64,000 nucleotides of DNA, taken from Candidatus Rokuibacteriota bacterium (GTDB lineage Bacteria > Methylomirabilota > Methylomirabilia > Rokubacteriales > CSP1-6). Numbering within the stretch: position 1 is the first letter of the stretch; every line of letters starts with the position of its first letter. Location: positions 1 to 64,000 of the forward strand of contig QHTB01000135.1 in the NCBI GenBank assembly GCA_003220615.1. The letters are read 5' to 3'. The notes beneath the pieces were generated by a model. That model was not told the origin of the DNA. It did not search any database and saw only the letters and a program-made list of their open reading frames with translations. This document shows, piece after piece, positions 1-64,000 of this stretch. The translations under genes were made by a program, and so were the position numbers.

Positions 1-1332
1 GGCTTGACGTGGACGTTGATGCTGCGGAAGGGCGTGCAGTTCCATCACGGCCGCGAGGTCACGGCCGACGACGTCGTGTACTCGTTCACGCGGATCCTCG
101 ATCCTCGCACCCGATCGGGAGCCGCCGACCTCTTCGGCGCGATCAAGGGCGCCCGCGAGTTCCGCGAAGGCCGCGCGCCCACGGTGGCTGGCCTCACCGC
201 GCTCGACCGTCACACCGTTCAGGTCGTGCTCAACGACGCGACCGTGCCGTTCGTTTCCGTCCTCGCCGTTGGCCACGCCAAGATCGTGCCCAAGGAAATC
301 GTCGAGCGTGACCCCGAGGGCTTCGGACAGAAACCGATCGGGACGGGCCCGTTCCGGTTCGTGCGCTGGGACCGAGGCAAGGAGATCACGCTGGCGGCCC
401 ACCCGGGGTACTTCGACGGCCCGCCGCGGCTGGCCCGCGTCGTCTACCGGATTTTCCTGGGCGAGCAGTTCGACGCCATGTACGACGAGTTTCGTCGCGG
501 CAGCCTCGAGGACAGCCCCCTGCCATCGCGCGACTACCTCCGTGCCGTCGCCACGGCCGGCCAGCAGTACATCAAGCGGCCGATGATCAGCCTTCGCTTC
601 TACGGGTTCAACACGCGGATCAAGCCGCTCGACGATCGGCGGGTGCGCCAGGCCCTCAATTACGCGATCGATCGCGACGCGATCTTGCAAGCCGTCCACC
701 TCGGACGCTACACGCTCGCCCGCGGCATCCTGCCGCCAGGCACGCAGGGGTTCAACCCCCGGCTCGGCAGCTACGGCTACGATCCCGACCGCGCCCGCGA
801 CCTGCTGGCCCGCGCCGGCTACCCGGAGGGACGCGGCCTGCCGCCGATCGCGGTCTGGTCGAGCGTGAAGCGCGATGAGATCGTGCGCGAGCTCGACGAG
901 ATCCGGCGCTATTTCGCCGCCGTCGGCGTGACGATCGAGGTGCACTACCTCACCGATTGGCCGGCGTTCTCGCGACAACTCGACGAAGGCCGGCTCCCGA
1001 TGTTCCTCTACGGCTGGTACGCCGACGTCCCCGATCCCGACAATTTCCTCTTCAAGCTCTTCCACTCGAAGAGCCCCCGGAACTTCTTCGGCTACGCGAA
1101 TCCCGCCGTCGACGAGATGCTGGTGCACGCCCGCGCCGAGCGCGACCTGTTCCGGCGCGTCGACCTCTATCGCCGCGCCGAGCAGATGATCCTCGACGAC
1201 GCGCCCCTGCTGCCCGTGCTCCATCACACCTACGAGCGTCTGTTCCAGCCCTACGTCCGCGCCGTCGAGGTCAACGGCCTCGGCGATCCCTACATCCCGC
1301 TTCGCCGCATCCGGCTGGAGCGCGCCCCGTGA
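1..1332 (+). CDS. ABC transporter substrate-binding protein, family 5 (peptide/oligopeptide type), 5'-truncated by window edge
   Basis: Motifs LRKGVQFHHGREVTADDVVYSFTRI, IGTGPFRFVRW, VRQALNYAIDRDAI, ILPPGTQGFNP typical of SBP_bac_5. Confidence 0.9.
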   Translation, partial: GLTWTLMLRKGVQFHHGREVTADDVVYSFTRILDPRTRSGAADLFGAIKGAREFREGRAPTVAGLTALDRHTVQVVLNDATVPFVSVLAVGHAKIVPKEIVERDPEGFGQKPIGTGPFRFVRWDRGKEITLAAHPGYFDGPPRLARVVYRIFLGEQFDAMYDEFRRGSLEDSPLPSRDYLRAVATAGQQYIKRPMISLRFYGFNTRIKPLDDRRVRQALNYAIDRDAILQAVHLGRYTLARGILPPGTQGFNPRLGSYGYDPDRARDLLARAGYPEGRGLPPIAVWSSVKRDEIVRELDEIRRYFAAVGVTIEVHYLTDWPAFSRQLDEGRLPMFLYGWYADVPDPDNFLFKLFHSKSPRNFFGYANPAVDEMLVHARAERDLFRRVDLYRRAEQMILDDAPLLPVLHHTYERLFQPYVRAVEVNGLGDPYIPLRRIRLERAP

Positions 1333-3251
1333 GCCCCCGCGGCGTCGACCTCGGGCTCCACTCGCTGGAGGCCAAGCTGCTGTGGGGCGCGGTACTCCTC
1401 CTCAGCCTGCTTATGGCCACCGTCACGGTCGTCGTCGAGCAACGCCAGCGGGACGCCATCGTCGGCGAGTTCGACCGGCGCGGCGAGGTCCTGGCCCGGA
1501 ACCTGGCCGCGATCTCGTCGGGGCCGCTGCTGCTCTACAACTTCACCGCGCTCGAGCAGAATGCTGCCCGGGTGGCCAGCGAAGACGACGTCGTCTACGC
1601 GATCGTGCTCGACGCCGACGGCAAGGTGGCCGCGCACAGCCGTCGCCCCGAGCGGATCGGCATCTCGCTGACGGGCGACGTGCACGAGCGGGCGGCCCGG
1701 GCGGAATCGCTGCTGGTCCAGCAGACCGTAGCGGCGGACACGCAGGAATCGCTCTACGACTTCTCGCTGCCGGTCGAGATCGACGGCCAGAAGTGGGGAA
1801 CGGTCCGGGTCGGGCTCACCAAGCGGCGCATGGACGAGGCCATCAGGAGAACCAGGCTGGAGCTCGGACTGCTGGCCCTCGGCACACTGGTGCTGGGTGG
1901 CGTGGTCGCCGCCGTCGTGGCCCGGAGGATCGCCGGCCCCGTCCGCGAGCTCGAGCACCGAGCCGCCGCCATCGCTCGCGGCGAGCTGGACCAGCGCATC
2001 GAGCCCACGACCTTCGACGAGATCGGCCGTCTGGCCATCGCCTTCAATCACATGGCGGCCCAGCTCCTCCAGCAGCGCTCGGCGCTGGAGGAGGTCCACT
2101 TCGAGCTCCAGCGGCGGTTCCAGGAGCTGGCCGACGTCAAGAGTTACACGGACAGCATCGTGAACTCGTTGACCAACGGCATCATCACCGTCGATCTCGA
2201 AGGGCGCGTCGTGACGCTGAATCCGGCCGCCGAGCTGCTGACCGGTTTCTTCGCCGGCGAGGCGGGCCGACGCTATTGCACGGAGGTCTTCGGGCTCACG
2301 CCGGAGATCGGCGACATCCTGATGGAGACGCTGGCGAGCCGCGCCCCCATCGGCAACGTGCCGCTCACGCTCCGCCGGCGCAACGGCAGCGGGCTGCCGG
2401 TCGAGCTGTCCACGGCGCCGCTCAAGGGCGGCGACGGCAAGGACCTCGGCGCGGTCGGCATCCTGCGCGATCTCACGGTGGTGCGCCAGCTCGAGAGCCA
2501 GCTCCGGCGCTCGGATCGACTGGCCGCCGTCGGCACCCTCGCCGCCGGCCTCGCCCACGAGATCAAGAACCCGCTCACGTCCTTGCGCACGTTCATCAGC
2601 CGGGTGGCGAGCCGGTTCGACGACGCGCGCTTCCGCGAGCGCTTCCAGAGCGTGGTGCCGCGCGAGCTCGAGCGCATCAATCGGATCGTCGAGCGTCTGC
2701 TCGAGCTGGCCCGGCCGCCTCGCATGTCGTTCTCCCTCGTCCGACTCCCGGCGCTCCTGGAGCGGATCGTGGAGCTCTACGAGGACCGGATCGAGACGAG
2801 CGACGTCACCGTCACCCGGGAGTTCGCGCGCGACGTACCGCCGATCCAGGCCGACGAGGAAGCGCTCCATCGGGCGCTCGTCAACTTGGTGGCCAACGCG
2901 CTCGACGCCATGACGGCGGGCGGGCGACTCACGCTCCGCCTGGGCTGGAGCGAGGGCGGTGATCCACCGGGGCGCGTGCGGCGCGCGTTCAATCGGCGGC
3001 TGCGGCTCGAGGTGCAGGACAGCGGAACGGGAATTCCGGCGTCGGCCACCGACCGCATCTTCAACCCGTTCTTCACGACCAAGGACACGGGCACCGGGCT
3101 CGGCCTGGCCATCACCCACAAGATCGTGCAGGACCACGGCGGCAGCATCGACTTCCGCAGCGTGCGGGGCGGGGGCACGGTGTTCCGGATCGTGCTCCCG
3201 CTCGTTCCCGACCTCCACCTGACGTCGGAGCACGATGACGACCCGCGTTGA
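1329..3251 (+). CDS. Sensor histidine kinase (TM, HAMP, PAS, HisKA, HATPase)
   Basis: GTG start overlapping previous stop; H-box LAHEIKNPLTSLRTF, N-box NLVANALDAM, F/G boxes FNPFFTTKDTGTGLGLAI. Confidence 0.9.
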   Translation: MSPRGVDLGLHSLEAKLLWGAVLLLSLLMATVTVVVEQRQRDAIVGEFDRRGEVLARNLAAISSGPLLLYNFTALEQNAARVASEDDVVYAIVLDADGKVAAHSRRPERIGISLTGDVHERAARAESLLVQQTVAADTQESLYDFSLPVEIDGQKWGTVRVGLTKRRMDEAIRRTRLELGLLALGTLVLGGVVAAVVARRIAGPVRELEHRAAAIARGELDQRIEPTTFDEIGRLAIAFNHMAAQLLQQRSALEEVHFELQRRFQELADVKSYTDSIVNSLTNGIITVDLEGRVVTLNPAAELLTGFFAGEAGRRYCTEVFGLTPEIGDILMETLASRAPIGNVPLTLRRRNGSGLPVELSTAPLKGGDGKDLGAVGILRDLTVVRQLESQLRRSDRLAAVGTLAAGLAHEIKNPLTSLRTFISRVASRFDDARFRERFQSVVPRELERINRIVERLLELARPPRMSFSLVRLPALLERIVELYEDRIETSDVTVTREFARDVPPIQADEEALHRALVNLVANALDAMTAGGRLTLRLGWSEGGDPPGRVRRAFNRRLRLEVQDSGTGIPASATDRIFNPFFTTKDTGTGLGLAITHKIVQDHGGSIDFRSVRGGGTVFRIVLPLVPDLHLTSEHDDDPR

Positions 3252-4377
3252 GCCGCCGCAGCTGGCCATCCTCCTCGCCGACAACGAGCGGCTGCGCGCG
3301 CTCGCCGCGAGCGTCATCCACGACTTCAACAATTTCGCGGCGGCGATCGGCGGCTACAGCGAGCTCGTCCTGCAGCGGCTCGCCTCCGACGACGAGCACG
3401 TGCGCGCCGGTGTGCGGGGCATCCGCGACGCCGCGACGTGGGGCGCCCGGATCACGCGGCGGCTCATGGCCGCCGCCGGGCGGTCGCCGCTGCCGCCGAC
3501 GCGGCTCGCCGTCGACATGGCGTTGACCGCCGCCGAGCCCGCGCTGCGACTGCTCGTCGGAGACGGCACCCGCCTCACCGTGAACCGGCACAGTGCGGCG
3601 GCCATCGTGGAGCTCCCTCCGGGCGAGTTCGAGCAGATGCTCGTGAACCTCGTGGTCACCGCGCGCGAGGCCGTCGGCGCCGGCGGCATCATCGGCATCG
3701 TCGCCGACACCGTGCAGGTGGACGAGGCCGGGCGCCGCGCCGCCGGCCTGCCGGCCGCGGGTGACTACGTCCGGCTGGCCGTCAGCGACACCGGGCGTCG
3801 GACGAGCGAGACCGCCGGCTCACGCGTTTTTCCGGGCGGCTACGGCCTGGCGACCGTCCACGACATCGTCACGCGCAATGGAGGCGCCGTCAGCGTGACG
3901 AGCGGCCCCGGCGCCGGTTCGACGTTCGAAGTGTACCTTCCGCGGCTCGACAACGCCGTCCTGGAGAGACCCCTCATGCCCGACGTCGATCTCCACCACG
4001 GGAGCGAGACCGTGCTCGTCGTAGAGAACGAGGAGCCGGTGCGCGAGATGATCGTCGACGTGTTGAGCCTGCACGGCTACACCGCGCTGGCGGCCGGCGA
4101 CGGGGAGGAAGCGCTCCGCGTCGCGGCCAGCCATCGCGGCGCGCTCGATCTGATCATCGTCGACGTCGTGATGCCGGGCATCAGCGGCGAGGCGCTCGCC
4201 CAGCGGCTCACGGCCGGACGGCCGGGAACCCGTGTCCTCTACATCTCCGGCTACACCGACGATCTGATCCGGCAACACGGGTTCACGCTGGCGTCAGGCC
4301 ACTTCTTGCAGAAGCCCTTCAGCGTGGACGACCTGGCGCGGAAGGTCCGCGAGGTGTTGCGCGGCCGAGTCGCGTGA
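3235..4377 (+). CDS. Degenerate histidine-kinase domain fused to a C-terminal receiver domain
   Basis: H-box VIHDFNNFAAAIGGYSEL; receiver VLVVENEE...IIVDVVMPG...YISGYT...LQKPF. Confidence 0.85.
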   Translation: MTTRVEPPQLAILLADNERLRALAASVIHDFNNFAAAIGGYSELVLQRLASDDEHVRAGVRGIRDAATWGARITRRLMAAAGRSPLPPTRLAVDMALTAAEPALRLLVGDGTRLTVNRHSAAAIVELPPGEFEQMLVNLVVTAREAVGAGGIIGIVADTVQVDEAGRRAAGLPAAGDYVRLAVSDTGRRTSETAGSRVFPGGYGLATVHDIVTRNGGAVSVTSGPGAGSTFEVYLPRLDNAVLERPLMPDVDLHHGSETVLVVENEEPVREMIVDVLSLHGYTALAAGDGEEALRVAASHRGALDLIIVDVVMPGISGEALAQRLTAGRPGTRVLYISGYTDDLIRQHGFTLASGHFLQKPFSVDDLARKVREVLRGRVA

Positions 4378-4389
4378 GGAGCGGGATGG

Positions 4390-5349
4390 TTACCGGTTCA
4401 GGGCACGGCGGGCGAAGCCGAGCAGCCCCTGCGGGACGAAGATCACCATCAGGGTGAAGATGACGCCGACGGGGATCAGGTAGAACTCCGTCCAGAAGCG
4501 CGAGAAGGTCTCGCGCAGGATCAGGAAGAACGCGGCGCCCGCGATCGGCCCCACCAGCGTGCCCATTCCCCCGAGCACGTTGAAGATCACGACCTCGCCC
4601 GAGATCAGGAAGAACACGAAGTCCGGCGCCGCGAACTTGTTCTGGACGGCGTAGAGCACGCCGGCCAGCCCGGCGAAGACCCCCGACAGCATCACGGCCA
4701 CGATCTTGTAGCGCTCCACCGCGTAGCCGATGGCGCGCGTGCGCGGCTCGTTCTCGCGGATCGACTGCAGCACCATGCCGAAGGGCGATTGCGTGATGCG
4801 GCGCAGCAGCAGGTACGAGATGGTCACGATGGCGACCACGAACCAGTGCAGCGTCACGGGCGTGAACGGGATCGCGAACAGGCCGGGCACGCCGAGCGCG
4901 GGCTGGCGGAAGGTGAGGCCGTTCTCGCCGCCGGTGACCTCCGTCCACGTGAAGATGATGACGTAGAAGATCTGGGAGAAGACGAGCGTGGTGATGGCGA
5001 AGTAGATGTCACGCAGCCGCGTGGAGAAGTACGCCACGAAGGCCGCGACCACCGCGGCCGCCACCAGGCCATAGGCCAGCGCGAGCCAGAGGTTCGGCGG
5101 CCGCACGGTGAGCAGCGCGGCCGCCGCGCCGTACATCCCGAGGCCGAAGAACGCCGAGTGACCGAACGAGACCATGCCCGTGTAGCCGATCAGGATGTCC
5201 GACGACAGGGCGAGGAGACCCCAGATCAGGATCTCGGTCGTGAACCGTCGCCAGAACTCCGGCAGCACCAGGGGGGCCACGAAGAGGAGGGCCAGCACGA
5301 CGGCGAAGCCGATCCAGTAGCCTCTATTGTCCGTGCCTGCGGCTGGCAT
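4390..5349 (-). CDS. livM: Branched-chain amino acid ABC transporter permease LivM
   Basis: LSSDILIGYTGMVSFGHSAFFGLGMYGAA, LRDIYFAITTLVFSQIFYVI. Confidence 0.92.
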   Translation of the reverse strand: MPAAGTDNRGYWIGFAVVLALLFVAPLVLPEFWRRFTTEILIWGLLALSSDILIGYTGMVSFGHSAFFGLGMYGAAAALLTVRPPNLWLALAYGLVAAAVVAAFVAYFSTRLRDIYFAITTLVFSQIFYVIIFTWTEVTGGENGLTFRQPALGVPGLFAIPFTPVTLHWFVVAIVTISYLLLRRITQSPFGMVLQSIRENEPRTRAIGYAVERYKIVAVMLSGVFAGLAGVLYAVQNKFAAPDFVFFLISGEVVIFNVLGGMGTLVGPIAGAAFFLILRETFSRFWTEFYLIPVGVIFTLMVIFVPQGLLGFARRALNR

Positions 5350-5353
5350 CGGG

Positions 5354-6214
5354 CTATTTGGGCGTGGGGACGAAGAGGCCGGTAGGCCGGACCAGGAGCG
5401 TCACGATGAGGGCGATGAAGGCGACGATGACGGCCTGCGCCGGGCTCACGATCAGCGAGGCGTAGGCTTCGAGCAGGCTGATGAAGATGGAGGCGAGGAT
5501 CGATCCAGCGAGGTTCCCCATGCCGCCGACGACGACCACGACGAAGGCCTTCAACACCCAGTCGGCGCCCATCGCGTGGGTGACGCCGACGAGGGGCCCG
5601 AAGAGCACGCCGCTCGCCGCCGCCATCGAGGCGCCGATCGCGAACACGACCGTGTGGACGATGGGCACGGGGATCCCCATGGCCGCGGCCATGACGCGGT
5701 CCTGGGTCGTGGCGCGGATCCAGATCCCGTACTTGCCGTACTTGAGGAACGCCCACAGGGCACCGATGATCGCCGCCGACAAGAGCGCCATGACGATCCG
5801 GTAGTACGGGTACTCGAGATAGAAGAGGCGGAAGTGGCCCGTGAGGGGCTCGGTGAGCTTGCGGGGGACCGGCCCGAACTGCCACAGCGCGTAGTTCTGG
5901 AGCACCAGCGAGATGCCGAAGGTGCCGAGGATCGTGTAGAGCGGGTCGCGGCCGAGCAGGGGGCGCAGCGCGACGACCTGGAGCGCGGCGGACAGCACCG
6001 CAATCGTCACCGCGGCAGCGAGTAAGGCCACCCAGAAGTTGCCGGTCACCGCCAGCCATATGACGCCCGCGTAGGCGCCAAGCATGAACAGCTCGCCATG
6101 CGCGAAGTTGACCACGTCCATGATCCCGAAAATCAGCGTCAGCCCCGATGCCACCAGGGCCAGGATCAAGCCGTTGACGACCCCGTTGAGCGTCTGGATG
6201 AGGAAGGCGTCCAT
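5354..6214 (-). CDS. livH: Branched-chain amino acid ABC transporter permease LivH
   Basis: TLNGVVNGLILALVASGLTLIFGIMDVVNFAHGELFMLGAY. Confidence 0.92.
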   Translation of the reverse strand: MDAFLIQTLNGVVNGLILALVASGLTLIFGIMDVVNFAHGELFMLGAYAGVIWLAVTGNFWVALLAAAVTIAVLSAALQVVALRPLLGRDPLYTILGTFGISLVLQNYALWQFGPVPRKLTEPLTGHFRLFYLEYPYYRIVMALLSAAIIGALWAFLKYGKYGIWIRATTQDRVMAAAMGIPVPIVHTVVFAIGASMAAASGVLFGPLVGVTHAMGADWVLKAFVVVVVGGMGNLAGSILASIFISLLEAYASLIVSPAQAVIVAFIALIVTLLVRPTGLFVPTPK

Positions 6215-6226
6215 GCGGCTAAAAAC

Positions 6227-6247
6227 CTCCCCGAGTCTCTCGAGGAG
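6227..6247 (-). terminator. Intrinsic-terminator-like hairpin in the livF-livH spacer
   Basis: Minus strand CTCCTCGAG-AGA-CTCGGGGAG-G-TTTTT: 9-bp stem with one G.U pair, 3-nt loop, U5 tract. Confidence 0.65.
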
Positions 6248-6316
6248 CGCCACGGCTTTGCCGGGGCGCTCTGAGCGTCTGGGGGGTTTGGGGGGCCATG
6301 TCGGGGTCCCCCATCA

Positions 6317-7024
6317 TTAAATCCCCAGGTACTGATGGATGACGGCGTGGTCGGCGCGCAACTCGGCGGCCGGCGCGTGGTGGCGGACGACGCCCTTTTC
6401 CATGATGTAGACGCGGTTGCTGACCTCGAGGGTCAACGAGACGTTCTGCTCCACGAGGAGGATGGCCACGCCCTCGCCGTGGAGCACCCGGATGATCTCG
6501 TGGATCTGCCCCACCATGCGCGGCATCAGCCCTTCGGTCGGCTCGTCGAGGAGGATGACCTTCGGCTCGAGCATCATGGCCCGCGCGATGGCGAGCATCT
6601 GCTGCTCGCCGCCCGACAGCGTGCCACCCGCCTGGTGGCGTCGCTCGCGCAGCACGGGGAAATTCACGTAGATCTTCTCGAGGAGCGCCTCCCGGCGCGC
6701 GTCGGTGACGCCCTGGCGGTCCAGGCCCGTGCGCAGGTTTTCCAGCACGGTGAGCAACCGGAAAATGCGTCGGTCCTCGGGTACGTAGCCGATGCCGATG
6801 CGCGCCACGCGATACGGCGGCATCCCGCCCACGTCGTGGTTCTCGAACACGACGCGCCCCTGGGCGGGCCGGACGATGCCCATGATGGTCTTGAGCGTCG
6901 TCGACTTGCCGACGCCGTTGCGCCCGAGCAGGCCGACGACCTCGCCGGGTCCGACCTCGATGGACACACCGTGCAGGACGTGAGACTTGCCGTAGTAGGT
7001 GTGGACGTCGTGGAGGGCGAGCAT
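6317..7024 (-). CDS. livF: ABC transporter ATP-binding protein LivF
   Basis: GLLGRNGVGKSTTLKTIMG, LSGGEQQMLAIARAMM, LLDEPTEGL; ATGA overlap with livG. Confidence 0.93.
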   Translation of the reverse strand: MLALHDVHTYYGKSHVLHGVSIEVGPGEVVGLLGRNGVGKSTTLKTIMGIVRPAQGRVVFENHDVGGMPPYRVARIGIGYVPEDRRIFRLLTVLENLRTGLDRQGVTDARREALLEKIYVNFPVLRERRHQAGGTLSGGEQQMLAIARAMMLEPKVILLDEPTEGLMPRMVGQIHEIIRVLHGEGVAILLVEQNVSLTLEVSNRVYIMEKGVVRHHAPAAELRADHAVIHQYLGI

Positions 7025-7809
7025 CAGGTCTTGAGGTAGACCTCCTGCACGCGGGGATTGGCCTGGATCTGCGCCGGCGTGCCCTCGGCCAGCACCTCGC
7101 CGTAGTGGAGCACGGTGATCGTCTGGGCCAGCCCCATCACCACCTCCATGTCGTGCTCCACGATGAGGATGGTCAGGTTCGCGGCGATCCGGCGGATCAG
7201 CTCGACGCTCGCGTGGGTCTCGGCCACGCTCATGCCCGCCGTAGGCTCGTCCAGGCACAAGAGCTTCGGCTCCGTGGCCAGCGCGATGGCGATCTCGAGA
7301 TTGCGTTGCGCGCCATGCGACAGGTTCACCGCCAGCTCGTCCGCTTCGCCGTCGAGGCCGACGGAAGCCAGCACCGCATGGGATTTGTCGATGACGTCCC
7401 GGTACGCGCGATGGTGACGGAGCATGCTCCAGTTGTGATGGCGGGACTGGGCGGCGATGCGGACGTTCTCCAGCACCGTCGCCCCCGGCAGGATGTTGGT
7501 GATCTGGTACGAGCGGGCGATGGCCTTGCGCGAGATCAGGTTCGGGGGCAGCCCGGCGATGTCCTCGTCGGCGAACAGGATGCGTCCCGCGCTCGGCTGC
7601 AGCACGCCCGTGACACAGTTGAAGAACGTCGACTTGCCCGCGCCGTTGGGCCCGATGATGGCGCGGATTTCGCCGGCGGGGACGGCGATGCTGACGTCGT
7701 TGAGCGCCGTCAGGCCTCCGAACCGCATGGTGAGCTTCTCTGTCCGGAGGAGGGGGGCGGCCCCTGCCCCGGCGACGGGGGCCGCCCGATCGATCTGCGT
7801 CCCGGTCAC
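7024..7809 (-). CDS. livG: ABC transporter ATP-binding protein LivG
   Basis: IIGPNGAGKSTFFNCVTG, LSHGAQRNLEIAIALA, CLDEPTAGM. Confidence 0.93.
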   Translation of the reverse strand: MTGTQIDRAAPVAGAGAAPLLRTEKLTMRFGGLTALNDVSIAVPAGEIRAIIGPNGAGKSTFFNCVTGVLQPSAGRILFADEDIAGLPPNLISRKAIARSYQITNILPGATVLENVRIAAQSRHHNWSMLRHHRAYRDVIDKSHAVLASVGLDGEADELAVNLSHGAQRNLEIAIALATEPKLLCLDEPTAGMSVAETHASVELIRRIAANLTILIVEHDMEVVMGLAQTITVLHYGEVLAEGTPAQIQANPRVQEVYLKT

Positions 7810-7810
7810 C

Positions 7811-9115
7811 TTAGACGAACTTGCAGGCGGGCGGCACGATCGTCTTCTCTTTCGCGATCGTCTCGATGATGTGGTGCTTGCCGTTCTTGATGTCGAAGAT
7901 GAACTCGCGGACGAACGCCTGGTGGTCCTCTTTCCGCATGGTCTTGTCGCCCTGCGGGAAGTCGTCGCCTTCCTTCATCTCCAGGCCCTCGAGAGCTTCG
8001 ATGAGCTTCATCGTGTCCTCGTGGCCTCGGAAGCCGCTCTTCTGCATGCCGATCTTGAGCGCGTTCATCGCCTCGAAGTTCGACTGCACGTAGCGATCAG
8101 GCAGGGGGCCCGACGGGTCGATCTTCTTGAGCGCCGCCACCGACTCGTCGAAGAACTTCTTGTGTGCCGGCGTGTTCAGCGGCGGGTCGAGCACGGGGAC
8201 GTACCGGTTGATGCCGACGAATCCCTCGATCTTCTGGCCGAGGGCGGGCAGATGGGTCGACTCCGCGATCGCGCCGTCGCCCGCGAACTTGTACTTCTTG
8301 GTCAGGCCGAGGTCGTAGGCCTGGCTGGCCATGACGATCCCGTTCGCGCCGAAGAAGATGCCGAACAGCCCGTCGAAGTTGCCCGTGATCTTCGAGAGGA
8401 ACGCCGTCATGTCCGCGGTCCCGAGCGGAATCCCGGTGCCGCCGACGACCTCGCCCCCGGCCTTCTTGATCTGCTCGACGTAGGCGTCACGGGTGGACTG
8501 GCCCCAGGCGTAGTCGAGATACGCGATGTGCCACTTCTTGCCCATCTTGTTGACCAGATAAGGCGCGAAGGCCACGGCCTGGGCGGGCGCGTAGTCGAAG
8601 GGCCGGAACACGTAGCGGCTGCACTTGGTCGTGGTGATGGTCGTGTCGAGACAGACGCCGATCATCCAGACGGTCTTGTGCTCCTCGAAGACCGGCATGC
8701 AGGCCAGACACACGTTGGAGAGATAGCCGCCCTCGGCGAGGTCGACCTTGTCCTCGACGACGAGCTTCTCGGCCTTGCGCCGGCCCACGTCCGGCTTCGA
8801 CTCGTAGTCGGCGATCACCAGCTCGACCGGGCGGCCGTTGATCCCGCCCGACTTGTTGATGCGTTCGGCCGCCACTTGCGTGCCGACCAGCGCCGTCTTG
8901 CCGCCGGCGGCGGCGACGCCGCTGAGCGGCTGGAGAACGCCGATCTTGTACGGCTTGGCCTGGCCGAACGCCTCGCGCCAGGGCGGCGGTACCAGCATGG
9001 TGGCGCCGACGGCGCCCGCCGCGGCGGCGGACAGACTGAGGAACCGGCGCCGGGTGGTCTTGCCGCGCCACCACAAATCCCTTGCCCAGGGCTCGTCCTG
9101 CCAGCGTTCAGCCAT
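7811..9115 (-). CDS. Branched-chain amino acid-type substrate-binding protein with TAT-like signal
   Basis: TTRRRFLSLSAAAAGAVGATML; KIGVLQPLSGVAAAGGKTALVGTQVAAERINKSGGINGRPVELV. Confidence 0.9.
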   Translation of the reverse strand: MAERWQDEPWARDLWWRGKTTRRRFLSLSAAAAGAVGATMLVPPPWREAFGQAKPYKIGVLQPLSGVAAAGGKTALVGTQVAAERINKSGGINGRPVELVIADYESKPDVGRRKAEKLVVEDKVDLAEGGYLSNVCLACMPVFEEHKTVWMIGVCLDTTITTTKCSRYVFRPFDYAPAQAVAFAPYLVNKMGKKWHIAYLDYAWGQSTRDAYVEQIKKAGGEVVGGTGIPLGTADMTAFLSKITGNFDGLFGIFFGANGIVMASQAYDLGLTKKYKFAGDGAIAESTHLPALGQKIEGFVGINRYVPVLDPPLNTPAHKKFFDESVAALKKIDPSGPLPDRYVQSNFEAMNALKIGMQKSGFRGHEDTMKLIEALEGLEMKEGDDFPQGDKTMRKEDHQAFVREFIFDIKNGKHHIIETIAKEKTIVPPACKFV

Positions 9116-9229
9116 CGATCGTCCTCCTCTGAGGTGCCCACGCGCGGGGCAATGGGAGTGCCGAGAAAAGTGTCTCTATCTACCCTAACTTGCAGAACGC
9201 CGCAAGAGGTCCCGGCGCCTCGGCACGCG

Positions 9230-10150
9230 TTACCGCGTCAGCCCGGCGGCTTCGAGCGCCCGCGCGATCGCCTGGCGCTCGGCGTGACTCACCGGTGTGA
9301 GCGGCGGACGCACGTGAGCGGCCGGGATCCGGCCGAGGATGACGAGCGCCTCCTTCATCCGGTTGTGCATGTCGACGAACGGCGGCGCGTAGAACACGGC
9401 GACGAGCGGGTCGAGCCGGTCGTTGATCCGCCGCGCGCCCTCGACGTCACCCTTCTGGCACGCCTCGAACAGCTCGGCCTGGAGATCGGCCGTCACGCTG
9501 CCCATGCCCGAGATGGCGCCATCGGCCCCGAGCAGGAAGCTCGCCATCAGCGACATCGTGAACGCCGACAGCATCGCGACGGGCCGCCCGGTCGCGCGCA
9601 GCGCGCGCAGGTTCTTCTCGAAGGCGACGATCTCGTTCGACCAGTCCTTCACGCCGACCACGTGTGGGAGCTGGGCCAGCCGCGCCAGCGTCTCGGGCGC
9701 GTAGCCGATGCCCGACGCCGGCGGGTATTCGAAGACGATGATCGGGACGTCCGCCTTCTCGGCGATCTCGCTGAAGTGACGAACGACCATGTCCGGCTTG
9801 AGCTGGGCGCCCCACATGAAGAGCGTCGGTGGGAAGACCAGCACGGCGGCGGCGCCGAGAGCTTTGGCGTCGCGCGCCAGCTCGACGGCCTCGGCCGTGC
9901 CGTCCGAGTAGACGCCGGCCACGATCGGGCAGGCCGAGCCGACCTCGTCGAGCGCCACCGCGAGCGACCGCTTCCGCTCGTCGCGGCTCAGCGACGAGAC
10001 CTCGGCGGCGTGGCCGTTGGCGACGATGCCGGTGACGCCGCGGGTGTCGGCGAGCCAGCGCAGATGCGCGCGGTAGGCCGGCTCGTCGATCGAGAGGTTG
10101 GCCTTGAAGGGCAGGATGTTGGCGGGCATCACACCCGAGAACGTCACCAT
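9230..10150 (-). CDS. Dihydrodipicolinate synthase family protein
   Basis: GVTGIVANGHAAEVSSLSRDERKR, GVKDWSNE, FLLGADGAISGMGSV. Confidence 0.87.
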   Translation of the reverse strand: MVTFSGVMPANILPFKANLSIDEPAYRAHLRWLADTRGVTGIVANGHAAEVSSLSRDERKRSLAVALDEVGSACPIVAGVYSDGTAEAVELARDAKALGAAAVLVFPPTLFMWGAQLKPDMVVRHFSEIAEKADVPIIVFEYPPASGIGYAPETLARLAQLPHVVGVKDWSNEIVAFEKNLRALRATGRPVAMLSAFTMSLMASFLLGADGAISGMGSVTADLQAELFEACQKGDVEGARRINDRLDPLVAVFYAPPFVDMHNRMKEALVILGRIPAAHVRPPLTPVSHAERQAIARALEAAGLTR

Positions 10151-10785
10151 GCGGTCACCTCACTGGCGATGTCCTTGGAGGATACGACACGTCCGAAGGC
10201 CCGGCCAATGATGTCCAGCGTGGCCCGCTGGATCTCCGGCCAGAGCGTGGCGACGGCGTCCTCGGCCACCGTGACGCGGTACTCGCGGTTGAACGCGCCC
10301 ACGATGCTGGCCAGGACGCAGATGTCGGTCAGCGTGCCGGTGACGACCAGCGAGGTCACGCCGCGCGCGCGGAGCGCTCCGTCGAGCGGCGTGCCGTGGA
10401 ACGCGTCGTACCCGTGCTTGCGCACGACGAGCTCGTCGGGCCGCGGCGCCAGCGGGGGGATCGTCTCGGCGCTCGGATGTCCTTCGAGGCAGTTCGAGGA
10501 CGGCAGCCCGAATCCAGTGGGCGCGCCGGGCTGAGCCGGCTTGTGCTCGGGATGGAGATCGCCGACCAGCAGCGGGACGCGCTCGGAGTAGACGAACTCC
10601 GTGAAGACGACAGGAAGGCGCCGGCTTCGAAAGACGGCGAGCAGGCGCTGGATCGCCGGCACGATCTCGCGCGCCTGCGGGACTTCGAGCGCCTCACCCG
10701 GATCGACGAAGCCGCGCTGCATGTCCACCACGAGCGGCGCCGTCCGGCCCGGCTCGAGCTTCAGCACCTGCTCGAAGTTCCGCAT
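10144..10785 (-). CDS. Isochorismatase-family cysteine hydrolase
   Basis: LVVDMQRGFVDPG, VRKHGYDAFHGTPLDGALRARGVTSLVVTGTLTDICVLAS. Confidence 0.88.
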   Translation of the reverse strand: MRNFEQVLKLEPGRTAPLVVDMQRGFVDPGEALEVPQAREIVPAIQRLLAVFRSRRLPVVFTEFVYSERVPLLVGDLHPEHKPAQPGAPTGFGLPSSNCLEGHPSAETIPPLAPRPDELVVRKHGYDAFHGTPLDGALRARGVTSLVVTGTLTDICVLASIVGAFNREYRVTVAEDAVATLWPEIQRATLDIIGRAFGRVVSSKDIASEVTAW

Positions 10786-10803
10786 CCCGGCCCCGAGTAT
10801 GCG

Positions 10804-13008
10804 CTAGTGAAGCCCGGCGAGGTACCAGCGAAGGAAGAAGTACTCGTTGTACGGCCGGTCGTCGGACAGCGTGGGAACGTCGGGCGCCGGCGCCATGAGC
10901 TGGCTGGGCACGAGCTCGTGGTCCAGCATCCGGCCCAATTGCGCTTCCGGCGTCGCACCGGGGCCCCATTCGATCATGTCCGCCCGAGCGCGTTCCGGTA
11001 CGCGGGAGGCCAGCACGGCCGCCGACGGCAAGTCGATCGGCGTCATTCGCGCCAGGAAGTGCGCGCCCCAGCCCTCGACGGAGTTGAAGGCCCTCACGTA
11101 CGGGAACGATTCTGTCAGCGCGCGCGTCATCGAGGCGATCGTCTGGGGATCGCGGCTGGGCACCCACTGCTGCAGGATGCCGTCGGAGCGCAGCCGTCGC
11201 TTGGCCACCGCGTAGAACTCACGAGAGTGGAGCAGACTCGACCCGGCCGCGGTGGGCGGCGGCGGCGGATCGATGGTGATCACGTCGTACTGGTCGGCCG
11301 AGCGTTCGAGGAACCGGCGGCCGTCGTCCACGACGATACGCGCCAGCGGCGAGCGCACGACGCTGGCGGCATCGGCGTGGAAGAAGCTGAAGAGCGTTGG
11401 GACACTCGGCACCAGCTCGACCGCAGTGGCCCGGACGCCCCAGGACACGAGCGAGCGGAACGTCGTCCCCATCCCCAGCGCCACGACGATCGCATCCCGA
11501 GGCGGCCGGTCGAGCGCGGCGAGAGGCAGATGGGCCATCATCTTCGTAATCGCCGACAGCGCTGCCATCCCTTGTCCGTTGACGAGCAGGTGCTTGTGCA
11601 GACCCGTGCCGGCCGCGACGACGGTGGCCGTGTGATCGCGGCGGACCTGGGCGTCCGGGAACTGCGTCTCGAAGCTGCGGCTCAGGGGCAGCAGGATGAC
11701 GGAGGCGATCAGGGCGGCTCCAAACAGCGTGGCGGCGCGGACGCGGTCGAGCACGGCCACGGGCACCAGGCGCTGTGGCGCGATCACGGCGACGAGGCCC
11801 AGCGCGAAGAGCGGGAGCGAGAGTGCCACGAGTGACCAGCGCTCCCCCAGCCAGGGCAGCAGCCAGAAGCCGGCAAGTAGCGGGCCCAGGATGCATCCGA
11901 TGACGTTCACCGCGTAGGCGCGGCCGGCCCGGTCGGGATCCGAGCCGGCGCGCCGATCGACGAGCATCGGCGTGACGAATCCGGCGCCGATGCAGAACGG
12001 CGCGATCCCCAGGACGAGGCAGATCTCGCCCGGCAGCGGCACGCGCGGATCCGTGGTCGCCATGGGCAGCAGTGCCGACAGCCCGAACAGCATCCAGATA
12101 GAAGCCGCCCACGCACTCGACTGGGCATCGCCTCGACCCTGCACCGAGCGGTAGAGACGCGATCCGACGAGCGTCGCCACGAGATAGACGCCCAGGATGC
12201 CGGCGAAGGTGTAGACGACGGTGCCGAGGTACGGCGTGAACTGACGGATCCACACCACCTCCAGGCCCATGCTGATCAGGCCCGTGAGGAACAGACAGGC
12301 CAGGGCCGCCGTCCGATCCGTCGGCGCGGCTGGCGCGGCGATCCGATCGCGCCTCGCCGTCGCACCGGGCGCCAGTGGCGCGTTCGCGGGCAACCCGAAG
12401 CCGAGGGCCAGGGCCGACGCCGCCAGGAGGCCGTTGAGCGAGGCCGCCACCAGGAGCGTGCCGCGGAAGCCGAAGAGCTCGATGAGGACGAGCGCCGAGC
12501 CGATCGTGCCGGCGGTGGCCCCGAGCACGTTGGCGACGTAGAGATAGCTGAAGGACTGTTTCGCGCGCTCGCCGAACAGGCTGCGCATGGCCGCCATCGC
12601 CAGAGGAAACGTGGCGCCCATCGCGATGCAGTACGGCAGGAGCGTCAGCGCGATCCACGCGCCGGAGGCCAGGTAATACGTGGAGGAGTCCCAGGCCACA
12701 GCGCGCTCGCCGAGCCATGCACGTCCCCAGCCGAGCTCTCCGGGCACCGCGATGCCCGACACGCCGATCACGGCCTCCACGGCGGCATACAGGCGCAGCG
12801 CTCGGCGTGGTGGGACGGCGCCGAGCCAGCGCGTGAGCCGCCCGGCCGCCCAGCTCCCGAGCGCGAGGCCCGCCATGAAGACGGAGAGCACGATGGACAC
12901 GAACGGCGTGGTCACGCCGAAGCCCGCCATCGCCAGCCGCAGCCAGACGACCTCGTAGACGAGACTGCAGAACCCGGAGATGACGAAGAAGCCGAAGTAC
13001 CAGGCCAT
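10804..13008 (-). CDS. Fused multi-TM (MFS-like) / spermidine synthase-like protein
   Basis: N-terminal multi-TM SLVYEVVWLRL; C-terminal SAM-binding VVALGMGTTFRSLVSWG, VVDDGRRFLERSADQYDVITIDPPPP. Confidence 0.83.
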   Translation of the reverse strand: MAWYFGFFVISGFCSLVYEVVWLRLAMAGFGVTTPFVSIVLSVFMAGLALGSWAAGRLTRWLGAVPPRRALRLYAAVEAVIGVSGIAVPGELGWGRAWLGERAVAWDSSTYYLASGAWIALTLLPYCIAMGATFPLAMAAMRSLFGERAKQSFSYLYVANVLGATAGTIGSALVLIELFGFRGTLLVAASLNGLLAASALALGFGLPANAPLAPGATARRDRIAAPAAPTDRTAALACLFLTGLISMGLEVVWIRQFTPYLGTVVYTFAGILGVYLVATLVGSRLYRSVQGRGDAQSSAWAASIWMLFGLSALLPMATTDPRVPLPGEICLVLGIAPFCIGAGFVTPMLVDRRAGSDPDRAGRAYAVNVIGCILGPLLAGFWLLPWLGERWSLVALSLPLFALGLVAVIAPQRLVPVAVLDRVRAATLFGAALIASVILLPLSRSFETQFPDAQVRRDHTATVVAAGTGLHKHLLVNGQGMAALSAITKMMAHLPLAALDRPPRDAIVVALGMGTTFRSLVSWGVRATAVELVPSVPTLFSFFHADAASVVRSPLARIVVDDGRRFLERSADQYDVITIDPPPPPTAAGSSLLHSREFYAVAKRRLRSDGILQQWVPSRDPQTIASMTRALTESFPYVRAFNSVEGWGAHFLARMTPIDLPSAAVLASRVPERARADMIEWGPGATPEAQLGRMLDHELVPSQLMAPAPDVPTLSDDRPYNEYFFLRWYLAGLH

Positions 13009-13078
13009 CCAACTAACTTAGCGTGGGCACCGTCCGACTACCGAGAAACCCGTACGGCCCCCGTCGGGGGGTCGGAGA

Positions 13079-14071
13079 CTACTTGATGAGCTGATCCGCC
13101 CTTTGCAGCACCGACGGCGGGATCGTGAGTCCGAGCGCCTTCGCAGTCTTCAGATTGATGACCAGCTCGAACTGCGACAGCTGCTCGAGCGCAAGGTCCG
13201 CAGGCCTGGCACCTCGTAAAAGCTTGTCGACGTAACCGGCGGCGCGTCGATACAAGGCCGCGTGGTTGGCCGAATAGCTCATCAGTCCGCCGGCTTCCGT
13301 CGCGTCTCTCGAGTCGAACATGGAGGGAAGTCGATACCGGGTGGCCAACTCGACGATCCGTCCCCGCTCCGCAAAGAAATACGGGCTGCCCAGAACCAAC
13401 AGCGCCTTGACATCCTCGCGTTGCATCGTCGCGAAGGCAGAAGGGAGGTCGCTCAGGCTCCGGACACCGACCGGCCGGACCTGAATACGCAGACTCCGCG
13501 CCGCATCTTCCACGGTCTTGAGTTTGGCGGAGTGCGAGGGTGTGCGGATGTCCCACAGGATGGCGATGCGGTCGAAGCCGGTCCCCGCCTCGCTGAGCAG
13601 TTCCAGGGCTCTCGGGCCGGCGCCCGTCGTCAGCAAGACGACCCCCGTGACGTTGTCACGGCGACCGTTGAGCAGCATGTCGAAGAAGAAGTCGGACCGA
13701 TTCGGATCGCTCGTGGCGGACATCACGATCGGGATCGCGTTCGTCGATTGCTGAGCGACGCGAGTGGCCCGGCCGCCACACGTCACGATGACGTCGACGT
13801 TGAGACGGATCAGTCCTGCCGCGCCCTCGGCCAGAGCGTCGTCGTTCTTCTCCGCGTCACGGTACTCGAGCTCGACGTTCGACCCCGGCGTCCAGCCCAA
13901 TCCCCCGAGGGCGTGCTCGAACACATCGCGCGGCATCCCGCGAGCGCCCGAGAGACGGTGCGGGCACAGGATGCCGATCCGAGGAACGTGCCCTGACCGC
14001 TGGGCATCAGCGGCTCGTGGTCCGAGCAACGCGCCTAGACAAGCGATGAACGACCGTCTGGAGATCACCAT
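13079..14071 (-). CDS. ABC transporter substrate-binding protein (ABC_sub_bind family), orphan
   Basis: RRSFIACLGALLG signal; VDVIVTCGGRATRVAQQSTNAIPIVMS, FDSRDATEAGGLMSYSANHAALYRRAAGYVDKLLRGARPADLALEQ. Confidence 0.9.
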   Translation of the reverse strand: MVISRRSFIACLGALLGPRAADAQRSGHVPRIGILCPHRLSGARGMPRDVFEHALGGLGWTPGSNVELEYRDAEKNDDALAEGAAGLIRLNVDVIVTCGGRATRVAQQSTNAIPIVMSATSDPNRSDFFFDMLLNGRRDNVTGVVLLTTGAGPRALELLSEAGTGFDRIAILWDIRTPSHSAKLKTVEDAARSLRIQVRPVGVRSLSDLPSAFATMQREDVKALLVLGSPYFFAERGRIVELATRYRLPSMFDSRDATEAGGLMSYSANHAALYRRAAGYVDKLLRGARPADLALEQLSQFELVINLKTAKALGLTIPPSVLQRADQLIK

Positions 14072-14099
14072 GGCAAGGTAGAGGCGTCAGGCAGGCAGG

Positions 14100-15041
14100 T
14101 CAAGGAAATGTCAGCGCAGGGACGATCTCCCTGGCGATGACCTCGACCTGCTCCGGCTGGTAACGGTACGGGATGAGGATGATTCGGTGGACGCCGGAGG
14201 CGACGTGGGCCCGCAGTTGCTCGACGCACTCGGCCACGCTGCCGCGGATCGCGTGCTCGATGGTGGACTCGCTCCACGCGGCCACGTCCCACTCGGTCTC
14301 TAGCCACTGGCGCATCGGCGCCTCGGTCTCGGCGCGTGATCGCCCGACGTAGATGGCGAGCTGATTGGTGCCGGTGAGCGTCTTCGGATCCCGGCCGGCC
14401 TCCCGCGCGAACGCCTCGATCTTTTCCCACGAGCGACGGTAGCTCTCCGGCGTGTAGAAGTACGTGAGCCAGCCGTCGCCCTTCGTCGCCGCCCGGCGCA
14501 ACACCGCGTCGACGTAGCCGCCGACGAGGATCGGCGGGCGTGGGCGCTGCACGGGCCGCGGGCGCATGACCGCCTCGCGCAGGTTGAGCTCGTCCTGTTT
14601 CACCGTCACGCGGTCCTCGGTCCAGAGCCGCGTGAGGATGTCGAGGTTCCGCTCGAAGAGACGGCCGCGCTGCTTGAAGGGCACGCCGACGGCATCGAAC
14701 TCGCGCGCGTACCAGCCGGCCGCGGCGCCCAGAATCAGCCGGCCGCCCGAGATCACGTCGAGCGTCCCGAGCGCCTTGGCCGCGACCGTCGGGTTGCGCA
14801 GTGGCAGCACGAGGATGCCGGTGCCGAGCTTGATGCGCGTGGTGCGGGCGGCGATGGCGGTGAGAATTCCCACGGCATCGAGGATCGGGAACGACGGCTC
14901 GACGCCGAGGATGACGTGATCCCACGCCCACAGCGACTCGAAGCCGAGCGCTTCGGCGCGCTCCGCGTAACGGAGGATGGCGGACACGTCGGGAGTCTCG
15001 GTGGGCCCGACGAAGTTCTTGATCGCCAGTCCCCAGTCCAT
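14100..15041 (-). CDS. LLM-class flavin-dependent oxidoreductase (TIGR03619-like)
   Basis: AERAEALGFESLWAWDHVI, TTRIKLGTGILVLPLRNPTVAAKALGTLDVISGGRLILGAAAGW. Confidence 0.9.
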   Translation of the reverse strand: MDWGLAIKNFVGPTETPDVSAILRYAERAEALGFESLWAWDHVILGVEPSFPILDAVGILTAIAARTTRIKLGTGILVLPLRNPTVAAKALGTLDVISGGRLILGAAAGWYAREFDAVGVPFKQRGRLFERNLDILTRLWTEDRVTVKQDELNLREAVMRPRPVQRPRPPILVGGYVDAVLRRAATKGDGWLTYFYTPESYRRSWEKIEAFAREAGRDPKTLTGTNQLAIYVGRSRAETEAPMRQWLETEWDVAAWSESTIEHAIRGSVAECVEQLRAHVASGVHRIILIPYRYQPEQVEVIAREIVPALTFP

Positions 15042-15042
15042 C

Positions 15043-16329
15043 TCAGTTGAGCACCTGCTGGAGGGTCACGCCCTCGACCGGCCCCAGATCGATGCCCAGC
15101 GACGCGGCGATCGTGGGCGCCACGTCGCGGCTCCGGATCGTGGGAAGCCGGACGCCCCGCTTGATGTCGGGGCCGGCGGCGAGGAAGAACGCCGCGTTGT
15201 CCGCATAGATCGGGCGCTGGCCGTGGGTGCCGGCGAACTTCGGCGGACCGTGCTCGTCGTCGCCGGCGGCATCGTCGCCGAAGGCGTAGCCGGGCGCCGC
15301 CTCGAACATCACGTCGGCCACCTGACGATGTTCCTCGGGTGTCGGAAGGCCGAGCGTTGCGTACTGAGCCGCTGGCCACATCCCACTCACACCTTCCATC
15401 GTTTCGATCTCGCGGGCGAGCCGGGTCACGGCGCCGATGTCACCGTCGAGGCGGTAGAGCGCTCCGGCGCCGTGGTTCATCACGAAGCGCGCCTCGCCGG
15501 TGATCTTCCCCGCCTCGACGCGGAGGGCGCCGAGCCGGCGAAGGCGAACGTTGGGTCGGATCTCGCGCGTCGATGGCAGGAACCCGTGATCGGACAGGAC
15601 GAAGACGGTGGTGTGGTCGAGAGCGCCGGCGGGCAGCGCGCCGAGCAACCGCCCGATCAGGCCGTCCACGTATTCGAGGGCCCAGTAGGCCTCGGGGGAG
15701 CGAGGTCCGTGCAGATGCTGCAGGCTGTCCACGCACAGGAAATGGAGCAGCAGCAGATCGGGCTCGTGACGGCGGACGACGTGCGCCGCGACGCTGCCCA
15801 CCATCTCGTCCTTGAAGAGGCGCTTCGGAAGCTGGGCCCACTCGCCCTGGAGGTGCAACGGGTAGCCGAGCTCCCGCAGCTCGTCCCACACGGCGCGCGC
15901 CGTCTGAGTCTCGAAGACGCGCTGGTCCTTGAAGAAGGGGAGGTTGAAGTCGAGCGTCTTCGCGTTGCGCGTCGCCGGCCAGTCGATGGCGGCCGTGCGC
16001 AGGCCGGCGTCGTGGGCGCGGTCGTAGACCGTCGGCACGCGGAGCAGATCGGGGGCGTCGTACACCGGATCGCCCGTGAGGTCCTCGGGCGCGCCCGTGC
16101 GGCGGTTCAGGACGTGATTGGCCACGACGCCGTGAGCGCGCGGGCTCACCCCGGTCATGAGGCTGACGTGGGTCGGCCACGTGGTGCTCGGGAACACCGT
16201 CTCCACACCCGCGGCAACGGCGCCGCGCTCGGCGAGCCGGCGCAGCGTCGGCATGCGGGCCTGGGGGTCATTCCAGTAGAACGCGGCGAGGCCGTCGATA
16301 CTGATGACGATGATGCGGTGGCCGTGCAT
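15043..16329 (-). CDS. Alkaline-phosphatase-superfamily (type I phosphodiesterase/nucleotide pyrophosphatase-like) protein
   Basis: VISIDGLAAFY...METVFPSTTWPTHVSLMTGVSPRAHGV-type motif, VFVLSDHGF, MNHGAGALY. Confidence 0.87.
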   Translation of the reverse strand: MHGHRIIVISIDGLAAFYWNDPQARMPTLRRLAERGAVAAGVETVFPSTTWPTHVSLMTGVSPRAHGVVANHVLNRRTGAPEDLTGDPVYDAPDLLRVPTVYDRAHDAGLRTAAIDWPATRNAKTLDFNLPFFKDQRVFETQTARAVWDELRELGYPLHLQGEWAQLPKRLFKDEMVGSVAAHVVRRHEPDLLLLHFLCVDSLQHLHGPRSPEAYWALEYVDGLIGRLLGALPAGALDHTTVFVLSDHGFLPSTREIRPNVRLRRLGALRVEAGKITGEARFVMNHGAGALYRLDGDIGAVTRLAREIETMEGVSGMWPAAQYATLGLPTPEEHRQVADVMFEAAPGYAFGDDAAGDDEHGPPKFAGTHGQRPIYADNAAFFLAAGPDIKRGVRLPTIRSRDVAPTIAASLGIDLGPVEGVTLQQVLN

Positions 16330-17094
16330 CTAGCTCAGGAAGCGACGGTCGGGATCGAGCGCGCGGAGCATCTGGAGCTCGTCCGGTGTCGGCGGCGCCG
16401 TGATGCCGACGGGGTCGGCGGTGAGCAGCTCGAACCCGGTGTTCGCGCGCACCGTCTCGAGCGTCACCTCGTGATGCAACGCCTCCACCCGCATCCGGCG
16501 CGTCTCGGGATCGAAGCCGAAGACCCCGAGCGTGGTGACGACGCGCGAGACGCCGCCGAAGATGAGCCCGGCCTTGGCGCGGCTGCCGTTGCCGTCGACC
16601 CACCCCGGGCTGGTGACGAAGTCGACGCGCGGGACGAAGCGTCGCTTCTCGTGGGCCGTGAGGATGATGACTTCCTTACACAGCGAGGCGATGTCGTTGG
16701 CGCCTCCCGTTCCTGGCAGCCGCACCTTGGGATGCCAGTAATCCGTGCCCAGCACGCTGGTGTTGATGTTGCCGTACTGGTCGATCTGGGCGCCCCCCAT
16801 GAAGCCGTAATCGAGGAAGCCGCGCTGGGCGAAGAGAAAGGTGTCGGTGATGGCCGGCAGCATCTGGGCCTGGTGGGCGGCGCGCATCTCGTTGGTCGAG
16901 ATGGGCAAGCGTCCAGGCTTGATGCGGGGCCCGATGATCCCGCCCTCGATGACCATCGTGAGCTGAGGGGCGTGCCGCTGCTGCGCCAGCGCCGCGGCCA
17001 GCAACGGCACCCCGACGCCGGCGAACACGGTGGTGTCGTTCTTGAGCTGCCGCGATCCCATGACGGCGAGGAGCTCGGACGGCGTGAACGTCAC
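16330..17094 (-). CDS. CoA-transferase subunit B (glutaconate CoA-transferase/IpdB-like)
   Basis: VFAGVGVPLLAAALAQQRHAPQLTMVIEGG, GGAQIDQYGNINTSVLG; GTGA overlap with subunit A. Confidence 0.87.
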   Translation of the reverse strand: MTFTPSELLAVMGSRQLKNDTTVFAGVGVPLLAAALAQQRHAPQLTMVIEGGIIGPRIKPGRLPISTNEMRAAHQAQMLPAITDTFLFAQRGFLDYGFMGGAQIDQYGNINTSVLGTDYWHPKVRLPGTGGANDIASLCKEVIILTAHEKRRFVPRVDFVTSPGWVDGNGSRAKAGLIFGGVSRVVTTLGVFGFDPETRRMRVEALHHEVTLETVRANTGFELLTADPVGITAPPTPDELQMLRALDPDRRFLS

Positions 17095-18044
17095 GTGAGC
17101 TCCCGGGCCAGGGCGTGCTGGCGGCGCAGCCGGTCGGGGCCGAACAGATCCAGATAGTCGACGAAGTTGGCCGGGGCGTAGACGTAGCGGTCGAGATAGT
17201 CGGTCACCGCGCGCGAGCCCTGAGCGTTGATCGCGGCCGTGTAGCCCTCGAAGTGATCGTAGTCGGCCTCGTAGAGCCCGTAGCACTCGTGCGGGAACGA
17301 GCCGAACGGCACCAGCGCCAGCGCGTCGACGAGGAAGCCGGGGATGATCGTGCGGTCCGGATGGCGGCGGATCTCCTCCTCGGGAACGATCTCCTCCGCC
17401 GTGACGAGCACCGTCGTCGCCGCCCGCGAGATGTCGGCGTCCATGTGCGGATAGCCGTCGATCTGGCAGTTGCCAAAACGGTCGGCGCGATGGACGTGCA
17501 GCAGGGCGACGTCGGGGAACAGGGCGGGCACCGCGCCGAGTACCTGACCGGTGAACGGATCCTGCACCGTCTTCATGCCCCCGACGGGCACCAGGTCGGA
17601 GCCGAGCATCGTCAGCGTGGGCAAGAACGGCACACCCATGGCGGCGGCCCGGAAGCGCAGGCCGAGGGCGAGGTGACTCCACTCCTCGAGCGTGACCTTG
17701 GCGCCCTCGACGTACTCGCGCATGATCTTCGACACGCCCCACGGCAGGCCGATCGACATCCACGCCGTGATCACGCGCTCGACCGCGCCGGCCACCATCA
17801 TGAACTCGCCCTCGGTGCACGTGAGGTTGCGCACGAGGGTGAGGCCGTGCCGGCGCTGGCGCAGCACTTCGCGCACGAGCGCCATCGGCGTGCGCGAGAA
17901 CAGGCAGCCGCCGGCGGCGATCACGTCGCCGTCCTGCACGCGCGCGGCCGCGTCCTCCACCGTGGTGAGCTTGTCGCCGGCCGACTTGGCCTTGGCCTCC
18001 AGGCGGCGTCGCGCGGCGACAAAGTCGTGGGCGGCCGGCTTCAC
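17091..18044 (-). CDS. CoA-transferase subunit A (glutaconate CoA-transferase/IpdA-like)
   Basis: VQDGDVIAAGGCLFSRTPMALVREVLRQ, PFTGQVLGAVPALFPDVALLHVHRADRFGNCQIDG. Confidence 0.87.
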   Translation of the reverse strand: MKPAAHDFVAARRRLEAKAKSAGDKLTTVEDAAARVQDGDVIAAGGCLFSRTPMALVREVLRQRRHGLTLVRNLTCTEGEFMMVAGAVERVITAWMSIGLPWGVSKIMREYVEGAKVTLEEWSHLALGLRFRAAAMGVPFLPTLTMLGSDLVPVGGMKTVQDPFTGQVLGAVPALFPDVALLHVHRADRFGNCQIDGYPHMDADISRAATTVLVTAEEIVPEEEIRRHPDRTIIPGFLVDALALVPFGSFPHECYGLYEADYDHFEGYTAAINAQGSRAVTDYLDRYVYAPANFVDYLDLFGPDRLRRQHALARELT

Positions 18045-19087
18045 GCGAGGATTTCCCAGCGCGCCTGGTAGCGGTCGAGGAAGGCCCGCGTCTTGGGATC
18101 CATCGGGTGCTCGCGCTCGGGCACCTCGACGTGTTTGTCCTCGCCGCAGAGCGGTGTCGTGAAGTAGCGCTGGCCGGTGTCGTTGGCCATCGTCACGATC
18201 GCCGAGAGCTCGGGGTGACGGCGCGCGAGCTTCAACGCCGCCGCCACGTTGCACCCGGTGGAGATGCCGCAGAAGATGCCTTCCTCGGCGGCGAGCCGGC
18301 GGGCCAGCGCCAGGCTCTCGGCGGTCGTCGTCGTGATCACGCCCGAGAGCAGCGAGACGTCGAGGTTATCGGGGATGAAGCCGTCGCCGATGCCTTCGAT
18401 GCCGTGCGGGCCCCACGCGCGCCGGGCCAGGAGCGCGCACTCCTCGGGCTCGACCGCGTAGAGGCGCACGCGATCGTCACGCTCGCGCAGGTAGCGCCCG
18501 ACCCCGGTGAGCGTCCCGCCCGAGCCCTGGGCGGCCACGAAGGCGCCGATGATACCGCCACACTGTTCCCAGATCTCCGGCCCCGTCGTGCGGTGATGGG
18601 TCTCGACGTTGTCGGCGTTCGAGAACTGGCCGGGCACCCAGTAGCCGGTGGGATCGCCGCCGCGGATCTCTTCGAGCCGCTTCAGCGAGAGATCCACGTC
18701 GCTCTCGCCGCCCGGCGTGAAGACGAGGTCGGCGCCGTACGCGCGCATGATCTTCTTGCGCTCGTCGCTCATTCCCGCGGGCATGACGATCGTGCACCGA
18801 TAGCCCTTCACCGCGGCGATGAACGCGCAGGCGATGCCGGCGTTGCCGGTGGAGCACTCGAGCACGCGCATGCCCGGCTTGAGATCGCCACGCGCCTCCG
18901 CGCGCTCGAACATGTGGAGATAGATCCGGTCCTTGAGGCTGCCGCTCGGACCGTACCACTCGAGCTTGAGGTAGATCGGCGGTACCACGTGGGCCGTCAC
19001 GCGGCCGAGCTTGACGAGGGGCGTGCGCCCGATGGCCTCGCCGATGGAATGGAGCGCGCTACGGTAGGTATCCCAGAGGATCGGCAC
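18041..19087 (-). CDS. PLP-dependent cysteine synthase/beta-synthase family enzyme
   Basis: IGRTPLVKLGRV, YLKLEWYGPSGSLKDRI, ECSTGNAGIACAF, QGSGGTLTGVGRYLRE, GISTGCNVAAALKLA. Confidence 0.9.
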   Translation of the reverse strand: MPILWDTYRSALHSIGEAIGRTPLVKLGRVTAHVVPPIYLKLEWYGPSGSLKDRIYLHMFERAEARGDLKPGMRVLECSTGNAGIACAFIAAVKGYRCTIVMPAGMSDERKKIMRAYGADLVFTPGGESDVDLSLKRLEEIRGGDPTGYWVPGQFSNADNVETHHRTTGPEIWEQCGGIIGAFVAAQGSGGTLTGVGRYLRERDDRVRLYAVEPEECALLARRAWGPHGIEGIGDGFIPDNLDVSLLSGVITTTTAESLALARRLAAEEGIFCGISTGCNVAAALKLARRHPELSAIVTMANDTGQRYFTTPLCGEDKHVEVPEREHPMDPKTRAFLDRYQARWEILA

Positions 19088-19108
19088 GGGAGCCGAATTG
19101 TACTCGCG

Positions 19109-19924
19109 TCAGTTGCGGCGGTCCAGGCGGAACACCATCTGCGTGGGGCGCACGAAGCGGAGCACGAGCACGAGCAAGGCGAGCACGAGCGCCATGTAGA
19201 TGACGGCCATCGCGTCGACCGAGTAGATCGGCCTCATGCCGGCGGCGAACACCGCGTAGTAGAGGGCCACGACGAGCGTCTGAGAGCCGGCGCCCGACAG
19301 GAGGAACGTCAGCTCGAAGTTCGCGATCGTGGTGACGAGCACCAGGAGCCCGGCGGTGAGCAGGCCGGGCACCGCCAGCGGCACGATGACGCGGCGAAAG
19401 AGCTGGAAGCGCGTGGCCCCGTGAACGCGCGCGGCCCACTCGAGGTTCACGCTGATCTGCTCGAAGAACGGCAGCAGCACGAAGATGGCCAGCGGCAGCA
19501 TGGGCACGAGGTTGGCCGCGATCACTCCCGCCACGGTGCCGCCGATGCGGTAGCGGTAGAGCGTCGTGGCCAGCGGGATACCGTACGTCATCTGGGGAAT
19601 GAGCAGCGGCAGGAAGAACAGGAGCAGGAGCGCGTTCTTCGCGCGGAAATCGTGCCGAGCGAGGAGATAGGCGGCCGGGAAGCCGAGCCCGAGCGCCAGT
19701 GCCGTCACCGACGCGGCGACCACCAGCGTCACCGTGAGGACCTGATCGAGCTGGAACTCGCGCCATGAGTACGCGTACCACGCCGCCGTGAAGCCACCGG
19801 GCAGCGGCGTGGAGAACCAGCGCCGGGCGAACGAGGACACGACGACGTGACTGACGATGCCGACCAGGTTCAGCACGAAGCCGACGACGAAGAGGAAGAC
19901 GGCGAGCCGCCAGATCCGGCCCAT
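19109..19924 (-). CDS. ABC transporter permease (PotC-like)
   Basis: EQISVNLEWAARVHGATRFQLFRRVIVPLAVPGLLTAGLLV EAA loop; start MGRIWRLAVF. Confidence 0.88.
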   Translation of the reverse strand: MGRIWRLAVFLFVVGFVLNLVGIVSHVVVSSFARRWFSTPLPGGFTAAWYAYSWREFQLDQVLTVTLVVAASVTALALGLGFPAAYLLARHDFRAKNALLLLFFLPLLIPQMTYGIPLATTLYRYRIGGTVAGVIAANLVPMLPLAIFVLLPFFEQISVNLEWAARVHGATRFQLFRRVIVPLAVPGLLTAGLLVLVTTIANFELTFLLSGAGSQTLVVALYYAVFAAGMRPIYSVDAMAVIYMALVLALLVLVLRFVRPTQMVFRLDRRN

Positions 19925-20769
19925 CAGCGCTTCCCCGCGCCCATGGTGGCCACGCCGGTTGCCGCCATCCGGCGGCGGATGACGAGGATCACGCCGAGGC
20001 CGACGAGCTGACAGGCGCCCATCACCACGGCGATGGCGGAGGCCATCGCCATATCGGAGTGCTCGAAGGCCTGCTGGTAGGCGGCGATCGCGATCGTACG
20101 CGTCGCGCCCGCCGGCTGGCCGACCAGCACCGCCGACGGGAAGACGCCGAAGTTCATCACGAAGACCAGCGCGAACGCGATGGCGACGCCGGGCGCGATG
20201 AGGGGCCACATGACGCGCCGGAAGATCGCCCACGGCCCGGCCCCCAGCACGCGCGCGGCCGCCTCCAGCGCGGGATCGATGCCGGAGACGTAGCCGAGCA
20301 ACATCAGGAAGCAGAAGGGAAAGTGCTGGACGAGGAGCGCGATCATCACGCCCGTGTAGTTGTGAGTCAGCCGCGGCGGGTCCGTGATGCCGACCGCCAG
20401 GAGCCCTTGATTCAGCCAGCCCTTGGGCCCGTAGAACCCGTTGATGCCTTCGGCCACGAGCACGGTGCCTAGCGCGATCGGCAGGACGAGCGCGGTCGTG
20501 ATCGTGCGCTCCATCCACATGCCACGCCGCATGCGATAGGCCACGACCAGCGCGAGGAGCACCGTCAGCACGGTGTTCGGCACGGCGATCGACGCCGTCA
20601 CCCAGATCGTGCGGGCCTGCCAGGGATCGAGGAGGAAGGCGAGGTAGTTCGCCAGCGAGAGCCCGCCGTCCTTGGCCTGGAGCGAGAGGACGACGCCGTA
20701 CGCGAACGGGTAGACGAACATCACGAGGAGGTAGATCGCCGCCGGCAGCATGAGCGCCGGCACGCTCAC
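19924..20769 (-). CDS. ABC transporter permease (PotB-like)
   Basis: DPALEAAARVLGAGPWAIFRRVMWPLIAPGVAIAFALVF EAA loop. Confidence 0.88.
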   Translation of the reverse strand: MSVPALMLPAAIYLLVMFVYPFAYGVVLSLQAKDGGLSLANYLAFLLDPWQARTIWVTASIAVPNTVLTVLLALVVAYRMRRGMWMERTITTALVLPIALGTVLVAEGINGFYGPKGWLNQGLLAVGITDPPRLTHNYTGVMIALLVQHFPFCFLMLLGYVSGIDPALEAAARVLGAGPWAIFRRVMWPLIAPGVAIAFALVFVMNFGVFPSAVLVGQPAGATRTIAIAAYQQAFEHSDMAMASAIAVVMGACQLVGLGVILVIRRRMAATGVATMGAGKR

Positions 20770-21830
20770 GGGCTGTCCTCAGATGGAAGCACGACCACGC
20801 GCTCGGGTGGCAGCCGCAAGCCGACCGCGGCGCCGACGCCGACCGGTTGCGCCACGCGCGCCATCACCGTCGTTCCGGAGTCGACGACGACCTCGACGTC
20901 GTGCTCACGTCCGAGGTACTCGGTGAGGCGGACGGTCCCGCGTACGACGTTGGGCCCTGCGAGCTCGGCCGTGAGCTCGATGTCTTCCGGCCGCACGGCG
21001 GCCACGGCGGCGGCGCCGGGAGCGAGCGGCGTCACCGGGCGGCCGGTGACCATCAGGTCCTTGCCGCGGGCCAGCACGAGGTCGCCATCGCTGCGATCCA
21101 CCGTCACCGGGAAGAAATTGCGATAGCCCATGAAGTCGGCGACGAAGCGTGTGCGGGGCCGGTCGTGGATCTCGGCTGGAACGCCGACCTGCATCACGCG
21201 GCCGTCGCGGAGCACGACGACGCGGTCGGAGAGCGACAGCGCCTCGGCCTGGTCGTGGGTGACGTAGATCGACGTGAGCCGGAGGTCGGCGTGGAGCCGC
21301 TTGAGCTCGCTCCGCATCTCGAGGCGGAGCTTGGCGTCGAGGTTCGAGAGCGGCTCGTCGAGGAGCAGCACCCGCGGCTCGACGGCCAGCGCGCGGGCGA
21401 TCGCCACCCGCTGCTGCTGGCCGCCGGAGAGCTGGCCCGGATAGCGCGCCTCATACTCCGCGAGCTGCACCAGCTCGAGCATCCGGCGCACGCGCTGAGC
21501 GATCTCCGTTCGGGGCCGGCGGCGCAGCGCCAGGCCGAAGGCGACGTTGTCGAACACGGTCAGGTGCGGGAACAGCGCGTAGTTCTGGAAGACCATGCCG
21601 AACCCGCGGCGCTCGGGCGGCAGGTGATCGATCGGGCTTCCATCGAGCCGGATCTCGCCGCTCGTGGCCGGAAGCAGCCCGGCCAGCAGGTTCAGCGCGG
21701 TGGACTTGCCGCAGCCCGACGGCCCCAGGAAGGTGACGAACTCGCCGCCGTGTACGTCGAGCGCGAACTCGTCGAGCACCGTGCGGGTGCCGAAGCGCTT
21801 CGTCAGGCGGAACGAGAGCGCCGAGATCAC
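20766..21830 (-). CDS. ABC transporter ATP-binding protein (PotA/FbpC-like, TOBE domain)
   Basis: [50 protein letters not shown]. Confidence 0.93.
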
Positions 21831-21831
21831 C

Positions 21832-22992
21832 CTAGAATTTCTTGATCCGCTGCGCTCCCACTTCCTTGTCCCAGCGGTCCATCGCGGCGATCAGCTCCTT
21901 CACCGGGAGCTGCGGGACGATCTTGTACTTCTTCTCCATGTCCGTGTACTCGGGCCGCCAGTGCTCTTTCACGAGCTGCTGGATGTCGGCCGGGGCCCGA
22001 TCGAGCGTGGCCGCCTTGATCGAGGGGCCGATGAAGGCCTTCCAGGTCAGCGCCTGCTGCTCCGGCCGCCGCATGAACTTCATCAGGTCGAGGACGACCT
22101 CCTGCTCGGCGGCGGACACGCCCTTCGGGATCGCCCAGTAGTGGCCGTCGATCACGAAGGAGGTGTTGGGCAGGATGAAGATCTTCGACTCGGGCGGGAT
22201 GGTGCCCTCGGCGCGCGGCTTCATGTCCCACTCCATGATGCCGGCGATGATCCAGCGCGTGCCCTCGGCGAACTCCTTCAGCGTGATGGCGGTGCCCGTC
22301 GGGTAGTACTCGACCGACTCGCCGACCTCCTTGAGATACGCCCACGTCCTGTCCCAGCCCCCGAGGGGATCCGTCGGCTTCTTGTCGCTAAGGATGAAGG
22401 GCATCCCGCAGAGGATGGACCGTCCGGGACCGGAGTTGGCGGGGCGCGCGTACATGAACTTGCCCGGGTTGGCCTTCACCCACGCCTTCAGCTCATCGGC
22501 GGTCTTCGGTGGCTGCTTCACCTTCGACGGGTTGTAGATGAACACGGGCCCGCCGTTGGAGACGACGGAGGGCAGCAGGAACCCTTCGCCCTCGGACTGG
22601 AGGACCTTGCCCGCCTCGCTCAGCTCGTCGCGTGGGAACAGCGCATCGTATTGCGGGAAGAGCTTCACGAGCTGACCGTTACTGGCCAGCACCGAGCCGG
22701 CGTCCTGGCCGACGAGCAGCAGGTTCACGTCGACGCGGCCGGCGTCTTGCTGGGCCTTGATCTTGGCGGGCAGCTCGGGGGCCGGCGCCCGCTGAAAATT
22801 GACGGCCTTGATCTTCTGCGGGTTCGCCTTCTGATAGTTCTCGATGATCACGCGCGTCGACGAGAGGTCGCCCGAGACGTCGATGACCGAGAGCGTGATG
22901 GGGCCCTGCGCCGACGGTGGAGTCGACGGCGCGAGCGCGATGACCGAGGCGACGAGGACGACGAGCGCAGCCGTGAAGACAACGCGTCTCAT
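21832..22992 (-). CDS. Extracellular solute-binding protein of the PotABCD-type importer
   Basis: Signal MRRVVFTAALVVLVASVIALAP; VFIYNPSKVKQPPKTADELKAWVKANPGKFMYARP; GHYWAIPKGVSAAEQEVVLDLMKFM. Confidence 0.85.
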   Translation of the reverse strand: MRRVVFTAALVVLVASVIALAPSTPPSAQGPITLSVIDVSGDLSSTRVIIENYQKANPQKIKAVNFQRAPAPELPAKIKAQQDAGRVDVNLLLVGQDAGSVLASNGQLVKLFPQYDALFPRDELSEAGKVLQSEGEGFLLPSVVSNGGPVFIYNPSKVKQPPKTADELKAWVKANPGKFMYARPANSGPGRSILCGMPFILSDKKPTDPLGGWDRTWAYLKEVGESVEYYPTGTAITLKEFAEGTRWIIAGIMEWDMKPRAEGTIPPESKIFILPNTSFVIDGHYWAIPKGVSAAEQEVVLDLMKFMRRPEQQALTWKAFIGPSIKAATLDRAPADIQQLVKEHWRPEYTDMEKKYKIVPQLPVKELIAAMDRWDKEVGAQRIKKF

Positions 22993-23011
22993 GGGCTCCT
23001 CCGGGATGAAG

Positions 23012-23911
23012 TCACGGCAAGTGTAGCTCGCCGACGAGGACCTCGACCACGCCTCCACCGACACGGATGTTCGTCGCACGGCCACCCGTTCCATCGAGGC
23101 GGATGTGGACGTGGCTCGGCCGCCCCATCTTCACGCCCTGCTCGCTCAGGATCTTCACGTCGGCGCCGGCCTTGATCAGGCCGTAACGCACGAGGTACGC
23201 GCCGAGCGGGCCGCTCGCCGAACCCGTGGCGGGATCCTCCGGGATCCCCGATGTGTGGGGCGCGAACATCCGCGAGTACACCTTGCCGGGGCCGTGCGGC
23301 CCGAACACGAAGACGCCGACGCCGCCACCTTCGCCGACGCACTCGCGCAGAGCGGGCACGTCGAGCACGGCGCGATCGACGGTTGCCGTGTTCCGGAGCG
23401 GTACGAACAGGAAGGGGTTGCCCGTCGAGACCGTCTGGATGGGCGCCTTCGGTTGCAGATGCGCTTCGGTCAGCCCGAGGGCCTTGGCCATCCCCACCCG
23501 GTCGGTGATCTCGGCACCAAAAGTCGCCTCGCCGTGGTGCATCCACACGAAGCCGGGCCGCGCGGGGTCGCCCTCGAATTCGACGGGCACCGGCCCGATG
23601 CCCTCCTCCAGCGCGAAGCGCGTCGTGCCGGGCGGGAGCAGACCGCGGGACGCGAGGACCCACGCCGTGCCGATCGTCGGATGGCCGGCGAACGGCAGCT
23701 CCCGGCGCGGCGTGAAGATCCTGACGCGGAAGGCGCACTCGGGCCTCGTCGCCGGCAGGATGAAGGTCGTCTCGGAGAGGTTCATCTCCAGCGCGATCGC
23801 CTGCATCTCGTCGTCACGGAGATCGCGGCCGTCGAGGATCACGGCCAGGGGATTCCCGCCGAGCGGGCGATCGGTGAAGACGTCGACCTGGACGAGGGCG
23901 TAGCGACGCAC
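23012..23911 (-). CDS. PhzF family phenazine biosynthesis-like isomerase
   Basis: QVDVFTDRPLGGNPLAVI, MNLSETTFI, ELPFAGHPTIGTAWVL, EDPATGSASGPLGAYLV. Confidence 0.94.
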   Translation of the reverse strand: MRRYALVQVDVFTDRPLGGNPLAVILDGRDLRDDEMQAIALEMNLSETTFILPATRPECAFRVRIFTPRRELPFAGHPTIGTAWVLASRGLLPPGTTRFALEEGIGPVPVEFEGDPARPGFVWMHHGEATFGAEITDRVGMAKALGLTEAHLQPKAPIQTVSTGNPFLFVPLRNTATVDRAVLDVPALRECVGEGGGVGVFVFGPHGPGKVYSRMFAPHTSGIPEDPATGSASGPLGAYLVRYGLIKAGADVKILSEQGVKMGRPSHVHIRLDGTGGRATNIRVGGGVVEVLVGELHLP

Positions 23912-23926
23912 CCGGCGAGGATACGC

Positions 23927-24298
23927 CTAGAAGCCGGTGGCGTCGAAGGCGCTCGGGATGTGGCGCGTCTCGCTCGTCCCGTCCTCCGCGAGCGTGACGC
24001 TCACGACGTCGAAGCGACAGCGTACGTCGCGCAGCCCTTTCGCCTTCATGTAGTGCTGGGCCAGACGGATGATCCGTCGCTGCTTGGACCACGACACGGC
24101 GGCGGCCGGCGGATCGCCCCACGTCGGGCGCCGGCACTTGACCTCGACGAACACCCAGCAGTCGCGGTCGTGGCACACGAGGTCGATCTCGCCCCCGGGC
24201 AGGCGAACGTTGCGCTCGATCACGGTGAGCCCGGCCCGTCGGAGCATCTCGGCGGCGATCGTCTCGGCCCGCATGCCGATCGCGTGACGGTTGTCCAT
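23927..24298 (-). CDS. YraN/UPF0102 family endonuclease-like protein
   Basis: AAEMLRRAGLTVIERNVRLPGGEIDLVCHDRDCWVFVEVKCRR. Confidence 0.92.
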   Translation of the reverse strand: MDNRHAIGMRAETIAAEMLRRAGLTVIERNVRLPGGEIDLVCHDRDCWVFVEVKCRRPTWGDPPAAAVSWSKQRRIIRLAQHYMKAKGLRDVRCRFDVVSVTLAEDGTSETRHIPSAFDATGF

Positions 24299-24352
24299 AC
24301 AGACGGTGTAGCGCCACGCGCGCCGAAGCGAAATGTCTGGGATTGGTGACGC

Positions 24353-24381
24353 TTGTGGGTCGCCAGGCCGCAGGCTACAGT
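24353..24381 (+). promoter_or_regulatory. Candidate sigma70-like promoter for the NTF2-like gene
   Basis: TTGTGG - 17 nt - TACAGT, 19 nt before ATG 24401. Confidence 0.4.
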
Positions 24382-24400
24382 CGCCCTGGGAGCTCGCGAG

Positions 24401-24775
24401 ATGTCAACGGCGCGCGATGTCCTGACCGCGGTCTACAAGGCGTTCAATGATCGCGACATCGAACGGGCTCTGGGGGCGATGCACCCCGATGTGGACTGGC
24501 CTAACGGAATGGAAGGTGGTTGTTGGCATGGCCAGCAAGCGGTGCGGGACTATTGGACCCGACAGTGGGGCCTGATCGATCCTCACGTCGAGCCGCAGCG
24601 CTTCAGCACCGACGACACTGGGCGCACCGTGGTCGATGTCCATCAGGTCGTCCGCGACCGCGAGGGCCGCGTGCTGACGGATCAGATGGTTCAGCACATC
24701 TACGTGATCCAGGACGGCCTGATCAGACGGATGGAGATCAGGAAGTCGACACCGCCCTCGATCGCGCCCGGATGA
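24401..24775 (+). CDS. SnoaL/NTF2-like family protein
   Basis: VYKAFNDRDIERALGAMHPDVDWPNGMEGGCWHGQQAVRDYWTRQW. Confidence 0.87.
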   Translation: MSTARDVLTAVYKAFNDRDIERALGAMHPDVDWPNGMEGGCWHGQQAVRDYWTRQWGLIDPHVEPQRFSTDDTGRTVVDVHQVVRDREGRVLTDQMVQHIYVIQDGLIRRMEIRKSTPPSIAPG

Positions 24776-24856
24776 GATGGTGACGGGCTCCCCCGCCAGC
24801 CGCGAGCAGCTGATCCAGCACATGCTCGCGGACCCGGATATCGAGGAGTTTCGCTT

Positions 24857-25369
24857 CTAGGCGCGCACACTCCGTTGGCGTCGCCACCAGGCCCTGATCT
24901 CGCTCAGGTGCTCTTGCTCATGGCTCCAGCCAGGCGCCGGGAGCCACTCCACCACCGGGTACTCGTGCGAGGGATCGCGGAGCGCTTCGATCGGCAGTCG
25001 CTCGAGCCCCTCGAGCACCTCGACGTGCGCGCGTTCCATACGCCGGAGCAGCGCGGGCAGGCCCAACCGACGCGCGCTGGCGACCGATCGCGCATTGAAG
25101 CGGTCAGCGTCGGCCATGCTCTCGAACCAGTGGATGCGGCCGGCCTGGCCGCGCGCGATGAGTTGAAAGCGGCGTACGGTTTCCTCGTCGCAGGTCGTCA
25201 GATGCGCCAGGACGTCTTTGATGGACCAGCGGTCCTGGGTGCGGGGCCGGAGGATCTCGCTCTCCGGCAGGCGGCCGACGAACGCCAGGGTCGATTTGCG
25301 AACCGCGGCGATGCGTCGGAGCGCCTGACGCCGCCACGTCGCCAACGAGGCCGATCGTCCGGATGCCAT
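24857..25369 (-). CDS. DinB/DfsB-like damage-inducible/maleylpyruvate isomerase-type protein
   Basis: WSIKDVLAHLTTCDEETVRRFQLIARG; EYPVVEWLPAPGWSHEQEHLSEIRAW. Confidence 0.75.
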   Translation of the reverse strand: MASGRSASLATWRRQALRRIAAVRKSTLAFVGRLPESEILRPRTQDRWSIKDVLAHLTTCDEETVRRFQLIARGQAGRIHWFESMADADRFNARSVASARRLGLPALLRRMERAHVEVLEGLERLPIEALRDPSHEYPVVEWLPAPGWSHEQEHLSEIRAWWRRQRSVRA

Positions 25370-25448
25370 GACGGCCCGACGTTAAACGGGGCGGCGGGTG
25401 AGGTCAACCGCGCGAGAGACGTACCCGCGCCGGGCGTACAATTCCGCC

Positions 25449-26204
25449 GTGTCGCAGGCGTCCTCCCCAGCGTCGACGTTCATGGCGATCGCGCACCGCG
25501 GGGCCTCGTCCTACGCGCCGGAAAACACGATGGCCGCGTTCGATCTGGCCATCGTCATGGGGGCGCGTCACATCGAGCTCGACGTGCATTCGACCAGCGA
25601 CGGCCACGTCGTCGTCATCCACGACGACACGGTGGACCGGACGACCGACGGCTCCGGCCCCGTGGCGAAAGTCGCGCTCGCCGCGCTGAGAACGCTCGAT
25701 GCTGGCTCCTGGTTTGGACATGAATTCACGGGCGAGCGGATTCCCACACTCGACGCCGTGCTCGGCCGATACAGGGGACGGGTGCACGTCCACGTCGAGA
25801 TCAAGGGCCAGTCGTCGCAGCTCTCGCACCAGACGGCCGACCTGATACGCAAGCACGGCATGGTTGGAGAGGCGACCATCACGTCCTTCCAGATCGCGCG
25901 TCTTCAAGAGACGCGTGCCAATGCCCCCGAGCTCACCACCGGGTGGCTCGTCGCCGACGTGACGGACGCCGTGATCGCTCAGGCGCGGTCCCTGGGCTTG
26001 AGTCAGATCTGTCCGAGAGCCAACCGCATCACATCGGAGCTGGTGCGCCGCCTTCGTGCCGCAGGGTTTGTTGTGCGGGCGTGGGGCGTGGCCTCCGAAG
26101 ATCTGATGCGGCAGGTCGTGCAGTCGGGGGCCGATGGCATGACGGTGAACTTTCCCGACAAGCTCATCGCCTACCTGGCAACGAGCACCGCGTCGCGGGG
26201 CTGA
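25449..26204 (+). CDS. Glycerophosphodiester phosphodiesterase family protein
   Basis: AIAHRGASSYAPENTMAAFDLAIVMGARHIELDVHSTSDGHVVVIHDDTVDRTTDGSG; GTG 25449 or ATG 25482 start. Confidence 0.92.
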   Translation: MSQASSPASTFMAIAHRGASSYAPENTMAAFDLAIVMGARHIELDVHSTSDGHVVVIHDDTVDRTTDGSGPVAKVALAALRTLDAGSWFGHEFTGERIPTLDAVLGRYRGRVHVHVEIKGQSSQLSHQTADLIRKHGMVGEATITSFQIARLQETRANAPELTTGWLVADVTDAVIAQARSLGLSQICPRANRITSELVRRLRAAGFVVRAWGVASEDLMRQVVQSGADGMTVNFPDKLIAYLATSTASRG

Positions 26205-26247
26205 CGAGCGCGCTCGGCCAGACGCGCGCCTTTTCGTGACCGCCGCT

Positions 26248-26706
26248 CTAGAGGTAGCCGGGGGCGGGGCGCTCGAGCCTGCCGCCGGGCCCAGGGGGCA
26301 GGCCGCGGCGCATCCCGTCGAGCTGCGCACGTGCCTCCATCTGCTGTGCCCACAGCGCCGCCTGAATGCCCTGGAAGAGCCCCTCGAGCCAACCGAGGAG
26401 CTGCGCCTGGGCGATTCGGATCTCGGATTCACTCGCCGTCGCCGCGAGCGGTGCCGCGAACGCCTCGAGCTCCTGCTGGAGATCCTCCGAGAGCCCGGCC
26501 TTGAGCACGCTGAGCGCGCGATCGTAGATCTCGCGCAACCGTTTGCGCCCGGCCTCGTCCGGAGACGCGCGGCGCACTTCCTCGAGCAACTCGCGCAGCA
26601 TCGCGCCGATGCGGAGTAGCTGGGCCGGTTGGCTGACGGCCTGGTTGTGCTGATCCGCCGGCTCCTGCGGCCGCCCTGTGATGATTTCAGGCTCCTGGTC
26701 CGCCAT
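26248..26706 (-). CDS. Bacterial proteasome activator (Bpa/PafE) family protein
   Basis: LLRIGAMLRELLEEVRRASPDEAGRKRLREIYDRAL...SESEIRIAQAQLLGWLEGLFQGIQAALWAQQMEARAQLDGMRRG, C-terminus APGYL. Confidence 0.87.
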   Translation of the reverse strand: MADQEPEIITGRPQEPADQHNQAVSQPAQLLRIGAMLRELLEEVRRASPDEAGRKRLREIYDRALSVLKAGLSEDLQQELEAFAAPLAATASESEIRIAQAQLLGWLEGLFQGIQAALWAQQMEARAQLDGMRRGLPPGPGGRLERPAPGYL

Positions 26707-26752
26707 GGCCCGAAGTATCCCACGGCCGGCCTCGACGTGCCGGTTGCCCTCG

Positions 26753-27424
26753 CTAGCTGAGCGCTGGTGTCGACGCCGGGCGGCGCTTGAAGCGGCCTTT
26801 GTAGTACGACACCCAGATGGTGACCAACGGTGTTCCCACCAGCGTCGGCCAGAGCCAGCGGGCGACTGGTGGCAAGAACGTGAAGTTGACCACGGAGAAC
26901 GCCGTCACCGTCGCGATGTAAGAGGACAACATCCCGATCATGTGATCGAGCATGAAGGCCCGGGCATCGGCCGACGGGCGCGCGAAGTGCCACGCATGTC
27001 GGCCGGCCACGATGGCGCCGATCGTGCCGAAGACGATCGCGACTACGCCGAGGCGCTGCCACACGGGGCCCGGCTGAACGAGGCCGAAGACGGCGAGACC
27101 AGCGCTGGCGACGAGCGTCAGCAGCGTGGCCGTCCAGTCGAGCGGTCCGACGAGGCCCGGCCGCTTGTGATAGAGCGCGCGGTAGCCGGAGAACGCCAGA
27201 TAGAAGCTGAAGACGGCGACCATGAGCAGGAAGTAGTTCGGCCGCCACGCCGCCAGCACCAGCGCGGTGACGGCCACCGTCGCCATCGCCCAGAAGTAGA
27301 TCTTTCCCCAGCGGCGGTGGGCCGGGCCGCCCTTGACCGTCAGCATGGCACCCGGCGCGACGAAGAGCGCGATCATCCCCGCGGCGATGTGAATGGAGCG
27401 AAGCGTGATCATGAGTCCGTCCAT
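26753..27424 (-). CDS. DUF2306-like multi-TM membrane protein
   Basis: IHIAAGMIALFVAPGAMLTVKGGPAHRRWGKIYFWAM; several TM segments. Confidence 0.7.
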   Translation of the reverse strand: MDGLMITLRSIHIAAGMIALFVAPGAMLTVKGGPAHRRWGKIYFWAMATVAVTALVLAAWRPNYFLLMVAVFSFYLAFSGYRALYHKRPGLVGPLDWTATLLTLVASAGLAVFGLVQPGPVWQRLGVVAIVFGTIGAIVAGRHAWHFARPSADARAFMLDHMIGMLSSYIATVTAFSVVNFTFLPPVARWLWPTLVGTPLVTIWVSYYKGRFKRRPASTPALS

Positions 27425-27438
27425 CGCGAATCTCCCTC

Positions 27439-27942
27439 TCAGCGAGATTGACCCTGGACCATCCCGAGCGGGATCTCGCGGAGGCCACGCACCTTGAGGG
27501 CCTCGGGAGCGAACCGCCCGCCGACCGCCACGCCGCCCGGCAGTGGGCCATAGAGCTCGATGCCGATCGAGGCGATCCCCGCGGTCGTATTCGGCATCGG
27601 CGCGTCGATGAACTTCACCGAGACGATGGCGAGGATCGGGCCGCTGTCCTCGGCCAGATCCGGCAGCGGCTGGCGATCGAACCTGAGATCGGGGAACGCG
27701 GTCTTCATCGCCTTCTGGTGCACGTCACCGTGATACCAGTCGACGAGCGCTTTCTTGCTCTCGAACCACGCGAAGATGACTCGCTTGCCTCCCGGCGTGT
27801 GCGCGGTCTCGACGCCGAGACAGCCGGGCGTCGCTTTGAGCGCGCCGATCACGTCGGGGAAGCCGGCGGGTCGAGGCTGGGCGAACGCTGGGCCCGACCA
27901 TGCGAGGACGAGCGTGAGAGCGACTGACGCGACGATCCTCAT
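27439..27942 (-). CDS. Secreted protein with antibiotic-biosynthesis-monooxygenase-like domain
   Basis: Signal MRIVASVALTLVLAWSGPAFA; LKATPGCLGVETAHTPGGKRVIFAWFESKKALVDWYHGDVHQKAM; ATGA overlap with PadR gene. Confidence 0.65.
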   Translation of the reverse strand: MRIVASVALTLVLAWSGPAFAQPRPAGFPDVIGALKATPGCLGVETAHTPGGKRVIFAWFESKKALVDWYHGDVHQKAMKTAFPDLRFDRQPLPDLAEDSGPILAIVSVKFIDAPMPNTTAGIASIGIELYGPLPGGVAVGGRFAPEALKVRGLREIPLGMVQGQSR

Positions 27943-28505
27943 CGGCGAACCTCCTTGGGCGCGATCTTGCCGAGCGTCCGTGCGGCATCCACGGCCCAGT
28001 CGTGCAGCGCCTCCGCCCGACGCTGGCCGTAGTGGAGAGTCATCAGCCAGTACGGGAGCTCGGGATGTCGACCATGCTCACGGCGCAGACGGCGCTCGAT
28101 CTCGGCATACGTCAGCAGCAGCGCCTGCTGGCGTTCCTGGAACTGGCGAACGTGGCCGAGGCTGATGGGGACCGGCACCTGGGCGCCGAGGAACAGCTTG
28201 AGCAGCAGCTCGCTGCGAAAGCTTTCCGGCCGCGCCGGCTGTCCCAGCCACGCGCGCAGCACCTCTCGTCCGCGCGGGGTGAGGGAATACACCTGGCGAT
28301 CGGGCTTGCCGCGCTGGGCCTCGTGCCGGCGCCGGACGAAGCCGTCGGCCGTGAGCCGGCGCAGGATCGGATAGATCTGCCCGAAGCTCTCGCTCCAGAA
28401 GTGGGCGATGCTCGAGTCGATGGCCTTCTTGATGTCGTAGCCGGAGCGCGGCCCCGCGCTGAGCATGCCCAGCACGGCGTAGCGGGTGGTATTGCTGGCT
28501 GCCAT
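27939..28505 (-). CDS. PadR family transcriptional regulator
   Basis: RYAVLGMLSAGPRSGYDIKKAIDSSIAHFWSESFGQIYPILRRLTADGFV. Confidence 0.94.
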   Translation of the reverse strand: MAASNTTRYAVLGMLSAGPRSGYDIKKAIDSSIAHFWSESFGQIYPILRRLTADGFVRRRHEAQRGKPDRQVYSLTPRGREVLRAWLGQPARPESFRSELLLKLFLGAQVPVPISLGHVRQFQERQQALLLTYAEIERRLRREHGRHPELPYWLMTLHYGQRRAEALHDWAVDAARTLGKIAPKEVRR

Positions 28506-28513
28506 ATAGCTGA

Positions 28514-28542
28514 CAGATACATCAGGCCACGGAACTCGTCAA
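28514..28542 (-). promoter_or_regulatory. Candidate promoter of the padR-like gene
   Basis: Minus strand TTGACG - 17 nt - TATCTG, 8 nt before ATG. Confidence 0.5.
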
Positions 28543-28556
28543 GCAGGGCACGGAGG

Positions 28557-29195
28557 CTAGTCCTCGGTGGCCGGAAAGAGCTCGCCCTGCTTCCAGAGCG
28601 AGATGAAGCTCCGGCGGTGGAGCGGGCAGGGGCCGTGGCGGTCGAGCGCCGCCAGGTGCTCGGCGGTGGCGTAGCCCTTGTGCCGGGCGAAGCCGTATTC
28701 GGGGAACTGCCCGTCGACGTCCAGCATGATCCGGTCGCGCGTGACCTTGGCGATGATCGACGCGGCCGCCACCGTCGCGCAGCGGGCGTCGCCGTCCACC
28801 AGGTTCCTCTGCGGGCAGGCGAGCCCGCTCAGCGCGACGAAATCGGTGATGACCAGATCCGGAGCCACCTTGAGCTGGTGCAACGCCTCCAGCATGGCCA
28901 CCCGGGTCGCCTGCAGGATGTTGACGCGGTCGATCGTGACGTGATCGACGACGCCGACGCCGACCGCGACCGCGCGCGCCATGATGACGTCGTAGAGCTC
29001 GGCGCGCCGCTCCGGCGTGAGGAGCTTGGAATCGGCCAGGCGCTTGATGCGGCGATCGGGATCGATGACGACGGCCGCCGCGACGACCGGCCCGGCCAGC
29101 GGCCCGCGGCCGGCCTCGTCCACCCCGGCCACGCGGACGACGCCGGTGCGCCAGGCTCGAGCCTCGAAGTGATACGGCGCCGACGGCGGCGGCAC
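28557..29195 (-). CDS. rnhB: Ribonuclease HII
   Basis: VRVAGVDEAGRGPLAGPVVAAAV; DSKLLTPERR; GYATAEHLAALDRHGPCPLHRRSF. Confidence 0.96.
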   Translation of the reverse strand: MPPPSAPYHFEARAWRTGVVRVAGVDEAGRGPLAGPVVAAAVVIDPDRRIKRLADSKLLTPERRAELYDVIMARAVAVGVGVVDHVTIDRVNILQATRVAMLEALHQLKVAPDLVITDFVALSGLACPQRNLVDGDARCATVAAASIIAKVTRDRIMLDVDGQFPEYGFARHKGYATAEHLAALDRHGPCPLHRRSFISLWKQGELFPATED

Positions 29196-29212
29196 GGCCG
29201 AGGCCGGCCCGG

Positions 29213-29587
29213 CTAGGGCTCGGGGACCGTCGTGGGGATCTGAGTGACGCGCTTCTCGCGCAGGCGGGCGGCCTTGCCGGCGAGCTCGCGCAGGTAGTAG
29301 AGCTTCGAGCGGCGGACGCGACTGCGGCGCACGACCTCGACCCGCTCGATGCGAGGCGAGTGCAGGGGGAACGTCCGCTCGACGCCGACGCCGTAGGAGA
29401 TGCGACGCACGGTGAAGGAGGCGCGCGCGCTCTCACCGCGCTTGCGGATGACGACGCCCTCGAACGCCTGCAGCCGCTCCTTCTCGCCCTCGATCACCTT
29501 CACGTGCACGCGCACGGTGTCGCCGGGGGCGAAGCCGTCGCGGTCCTTCTTGAGCTGCCCTGCTTCCACGAGCCGAATGGCATCCAT
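29213..29587 (-). CDS. rplS: 50S ribosomal protein L19
   Basis: [81 protein letters not shown]. Confidence 0.97.
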
Positions 29588-29608
29588 GAGTCGTCCCTTT
29601 CCCGTTCG

Positions 29609-30343
29609 CTACTCGGGCGTGTCGCCCCGCTTGAACCGTTCTACCAGCTCGCGCTCCTCGGCGGCGAGGGCCGCCCGCTCCAGCAGCTCCGGCCGCGCCC
29701 GCCACGTGCGGTACAGCGCCTGCGTCCGCCGCCAGCGCGCGATGCGCGCGTGATCGCCCGAGAGCAGCACCGCCGGCACCCGCGCGCCGCGGAACTCCTC
29801 GGGGCGCGTGTACTGCGGCGGCTCCAGCAGGCCGTCGGCGAACGACTCGCGCTCGGCCGCGCCCTCGCCTCCGAGCACGCCGGGGAGCCGGCGCACCACC
29901 GCGTCCGTCACGACGAGCGCCGGCAACTCACCGCCGGTCAGCACGTAGTCGCCGATCGAGAGCGCCTCGTCGGCGACGCGCTCGCTCACGCGCTCGTCCA
30001 CGCCCTCGTAGCGCCCGCACAGCAGCACGAGGTGGAGCGCACCGCCGAGCTCCTCGGCCACCGCCTGCGTGAACAGCCGTCCGCGCGGATCCATCAGGAT
30101 CACGCGCGCGTCTGGAGTTCTGAGCGCCTCGACTGCCGCGAACAACGGCTCGGGCTTGAGGATCATCCCGCCGCCGCCGCCGAAGGGGTAATCGTCGGTG
30201 ACCCGGTGCTTGCCCTCTGCGTAGTCTCGGAGATTCGCCACCCGGATGTCAACGAGACCGCGCTGCCGGGCGCGCCCCAGCATCGAGGCGCCGAGCGCCG
30301 GCTCGACCATCTCGGGGAACAGAGTGACGATGTCGATCTTCAT
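29609..30343 (-). CDS. trmD: tRNA (guanine-N1)-methyltransferase
   Basis: [66 protein letters not shown]. Confidence 0.97.
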
Positions 30344-30350
30344 CTGGTTT

Positions 30351-30470
30351 GCCGTCGGGGCACCTGCGCCGGGCCGACTCACTCAGGCTCGCCTCGATCG
30401 ACCACAGGGTCGGCTCGCCTGCGGCTGCGCCTCCGCCAGCGGGCTGCGGCTCGCACTACGGCCCGACGGT
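30351..30470 (-). repeat. Structured spacer element between rimM and trmD bounded by inverted repeats
   Basis: CCGTCGGG (30352-30359) versus CCCGACGG (30462-30469); internal GGCCGAC / GTCGGCT and GCxGCGGCTxCGC blocks. Confidence 0.4.
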
Positions 30471-30488
30471 CGGCGAATCACCGCGCGA

Positions 30489-31013
30489 TTACAGCTCGAG
30501 CAGGCCGGCCGGCGGCCGGATCACGACCCGCCCGGCCGCCACGTCCACGTCGACCACGATCTCGGCGACCGCCGGGATCAGATGCTCGCGCTCGGCGCCC
30601 TGCACGACCCAGAGGTCCTGCCCGGGGCCCGGCTCGATCCGCGTGAGCCGACCGACGTCGCGGCCGTCTTCGGTCGTCACCCGAGCGCCTTCGAGCTGCC
30701 AGGGATAGAAGCTGCCGGGCCGGGGAGGCAGCGCCTGCGAGGCCGGCACCGCGATCAATCGCCCGATGAGGGCCCGCGCCGCCTCCGGTGACTCCACGCC
30801 GTCGAAGGCGAGCAGCACGGCGTCACCCTGACGGCGCGAGGCGGTCACGCGCCGCGGCTGCCGCTCGTCGCTCGCCGCATCCCACACCACGCACGCGGTC
30901 ATCCCCTCGAAGCGTTCGGGCCGATCGGTGAGGGGAATCACCCGGACCTCACCGCGCAGACCGTGCGGCCGCACGATCTCGCCGATGGCGACGAGCTTTT
31001 CCCCGCTACTCAA
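30489..31013 (-). CDS. rimM: 16S rRNA processing protein RimM
   Basis: [42 protein letters not shown] start. Confidence 0.92.
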
Positions 31014-31236
31014 CGATCTCGAGAACGGCCCGTTTCCTCAGCTTGGTCGCGTTGGCGTTGAGGATCGTGCGGATCGCCCGCGCCGTGCGTCCTTGCTTGC
31101 CGATGACCTTGCCGAGGTCGGGCTGCGCGACCCGGAGCTCGATCACCGTGACGTTCTCACCCTGCACCTCGTTCACCTTCACGCTCTCCATGTCATCGAC
31201 GAGGGCTCTCGCGATGTGCTCCACCAACTCCCGCAT
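31006..31236 (-). CDS. khpA: KH domain RNA-binding protein (KhpA/YlqC)
   Basis: [45 protein letters not shown]. Confidence 0.94.
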
Positions 31237-31261
31237 GAGCGACCACTCCCACTGCGCCTGC

Positions 31262-31507
31262 TTATGCGCCTTCCTTGACGTTGTGCATCAGCTTCTTCAC
31301 CGTGTTCGAGGGCTGGGCCCCCTTGGCGATCCACGCCTGCGCCTTCGTGCGGTCGATCTTGACCGTCGGCGGCTTGGTCAACGGGTTGTAGTGCCCGATG
31401 ATCTCGAGGAACCGTCCGTCGCGCGGCGCGCGCGAGTCCGCCACCACCACGCGATAGCTCGGTCGCCGCGTGGATCCCGTCCGTCTCAGCCGAATCGTGA
31501 CTGACAC
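31262..31507 (-). CDS. rpsP: 30S ribosomal protein S16
   Basis: [44 protein letters not shown]. Confidence 0.97.
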
Positions 31508-31511
31508 CTGA

Positions 31512-32858
31512 TCACCCCCCCAGGTTGGGGAGCCCGGGCAGCTTCATCCTGGGAAGCTTGCCCTCGAGCCCCTTGAACTGCTTCATCATCTTCCGGAGCT
31601 GCGCGTACTGCTTGAGGAGCCGATTGACGTCCTGCACGCTGGTCCCGCTGCCGCGGGCGATGCGCTGGCGCCGGCTGCCGTTGATCACCTCGGGCCGCCG
31701 GCGCTCGTCCGGCGTCATCGAGCTGATGATCGCATCGAAGCGGCCGATGTCGGCCTGCTCGGCGTCGAGCTCCTTCGGCGCGCCCTTGAGCATCTTGCCG
31801 AAGGGCAGCATGCCGAGGATCTGGTCGAGCGGGCCCATGGATCGGAGCTGCTTGAGCTGCTCGCGGAAGTCGTCCAGGGTGAACGCGTCCTCGCGCAGCT
31901 TGCGCACCAGCTCTTCGGCCTTCTTCTGATCGACCGCTTCCTGGGCCTTCTCCACGAGCGACAGCACGTCGCCCATGCCGAGGATGCGCGAGGCCACCCG
32001 ATCGGGATGGAACGGCTCGAGCGCGTCGGTCTTCTCGCCCATGCCCACGAAGGCGATGGGCCGTCCGGTCACGTGGCGAACGCTCAGGGCGGCGCCCCCA
32101 CGCGAATCGCCGTCCATCTTGGTGAGGACGACGGCGTCGATCCCGACGGCCGCGTTGAACCGCTCGGCCACGGTCACCGCGTCCTGACCGGTCATGGCGT
32201 CCACGACGAGCAGCACGTGGTGCGGCTTCAGCTCGGCCCGGATCGCCCTGAGCTCGTCCAGCATCGTCTCGTCGATGTGCAGGCGCCCCGCGGTGTCGAG
32301 GAGGAGCGGCGTGAGGCCGCGCTCGGCCGCCTCGGCGCGCGCCTGGCGGCAGATCTCGAGCGGCTTCTGCTTCGGGCCACCGACGACCGGGACATTGAGC
32401 TGCTCGCCGAGCGTTCGGAGCTGGTCCTGCGCGGCTGGACGATAAATATCGGCGGCGGCCAGGATCGGGTGCTGACCCTGCTTGGCGTAGAGCCGGGCGA
32501 GCTTGGCCGCCGTCGTCGTCTTGCCCGAGCCCTGCAGCCCGATCAGCATGACGATCGTCGGTGGATGGGCGGCCGGCGAGAGTCGATGGCCACTGCCGCC
32601 GAGCAATTCGACCAGCTCGCCGTGGACGACCTTGACGACCTGCTGGGCGGGCGTGAGCGAGGTCAGCACGTCCTGGCCGATCGCCCTCACCCTCACCCGC
32701 TCGATGAACTCGCGGACGACCTTGAAGTTGACGTCCGCCTCCAGGAGCGCCACGCGAACCTCGCGCAGGGCTTCCTGGATGTTCTCCTCGGTGAGGCGTC
32801 CGCGGCCTCCGAGACGGTCGAAGACGGTCTGCAGTCTCGTGCTGAGTGAGTCGAACAT
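31512..32858 (-). CDS. ffh: Signal recognition particle protein Ffh
   Basis: [57 protein letters not shown] domain. Confidence 0.98.
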
Positions 32859-32868
32859 CGAAAGATAG

Positions 32869-32897
32869 ACTCTACGGAACTATGCGGAAGATTTCAA
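32869..32897 (-). promoter_or_regulatory. Candidate ffh operon promoter
   Basis: Minus strand TTGAAA - 17 nt - TAGAGT, 10 nt before ATG. Confidence 0.5.
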
Positions 32898-32916
32898 CTC
32901 GGCGAGCGCTGGCCGG

Positions 32917-33567
32917 CTAGGGCCGGGCCGCGGCCTCGCGCATCTTCCGGATGACCGCGGCGGGGTCGGCCTGGCCGAAGATGGCCGAGCCGGCCACGAG
33001 GACCGAGGCGCCGTGCTGGGCCAGGGGCTGGGCGTGCTCGATCTTGATGCCGCCGTCCACCGAGACCTCGACGTCGCGCGCGCCGAGCAGCGTCCGCACG
33101 AGCCGGACTTTGGGCAGTGCCGCGGGGATGAACTTCTGGCCGCCGAAGCCAGGGTTGACCGACATCACGAGCACGAGGTCGAGATCGTCCAGCACGTATG
33201 CGAGCGTCTCGGGATGCGTCGAGGGGTTGAGCGAGGCGCCCGCCTTCGCCCCCAAGTCGCGGATCTGGGCCAGCGTGCGCTGCAGGTGGGGCGACGCTTC
33301 GACGTGCACGGTCACGAGGTCGGCGCCCGCCCGCACGAAGTCCCCGACGTAGCGTTCAGGCTCCACGATCATCAGGTGAACGTCGAGCGGCAAGCGCGTG
33401 CGCTTGCGGATGGCCTCGACCACCACGGGCCCGATCGTGATGTTCGGGACGAAGCGGCCGTCCATCACGTCCACGTGCAGCAGGTCGGCGCCGCCGGCTT
33501 CCACTCGCTGGATGTCGTCGGCCAGCGCGGCGAAATCGGCGGAGAGGATCGAGGGCGCGATCTTCAT
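32917..33567 (-). CDS. rpe: Ribulose-phosphate 3-epimerase
   Basis: MKIAPSILSADFAALADDIQRVEAGGADLLHVDVMDGRFVPNITIGP; VLVMSVNPGFGGQKFI; VDGGI. Confidence 0.97.
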   Translation of the reverse strand: MKIAPSILSADFAALADDIQRVEAGGADLLHVDVMDGRFVPNITIGPVVVEAIRKRTRLPLDVHLMIVEPERYVGDFVRAGADLVTVHVEASPHLQRTLAQIRDLGAKAGASLNPSTHPETLAYVLDDLDLVLVMSVNPGFGGQKFIPAALPKVRLVRTLLGARDVEVSVDGGIKIEHAQPLAQHGASVLVAGSAIFGQADPAAVIRKMREAAARP

Positions 33568-34910
33568 CGGCGGCATCTTACCAGACGACACGCGGTGAAC
33601 CCGTCGGTGCCGTGCTGGTGCGGCCGGCACCGAAGGAATCCGTCCGCGTCGAGGGCGACCGGGAACTCCGACGGCGGATCGAGCGCGAAGTCCGGATGGG
33701 CGCCGAGGAACCGTCGCGCGACGTCCTCGTTCTCCTCGGGCTCGAGCGAGCACGTCGCGTAGACCAGGCGGCCACCCGGCTTCACCATCAGGGCCGCCGC
33801 GGTGACGATCGCGTGCTGGCGCTCGGCGTTGGTCACGATGTCCTCTAGCGTCCGGCGCCACTTCACCTCGGGATTGCGGCGCAGGACACCGAGGCTCGAG
33901 CACGGTGCGTCCACCAGCACGGCATCGCACAGCGCCGGGAACTTCGGGGCCAACGCTTCGGCCGGGCCGTCGAGCGTCTCGACGATCGTGACGCCGAGTC
34001 GCTTCGCGGCCTCGCGCACCAGGTTGAGACGGGCGGGCTGCGGATCGAAGGCCAGGATGCGGCCGCGGTTATCCAGGAGCTGAGCCAGATGAGTCGTCTT
34101 CGTCCCGGGCGCGGCGCAGACGTCGCCCACCGTGTCGCCGGGGCGGACGTCGAGGAGCTGCGCCACCAGCATCGAGGCCTCGTCCTGGATGGCGAAGGCG
34201 CCGTCGGCGAAGGCTCGCCACGCACTCGGGCTTCCCCCGTGGTTGGCCACGAGTCCTTCCGCGGCGTACCGGCTCGGCAGGGTGGCGATGTCGTCCTCGG
34301 TCGCGAGGCGCGCGGCGAGCGCGTCGCGGGTGACGCGCAGCGTGTTGGCGCGGAGCGCGAGCGGCGGTCGCTCGTTCAGCGCCCGCATGAGGGCCTCGGC
34401 TTCGCTGGCGCCATAACGCGCCATCCAGCGCGCCGCCAGCCACGTCGGGAAGGAGCAGCGCAGCGCCAGCGCCTCCACGAGCTCAGCCGGCGGCCGCGGC
34501 TCTCGCTCGGTGGCACCTCGACGAGAAAACGAACGGAGCACCGCGTTGACGAAGCCGGCGACGCCGGGCTTGCGGGCGCGGCCGGCCAGCGTCACGGCGT
34601 CGTTGACCGCGGCGAAGGCGGGGACGCGCTCGAGGAAGGCGATCTGGTAGGCCGTCATGCGCAGGAGGACGAGCGGCCCGAGGTCGAGATCGTCCAGCCG
34701 ACGCCGGGAGTGAGGGGCGAGGATCCAGTCGAGGTAGCGCTGCCAGCGCAGCGTCCCGTACACGAGCTCGGTGGCCAGGGCGACGTCCCGCGCCGACAGC
34801 CCTCGGCGGTCGAGCTCACCGTCGAGGGCGAGATCCGCGTAGGCTCCCTCGGAGACGACGCGCTCGAGCACGCGCGCCGCGACCACCCGCGCCGGTGACG
34901 GCGCGGTCAC
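33564..34910 (-). CDS. rsmB: 16S rRNA (cytosine-C5-967)-methyltransferase RsmB
   Basis: GDTVGDVCAAPGTKTTHLAQLLDNRGRILAFD; DAVLVDAPCSSLGVLRRNPEVKWRR; YATCSLEPEENEDV. Confidence 0.95.
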   Translation of the reverse strand: MTAPSPARVVAARVLERVVSEGAYADLALDGELDRRGLSARDVALATELVYGTLRWQRYLDWILAPHSRRRLDDLDLGPLVLLRMTAYQIAFLERVPAFAAVNDAVTLAGRARKPGVAGFVNAVLRSFSRRGATEREPRPPAELVEALALRCSFPTWLAARWMARYGASEAEALMRALNERPPLALRANTLRVTRDALAARLATEDDIATLPSRYAAEGLVANHGGSPSAWRAFADGAFAIQDEASMLVAQLLDVRPGDTVGDVCAAPGTKTTHLAQLLDNRGRILAFDPQPARLNLVREAAKRLGVTIVETLDGPAEALAPKFPALCDAVLVDAPCSSLGVLRRNPEVKWRRTLEDIVTNAERQHAIVTAAALMVKPGGRLVYATCSLEPEENEDVARRFLGAHPDFALDPPSEFPVALDADGFLRCRPHQHGTDGFTACRLVRCRR

Positions 34911-35824
34911 GAGAGTCTCGCGCCGGCTGCCAGGCGCGCCCCGCGAAGATACTCGGCCCACGTCATCCGCCGCCGGTTCTCGGGCTGAACTTCGAGGGGG
35001 AGGACGCCACCGTCGCCCGTCGCGATCGTGAGCTCGCCGCCGTGAGGAACGAGCGTGCCGGGCGATCCGAGAGTTCCCGTCGCGACGGCCGTGGCGCGCC
35101 AGATGCTGAACTTTTCCGTGGCGCTCGAGGTGGCCGCGCCGGGCCACGGGTTACATCCTCGAACGACGTTCACCAGGTCACGCGCGGGCCTCGCCCAGTC
35201 CAGATCGCCGTCCGTTTTCGTGAGCCGCGGAGCCAGCGTGGCCTCCTCGTGGCGCTGAGGGACGGGCGTGAGGCGGTCGAGCCGTGCGAGCGTCTCGATC
35301 AGGACGTCGGCGCCCAGGGCGGCCAGCCGTTCCGACAGCTCACCGGCCGTCTCGTCGGCACCGATCGGGGTGGGCGCGCGCAAGAGCATCGCTCCCGTGT
35401 CCATGCCCTCGTCCATCTGCATCGTCGTGATTCCCGTCTCCGTCTCGCCGCGCATGATCGCCCACGCGATGGGCGCGGCGCCGCGGTAGCGCGGCAGCAG
35501 CGAGGCGTGGACGTTGATCGACCCGCGCTTGGGGACGTCGAGCACGCTGCGCGGCAGGATCTGACCGAAGGCGATGACGACGGCGACGTCGGCGCCGAAT
35601 TCGCGAAGGTGCTCGGGCCAGCCGGGCTCACGCAGGCGCGAGGGCTGGAGCACGGGAAGACCGGATTTGATCGCGCGCTGCTTGACTGGGGGTAGCGTCA
35701 GCCGCTGACCCCGATGCGCCGGGCGGTCGGGCTGGGTGACGACGGCGACCACGCGATGGTGACGCAGCAGCGCTTCCAGCGTGGGCAGCGAGAACTCCGG
35801 GGTGCCGTAGAAGAGGACGTTCAG
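34907..35824 (-). CDS. fmt: Methionyl-tRNA formyltransferase; apparent CTG start
   Basis: LNVLFYGTPEFSLPTLEALL; SINVHASLLPRYRGAAPIAWAIMRGETETGITTMQMDEGMDTGAML; no ATG/GTG/TTG near the expected N-terminus. Confidence 0.93.
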   Translation of the reverse strand: MNVLFYGTPEFSLPTLEALLRHHRVVAVVTQPDRPAHRGQRLTLPPVKQRAIKSGLPVLQPSRLREPGWPEHLREFGADVAVVIAFGQILPRSVLDVPKRGSINVHASLLPRYRGAAPIAWAIMRGETETGITTMQMDEGMDTGAMLLRAPTPIGADETAGELSERLAALGADVLIETLARLDRLTPVPQRHEEATLAPRLTKTDGDLDWARPARDLVNVVRGCNPWPGAATSSATEKFSIWRATAVATGTLGSPGTLVPHGGELTIATGDGGVLPLEVQPENRRRMTWAEYLRGARLAAGARLS

Positions 35825-35835
35825 CGTGGCCGCGA

Positions 35836-36360
35836 CTACAGTGCGAACGCCCGGTGGGGCGCGTCCTCGGGCAGGCCCTCTTTCTTGATCTTCCGCTTGA
35901 TCCGGTCGCGCGCGACGGGATCGAGGCGGTCGATGAACAGGACACCGTCGAGGTGATCCATCTCGTGCTGGAGGACGCGGCCCTTGAGCCCGCGGCCGAG
36001 GATGCTGACGGGTCGTCCCTCGAGATCCTTCGCCTCGACGCGCACCCACGCCGCACGCGTCACCTGGGCGAAGACTCCAGGGATCGAGAGGCAGCCTTCT
36101 TCGGCCGTCGCTTCACCGCCCTGCTCGACGATCTCGGGATTGACCAGGGGGCGGGCCTCACGCGTCTCGTCGTCGGCGACGACGATGAGGCGCAGCGACA
36201 TGCCGATCTGGGGGGCGGCCAGGCCGATGCCGGCCTCGTCGTACATGGTGTCGACCATGTCCGCGACGAGATTCCGGATGTCCGGGGTGATCTCCCCCAC
36301 GGGGGTGGCCCGACGCCTGAGCGTCGGATCGCCGTATCGGCGCACTTTCAGGACGGCCAT
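35836..36360 (-). CDS. def: Peptide deformylase
   Basis: GIGLAAPQIG; EEGCLSIPGV; LQHEMDHLDGVLFIDRL. Confidence 0.97.
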   Translation of the reverse strand: MAVLKVRRYGDPTLRRRATPVGEITPDIRNLVADMVDTMYDEAGIGLAAPQIGMSLRLIVVADDETREARPLVNPEIVEQGGEATAEEGCLSIPGVFAQVTRAAWVRVEAKDLEGRPVSILGRGLKGRVLQHEMDHLDGVLFIDRLDPVARDRIKRKIKKEGLPEDAPHRAFAL

Positions 36361-38159
36361 TCGACTGGATCGACCTCCACGTCCATGATACCGCGACTCC
36401 GTGCGGCCCCGATCGCCTCGGCCCCGTCCAGCGCGGCGGCCAGGACACGCGGCAGGTCGGCGTGGCCCTTCACGACGATGCGCCGGGCGCGGTTCCGACG
36501 GTCCGGAGTCGCCGGGTACACGGTGAGGCGGGGCGCGCCGGCGAGCGCCGCCGTGACGACGTCGGCCAGCTTCGCGCTCTCGGATCCGCTCGGCGCGGCC
36601 ACCGTGACGATGGCCAGTCGCCGAAACGGCGGATATCCGAGCTCGGCGCGGAACCTCAGCTCGGGCTTGTAGAACGCGGTGAGGTCTTGACGGCTCACGG
36701 CGTCGAGGGCGTAGTGGCCCGGATTCTGTGACTGGACGATGAGCTGGCCGTCGGGACCAACGCGCTCGGCCGCCGCCCACAGCACGCCGAACGCGCGCTC
36801 GGTGGCGCGGAAATCGGGCAGGCCGAGGAGCTGATCCGGTGAGACGAAGCCGGCCAGGCCGAGCGAGGCCGGACCGAACAGACGAAGCGCTCCCCGCGTG
36901 CCGATGACGACGTCGGCGCTCAGCGCGGCCTTTCGCTGAGCCTCGGCCCTGGCGCCACGGGTCGCCTCGGGATCGAAGCGGGCGATCCGTGCGCTGACGA
37001 ACCGCCGGCGCACAGCGTGCTCGACGCGCTCGGCGCCCCAGCCGAACGGCGCCAGCCGCCGGCCGCGGCACGCCGGGCACACGTCGATCAGGGGCCGGGC
37101 CGTCCCGCAGAGCCGGCACGTGAGCGTACGGCCTGCTGGCGAGTAGGCCAGCGCGATCGCGCAGGCCTCGCACTTGAGGATGGCCCCGCACTCGTCACAG
37201 CCGAGGATCGAGGCGAGTCGGCTGACGCCGAGGAACACTCGGCGGCCCGCGGCGAGCGTCTCCCGGATCGCGCGCGCCAGCGCGGGCGTCAGCGCCTCGC
37301 GCTTGGCGATGCCGCGCGTGTCGGCGACGCTGACGACCGGCCACGGCGCGGGCGGCGGGCCGTCGAGTCGCATCCGGCCGCTGTCGCACTGCCACCACAG
37401 CTCCACGCTCGGTGTGGCGCTGGTGAGCAACGCGCGCAGCCCGTCCCGACGCGCGCGTTCGAGCGCGATGTCCCGCGTGTGCATGCGCGGCGCGCCCGGC
37501 GGCTTGTGGGCCGCCTCGTGCTCGTCGATCAGCGCGACCGTCGCGCCCGCGGGCAGCGGCGCCAGGAGGGCCGACCGTGTGCCCACGGCCAGCGTGGCCT
37601 GGCCTCCGGCGAGCGCGTGCCAGGCCTGAGACCGCTCGGCGTCGGCCACGCCGGAATCCAGACGCACGACGTGGCCGAGCTTGCCCAGGCGCTGCGCCCA
37701 GCGGGCTGCGCCTTCGATGTCGGCGGCGAGCACGAGCGTCGTCGTCCCGGCACCGGCGATGCGCTCGATCAGCCTCGCCTCCCGTCCAGCGCCGATGAGA
37801 AGCTCGGGCGTCGCTGGGTCGCAACGCTTCGCCTCTGCGCTCGCGCGTGGCATCGGCGTGGACGTAGGGGGCGGCATGAGGGTGAGACACGTGGAGCCCA
37901 AGCTCGTCGCGCTGTCGGCGGCGATCCAGCCGACCAGGTCGAGCGTGGCGTCGTCGAGCACGGGGGCCGGCTCGACCGCGCGCAGAATCGGCTTCAGCTT
38001 CTCGCCGTCGTCCGCTCTGACGTCGACGACCACGCCGACGCGGGACGCCCCGCGCAGAGGGGCCAGCACGCGCTGGCCTCTCGTGACCGTCAGGCCCTCG
38101 GGGACTCGATACGAGAACGGATGGGCGATCGGAGCGTCGAACGCGACGTCCGCGACCAT
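36348..38159 (-). CDS. priA: Primosomal protein N' (PriA)-like, helicase motifs degenerate
   Basis: TLAVGTRSALLAPLPAGATVALIDEHEAAHKPPGAPRMHTRDIALERA, LLTSATPSVE, eight-Cys region CDECGAILKCEACAIAL...CRLCG...CPACRG; no GxxxSGKT Walker A. Confidence 0.85.
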   Translation of the reverse strand: MVADVAFDAPIAHPFSYRVPEGLTVTRGQRVLAPLRGASRVGVVVDVRADDGEKLKPILRAVEPAPVLDDATLDLVGWIAADSATSLGSTCLTLMPPPTSTPMPRASAEAKRCDPATPELLIGAGREARLIERIAGAGTTTLVLAADIEGAARWAQRLGKLGHVVRLDSGVADAERSQAWHALAGGQATLAVGTRSALLAPLPAGATVALIDEHEAAHKPPGAPRMHTRDIALERARRDGLRALLTSATPSVELWWQCDSGRMRLDGPPPAPWPVVSVADTRGIAKREALTPALARAIRETLAAGRRVFLGVSRLASILGCDECGAILKCEACAIALAYSPAGRTLTCRLCGTARPLIDVCPACRGRRLAPFGWGAERVEHAVRRRFVSARIARFDPEATRGARAEAQRKAALSADVVIGTRGALRLFGPASLGLAGFVSPDQLLGLPDFRATERAFGVLWAAAERVGPDGQLIVQSQNPGHYALDAVSRQDLTAFYKPELRFRAELGYPPFRRLAIVTVAAPSGSESAKLADVVTAALAGAPRLTVYPATPDRRNRARRIVVKGHADLPRVLAAALDGAEAIGAARSRGIMDVEVDPVEWPS

Positions 38160-38160
38160 G

Positions 38161-38850
38161 TCACCTCGTTCGGCGGCGGTCGTACTCCCGGCGGGCGAGT
38201 TTGAGATCTTCCCAGGCCATGCGCTTGTACTCCTGGCCGGGGTTCCTCAGCAGGAACGCGGGATGGAACGTGGGGATCAGCACGCCGTTGCGGTACGGAT
38301 GCAGCCGCCCGCGGAGCTTGCCGATCGGCTCGCGCGTCTTGAGCAGCGCCTGGCTGGCCACGCTCCCGAGCGCCAGCACGACCTTCGGGTCCAACACGCC
38401 GAGCTGGGCGTCGAGGAACGGCGCGCAGGCAGCCAGCTCGTCGGGCTCAGGATTGCGATTGCCAGGTGGGCGGCATTTGACCGCGTTGGTGATGTACACC
38501 TCGTCGCGCGAGAGCTGGACCGATTCGAGCATCTTCGTGAGCAGCTGGCCGGCGCGGCCCACGAAGGGCTTGCCCTGTGCGTCCTCGTCGGCGCCCGGGC
38601 CCTCGCCGATGACGACGAGCTCGGCGCGCGGGCTGCCCGAGCCGAACACGATCGTGTTGCGCTGCTCGCACAGCGTGCAGCGGCGGCAGCCCTGGAGGCC
38701 ACGCTCCTGGGCGGTCAGCGCCTCGGCAGGGCCGAGGAGGTAGTCGCCGGTCAGGCCGAGCTCGCTCACGCCGAGATCGCGGTGGTGACGGAGCGTGTCG
38801 CCGAGCGCGCCCAGGGCATCGGCCAGGAGCGCGCGAGGATCGTCGGTCAG
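38161..38850 (-). CDS. Family 4 uracil-DNA glycosylase; apparent CTG start
   Basis: GCRRCTLCEQRNTIVFGSGSPRAELVVIGEGPGADEDAQGKPFVGRAGQLL; YITNAVKCRPPGNRNP; IPTFHPAFLLRNP. Confidence 0.93.
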   Translation of the reverse strand: MTDDPRALLADALGALGDTLRHHRDLGVSELGLTGDYLLGPAEALTAQERGLQGCRRCTLCEQRNTIVFGSGSPRAELVVIGEGPGADEDAQGKPFVGRAGQLLTKMLESVQLSRDEVYITNAVKCRPPGNRNPEPDELAACAPFLDAQLGVLDPKVVLALGSVASQALLKTREPIGKLRGRLHPYRNGVLIPTFHPAFLLRNPGQEYKRMAWEDLKLARREYDRRRTR

Positions 38851-40070
38851 CGCTTGATCCGATCGCCGCGCGCGGTGGCGCGGACGGTGAGCAGGTGGCT
38901 CAAGATCGCGTCGGCGACGGCCGCCTTGCTCATCCGTGGTAGCCCGCGCTCGCCGCCCCAGCGATCGAGCAGGAGCACCTCGTTGTCGTCGGCGTCGAAG
39001 CCGATGCCCGACTGACTGACGTCGTTGACGACGAGCAGGTCGATGCCCTTCGCCTTCAGCTTGGCCCTGGCGTTGGCGGCCACCTCGTGCGTCTCGGCGG
39101 CAAACCCGACGATGAAGGCGCCGGTGCGCCGGGACGCGATCTCGGCCAGGATGTCGGGGTTCGGCGTGAGCTCGATCGTCAGGTCCTGCTTGGTCTTGAT
39201 CTTCGTGGTGGCTACGAGCTTGGGACGCCAGTCGGCCACGGCAGCGGCCTTGATGACGATGCTGGCCCCGGGCGCGTGCTGCAGCACCGCCTCGCGCATC
39301 TCCTCGGCCGTCTGCACGGGCACGAAGACCGCGCCGGCGGGAGGCGTGAGCGCGGTCGGCCCCGACACGAGCGTGACCTCGGCGCCCCGCCGCAGCGCCG
39401 CGCGCGCGATGCCGTAGCCCATCTTTCCCGATGAGCGGTTCGAGATGTACCGCACCGGATCGATGGGCTCGCGCGTCGGCCCGGCCGTGACCAGGATGCG
39501 CTCGTCGACGAGATCGCGTTGCGGCGTGAGCAGGCCCAGCAGCGTGTCCACGATCGCCTCCACCTCGGGCAGTCGGCCCTTGCCGCTGAACCCCGAGGCG
39601 AGCGCGCCCGTGTCGGGCTCGAGGACGGTGACGCCACGCTCGCGGAGGAGCGCGACGTTGGCCCGGACGGCGGCGTGGTCCCACATCCCGCCGTCCATGG
39701 CCGGCGCGATCAACACGGGACCGCGGGCGGCGAGGAGGACCGTGGTCAGGAAGTCGTCGGCGATGCCGTGCGCCGCCTTGGCCAGGAGGTTGGCGGTGGC
39801 CGGCGCGATCACGACGGCGTGCGCGCGCTCGGCCAGCGCCACGTGCTCGACCGCGTCGGAGCTCTGGGGATCGAAGAGGTTCGTGAGCACGGGACGGCCG
39901 GAGAGCGTGCGGAAGGTGAGGGGGCCTACGAACTCGCGCGCGTGCTCGGTCAGGCAGACGGTGGCGCGGGCGCCGAGCGCGGTGAGCTCGCGCAAGAGGT
40001 ACACCGCCTTGTAGGCCGCGATGGACCCGGTGACGCCGAGGATCAGCTCTTTTCCATCGAGGGCTGCCAT
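38847..40070 (-). CDS. coaBC: Bifunctional phosphopantothenoylcysteine decarboxylase/phosphopantothenate-cysteine ligase
   Basis: LILGVTGSIAAYKAVYLLREL; VIAPATANLLAKAAHGIADDFLTT; ILVTAGPTREPIDPVRYISNRSSGKMGY. Confidence 0.97.
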   Translation of the reverse strand: MAALDGKELILGVTGSIAAYKAVYLLRELTALGARATVCLTEHAREFVGPLTFRTLSGRPVLTNLFDPQSSDAVEHVALAERAHAVVIAPATANLLAKAAHGIADDFLTTVLLAARGPVLIAPAMDGGMWDHAAVRANVALLRERGVTVLEPDTGALASGFSGKGRLPEVEAIVDTLLGLLTPQRDLVDERILVTAGPTREPIDPVRYISNRSSGKMGYGIARAALRRGAEVTLVSGPTALTPPAGAVFVPVQTAEEMREAVLQHAPGASIVIKAAAVADWRPKLVATTKIKTKQDLTIELTPNPDILAEIASRRTGAFIVGFAAETHEVAANARAKLKAKGIDLLVVNDVSQSGIGFDADDNEVLLLDRWGGERGLPRMSKAAVADAILSHLLTVRATARGDRIKR

Positions 40071-40282
40071 CAGGCCTTGGTCTCCCCCTCCTCCTTCACG
40101 CGGTACTCGACCTTCGCCTGCGAGATCTCTTCGAGCGCCACGCTGGTCGGTTTCTTCTGCTTGGACTCCACGCGGGCCGCCGCGCCCCGATTGATCTGAC
40201 GGGCGCGCTTGGCCGACAACACGACGAGCAGGTAGCGGTTCGAGACCTTGTTCAGTGCGTTCTCCAGTGAGGGAAATGACAT
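40070..40282 (-). CDS. rpoZ: DNA-directed RNA polymerase omega subunit
   Basis: NRYLLVVLSAKRARQINRGA; position between gmk and coaBC. Confidence 0.92.
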   Translation of the reverse strand: MSFPSLENALNKVSNRYLLVVLSAKRARQINRGAAARVESKQKKPTSVALEEISQAKVEYRVKEEGETKA

Positions 40283-40911
40283 CAGTCGTGAGCCTCCTTG
40301 CTCGGTAATTCGAGATCGGGCAATGTCAGGCCGAGGCGCGACGTGCGCGTCCGCTCGGCGACGATGATGGCCGTGAGCTGGTTCACCGCGTCGTCCACGT
40401 CGCGATTCACCACGAGGTAGTCATACGACCGCCACGTCGCGATCTCCTCGCGCGCGCGGTCGAGCCGCCGCGCGATCTCCTTCTCGGCATCCGATCGGCG
40501 TTCGCGCAGCCGCTGCTCGAGCTCGCTCATCGACGGCGCGACGATGAAGACCAGCACCGCCTCCGGATACCGCTTCCGCAGCTGGGCCGCCCCCTGCGTG
40601 TCGATGTCGAGGAGGATGTCCTGGCCGCTCTGGAGCGCGCCCTCCAGCACGCTGGCGCGCGTGCCGTAGAGATTGCCGTGCACCTGCGCCCACTCGGCGA
40701 ACTCGCCACGCGCGCGCAGCGCCTGGAACTCCGGGGCGCTCACGAAGCAGAAGTCGGCGCCGTCCTTCTCACCCAGCCGTGGTGACCGCGTCGTGTAGGA
40801 CACCGAATAGGCGAGGTCGGGCAAGCGCTGGCGCGTCTCCCGGCACAAGGTCGTCTTGCCGGCGCCCGACGGCGCCGACACCACGAACAGCGCGCCCCGA
40901 CGCCTAATCAC
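40282..40911 (-). CDS. gmk: Guanylate kinase
   Basis: LFVVSAPSGAGKTTLCRET; YSVSYTTRSPRLGEKDGADFCFVS; DILLDIDTQGAAQL. Confidence 0.97.
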   Translation of the reverse strand: MIRRRGALFVVSAPSGAGKTTLCRETRQRLPDLAYSVSYTTRSPRLGEKDGADFCFVSAPEFQALRARGEFAEWAQVHGNLYGTRASVLEGALQSGQDILLDIDTQGAAQLRKRYPEAVLVFIVAPSMSELEQRLRERRSDAEKEIARRLDRAREEIATWRSYDYLVVNRDVDDAVNQLTAIIVAERTRTSRLGLTLPDLELPSKEAHD

Positions 40912-41173
40912 TCGGGCCGCGCTCGCTCGTCAGCCGCTGGGCCAGTGTGGCCGGCTCGAGCGACGAGAGGATCAGGTGATCGCTCTCGGTGACGATCACG
41001 GCCCGCGTGCGCCGGCCGTTGGTCGCGTCCACCAGCTTGGTGCTGCCCTTGGCGCTCTCGATCATTCGCTTCACGGGCAGGGAGTCGAGGGCGACGATGG
41101 CGACGATCTGCTCCGCGACGACGACGTTCCCGTGCCCCACGTTCACCAGGCGCGCGCCGGACCGGATCGCCAC
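40904..41173 (-). CDS. remA: RemA/DUF370 family protein
   Basis: NVGHGNVVVAEQIVAIVALDSLPVKRMIESAKGSTKLVDATNGRRTRAVIVTESDHLILSSL. Confidence 0.92.
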   Translation of the reverse strand: MAIRSGARLVNVGHGNVVVAEQIVAIVALDSLPVKRMIESAKGSTKLVDATNGRRTRAVIVTESDHLILSSLEPATLAQRLTSERGPSD

Positions 41174-41185
41174 GGTGCCTTTCGC

Positions 41186-42070
41186 CTATTCAAGGTTCTG
41201 CACTTGCTCCCGCATCTTCTCGAGCATGCCCTTGGCGGCCAGCGCCGCCTGGGAGAGCTCGAGGTCGTCGGCCTTGGCCCCGAGCGTGTTCACCTCGCGA
41301 TTCAGCTCCTGGATGAGGAAGTCGAGCGGGCGCCCCACCGGGCCGCCCTTGTCGAGCTTCGCGCCCAGGTCTTCGAGGTGCGCGCGCAGCCGGGCCAGCT
41401 CCTCGGTGACGTCGGTCTTCTGCGCCCACACCGCGACCTCGGTGATGATGCGCGTCTCGTCGAGCGGTGCGTCGGCCAGCATCGTCCGGAGCCGCTCACG
41501 CAGGCGCTCGCTGCGACGGGCCGCCGCCTGCGGCGCGCGCGCCGCGATCGTCGTGATCTCGGTCAGGAGCTGAGTGCGCAGCGCGCGGAGCTCGGCGGCC
41601 AGTGCTGCGCCTTCGACGGTGCGCTGCGTGATCAGGTCCTCGAGCGCGCGCCCCAGCGTGTCGGCGACGAGCGGCCACAGCGTCGCCGCTTCGACCGGCG
41701 TCGGCTCGGCCACCTGGACGACACCGGGCTGATCGAGCACCCAGGCCAGCGGGGGATCGTCGTCGAGACCGAGATCGCGTCCGAGCGTGCGCGCCTGCTC
41801 GACGTACCGTCGCGCGAGCGCGGCATCCACTCGAACCTCCTGCGCGGCCCGCCCGGCCGCCGGGCCGAGCTGCGCGGTGACGTCCACCCGTCCGCGCTCG
41901 ACACGCGCTTGCACGAGACGACGGGCGTCGAGATCGAGACTGGAGAGGGCCGTGGGCAAGCGAAGCGCGACGTCGAGATGCCGATGATTGACCGACTTGA
42001 TCTCTACCGTGAGCGCATAGCCTTCCGCCGAGCCTTCGGCACGGCCGAATCCGGTCATGCTCCGGATCAT
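41186..42070 (-). CDS. YicC family endoribonuclease-like protein
   Basis: MIRSMTGFGRAEGSAEGYALTVEIKSVNHRHLDVALRLP; GRPLDFLIQELNREVNTLGAKA. Confidence 0.94.
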   Translation of the reverse strand: MIRSMTGFGRAEGSAEGYALTVEIKSVNHRHLDVALRLPTALSSLDLDARRLVQARVERGRVDVTAQLGPAAGRAAQEVRVDAALARRYVEQARTLGRDLGLDDDPPLAWVLDQPGVVQVAEPTPVEAATLWPLVADTLGRALEDLITQRTVEGAALAAELRALRTQLLTEITTIAARAPQAAARRSERLRERLRTMLADAPLDETRIITEVAVWAQKTDVTEELARLRAHLEDLGAKLDKGGPVGRPLDFLIQELNREVNTLGAKADDLELSQAALAAKGMLEKMREQVQNLE

Positions 42071-42087
42071 CGACAGCTCATCGCTAA

Positions 42088-42116
42088 AGGATAGGCAAAT
42101 CCCCCAGTAGTGTCAA
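42088..42116 (-). promoter_or_regulatory. Candidate promoter of the yicC-remA-gmk-...-rpe operon
   Basis: Minus strand TTGACA - 17 nt - TATCCT, 17 nt before first ATG. Confidence 0.6.
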
Positions 42117-42141
42117 TGTGTTGCGGCGTGAATCGGCGCGA

Positions 42142-44742
42142 TCAGCGGCGGCGCGCGAGGTTCGCCACGACCGCGATCAGCTCGGCCGGCTCGACGGGCT
42201 TGGGCAGGTGCAGATCGAATCCCGCCGAGACGCTCCGGATGCGGTCTTCCACGCGCCCGTACGCCGTCACCGCCACCGTGGGCGTGGTCCCGCCGCGGTC
42301 CGGAGAGAGCAGGCGGAGCCGTCGCACCAGGCTGTAGCCGTCCTCGTCGGGCATCTCCACGTCGGCAACGACGAGGTGCGGGAGCCAGTCCTCGACGAGC
42401 GCCAGCGCCTCGGCGGCGGACGTGGCCATACGGACCTCGGCCTTCTGCTGACGCAGCAGCGTCGAGAGCATGTCGAGACTGTCGGGATCGTCGTCCACGA
42501 CGACAACGCGCAGCCCCGCGAGGCGCGCGTTGGGCCCGACGCTCGTCCCGGCCGGCTCGCCACGCTCGGGCGCGGTCCGCACGCTGCTGACCATCAGCGG
42601 AAGCCTGACGATGAACGTCGCGCCCTTACCCTCGCCGAGGCTGTCGGCCTCGACGGTGCCTCCGTGCAGCTCGGTCAGATGCTTCACGAGCGCCAGTCCG
42701 AGCCCGAGCCCGCCGTGGGCCCGCGTGCTGGAGCTGTCGCCTTGCCGGAAGCGCTCGAAGATGTACGGCATGAGCTGGGCGTCGATGCCGACGCCGGTGT
42801 CGGCGACCACGATCTCGGCCTGAGCGTCCACGCCGCGCAGGCTGACGCGGACCTGGCCCGACGCCGGTGTGAACTTGATCGCATTGGCGACCAGGTTCCA
42901 GACGACTTGCTGGAGACGGTCGGGATCGCCGAGGACAGGGCTGGCCCGCGGATCGAGGACGGACTGGATCCGGATGCTCTTGGCGTCGGCCGTCGGCCGC
43001 ACCGCGTCCAGCGCGGCTTCGATCACGGGCACCAGATTGATCGCCCGCGTGTCGAGCCGAAGCTTGCCGCTCACGATGCGTGACACGTCGAGCAGGTCGC
43101 TCACGAGCTGGGCTAGCGCCCGGCCGTTGCGATCGATGGCGTCGAGCGCGCGCGCTGACGTGGCCGGCTCGAGGCTCATCGAGCGCAGCATGCCGACCCA
43201 GCCGATGACCGCGTTGAGCGGCGTGCGCAGCTCGTGCGAGAGGACGGCCAGGAACTGGTCCTTGCTTCGATTGGCCTCCTCGGCGACGGCCAGGAGCCTC
43301 TCCCGCTCCTCCTCGGCGCGCTGGCGCTCGGTGACGTCGCGCGTGATGCCGATGACGCCGACGATCCGACCCGTCGCGTCCCGGTACGGCGCCTTGGTCG
43401 ACAGATAGCTGCGGACGTGGCCGGCGGCGGTGGCGACCGAGAAATTCTCGTAGGTCCGCGGCTCGCCGGTGACGATGACCTCGCGGTCCTGCGCGGCGAT
43501 GCGCGCCGCCGAATCGGCGTCGAAGAGCGTCGTGTCGTCGTGATCGACGATGTCCTCGACGGGCTGGCCGATCAGCCGGGCGCCGGCCTCGTTGATCATG
43601 ACGTAACGACCGCCGAGGTCCTTGACGAAGACGCCGTCGGTCGTGCCGTCGAAGACCGCGCGCAGCAGGCGATGGGCCTCGGCCGCATGCTGCTCCGCGC
43701 TCTCGCGGTCGTCGGCCGCCGTCTTCAGGGCGGCGAACAGGTCGGCGATCTCGCGCGCGCTCGATCCCGGCAGCGCCACGCGCTCGCCCCGGACGACGGC
43801 GGGGGCGGCCGCCGCCAGCGCCACGAGCGGATCGGCGATGCGGCGGCCGATCACGAGCGCCGCGCCGAGCGCCAGCAAGATCGAAAGCACGCCGGCGGCG
43901 GCGACCAGGAGCAGGGAGCGTCGCAGCGACGCCTCGACGGCGTCGAGCGGCACGCCGACGGTGACGACCCATCCCGACAGGCTCGGGCGCGCAAAGCCAG
44001 CGTAGAAGCGCTGCCGGTCCGTCGTGCTGATCTGCGCGACCCCGGTGGCCTTCCGCGCCACGGCGTCCAGGATCGCCGGGGTCGCGGGCCGGCCGAGGCC
44101 CGCGCGGTCGACGTCGGACGTGGCGAGGACATGGCCCTCGCGGTTGTAAATGGTCGCGGTCCAGCCTGGTGGGAAGGTGTGCTGGGCGATCAGGTTGCCG
44201 ATGCTCCTCCGCGCGACGCTCGCGACGAGGAGCGTCGCGGAGCGACCGGCCCGGAGGATCGGAGATCTCACACCAATCAGCAGGTGCCCATCCGCCCCGG
44301 CGTCTCCCCGCTCGCTGACGAGCGCGTGGCCGTTTTCCAGCACATCGCGAATCAGCTCCGGCCGGGCCAGTGGCGGCAGCGGCTCGCCGGCGGGAACGAG
44401 CACGTTCATGAGTTGCCGGCCGCTCGCGTCGGCGAGGAGGACGTACTCGAGGCCGCCGTGCGCGAGCACGACGGCGGCCGCTTGGGTCCGGAAGCGCTCG
44501 AGGTCGCCGGTGCGCAAGTTCTCCGACGTTGCGAGCGTCTGGAGCGTGCTGACCCCGCGGTCGATCTCGCGGTCGACCGCCGTGCTGAGCGCCTCGGCGG
44601 TCTCCTCCAGTCCGTGCTCGAGTTGCGCCCGCTCCTGCGCGTTCCCGCGGAACACGAGCCACACCGCGAACGCGAGCACGGGCGCGAGCGTGACGAGGAC
44701 GAGCACGACGAGGTGCCGTCGCAGCGGGGGCAGACGGGCCAT
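42142..44742 (-). CDS. Hybrid sensor histidine kinase (Cache-like sensor, PAS, HisKA, HATPase, receiver)
   Basis: LSHELRTPLNAVIGWVGML; NLVANAIKFTP; VADTGVGIDAQLMPYIFERFRQGDSSSTRAHGGLGLGL; receiver VVVDDDPDS...VVADVEMPDEDGY. Confidence 0.93.
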   Translation of the reverse strand: MARLPPLRRHLVVLVLVTLAPVLAFAVWLVFRGNAQERAQLEHGLEETAEALSTAVDREIDRGVSTLQTLATSENLRTGDLERFRTQAAAVVLAHGGLEYVLLADASGRQLMNVLVPAGEPLPPLARPELIRDVLENGHALVSERGDAGADGHLLIGVRSPILRAGRSATLLVASVARRSIGNLIAQHTFPPGWTATIYNREGHVLATSDVDRAGLGRPATPAILDAVARKATGVAQISTTDRQRFYAGFARPSLSGWVVTVGVPLDAVEASLRRSLLLVAAAGVLSILLALGAALVIGRRIADPLVALAAAAPAVVRGERVALPGSSAREIADLFAALKTAADDRESAEQHAAEAHRLLRAVFDGTTDGVFVKDLGGRYVMINEAGARLIGQPVEDIVDHDDTTLFDADSAARIAAQDREVIVTGEPRTYENFSVATAAGHVRSYLSTKAPYRDATGRIVGVIGITRDVTERQRAEEERERLLAVAEEANRSKDQFLAVLSHELRTPLNAVIGWVGMLRSMSLEPATSARALDAIDRNGRALAQLVSDLLDVSRIVSGKLRLDTRAINLVPVIEAALDAVRPTADAKSIRIQSVLDPRASPVLGDPDRLQQVVWNLVANAIKFTPASGQVRVSLRGVDAQAEIVVADTGVGIDAQLMPYIFERFRQGDSSSTRAHGGLGLGLALVKHLTELHGGTVEADSLGEGKGATFIVRLPLMVSSVRTAPERGEPAGTSVGPNARLAGLRVVVVDDDPDSLDMLSTLLRQQKAEVRMATSAAEALALVEDWLPHLVVADVEMPDEDGYSLVRRLRLLSPDRGGTTPTVAVTAYGRVEDRIRSVSAGFDLHLPKPVEPAELIAVVANLARRR

Positions 44743-44797
44743 CTGGGGCAGAGCATACAGGGGGCGCTCTCGCCTGGCATCCCCGAATGCGGTGGTG

Positions 44798-44816
44798 GTG
44801 GGAAAACTTTTCCCAC
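44798..44816. promoter_or_regulatory. Perfect operator-like palindrome GTGGGAAAA-C-TTTTCCCAC
   Basis: 9-bp perfect half-sites in the divergent HK/SBP intergenic region. Confidence 0.55.
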
Positions 44817-44871
44817 TGCGCGCCGAGGCATCAGCGGCACGGTTTTCCGACGAAAATCAAGGGCTTGTGAT

Positions 44872-44901
44872 TTGACAGTGCGCGAGCCCGGGTCCTACAC
44901 T
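44872..44901 (+). promoter_or_regulatory. Candidate sigma70-like promoter of the NitT/TauT-type operon
   Basis: TTGACA - 18 nt - TACACT, 39 nt before ATG 44941. Confidence 0.6.
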
Positions 44902-44940
44902 CAGCCGCCGGTTCGACTTCGGGGAGGAGGATCCTCGCGA

Positions 44941-46011
44941 ATGACGTGGACTCGGCGTGACGTTCTCACCACGAGCGCGCTCGCGGGGGCCGCGTTCGCC
45001 GCGGGCTGGCCGCGTCCCGCCGGTGCGCAGGGGAAGCCGATCACGGTGGCGCACAGCGTCTCGACGTTCGTCTACGGCCAGCACCTCGTCGCGCGCGAGA
45101 AGAAGTTCTTCGAGGACGAGGGGGTGAGGGTCGCCAACTTCATCGTCCCCGGCGGCGGCGCCCGCGTGGTGAACGCGGTGACGGCCGGCCAGGCCATGTT
45201 CGGACTCGGTGATTCGAACCATCCACTGAAGGCTACGGAGAAGGGCAAGGAGACCACCATGCTCTTCGCCACCGACACGCGCTGCTCGTACGCCAACATC
45301 GTGGTGCGCAAGGAGCTCCACGACCGGGGCGTCAAGAGCGTCGAGGCGCTGGCCGATTTGAAGCTCGTCGGGCGCAAGGCGGTGATCGCGGCCACGGCGG
45401 TCGGCTCGGGCACGTACGTGTACGGCGTGTACGTCCTGAAGCATTCGAAGGCGCCCGACGGCCGAGCCGTCAACGATCACGTCGAGTGGGTGGGCGGCGG
45501 CGCGTCCACCACCATGCTCGGCGGCCTCAAGGCGGGAAAGTTCGACGCGATCATGGCCGTTCCCGAGTGGCAGTGGGCCGCCGAGGAAGAAGGCTTCGGC
45601 CAGGCCATCTACGACGTGCTCGACGAGAAGGCGTGGACCCGAGTGTTCGGCGGCCCGATCCCGGTGACGGTCGGCTATGCGCTGAAGGACACGCTGGAGA
45701 AGTCGCCCGACCTCGTGCAGGCCTACGTCAACGCCTGCTATCGCGCCCAGCAGTGGATCCGCCACGCGAACAACGAGGAGATCGTGGACGTCGTCTACAA
45801 GCCGTACATGGACACGTTCAAGCGCGACATCGTGCTCCGGTCGGTGAAGTACTACAAGACGATCTTCGACTGGGACTTCGCGATCGCCCCCAAGGATTAC
45901 GACAACGGCATGAAGGTGTTCATCCCCGAGGCCGTCGAGAAGCCCATCCCGTACGCCCAGGCGGTCGACATGGCCTTCGTCCGCAAGGCCCACCAGAAGA
46001 TCAAGTCCTGA
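44941..46011 (+). CDS. NitT/TauT-type ABC transporter substrate-binding protein with TAT-like signal
   Basis: MTWTRRDVLTTSALAGAAFAAGWPRPAGAQ; ITVAHSVSTFVYGQHLVAREKKFFEDEGVRVANFIVPGGGARVVNAVTAGQAMFGLGDS. Confidence 0.87.
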   Translation: MTWTRRDVLTTSALAGAAFAAGWPRPAGAQGKPITVAHSVSTFVYGQHLVAREKKFFEDEGVRVANFIVPGGGARVVNAVTAGQAMFGLGDSNHPLKATEKGKETTMLFATDTRCSYANIVVRKELHDRGVKSVEALADLKLVGRKAVIAATAVGSGTYVYGVYVLKHSKAPDGRAVNDHVEWVGGGASTTMLGGLKAGKFDAIMAVPEWQWAAEEEGFGQAIYDVLDEKAWTRVFGGPIPVTVGYALKDTLEKSPDLVQAYVNACYRAQQWIRHANNEEIVDVVYKPYMDTFKRDIVLRSVKYYKTIFDWDFAIAPKDYDNGMKVFIPEAVEKPIPYAQAVDMAFVRKAHQKIKS

Positions 46012-46796
46012 GCCGTCGGCCGCGCATCGTCGTTCGCGATCTCGCGAAGACCTTTCGCGAGGCGGCGCGGACGGTGGAAGCCGTCAGCGACGTCTCGTTC
46101 GAGATCGGCGACGAGGAATTCGTGGCGATCGTGGGGCCGTCGGGCTGCGGCAAGTCGACGATCCTCAACATGATCGCCGGCCTCGTCGAGCCCTCCGCGG
46201 GAGTCATCGAGATCGACGGCCGGCCCGTCACGGGTGTGCCCGCCAACGTGGGGTACGTGTTCCAGAAGGACACGGTGTTCCCGTGGCGGACCGTGCGGCG
46301 GAACATCGCGCTGGGCCTCGAGTACCGCGGCATCCGGGGCGACGCGCAGGAGCGGCGGGTAGCGGCCGCCGTGAGCATGGCCGGCCTCGAGGGTTTCGAG
46401 GACGCCTTCCCGGCCACGCTGTCGGGTGGAATGCGGCAGCGCGTGGCGCTCGTGAGGACCCTGATCCTCGAGCCCCAGATCCTCCTGATGGACGAGCCCT
46501 TCGGCGCCCTGGATCTCCACACCAAGCTCGATCTGCACGGCGAATTGCTGACGTTGTGGGGCCAGCGGCGCCAGACCGTCGTCTTCATCACCCACGACCT
46601 CTCGGAAGCGATCACGCTGGCCGATCGGATCGTCGTCATGACGCGACGACCCGGCCGGATCAAGATGATCTACGACGTGAAGCTGACCCGGCCGCGCGAC
46701 GTCATCCGCTTGCGCGAGACCGACGAGTACTTGCGCGCCTACGGCGAGATCTGGCACGTGCTCGGCGAGGAGTTCGCGCGGGAGCGGGCCCGGTGA
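46008..46796 (+). CDS. NitT/TauT-type ABC transporter ATP-binding protein; apparent CTG start
   Basis: [46 protein letters not shown]; no ATG/GTG/TTG near the N-terminus. Confidence 0.92.
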   Translation: MSRRPRIVVRDLAKTFREAARTVEAVSDVSFEIGDEEFVAIVGPSGCGKSTILNMIAGLVEPSAGVIEIDGRPVTGVPANVGYVFQKDTVFPWRTVRRNIALGLEYRGIRGDAQERRVAAAVSMAGLEGFEDAFPATLSGGMRQRVALVRTLILEPQILLMDEPFGALDLHTKLDLHGELLTLWGQRRQTVVFITHDLSEAITLADRIVVMTRRPGRIKMIYDVKLTRPRDVIRLRETDEYLRAYGEIWHVLGEEFARERAR

Positions 46797-47608
46797 GGCC
46801 TCGCAGCTCGGTCCTGTTCTGGCAGCTCCTCCTCCTGGTCGTGCTGCTCGCCTCGTGGGAGTGGCTGACCGGCATCAAGGCCATCTCGAAGACGCCCGGC
46901 CTCTACTGGATCGATCCGTTCTTCATCAGCCGGCCGTCGCTGATCGCCCGGCGTTTCGCGTACCTCCTGTCGGACCGGGTGAGGCTGAGCCTCTGGCAGA
47001 TGACGCTCTCGACCGTGCAATCGACGCTGTGGGGCTTCGTCGTCGGCGTGTCGACCGGCTTCGTGGCCGGCCTGGTGCTGGGACGGAACGATCGGCTGGC
47101 TCGCATCTTCGAGCCCTACATCGTGGCCTTCAACTCGCTGCCGCGGATCGCGCTGGTGCCCCTCATCACCATGATCTTCGGCTTCGGCCTGGTGGCGAAG
47201 ATCGTGCTGGCGTGGACGATCGTGTTCTTCATCGTCTTCTTCAACACCTTCCAGGGGACGCGCAGCGTGGACGCCGACCTGATCCACTCCGCGCGCTTCC
47301 TGGGGGCGAGCGAGCACCAGGTGATGCGGACGGTCATCATCCCCTCGGCGCTGGCCTGGACGTTTGCGTCCCTGACGCCGTCCATCTCGTTCGCCCTCAT
47401 CGGCGTGGTGGTCGGCGAGTTCCTGGGCGGCGAGTCGGGCGGAGGCCTCGGCTACCTGATCATCCAGTCGCTGGGGACGCTCAACGCCGCCGACATGATG
47501 GTGGCGCTTCTCACGCTGGGCCTCATCGGCATCGTCATGGCGCTCGGGATCAAGCAGGTCGAGATGCGCCTGCTCCGCTGGCGGCCGGAGTACCGGAAGG
47601 GCGCGTGA
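46793..47608 (+). CDS. NitT/TauT-type ABC transporter permease
   Basis: VDADLIHSARFLGASEHQVMRTVIIPSALAWTFASLTPSISFALIGVVVGEFLGGESGGLGY-type; GTGA overlap. Confidence 0.9.
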   Translation: MRPRSSVLFWQLLLLVVLLASWEWLTGIKAISKTPGLYWIDPFFISRPSLIARRFAYLLSDRVRLSLWQMTLSTVQSTLWGFVVGVSTGFVAGLVLGRNDRLARIFEPYIVAFNSLPRIALVPLITMIFGFGLVAKIVLAWTIVFFIVFFNTFQGTRSVDADLIHSARFLGASEHQVMRTVIIPSALAWTFASLTPSISFALIGVVVGEFLGGESGGGLGYLIIQSLGTLNAADMMVALLTLGLIGIVMALGIKQVEMRLLRWRPEYRKGA

Positions 47609-47967
47609 CCCGCTTCACCGTCCTCACCCTGCTGCTGATCTTCTTCGGAGGCGCCTTGGCCGTCGGCATCGCCCGCTTCTTCGGCACGTCGGGCTCGCGC
47701 GCGTCCGTCGTGGTCTCGGTCGTCGCCCAGTGGCTTGGCGCCTACGTGCTGTGGACGTTCGCCGGAGGCCTGCTGCTGTACTACGGCGTCGTGACCCGGT
47801 ACGACGGGACGCTCTTCGGGGTCGTCGCGCTCGTCCTGGGATTCCTTCATTACCGCACGCGCGTCAGCGCCGGCCGCGAACAGGCCGCGCTCGTCTTCGT
47901 CGGCGGACAACTCGCGTGGCTGGCGATCGTCCTCGTGCAGAATGGCCTCTTCGGCACGCCGAAGTGA
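47605..47967 (+). CDS. Small multi-TM membrane protein
   Basis: GTG start in GTGA overlap with permease; about four hydrophobic segments, no recognised family. Confidence 0.65.
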   Translation: MTRFTVLTLLLIFFGGALAVGIARFFGTSGSRASVVVSVVAQWLGAYVLWTFAGGLLLYYGVVTRYDGTLFGVVALVLGFLHYRTRVSAGREQAALVFVGGQLAWLAIVLVQNGLFGTPK

Positions 47968-47995
47968 GTGACTGGAATCGTCGTGGAAAGATTTC

Positions 47996-48021
47996 CAGCG
48001 TCAGCCGCGCAACTGACGCTG
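47996..48021. terminator. Perfect 9-bp stem-loop downstream of the ABC operon (factor-independent terminator uncertain)
   Basis: CAGCGTCAG-CCGCGCAA-CTGACGCTG, no U-tract. Confidence 0.45.
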
Positions 48022-48160
48022 TCCGGCCCAGAACGCTCTCGCCGCGCGCCGCCGCTTCGTAACGCCCGCATTTACGGCCCAATTCGAGCATTCTCGGACT
48101 GGCGGCTACGTTGCAAATACGTGGTCGGCAGCAGCCAACTGTTCGAGGGAGGCAACCGGT

Positions 48161-48793
48161 ATGCGGAGACGTAGCACCTTTGTGGCCGTGACGGCGGCCG
48201 GCCTATTGCTGACTGGCTGCGCCACCAAGGATTGGGTGCGGGACATGATGGGCAAGGCCGCCGCGGACACCGACAGCAAGATCGGCGAGCAGAAGATCCG
48301 CGTCGAGGGGATGGGCTTCCGCATGGCCAAGGTCGAGGAGCAGGCGACCAAGGCCGGCGAGCGGGCCGATGCCGCTCACGCGAGGGCGGAGGCGGCCCAC
48401 GTGCGGGCCGACGGCGTCGACGAGCGTCTGACCCGGTTGTGGAGCAGTCGTCACAAGCGCCAGGACGTGGAGAGCATGGACGTCACCTTCGGCTTCGACC
48501 GCTGGGAGCTCGACGACGGGGCCCAGACCACACTGCTGGGCTTCATCAAGGAGCTGCAGGCGAACCCGAACCTGACGGTGGACCTGACCGGATATACGGA
48601 TCCGACCGGTGGTGTTCCGTACAACATCGGACTGAGCCAGCGGCGGGTGGAAGCGGTGCGCCGCTTCCTCGTATCCAAGGGCGTGGCCCTGCCGCGCATT
48701 CAGGCCATCGGCCTCGGCGTCCTGGACGACGGTGCGCTGACCGACGCCCAGAAGCGCCGAGTAACCGTGCGCCTCATGACGCCCACAGAGTAA
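48161..48793 (+). CDS. OmpA-family lipoprotein
   Basis: Lipobox AAGLLLTGC; VTFGFDRWELDDGAQTTLLGFIKELQANPNLTVDLTGYTDPTGGVPYNIGLSQRRVEAVRRFL. Confidence 0.92.
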   Translation: MRRRSTFVAVTAAGLLLTGCATKDWVRDMMGKAAADTDSKIGEQKIRVEGMGFRMAKVEEQATKAGERADAAHARAEAAHVRADGVDERLTRLWSSRHKRQDVESMDVTFGFDRWELDDGAQTTLLGFIKELQANPNLTVDLTGYTDPTGGVPYNIGLSQRRVEAVRRFLVSKGVALPRIQAIGLGVLDDGALTDAQKRRVTVRLMTPTE

Positions 48794-48870
48794 TCCCTCC
48801 CCCAACGACCGACGCCGCGCGTGCGGTACGATGACGTCGACCGGCGCGCGGCGCCGGCCGGGAGGGCGGG

Positions 48871-49176
48871 ATGGATGTCGTCGACGTGTTCGAACATCGC
48901 GGAGAGTTCTTCACCGTCCTGCAGGAGACCACGCGAAGCCAGACGGCAGTGATGACCATCGCTCCCGGCGCCGACGCCGGGCCCGAAGAGCGCCACGAGG
49001 CCGATCAGATCATCTACGTGGTCGAGGGCGAGGCCGCGGTACGCGTCGGCGAGAAGGAGCACCGCGCCCGCGCCGGCAGCCTGGTGACGATCGCGGCGGG
49101 AACCCGTCACCACGTACGCAATACGGGTCGGACCCCGCTCTTCTTCGTGACGGTGTACGCTCCGCCCGAGTACTAG
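48871..49176 (+). CDS. Cupin domain protein
   Basis: EERHEADQIIYVVEGEAAVRVGEKEHRARAGSLVTIAAGTRHHVRNTGRTPLFFVTVYAPPEY. Confidence 0.93.
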   Translation: MDVVDVFEHRGEFFTVLQETTRSQTAVMTIAPGADAGPEERHEADQIIYVVEGEAAVRVGEKEHRARAGSLVTIAAGTRHHVRNTGRTPLFFVTVYAPPEY

Positions 49177-49298
49177 CCCGCCGACGGCTTGCCGTTCTGG
49201 CGCGCGAGAGATGCCCCGGCTGGCACGCCGGCAGCCCCTCTCCCCATTGCGTGACGCCTACTTAGATTTGGCTCGGTCTTTGCCGATGACCCACCCTC

Positions 49299-50006
49299 AT
49301 GTCACAGGACGAGGTCTCCCAGGAGCCTGAGGTTCCCGAGGGCCCACCGGCGCCGCCGGATTCGCCGGCCGCATCGCCGTCGAAGCTCGACACGATCCTT
49401 CACCAGCCGCTGACCAAGATCCAGGCGATGGTCGGCGTGGCCGCCGGACTCATCACCATCACTGGCAGCATCGTCTCGCTGGCCGGCCTGCACGAACGGC
49501 CTCCGGTGTTCGGCGAGATGATCGCCGTGATTCAGGACATGCGCGAACGCGCGCCGCTGCCCGAAGCCACGGTGGAAATTCTCACGCCGCAGGACGCGCT
49601 GGTCACCACGCTGACGGCCCCGAGCGACGGCCGCGTGGCGCGGCGACTCAAGGAAGGTAAGTACCGCGTACGCGTGAGCCATCCGCAGTTCATGCCGCAG
49701 GTCCGGCAGATCGAGGTGTCATCGGGCGAGCGCTCGGAGCTCCGCGTTTCTCTCGCGCCGCGTCCGGCCCCGCCCGTCGTGACGACCGCGTTGCCACCTG
49801 CGCCGGTTGCGCCGCTCGCCCCGGTGGCGCCGGCAGCGCCCGCCGAGAAGACGCCTCCGGTGAAGAACAAGGCCACGAAGCCGGCGAAGGTGACGAAGCC
49901 TCCGAAGGCTCACGAGAAGGCCCACGAGCCGGTGAAGGCCGTCGAGCCCGTGAAGAAGCCCGCGCCCTCCGGCGCCGTTCAACCTCAGCGTGGCGACTCT
50001 CCGTAA
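49299..50006 (+). CDS. Membrane-anchored protein with beta-sandwich-like repeat-regulatory domain and Pro/Lys/Ala-rich tail (paralog 1)
   Basis: TM MVGVAAGLITITGSIVSLAGL; VEILTPQDALVTTLTAPSDGRVARRLKEGKYRVRVSHPQF. Confidence 0.7.
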   Translation: MSQDEVSQEPEVPEGPPAPPDSPAASPSKLDTILHQPLTKIQAMVGVAAGLITITGSIVSLAGLHERPPVFGEMIAVIQDMRERAPLPEATVEILTPQDALVTTLTAPSDGRVARRLKEGKYRVRVSHPQFMPQVRQIEVSSGERSELRVSLAPRPAPPVVTTALPPAPVAPLAPVAPAAPAEKTPPVKNKATKPAKVTKPPKAHEKAHEPVKAVEPVKKPAPSGAVQPQRGDSP

Positions 50007-50015
50007 GGCCGACGC

Positions 50016-50552
50016 GTGAGCGAGTTCGCGGCAGAGCTTCCGGCAGAGCGGCCGCCCGCACCGGCGCGCCCGGCGCCGGCTTCGACGACGTCGCGCATCG
50101 GCGCGGCCCTCCACCAGCCGATGACGAAGCTGCAGACCGTCGTCGGCTTCGGCGCGGCGCTCGTGACGATCGCCGGCACCGCGTTGTCGCTCGTGGGAAT
50201 CACGTCACCGGTCTCGAGCAAAGGGGAGGTCGTCGCCGTCGTCCAGGATCGTGCGCGCCAGCCCGTAGCGGCCGCGACCGTGGAGATCTACACACCGCAG
50301 GACGCGCTCGTCACCACGCTCACGGCAGAGCCGGACGGGCGCATCGTGCATCGGGTGAGAGAGGGGCGCTATCGCCTGCGCGTGACTCACCCACAGTTCA
50401 ACGGCGAGAGCCGCCACGTGGAAGTGCATGCGGGAGAGCGCTCGGAGATCCGGATCCTGCTCGCCGCCCGGCCGCCCGGGCCGGCCGTGAAGACGGTGAT
50501 GGCTCCGTCACCCGGGCGCATCCAGAAGTTCTTCAGAGACCTCGGGTTCTAA
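50016..50552 (+). CDS. Membrane-anchored protein, tandem paralog of the upstream gene (paralog 2)
   Basis: TM VVGFGAALVTIAGTALSLVGI; VEIYTPQDALVTTLTAEPDGRIVHRVREGRYRLRVTHPQF; GTG start. Confidence 0.7.
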   Translation: MSEFAAELPAERPPAPARPAPASTTSRIGAALHQPMTKLQTVVGFGAALVTIAGTALSLVGITSPVSSKGEVVAVVQDRARQPVAAATVEIYTPQDALVTTLTAEPDGRIVHRVREGRYRLRVTHPQFNGESRHVEVHAGERSEIRILLAARPPGPAVKTVMAPSPGRIQKFFRDLGF

Positions 50553-50586
50553 CGACCTCAGGCGTCAACGTCGGGGGAGGGCGAAC

Positions 50587-50940
50587 ATGCGAAGAGAGAT
50601 CTGGCTTCCAGCGGTCGCGCTCGCGAGCGGCCTGGTGCTCGGTGCGGGGACGATCGCGTTCACGGCCGACACTCCACCCGGCAGCACCTATGGGCAATCG
50701 GGCGGCGCGTATGGGCGCGGAGGCAAGCACCCGCACATCGCGGCAGCGACGCGAGCGCTCACGCACGCCGAGGGTCAGCTCGAGCGCGCCGCGCATCACT
50801 ATGGTGGGCACCGCGTCAAGGCACTCGAGCTGGTGAAGCAGGCGGAGAGTGAGCTGAGACAAGCCGTCGTGTACGCCGACGCTCATCCGGACGAGTTCAG
50901 GCCGAGCGCCGCCGCACCAGGCGCCCCGGCCCGCAAGTAA
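50587..50940 (+). CDS. Small secreted/membrane-anchored hypothetical protein
   Basis: N-terminal signal/TM; HPHIAAATRALTHAEGQLERAAHHYGGHRVKALELVKQAESELRQAV. Confidence 0.65.
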   Translation: MRREIWLPAVALASGLVLGAGTIAFTADTPPGSTYGQSGGAYGRGGKHPHIAAATRALTHAEGQLERAAHHYGGHRVKALELVKQAESELRQAVVYADAHPDEFRPSAAAPGAPARK

Positions 50941-50952
50941 CGAGGCCAGGAA

Positions 50953-51525
50953 CTAGGTCACGCGACTGCCGGGCTTGACCGCCTGGCTTCCCGCCTTGCA
51001 GAGCGGGCAGGCCTCGGGCGGGTAGTTGATGGCGCTGACGGTGGCGAGGGCCACCCGCTTGACCGCGAAGCTCGCCGCGCCGCCGCTGCGATCGATCAGC
51101 GACCCGACGCCCACCACCACGCCTCCGGCGCGCTCCACGCACTCCACCACTTCACGTGTCGAGCCGCCCGTGGTGATGACGTCCTCGACCACGAGGCACC
51201 GCTCCCTCGCCTGCAGCGCGAAGCCACGACGGAGCGACATCACGCCGTTGTCGCGCTCGGTGAAGAGCGCGCGCACGCCGAGCGCGCGGGCCACCTCGTG
51301 GGCGACCAGGATGCCGCCGATGGCCGGCGCCAGCACCGTGCTCACACGTGCGTCCTTGAAGGGCGCGGCGAGGTCGGCACCGAGCGCGGCCGCGTACTCG
51401 GGGTACTGCAGCACCAGCGCCGACTGCAGATAGATCTCCGAATGCAGGCCGGAGGTGAGGCGAAAGTGGCCGCGCATGAGAGCGCCGGTCTTCTCGTAGA
51501 GGGCGAGCGTTTCCTGTTCGGTCAT
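50953..51525 (-). CDS. pyrE: Orotate phosphoribosyltransferase
   Basis: FRLTSGLHSEIYLQSALVLQ; VLAPAIGGILVAHEVA; CLVVEDVITTGGSTREVVE. Confidence 0.96.
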   Translation of the reverse strand: MTEQETLALYEKTGALMRGHFRLTSGLHSEIYLQSALVLQYPEYAAALGADLAAPFKDARVSTVLAPAIGGILVAHEVARALGVRALFTERDNGVMSLRRGFALQARERCLVVEDVITTGGSTREVVECVERAGGVVVGVGSLIDRSGGAASFAVKRVALATVSAINYPPEACPLCKAGSQAVKPGSRVT

Positions 51526-52368
51526 CCGGAGAGCTCCTCGAGCACGGCCTGGGCAGCCGCTCTGGGATTCGGCGCCGCGGTGATGGGCCGCCCCACCACG
51601 ATGTAGTCGGCGCCGGCCTCGATGGCCGCAGCGGCCGTGGCCGTGCGCACCTGATCGTCGCCGCTAGGAGTGGCGATGATCGCTTGACTGGGGGGACCCG
51701 TACCGCTTCCCCCCAGACCCCCCTCATCGCGTGGCGCGCGACCACCGCTTCCCCCCATACCCTCCTCATTGCGTGAAGCGCGACGACCACTCGCCCCATC
51801 GTCGCGGCGCGCCCTAATCCCTGGGGTCACGATCACGAATTTCTTCCCGAACTGGAGCCGCAGCGGGCCGATCTCGCGCGCCGAGGCCACGCAGCCGTCG
51901 AGCCCCGCGGCTTTCGCCAGTCCGGCCAGACGGAGTACATGGCTCTCGACCGTCGAGACGATGCCGAGCTCGGCGTCGAGGGCGTGGCGATCGAGGCTCG
52001 TCAGCACCGTCACGCCGAGACAGATGGGCCGGGGTACCGCGAGGTCCTTGGCCGCTCTGGTCGCGGCTTCAGCAGCGGCGCGCATCATGGCGAGACCGCC
52101 GCCCGCGTGGACGTTGAGCATGAACACGCCCAACCGCGTCGCCTCGCGCACCGCGCCGGCCACCGTGTTGGGGATGTCGTGATATTTGAGATCGAGGAAG
52201 ACCCGGAAGCCCCGCTTGCGGGCCGCCTCCACCGCCGCCGGGCCGGCCGCCGTGAAGAGCTGATTGCCGATCTTGCACCCCGTCACCACGCCGCTCAGCG
52301 TGTCGAGCAGCGTCGCGGCCTGGTCGAGGCCGTCAACGTCCAGAGCCACCAGCAGCCGGTCGGAGGGA

Positions 52369-52376
<8 letters not shown>
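51522..52376 (-). CDS. pyrF: Orotidine 5'-phosphate decarboxylase with an internal low-complexity insertion
   Basis: [37 protein letters not shown]...[26 protein letters not shown]; about 50-aa insert after GIR. Confidence 0.93.
51702..51785. repeat. Two tandem 42-nt direct repeats inside pyrF (14 codons each)
   Basis: ACCGCTTCCCCCCAGACCCCCCTCATCGCGTGGCGCGCGACC / ACCGCTTCCCCCCATACCCTCCTCATTGCGTGAAGCGCGACG, 36/42 identical by eye. Confidence 0.85.
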
Positions 52377-55569
<3,193 letters not shown>

Positions 55570-55573
55570 CGCC

Positions 55574-55840
55574 CTACTGTTCCACGACGCCGTAGACGAT
55601 CGAGATCTCGGGCGCCGCCTCTTCACGGCGATAGAGGACATCGTCGAGCCGGCTCGAGCCGATCCAGACCACGTCGCCGTTGCCCCACAGTTGCTCCCCG
55701 AGTACGCTCATCCGCTTCTCGACGCGCTCCTTGATGGCGTGCGCTTCCAGCGAGCTCTCGCTCGACGTGGTGAACGACGCCCAGTCCGGCTTCTGACCCG
55801 CGGTGTCGGTCTTCCGGTACGAGATGAGGTACAGGGGCAT
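55574..55840 (-). CDS. Small hypothetical protein between carA and carB
   Basis: [65 protein letters not shown]; tight intergenic spacing. Confidence 0.7.
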
Positions 55841-55855
55841 GTCGGACGCGCCTCC

Positions 55856-56977
55856 TTATCGGCCGCCGGCCATGAGGGCGGCAAACCGCTCGAACAGATA
55901 ATTCGCGTCGTGAGGACCCGGCGAGGCTTCCGGATGGTACTGGACGGAAAACGCCGGCAGCTCGCGATGACGCAGTCCCTCGCACGTGCCGTCGTTGAGA
56001 TTGACATGGGTCGGCACCCAGCCCGCACCCTCCACCGATTCCGGTTCCACCGCGAAGCCGTGATTCTGCGAGGTGATCTCCACCTTGCCGGTCACGAGAT
56101 CCTTCACCGGATGGTTCGCGCCGTGATGCCCGAAGGGCAGCTTGTACGTCCGGCCACCCGCGGCCAGGCCGAGGATCTGGTGGCCCAGACAGATGCCAAA
56201 GACGGGGACTCGGCCCAGCAGTCTGCGCACCGCCTCGGTGAGATAGGGGACTGCCTCGGGATCGCCCGGGCCGTTCGAGAGGAGCACCCCGTCCGGCTTC
56301 TGCTCGAGCACGGCGTCAGCCGGAGTTGTGGCGGGCACGACGGTGACGTCACAGCCGATGGCGGCGAGCTGGCGCAGGATGTTGAGCTTGATCCCGGCGT
56401 CGTAGGCGACGACCCTGAAGCGCGGGGCCGCCGGGCGTGTGTAACCGCGGCGCAGGTCCCACGGGCCTTCGCTCCACACGAACGGCGCATCGCTGGTGAC
56501 CTCGCGGACCAGGTCCCGGCCCACGAGCCCGGGCAGCGAGCGGGCCTTCTCGATCAACCGGGCTTCGTCGACGTCACCGGACGCGATCAGGCCGTCCTGG
56601 GCGCCCCGGTCACGGAGGTGACGTGTCAGCGCTCGAGTGTCGATCCCCTGGAGTCCGACGATGTCATGGGCCTTCAGATAGGCATCGAGCGACATCTTCC
56701 CTCGCCAGGACGAGGGCGCCGGTGAGGCCTCGCGCACGATGAAGCCGTTGACCCACGGCTGGCGCGACTCGACGTCCTCCTCGTTCACGCCGTAATTGCC
56801 GATCAGCGGATACGTCATCACGACGAGCTGACCGCGGTACGAGGGATCGGTGAGGATCTCCTGGTATCCCTGCATGGCGGTGTTGAAGATGACCTCTCCC
56901 CACGCCTCTCCCGCGGCGCCCAGGGCTTCACCCCTGAACACGCGGCCGTCGCGCAGGACGAGGACGGCGGGTATCAC
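55856..56977 (-). CDS. carA: Carbamoyl-phosphate synthase small subunit
   Basis: [77 protein letters not shown] overlap with pyrC. Confidence 0.97.
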
Positions 56978-58260
56978 CCGGAGACCACCTTTCCGCTCAC
57001 GATCGTCTTCCACGGCCCGCCGCGGAGCGTCCAGCCCGCGAAGGGCGTGTTGCGGCTTTTGCTGTGAAACCTCGCGGGATCCACCGTGAGTTCCCTGTCC
57101 AGATCGAGAATCGTCACGTCGCCCGGCGCACCGGGCGCCAGGCTGCCGCCGGGCAGGTTGAGCAGATGGGCGGGACCGCGACTCATCCGCGCCACCAGCG
57201 TGGGCAGCGGCAGCAGCCCCGGCCTCACCAGCCGGTCGAGCAGGACGCTGACCGCCGTTTCCAGTCCCACCACACCGAAGGCGGCGTGGTCGAACTCGCC
57301 CTCCTTCTCGCTCAGCGCGTGGGGCGCGTGGTCCGTGGCCACGCAGTCGATGGTCCCATCGGCCAGCGCTTCGATCAGCGCCTCGGCGTCGCGCTTGCTG
57401 CGCAACGGCGGGCTCATCTTCGTGTTGGCGTCGAAGGCCCGCACCGCATCCTCGGTGAGCGTCAGGTGATGTGGGGTGACCTCGGCGGTGACCCTGACGC
57501 CGCGGGCCTTCGCGTCACGGACGAGCCGCACCGCGCCGGCCGTCGAGAGGTGGGCGATGTGGACGTGAGCGCCGGTCAGCTCGGCGAGGAGGATGTCGCG
57601 GGCCACCATCACGTCCTCGGCCACGGCCGGCGCACCGGGAATGCCCAGCTCGGTGGAGACGACGCCCTCGTTCATCGCGGCGCCCTTCGAGAGGTGCTGG
57701 TCCTCGGCGTGGCTGATCACCGGCGTGCCGAAGGGCAGGGTGTACTCCATGGCCCGGCGGTAGAGATCGGCGTTCATCACGCACTTACCGTCGTCGGAGA
57801 AGGCCACGCAGCCGGCTTCGGCCAGCTCGGCGAGCTCGGCCAGCTCCTCCCCCCGCAGCCCACGCGTCACCGCGCCGATCGCGTAGACGCGCACGCGGCC
57901 TTCGGTGCGAGCCTTGTCCAGGATGTAATCGGTGATCGACCGGTTGTCGTTGACGGGCTGCGTGTTGGCCATCGTGCAGACGGCGGTGAAGCCGCCCGCG
58001 GCGGCGGCGCGCGTCCCCGTGAGGACGGTCTCCTTGTACTCGAAGCCGGGCTCGCGCAGGTGCACGTGGATGTCGATGAGCCCGGGGCACACGACCTTGC
58101 CGGTCGCATCGACGGTCTCGACGCCCTCCGGCGCGGCCAGCTTCGGCCCGACGCGCTTGATCGTCGTGCCCTCGATCAGGACGTCGGCAATCGCGTCCAC
58201 CTGGTTCGCCGGATCGATCACGCGCCCGTTCTGGATGAGCAAGCTTCCCGGAGTGCTCAT
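56974..58260 (-). CDS. pyrC: Dihydroorotase
   Basis: [59 protein letters not shown]. Confidence 0.96.
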
Positions 58261-59197
58261 GCGTTCTCTCCCGCGCCTTTGCTGCCGGCCAGCAGGAACA
58301 GGACGCCCATGCGCACGGCGACGCCCTTGGCGACCTGGTCGAGGATCACCGAGTACGGCCCGTCGGCGACCTCCGGCGACAGCTCGACGCCGCGGTTCAC
58401 CGGGCCGGGATGCATGATCAGCACATCGGGCCGCGCGTGGGCAGCCAGCTTGTCGAGCGTCAGGCCCCAGTAGTGCGAGTACTCGCGCAGCGATGGAATG
58501 AGGCCGGCCGTCATCCGCTCCTGCTGGAGTCGCAGCATCATGATGACGTCCACGTCGCGGATGGCGTCCTCCAGGCGATAGGCCACCTTCACGCCCAGCT
58601 CCTGGGCGTAAGGCGGGATCAGCGTGGGCGGCCCGGCCACCGTCACCGTCATGCCGAGCTTGCGCATGCCGTGGATGTTCGAGCGGGCCACGCGGCTGTG
58701 CGCGATGTCGCCGACGATGGCGACGTGCAGGCCGTCGAAGTGCCCCTTCCTCTCGCGGATTGTGAGCAGATCGAGCAGGGCTTGCGTCGGGTGCTCGTGG
58801 GCGCCGTCGCCCGCGTTCACGATGCTGCACGGCAGCTCGCGCGCGAGGATGGCCGCGGCGCCGGCCGACGAGTGGCGAACCACGACGACGTCGGGGCTCA
58901 TGGCCGCGATGTTCTTGGCCGTATCGATGAAACTCTCGCCCTTGAGGTACTCGAACCACTGGCCGAGAAGTTGATGACGTCGGCCGAGAGCCACTTGCCC
59001 GCGATCTCGAACGACGTCCGCGTGCGCGTGGACGATTCGTAGAAGAGGTTGACGATCGTCTTGCCCCTGAGCGCGGGGACCTTCTTGATCTCGCGCGTCG
59101 CGATCTCCTCCAGCGACGCCGCGGTGTCGATGAGCAGGGTGATCTCAGCCGCGTCGAGATCCCGCATGGCGAGCAGGTGCTTGCGTGTCCAGGCCAT
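58257..59197 (-). pseudogene. pyrB: Aspartate carbamoyltransferase split by a single-nucleotide frameshift near 58944-58948
   Basis: N-part [41 protein letters not shown] in one frame; C-part [30 protein letters not shown] in another. Confidence 0.9.
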
Positions 59198-59198
59198 C

Positions 59199-59855
<657 letters not shown>

Positions 59856-59861
59856 CGAATT

Positions 59862-59877
59862 GCCCTACAGGTAGGGC
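59862..59877. promoter_or_regulatory. Perfect palindrome GCCCTAC-AG-GTAGGGC upstream of the pyr -35 box
   Basis: 7-bp perfect inverted repeat, 2-bp spacer. Confidence 0.5.
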
Positions 59878-59889
59878 CTCACGCTGGTC

Positions 59890-60519
59890 TCAGGAGGCTC
59901 CGATGGCCGCCTCTGCGTGGGTCGATTCCGTGAAGGTCGGCTCCCAACCGGGTTCGGGATCTGCGACGAAGCAGGGCATCTCTCCGAGATGGGCGTAGCT
60001 GAGCAGACGACGCTCCATGCCGCTCGCCACTGGATCCACACCGGCTCGCTCGAGCGCCGGCTCGGTGAAGAGCAGGTAACCGTCGGCGTCGACCGGGTTC
60101 TTCAACAGTCGATGCGCCAGGATGACGTCCGGCCCGGCGACGCGGGCGTGTCCGCCGACGACCTGGCGGACGAACCGCCCGTGGTGGGCGATGAGCTTGA
60201 GGTTGAGCTGCGCCGTTGCGCGGCAGGCCCCGCAGGAGCACGAATCGTCGAGCGCCATCCTGCTCTGCACTTCCTTGAACCCTCGGAACGCGTCCATGAG
60301 GGCGTTCGGGATCACGCGGCTGTCGACGGTCCCCTCGGGCCCGATGGCGAACACCGCGTCTCCCTCCAGCTCCTGGATCTCGAGGGGAGGCGCCAGGCGA
60401 TGCATCACGGCCTCGAGCAGCGCACCGGTGATCTCGGCGCCATGCTGGAGCTCGGTGGCCGTCACGAACGCGGTGAACCCGGAGATGTCGGCCAGGATCA
60501 GGAACCCCTCGTCACTCAT
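59890..60519 (-). CDS. DUF2652/adenylate-cyclase-like family protein
   Basis: FLILADISGFTAFVTATELQHGAEITGALLEAVMHRLAPPLEIQELEGDAVFAIGP. Confidence 0.8.
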   Translation of the reverse strand: MSDEGFLILADISGFTAFVTATELQHGAEITGALLEAVMHRLAPPLEIQELEGDAVFAIGPEGTVDSRVIPNALMDAFRGFKEVQSRMALDDSCSCGACRATAQLNLKLIAHHGRFVRQVVGGHARVAGPDVILAHRLLKNPVDADGYLLFTEPALERAGVDPVASGMERRLLSYAHLGEMPCFVADPEPGWEPTFTESTHAEAAIGAS

Positions 60520-60574
60520 GTCACAGGCTAAGACACCGGATGGGTGTCCCGGTGAAACGCGGGCGAGGACTCCC

Positions 60575-61825
60575 TCAGCGCGGGCCTTCCTTCCAGCGGG
60601 GGCGGATCCGGCGCTCGTGCTCGACGGTCACCCGGCCGTTCTTGATCACCCAGGGGCGGAACGGCTGGGCGGCGACGATGTCCTCGACGCGCTCGCAATC
60701 CCAGACGACGAGGTCGGCGCGGCAGCCCTGAACGATGCCGTAGTCGGGCAGGCGCAGGATCCGCGCGGGGTAGATCGTCAGGCAGTCGACGAGCGTACGC
60801 AGGTCCTGGGGTGTCCCCATGTGCGCCGCCACCGAGGCCAGGAACGCCATGTGGGCGAGATCGGCGGTGCCCACGGGCGTGAAGGGATTACGCACGTTGT
60901 TGGTGCCGAGCGCGACCGGCACGTCGGCCGCCAGCAACCGGCGGATCGGCGCGAGCCCGCGGGGCGGATTGATGTCGTCGTTCCGGCCCATGAGGTAGAG
61001 GTCGGTGGCCGGCAGCGAGATGACGCCGATGCCGGCCTTGGCCAGGTCCTCGGCCAGCTCCTTCTGCTCGACGGCCGGCAGCGCCGAGGCTTCGCTCAGA
61101 TGGCCCACGGCGACGCGGCCCCGCCAGCCCGTCCGATGCGTGCGATCGATCACCTTGCGGATGTGCATGTGCGCCGGCTCGTCGAAGAAGTCGATGTGGA
61201 AGTCGACGTCGACGTTGAAGGCCTGAGCGAGCCCGAAGACGATGTCGATGTGCTGATCGGCGTCGCGGTCGTTGTAGGGGACGCCCCCTATCGCGTCGGC
61301 GCCCATCTGGAGCGCCCGTCGCAGCAGGCCCTCGGTGCCCGGGGCCTGGAGGATCCCCTCCTGGGCGAACGCGCAGAGGCGGAGGTCGATGGCCGGCGCG
61401 TACTCCTGCTTCAGCGCCAGCGCTGTCTCCATGCTCGTGAGGCCGATGATCGGGTCCACCTCGACGTGGACGCGCATGGCCGTCGTGCCCGCCGCGATGG
61501 CCATGTCGAGAACGCGACAAGAGCGCTGGCGGATGTCGTCGGCGGTGAACCCGCGCTTGGCCTCGGCCACCATGCGAATCGCGTCCAGCGCCGACTCGGC
61601 GCCGGTCGCCAGGCGCTCCGACAGCAGCGCCTTGTCGAGGTGGATGTGCGCTTCGACCAGGCCCGGCGTGACGACGCGGCCGCCGACGTCGATGCGCTCG
61701 TTCGCCGGCGCGCGCACGCCCGGCTCGTGGGTCAGGAGCTCCGTGATGCGGCCGTTGGCGATCGAGATGTCGACCAGGCGCGGGCGGCCCGGCAGCACGC
61801 AGCCACGCAGCAGGAGGTCGGTCAC
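60575..61825 (-). CDS. Amidohydrolase family (cytosine deaminase-like) protein
   Basis: VTPGLVEAHIHLDKALLSERLATG; MRVHVEVDPIIGLTSMETALAL; VDFHIDFFDEPAHMHIRKVIDRT; VALGTNNVRNPFTP. Confidence 0.88.
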   Translation of the reverse strand: MTDLLLRGCVLPGRPRLVDISIANGRITELLTHEPGVRAPANERIDVGGRVVTPGLVEAHIHLDKALLSERLATGAESALDAIRMVAEAKRGFTADDIRQRSCRVLDMAIAAGTTAMRVHVEVDPIIGLTSMETALALKQEYAPAIDLRLCAFAQEGILQAPGTEGLLRRALQMGADAIGGVPYNDRDADQHIDIVFGLAQAFNVDVDFHIDFFDEPAHMHIRKVIDRTHRTGWRGRVAVGHLSEASALPAVEQKELAEDLAKAGIGVISLPATDLYLMGRNDDINPPRGLAPIRRLLAADVPVALGTNNVRNPFTPVGTADLAHMAFLASVAAHMGTPQDLRTLVDCLTIYPARILRLPDYGIVQGCRADLVVWDCERVEDIVAAQPFRPWVIKNGRVTVEHERRIRPRWKEGPR

Positions 61826-62352
61826 GAGCGGCGGGCCATCCGCTTCTGCACCATGTGAAGGCTGCCCTCCTGGTCGGGTGACACGCCGTTTCGTCCCGCG
61901 TAGGACGGCACGGCCTGGAGCAGCTTCTGGCCGGTCGTCGGATCGATCAATCTGGCCAGCTTGATGCCGTCCACGCGCATCAGCGCGATCTCGGCCAGCG
62001 ACAGCACGCGACAGCCCTCCTCCAGGTGTCCGCCGAACGCGCGGTGGCGGTCCGTGAGCACCATGTGGCAGTGCACGTGATAGTTCGCGATCACGCCGCT
62101 CATGGCGAGGATCTCCACGCCGCGAGGCGTCGTGCGCCGATAGAAGTTCTTGGGAGGGAAGGAGGGGCCGATCGCCCCGCTGACCGCCACGTCGGTGAGG
62201 CTGCCGAAGCCCGTGAGGATGACGCCGTTCCTGATCTTCTGCTGGCGACAAATGTCCCTCAGAGATTCCAGGAGGCGGTCGCCGTAGGCCAGGCGGAGGA
62301 CGACGATGCGGCCGGCGCGTGCTCCGCGCGCGATCATCCGTGTCGCAGCCAT
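61822..62352 (-). CDS. PCC/DUF296 domain protein
   Basis: IVVLRLAYGDRLLESLRDICRQQKIRNGVILTGFGSLTDVAVSGA; ILAMSGVIANYHVHCHMVLTDRHRAFGGHLEEGCRVLSLAEIAL. Confidence 0.87.
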   Translation of the reverse strand: MAATRMIARGARAGRIVVLRLAYGDRLLESLRDICRQQKIRNGVILTGFGSLTDVAVSGAIGPSFPPKNFYRRTTPRGVEILAMSGVIANYHVHCHMVLTDRHRAFGGHLEEGCRVLSLAEIALMRVDGIKLARLIDPTTGQKLLQAVPSYAGRNGVSPDQEGSLHMVQKRMARRS

Positions 62353-62417
62353 GGGGTCTCCTTTCCGAATCGCCCCGCGGGCATCATACGCGGTTGGTGG
62401 TTCGATCACGGAATTCA

Positions 62418-63464
62418 TCACGCGATCTCGAGGAAGGCGTCGGCCGGTAACCGCACGCCGATCGGATCCCCGGGGCCGAGTGGTGGCGCGGCGCGAACGG
62501 TGGCGAGCAGCCGCACCCCGCTCGACAGCTCGACCCTGACCTCGGTGTGGTCGCCGAGGTACATGACGCCGATCACCAGCGCGGCGAGCGTGTCGGCGCC
62601 CTCCCCGAGCTCCACGCGCTCGGGCCGGATCAGCAGCCGCACGTGCTCGCCCGGGACCAGCGGCCGGGGCAGGCGGACGTCTATCCTCAGGCCGCCCGCG
62701 ATCTCGACGGCGCGCGCCTCGAGCGCGCGCGCTTCGAGCACGGTGGAAGCGCCGATGAAGTCGGCGACGAACCGGGTGGCCGGCCGCTCGTACACCTCGC
62801 GCGGCGTGCCGAGCTGCTCGATGCGTCCCGCATTCATGACGGCGATGCGATCGGACAGGCCCAGCGCCTCGTGCTGATCGTGGGTGACGAAGAGCGTCGT
62901 GATGCCGACCGCCCGCTGGATCTCCTTGAGCTCGGTTCGCATCTCCTCACGCAGCTTGCGGTCGAGCGCGGCCAGCGGCTCGTCGAGCAGGAGCACGCGT
63001 GGCCGGATGACGAGAGCGCGGGCGAGCGCGGCGCGCTGCTGCATTCCGCCCGAGAGCTGGCCTGGGCGCAACGTCGCCACGCCGTCCAGGCGCACGAGGG
63101 CGAGGGCGTCGGTCACCGACTGGACGATCTCGGCCCGGTCCGCGCCCCGCTCGCGAAGGCCGAACGCGACGTTCTCGGCCACCGTCATGTGAGGAAAGAG
63201 CGCGTACGACTGGAAGACCACGCCGAGGCCACGCTGCCACGCCGGCCGGGCGGTCACGTCGGCGCCGTCGATGCGAACGCGGCCGCGGTCGGGCTGGACG
63301 AAGCCGGCGACGACGTTGAGCGTGGTGGTCTTGCCGCAGCCCGACGGCCCGAGGAGCGCGAGCAGCTCCCCTTCGATCACGCCGAGGTCGATCCCGGCCA
63401 GCGCTCGGACACTCCCGTACGCCTTCTCGACCCCTTCGAGGGCGACGACCGTCTTCGCGGTCAC
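62418..63464 (-). CDS. ABC transporter ATP-binding protein (PotA-like, TOBE domain)
   Basis: [53 protein letters not shown]. Confidence 0.93.
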   Translation of the reverse strand: MTAKTVVALEGVEKAYGSVRALAGIDLGVIEGELLALLGPSGCGKTTTLNVVAGFVQPDRGRVRIDGADVTARPAWQRGLGVVFQSYALFPHMTVAENVAFGLRERGADRAEIVQSVTDALALVRLDGVATLRPGQLSGGMQQRAALARALVIRPRVLLLDEPLAALDRKLREEMRTELKEIQRAVGITTLFVTHDQHEALGLSDRIAVMNAGRIEQLGTPREVYERPATRFVADFIGASTVLEARALEARAVEIAGGLRIDVRLPRPLVPGEHVRLLIRPERVELGEGADTLAALVIGVMYLGDHTEVRVELSSGVRLLATVRAAPPLGPGDPIGVRLPADAFLEIA

Positions 63465-64000
63465 CGGTCGTCGCCGATGTGCAGGATGCGCGAGAGCCCC
63501 AGGAGGCGGTCGGTCAGCAGCACGGCGATGAGCGTGGCGCCGATGAAGAGCGTGGAGAGCGCCGCCATCGTGGGATCGGTGTAGTTCACGACGTACGTGA
63601 ACATGGCCACGGGCAGGATCTCGGTGACGCGGGTGGAGACGAACAGCGAGACGACGAACTCGTTGACGGACACGATCACCGCGAACAGCACCGCGGCGAA
63701 GAGGCCGGGGCGGAGCAGCGGCAGGGTCACGCGGCGGAAGACCCGGCGAGGTCGCGCACCGAGACTGGCCGCGGCGCGCTCGAGCTGAGGGTCGAGATTC
63801 GCCACGCTCACCGCGACCGAGCGGATCACGAAGGGCAGGACGAGCACGGTGTGGGCGGCGATGAGCACGGCGCGGTTGGCGAGCAGGCCGAAGCGCGCGG
63901 CCAGGATGAGGAAGCCGAGCCCGATGGCCACGCCGGGAATGATCAGCGGTGACAGGAGCATCGCGCTCCAGAATCCCCGCGCGCGGAGTGGACGGCGGAC
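63461..64000 (-). CDS. ABC transporter permease (PotC-like), truncated by window edge
   Basis: LDPQLERAAASLGARPRRVFRRVTLPLLRPGLFAAVLFAVIVSVNEFVVSLF EAA loop. Confidence 0.87.
   Translation of the reverse strand, partial: VRRPLRARGFWSAMLLSPLIIPGVAIGLGFLILAARFGLLANRAVLIAAHTVLVLPFVIRSVAVSVANLDPQLERAAASLGARPRRVFRRVTLPLLRPGLFAAVLFAVIVSVNEFVVSLFVSTRVTEILPVAMFTYVVNYTDPTMAALSTLFIGATLIAVLLTDRLLGLSRILHIGDDR

Follow-up and report, generated by a model that had tools for sequence, protein, structure and literature searches.

The window, a stretch of 64,000 nucleotides from the contig of a soil Rokubacterium, carries a gene whose product, judged by its sequence, is a true member of the bacterial proteasome activator family (Bpa/PafE), and the same genome encodes a 20S proteasome together with the Pup machinery. 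The host is known as a metagenome-assembled genome (MAG) of the phylum Methylomirabilota and is unrelated to the tuberculosis group. The ring protein Bpa, as known from tuberculosis bacteria, needs no energy to open the proteasome. We consider it very probable that the window gene encodes an authentic Rokubacterial Bpa with an equivalent role. The protein would fold as a four-helix bundle and assemble into a ring, and its flexible C-terminal tail, with its Tyr-Leu end, would dock in the pockets of the alpha ring of the organism's own 20S proteasome; docking would open the gate to partly unfolded proteins, whose degradation would then need neither ATP nor Pup tagging. Family membership, the predicted fold, the co-encoded 20S and Pup machinery and the receiver residues of PrcA form the basis of this reading, and from them we infer the ring, the docking, the gate opening and the substrates. 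The features discussed are listed in Table 1.

Table 1. Position, strand and supporting evidence of the features of the window.
Feature	Position	Strand	Evidence
bpa (Bpa/PafE family), 152 aa, ATG start	26248..26706	-	PF10759, 163 bits; phmmer 9.2e-36 to Mtb Bpa (6bgl); top four Foldseek matches 5lfj and 8rgx
Codons of C-terminal Pro-Gly-Tyr-Leu, tail predicted to dock on the 20S alpha ring	26251..26262	-	Sequence; comparison with relatives; Tyr/Leu contacts in Mtb (PMC11953334)
Predicted long helix H4, residues 93-136, equivalents of Mtb substrate contacts	26299..26430	-	AlphaFold helix; phmmer alignment to Mtb Bpa; PMC11953334
PadR-type regulator, unknown ORF and DUF2306-like membrane protein, co-directional, just upstream of bpa	26753..28505	-	ORF positions; Pfam; order in sister species
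rnhB-rplS-trmD-rimM core genes, chromosomal anchor of bpa	28557..31013	-	Gene order shared with Ca. Rokubacteria 13_1_40CM_68_15; proteins 87-95% identical

The sequence-only reading had assigned the protein to the Bpa/PafE family from motifs of the mycobacterial protein. These motifs are present in the ORF, and the assignment agrees with profile, pairwise and fold comparisons. PF10759 (Bacterial proteasome activator, BPA) covers residues 15-141 (5.7e-48, 163 bits, for a cut-off of 29.5 bits), and no other Pfam-A family matched the protein. In a phmmer search of the PDB, structures of Mtb Bpa were recovered at 9.2e-36 with residues 20-142 aligned, and beyond these no further significant match was obtained. 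Because orthologues with 58-92% core identity exist in 17 other Methylomirabilota genomes, the gene is not a chance ORF. Its closest named relative belongs to Candidatus Rokubacteria bacterium 13_1_40CM_68_15 (86% identity), and the other two named matches are also Rokubacteria. Such proteins have probably already been picked up by automatic annotation; the Rokubacterial Bpa adds a new branch, outside Actinobacteria, to a known family, and is not a new kind of machine.

An AlphaFold2 model, built from a four-row alignment of proteins from the window and related loci, places four helices at residues 27-46, 51-71, 74-89 and 93-135, between disordered ends. The mean pLDDT is 68, with 87 residues between 70 and 90; confidence in the model is moderate, and it is silent on the ring. 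Foldseek gave four PDB matches below an E value of 0.001, every one of them a chain of Mtb Bpa (5lfj, 8rgx), with a TM-score of 0.40-0.47 by query length. We hold the predicted four-helix bundle fold with moderate confidence. Binding of the substrate HspR by Mtb Bpa involves H131, F138 and R145 (PMC11953334), whose counterparts in the phmmer alignment are Gln112, Trp119 and Arg126 of the window protein. As read from the alignment of Rokubacterial copies, position 131 is mostly His, almost every copy has Trp at position 138, and most retain Arg145. As these contact positions are in part kept and in part changed, the substrate groove is predicted to be similar, but not identical, to that of Mtb Bpa.

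A 20S proteasome had been predicted elsewhere in the genome, and prcB and prcA were indeed found on another contig (C79); the search also recovered dop, pafA, Mpa and Pup. On contig C79, a run of genes in one orientation comprises a C-terminal part of mpa (at the contig edge, with a GQYL end), dop, prcB, prcA and pafA. All four complete genes score above the NCBIfam equivalog cut-offs (PrcA, TIGR03691, 332 bits; PrcB, TIGR03690, 309 bits; Dop, TIGR03688, 621 bits; PafA, TIGR03686, 633 bits). The N-terminal part of an mpa gene lies at the edge of contig C124, adjoining yebC and the gene of a substrate-binding protein, the arrangement seen in complete loci of relatives, and we infer that the two contig edges belong to one mpa gene. 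The proteins of the C79 locus are 92-99% identical to those of the sister species and 71-94% identical to those of other genera, so this 20S locus belongs to the organism.

Mpa scores 726 and 721 bits against TIGR03689, and outside the C79 locus it is represented by two full-length genes and two fragments. The distinct Mpa ATPase genes number at least four, distributed over six contigs (C79, C96, C123, C124, C172 and C232), against a single prcB-prcA pair; every complete Mpa C-terminus ends in GQYL, and the multiple genes may be paralogues or a strain mixture. Three Pup genes were found on contigs C152, C160 and C193 (77.5, 73.9 and 69.5 bits), one ending in GGQ and two in GGE. The GGQ form requires deamidation by Dop, while the GGE form is ready for conjugation. 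Between dop and prcB, where pup usually lies, this genome has none (L005:10509-10622), pup being located elsewhere in the genome; in some other families of the phylum (for example in G010 and G014) pup lies near prcA. A third proteasome-like subunit (contig C52), considered as a possible second 20S proteasome, is HslV with an adjoining HslU, and HslVU (L006:660-2614) is therefore encoded alongside the 20S proteasome in this genome.

The sequence-only reading had pointed out the C-terminal PGYL, which comparison with relatives does not bear out as a motif of the group. The window Bpa ends in RPAPGYL and that of the sister species 13_1_40CM_68_15 in RPGQYL; the DNA reads CCC GGC TAC CTC TAG in the former and CCC GGC CAG TAC CTG TAG in the latter, so that the Gln codon is absent from the window gene. 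Among the 18 other copies that are complete or nearly so, 17 have a -QYL or -HYL end, most relatives having GQYL, and a GQYL end minus its Gln was found in the window species only. The window protein therefore lacks the exact GQYL end, which is usual in actinobacteria and does not define PF10759, and has an HbYX-type docking tail with a penultimate Tyr (Gly-Tyr-Leu).

The altered tail raises the question of whether the protein, a true Bpa by descent, might no longer open the proteasome in this organism, APGYL weakening the docking and the protein serving as a chaperone-like ring or being in decay. The Gln at position -3 is missing from the window copy alone, the GQYL motif is needed in mycobacteria (review PMC12288473), and decay does occur in the group, as the Bpa of one relative (G065) is broken by an internal deletion and a frameshift. 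We nevertheless regard this explanation as improbable. First, the core is conserved as in GQYL-ended relatives, with 72-92% identity to several of them. Second, variants at the Gln position occur naturally elsewhere (GHYL in G092, GPYL in G342), and the motif search of Delley et al. permits Gly at position -3, by our reading of their excluded list (PMC4254994). Third, the Tyr and Leu of the Mtb tail, which touch R26 and K52 of PrcA (PMC11953334), are both retained. On the receiving side, R26 and K52 are present in the PrcA of the window genome, which aligns without gaps to Mtb PrcA in that region, and in 30 out of 30 Methylomirabilota PrcA sequences inspected. Since the residues that make the contacts are kept, we expect docking of the tail to survive the loss of Gln, perhaps in a weaker form.

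The bpa gene lies 46 bases behind the DUF2306-like gene (whose DUF2306 match is slightly below the Pfam cut-off), within a co-directional run headed by the PadR-type regulator. A transcript shared by this run and bpa is possible, in this genus only, and because of its place in the run bpa may be under PadR control. The order rimM-trmD-rplS-rnhB-padR-ORF-DUF2306-bpa-GDPD-dinB is shared with 13_1_40CM_68_15, which is a separate MAG; together with the identity of the core proteins, this shows that bpa is chromosomal in the genus and does not lie on a stray actinobacterial contig. The non-actinobacterial host suspected from the sequence is thus borne out both by the nearest named relatives and by synteny. 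The MAG has an estimated contamination of 5.5% and several extra Mpa genes, but a binning artefact that would have brought in the bpa contig or the 20S contig from an actinobacterium or another organism is hardly credible, given the rnhB-rplS-trmD-rimM genes beside bpa, the clustering of the window Bpa with 17 other Rokubacterial Bpas apart from the actinobacterial ones, and the near identity of the 20S contig to the sister-species locus.

The GDPD and DUF2306-like neighbours pointed out by the sequence-only reading are real, but their adjacency to bpa is limited to this genus. Of the neighbours in the window, none was found near bpa in another genus; the eight Bpa-bearing genera have almost no neighbours in common, none being common to most of them. 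As the neighbours are genus-specific, GDPD and DUF2306 carry no functional signal, and these and the other neighbours were discarded as functional partners. In actinobacteria, bpa is distant from the Pup locus and lies in unconnected surroundings (Delley et al., PMC4254994), with which the neighbourhoods observed here agree.

Bpa was detected above the cut-off in 19 of 96 Methylomirabilota genomes, all within one family. In the same 96 genomes, the 20S alpha subunit was found in 74, Pup in 86 and Dop/PafA homologues in 80; Pup-proteasomes therefore appear to be the rule across the phylum, with Bpa a patchy addition in one family. The open-licence literature found makes no mention of Pup-proteasomes as a rule in Methylomirabilota. 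Sub-threshold PF10759 matches in two further genomes (G072, G073) were rejected, being short and in proteins unlike Bpa. Outside the phylum, two of 297 sampled genomes (G204, G342) encode a Bpa, and these two cluster with the Tsukamurella, Nocardia and Arthrobacter copies. In a maximum-likelihood tree the Rokubacterial Bpas form one group, apart from the actinobacterial-type Bpas, with 100/99 support, and all of them have a two-residue gap in the loop preceding the TPSESEIR stretch. As it is unrooted, the tree shows a single Rokubacterial group without a direction of transfer. Probably one Methylomirabilota family either already had Bpa or acquired it once, and the gene has since often been lost or moved. 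It was observed that bpa is monophyletic in Rokubacteria, yet its neighbourhood differs from genus to genus, as if it had repeatedly moved. A wider proposal can be put forward only tentatively, and we judge it doubtful: Rokubacteria would form an old independent branch of ATP-independent activation, bpa would be a free-moving, dispensable module (at least eight neighbourhoods), and the GQYL, GHYL and GYL tails would tune docking.

No association between Bpa and the 20S alpha subunit was observed within the phylum (15 of 19 genomes with Bpa, 59 of 77 others; Fisher p = 1), because almost every genome there has the 20S proteasome and because MAGs are incomplete. In four MAGs with Bpa (G087, G088, G091 and G065), no 20S alpha, dop or pafA gene was detected. 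The relevant contigs of G087 and G088 stop within mpa (residues 1-107 and 1-185, respectively), at the position beside yebC and a divergent gene for a substrate-binding protein that mpa occupies in complete loci. The same mpa break is found in G092, whose 20S genes sit on another contig. As the contig stops inside mpa at the locus itself, the missing 20S proteasome of G087 and G088 is attributed to assembly, the genes being most likely lost to the break, and these genomes were not retained as real cases of Bpa without a proteasome. In G091 and G065 the contig stops before mpa, and the missing 20S genes are uninformative. Rokubacterial assemblies repeatedly break inside the mpa gene of the proteasome locus (contig ends of L220, L221, L224 and L187), which makes calls of 20S presence or absence in Rokubacterial MAGs unreliable. 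In the broken bpa gene of G065 (L182, about 9436-9684), the GQYL tail is readable in another frame.

Bpa is conserved in all proteasome-bearing actinobacteria, where it strictly co-occurs with prcAB (PMC4254994, PMC8223512), and the papers found in the open-licence literature describe it from Actinobacteria only. Proteasomes are known outside this phylum in Nitrospirae, Armatimonadetes and Verrucomicrobia (PMC5666114), and the absence of Bpa from Leptospirillum has been taken as an argument that only the Pup locus was transferred horizontally when non-actinobacterial proteasomes arose (PMC4254994, PMC8223512). A Rokubacterial clade with Bpa and a full Pup-proteasome set weakens this argument. 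In the open-licence literature, no paper on a Rokubacteria or Methylomirabilis proteasome was found, which is weak evidence of novelty, and a search for UBact returned only unrelated papers. With a tail and a substrate face that have diverged in nature, the Rokubacterial Bpas would be useful to test the roles of GQYL and of the ring-lining residues; they are of interest both for proteasome evolution and for such docking-motif tests.

Compared with Mtb Bpa/PafE (Rv3780; 5lfj, 6bgl, 8rgx), the window Bpa belongs to the same Pfam family and shares the four-helix bundle (as predicted), the long H4, the flexible ends and the terminal Tyr-Leu, and its gene likewise lies away from the Pup-proteasome locus (PMC4254994). 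It differs by Trp in place of Phe138, Gln in place of His131, the APGYL tail, a shorter disordered N-terminus and its non-actinobacterial host; relative to actinobacterial copies in general, it has about 48-58% core identity and two residues fewer before TPSESEIR. Leptospirillum and other Nitrospirae, Armatimonadetes and Verrucomicrobia are likewise of Gram-negative type, with PrcA, PrcB, Mpa, Dop, PafA and Pup (PMC5666114, PMC4254994). Bpa is reportedly absent from Leptospirillum ferrooxidans (PMC4254994); some of the Rokubacteria, by contrast, carry it.
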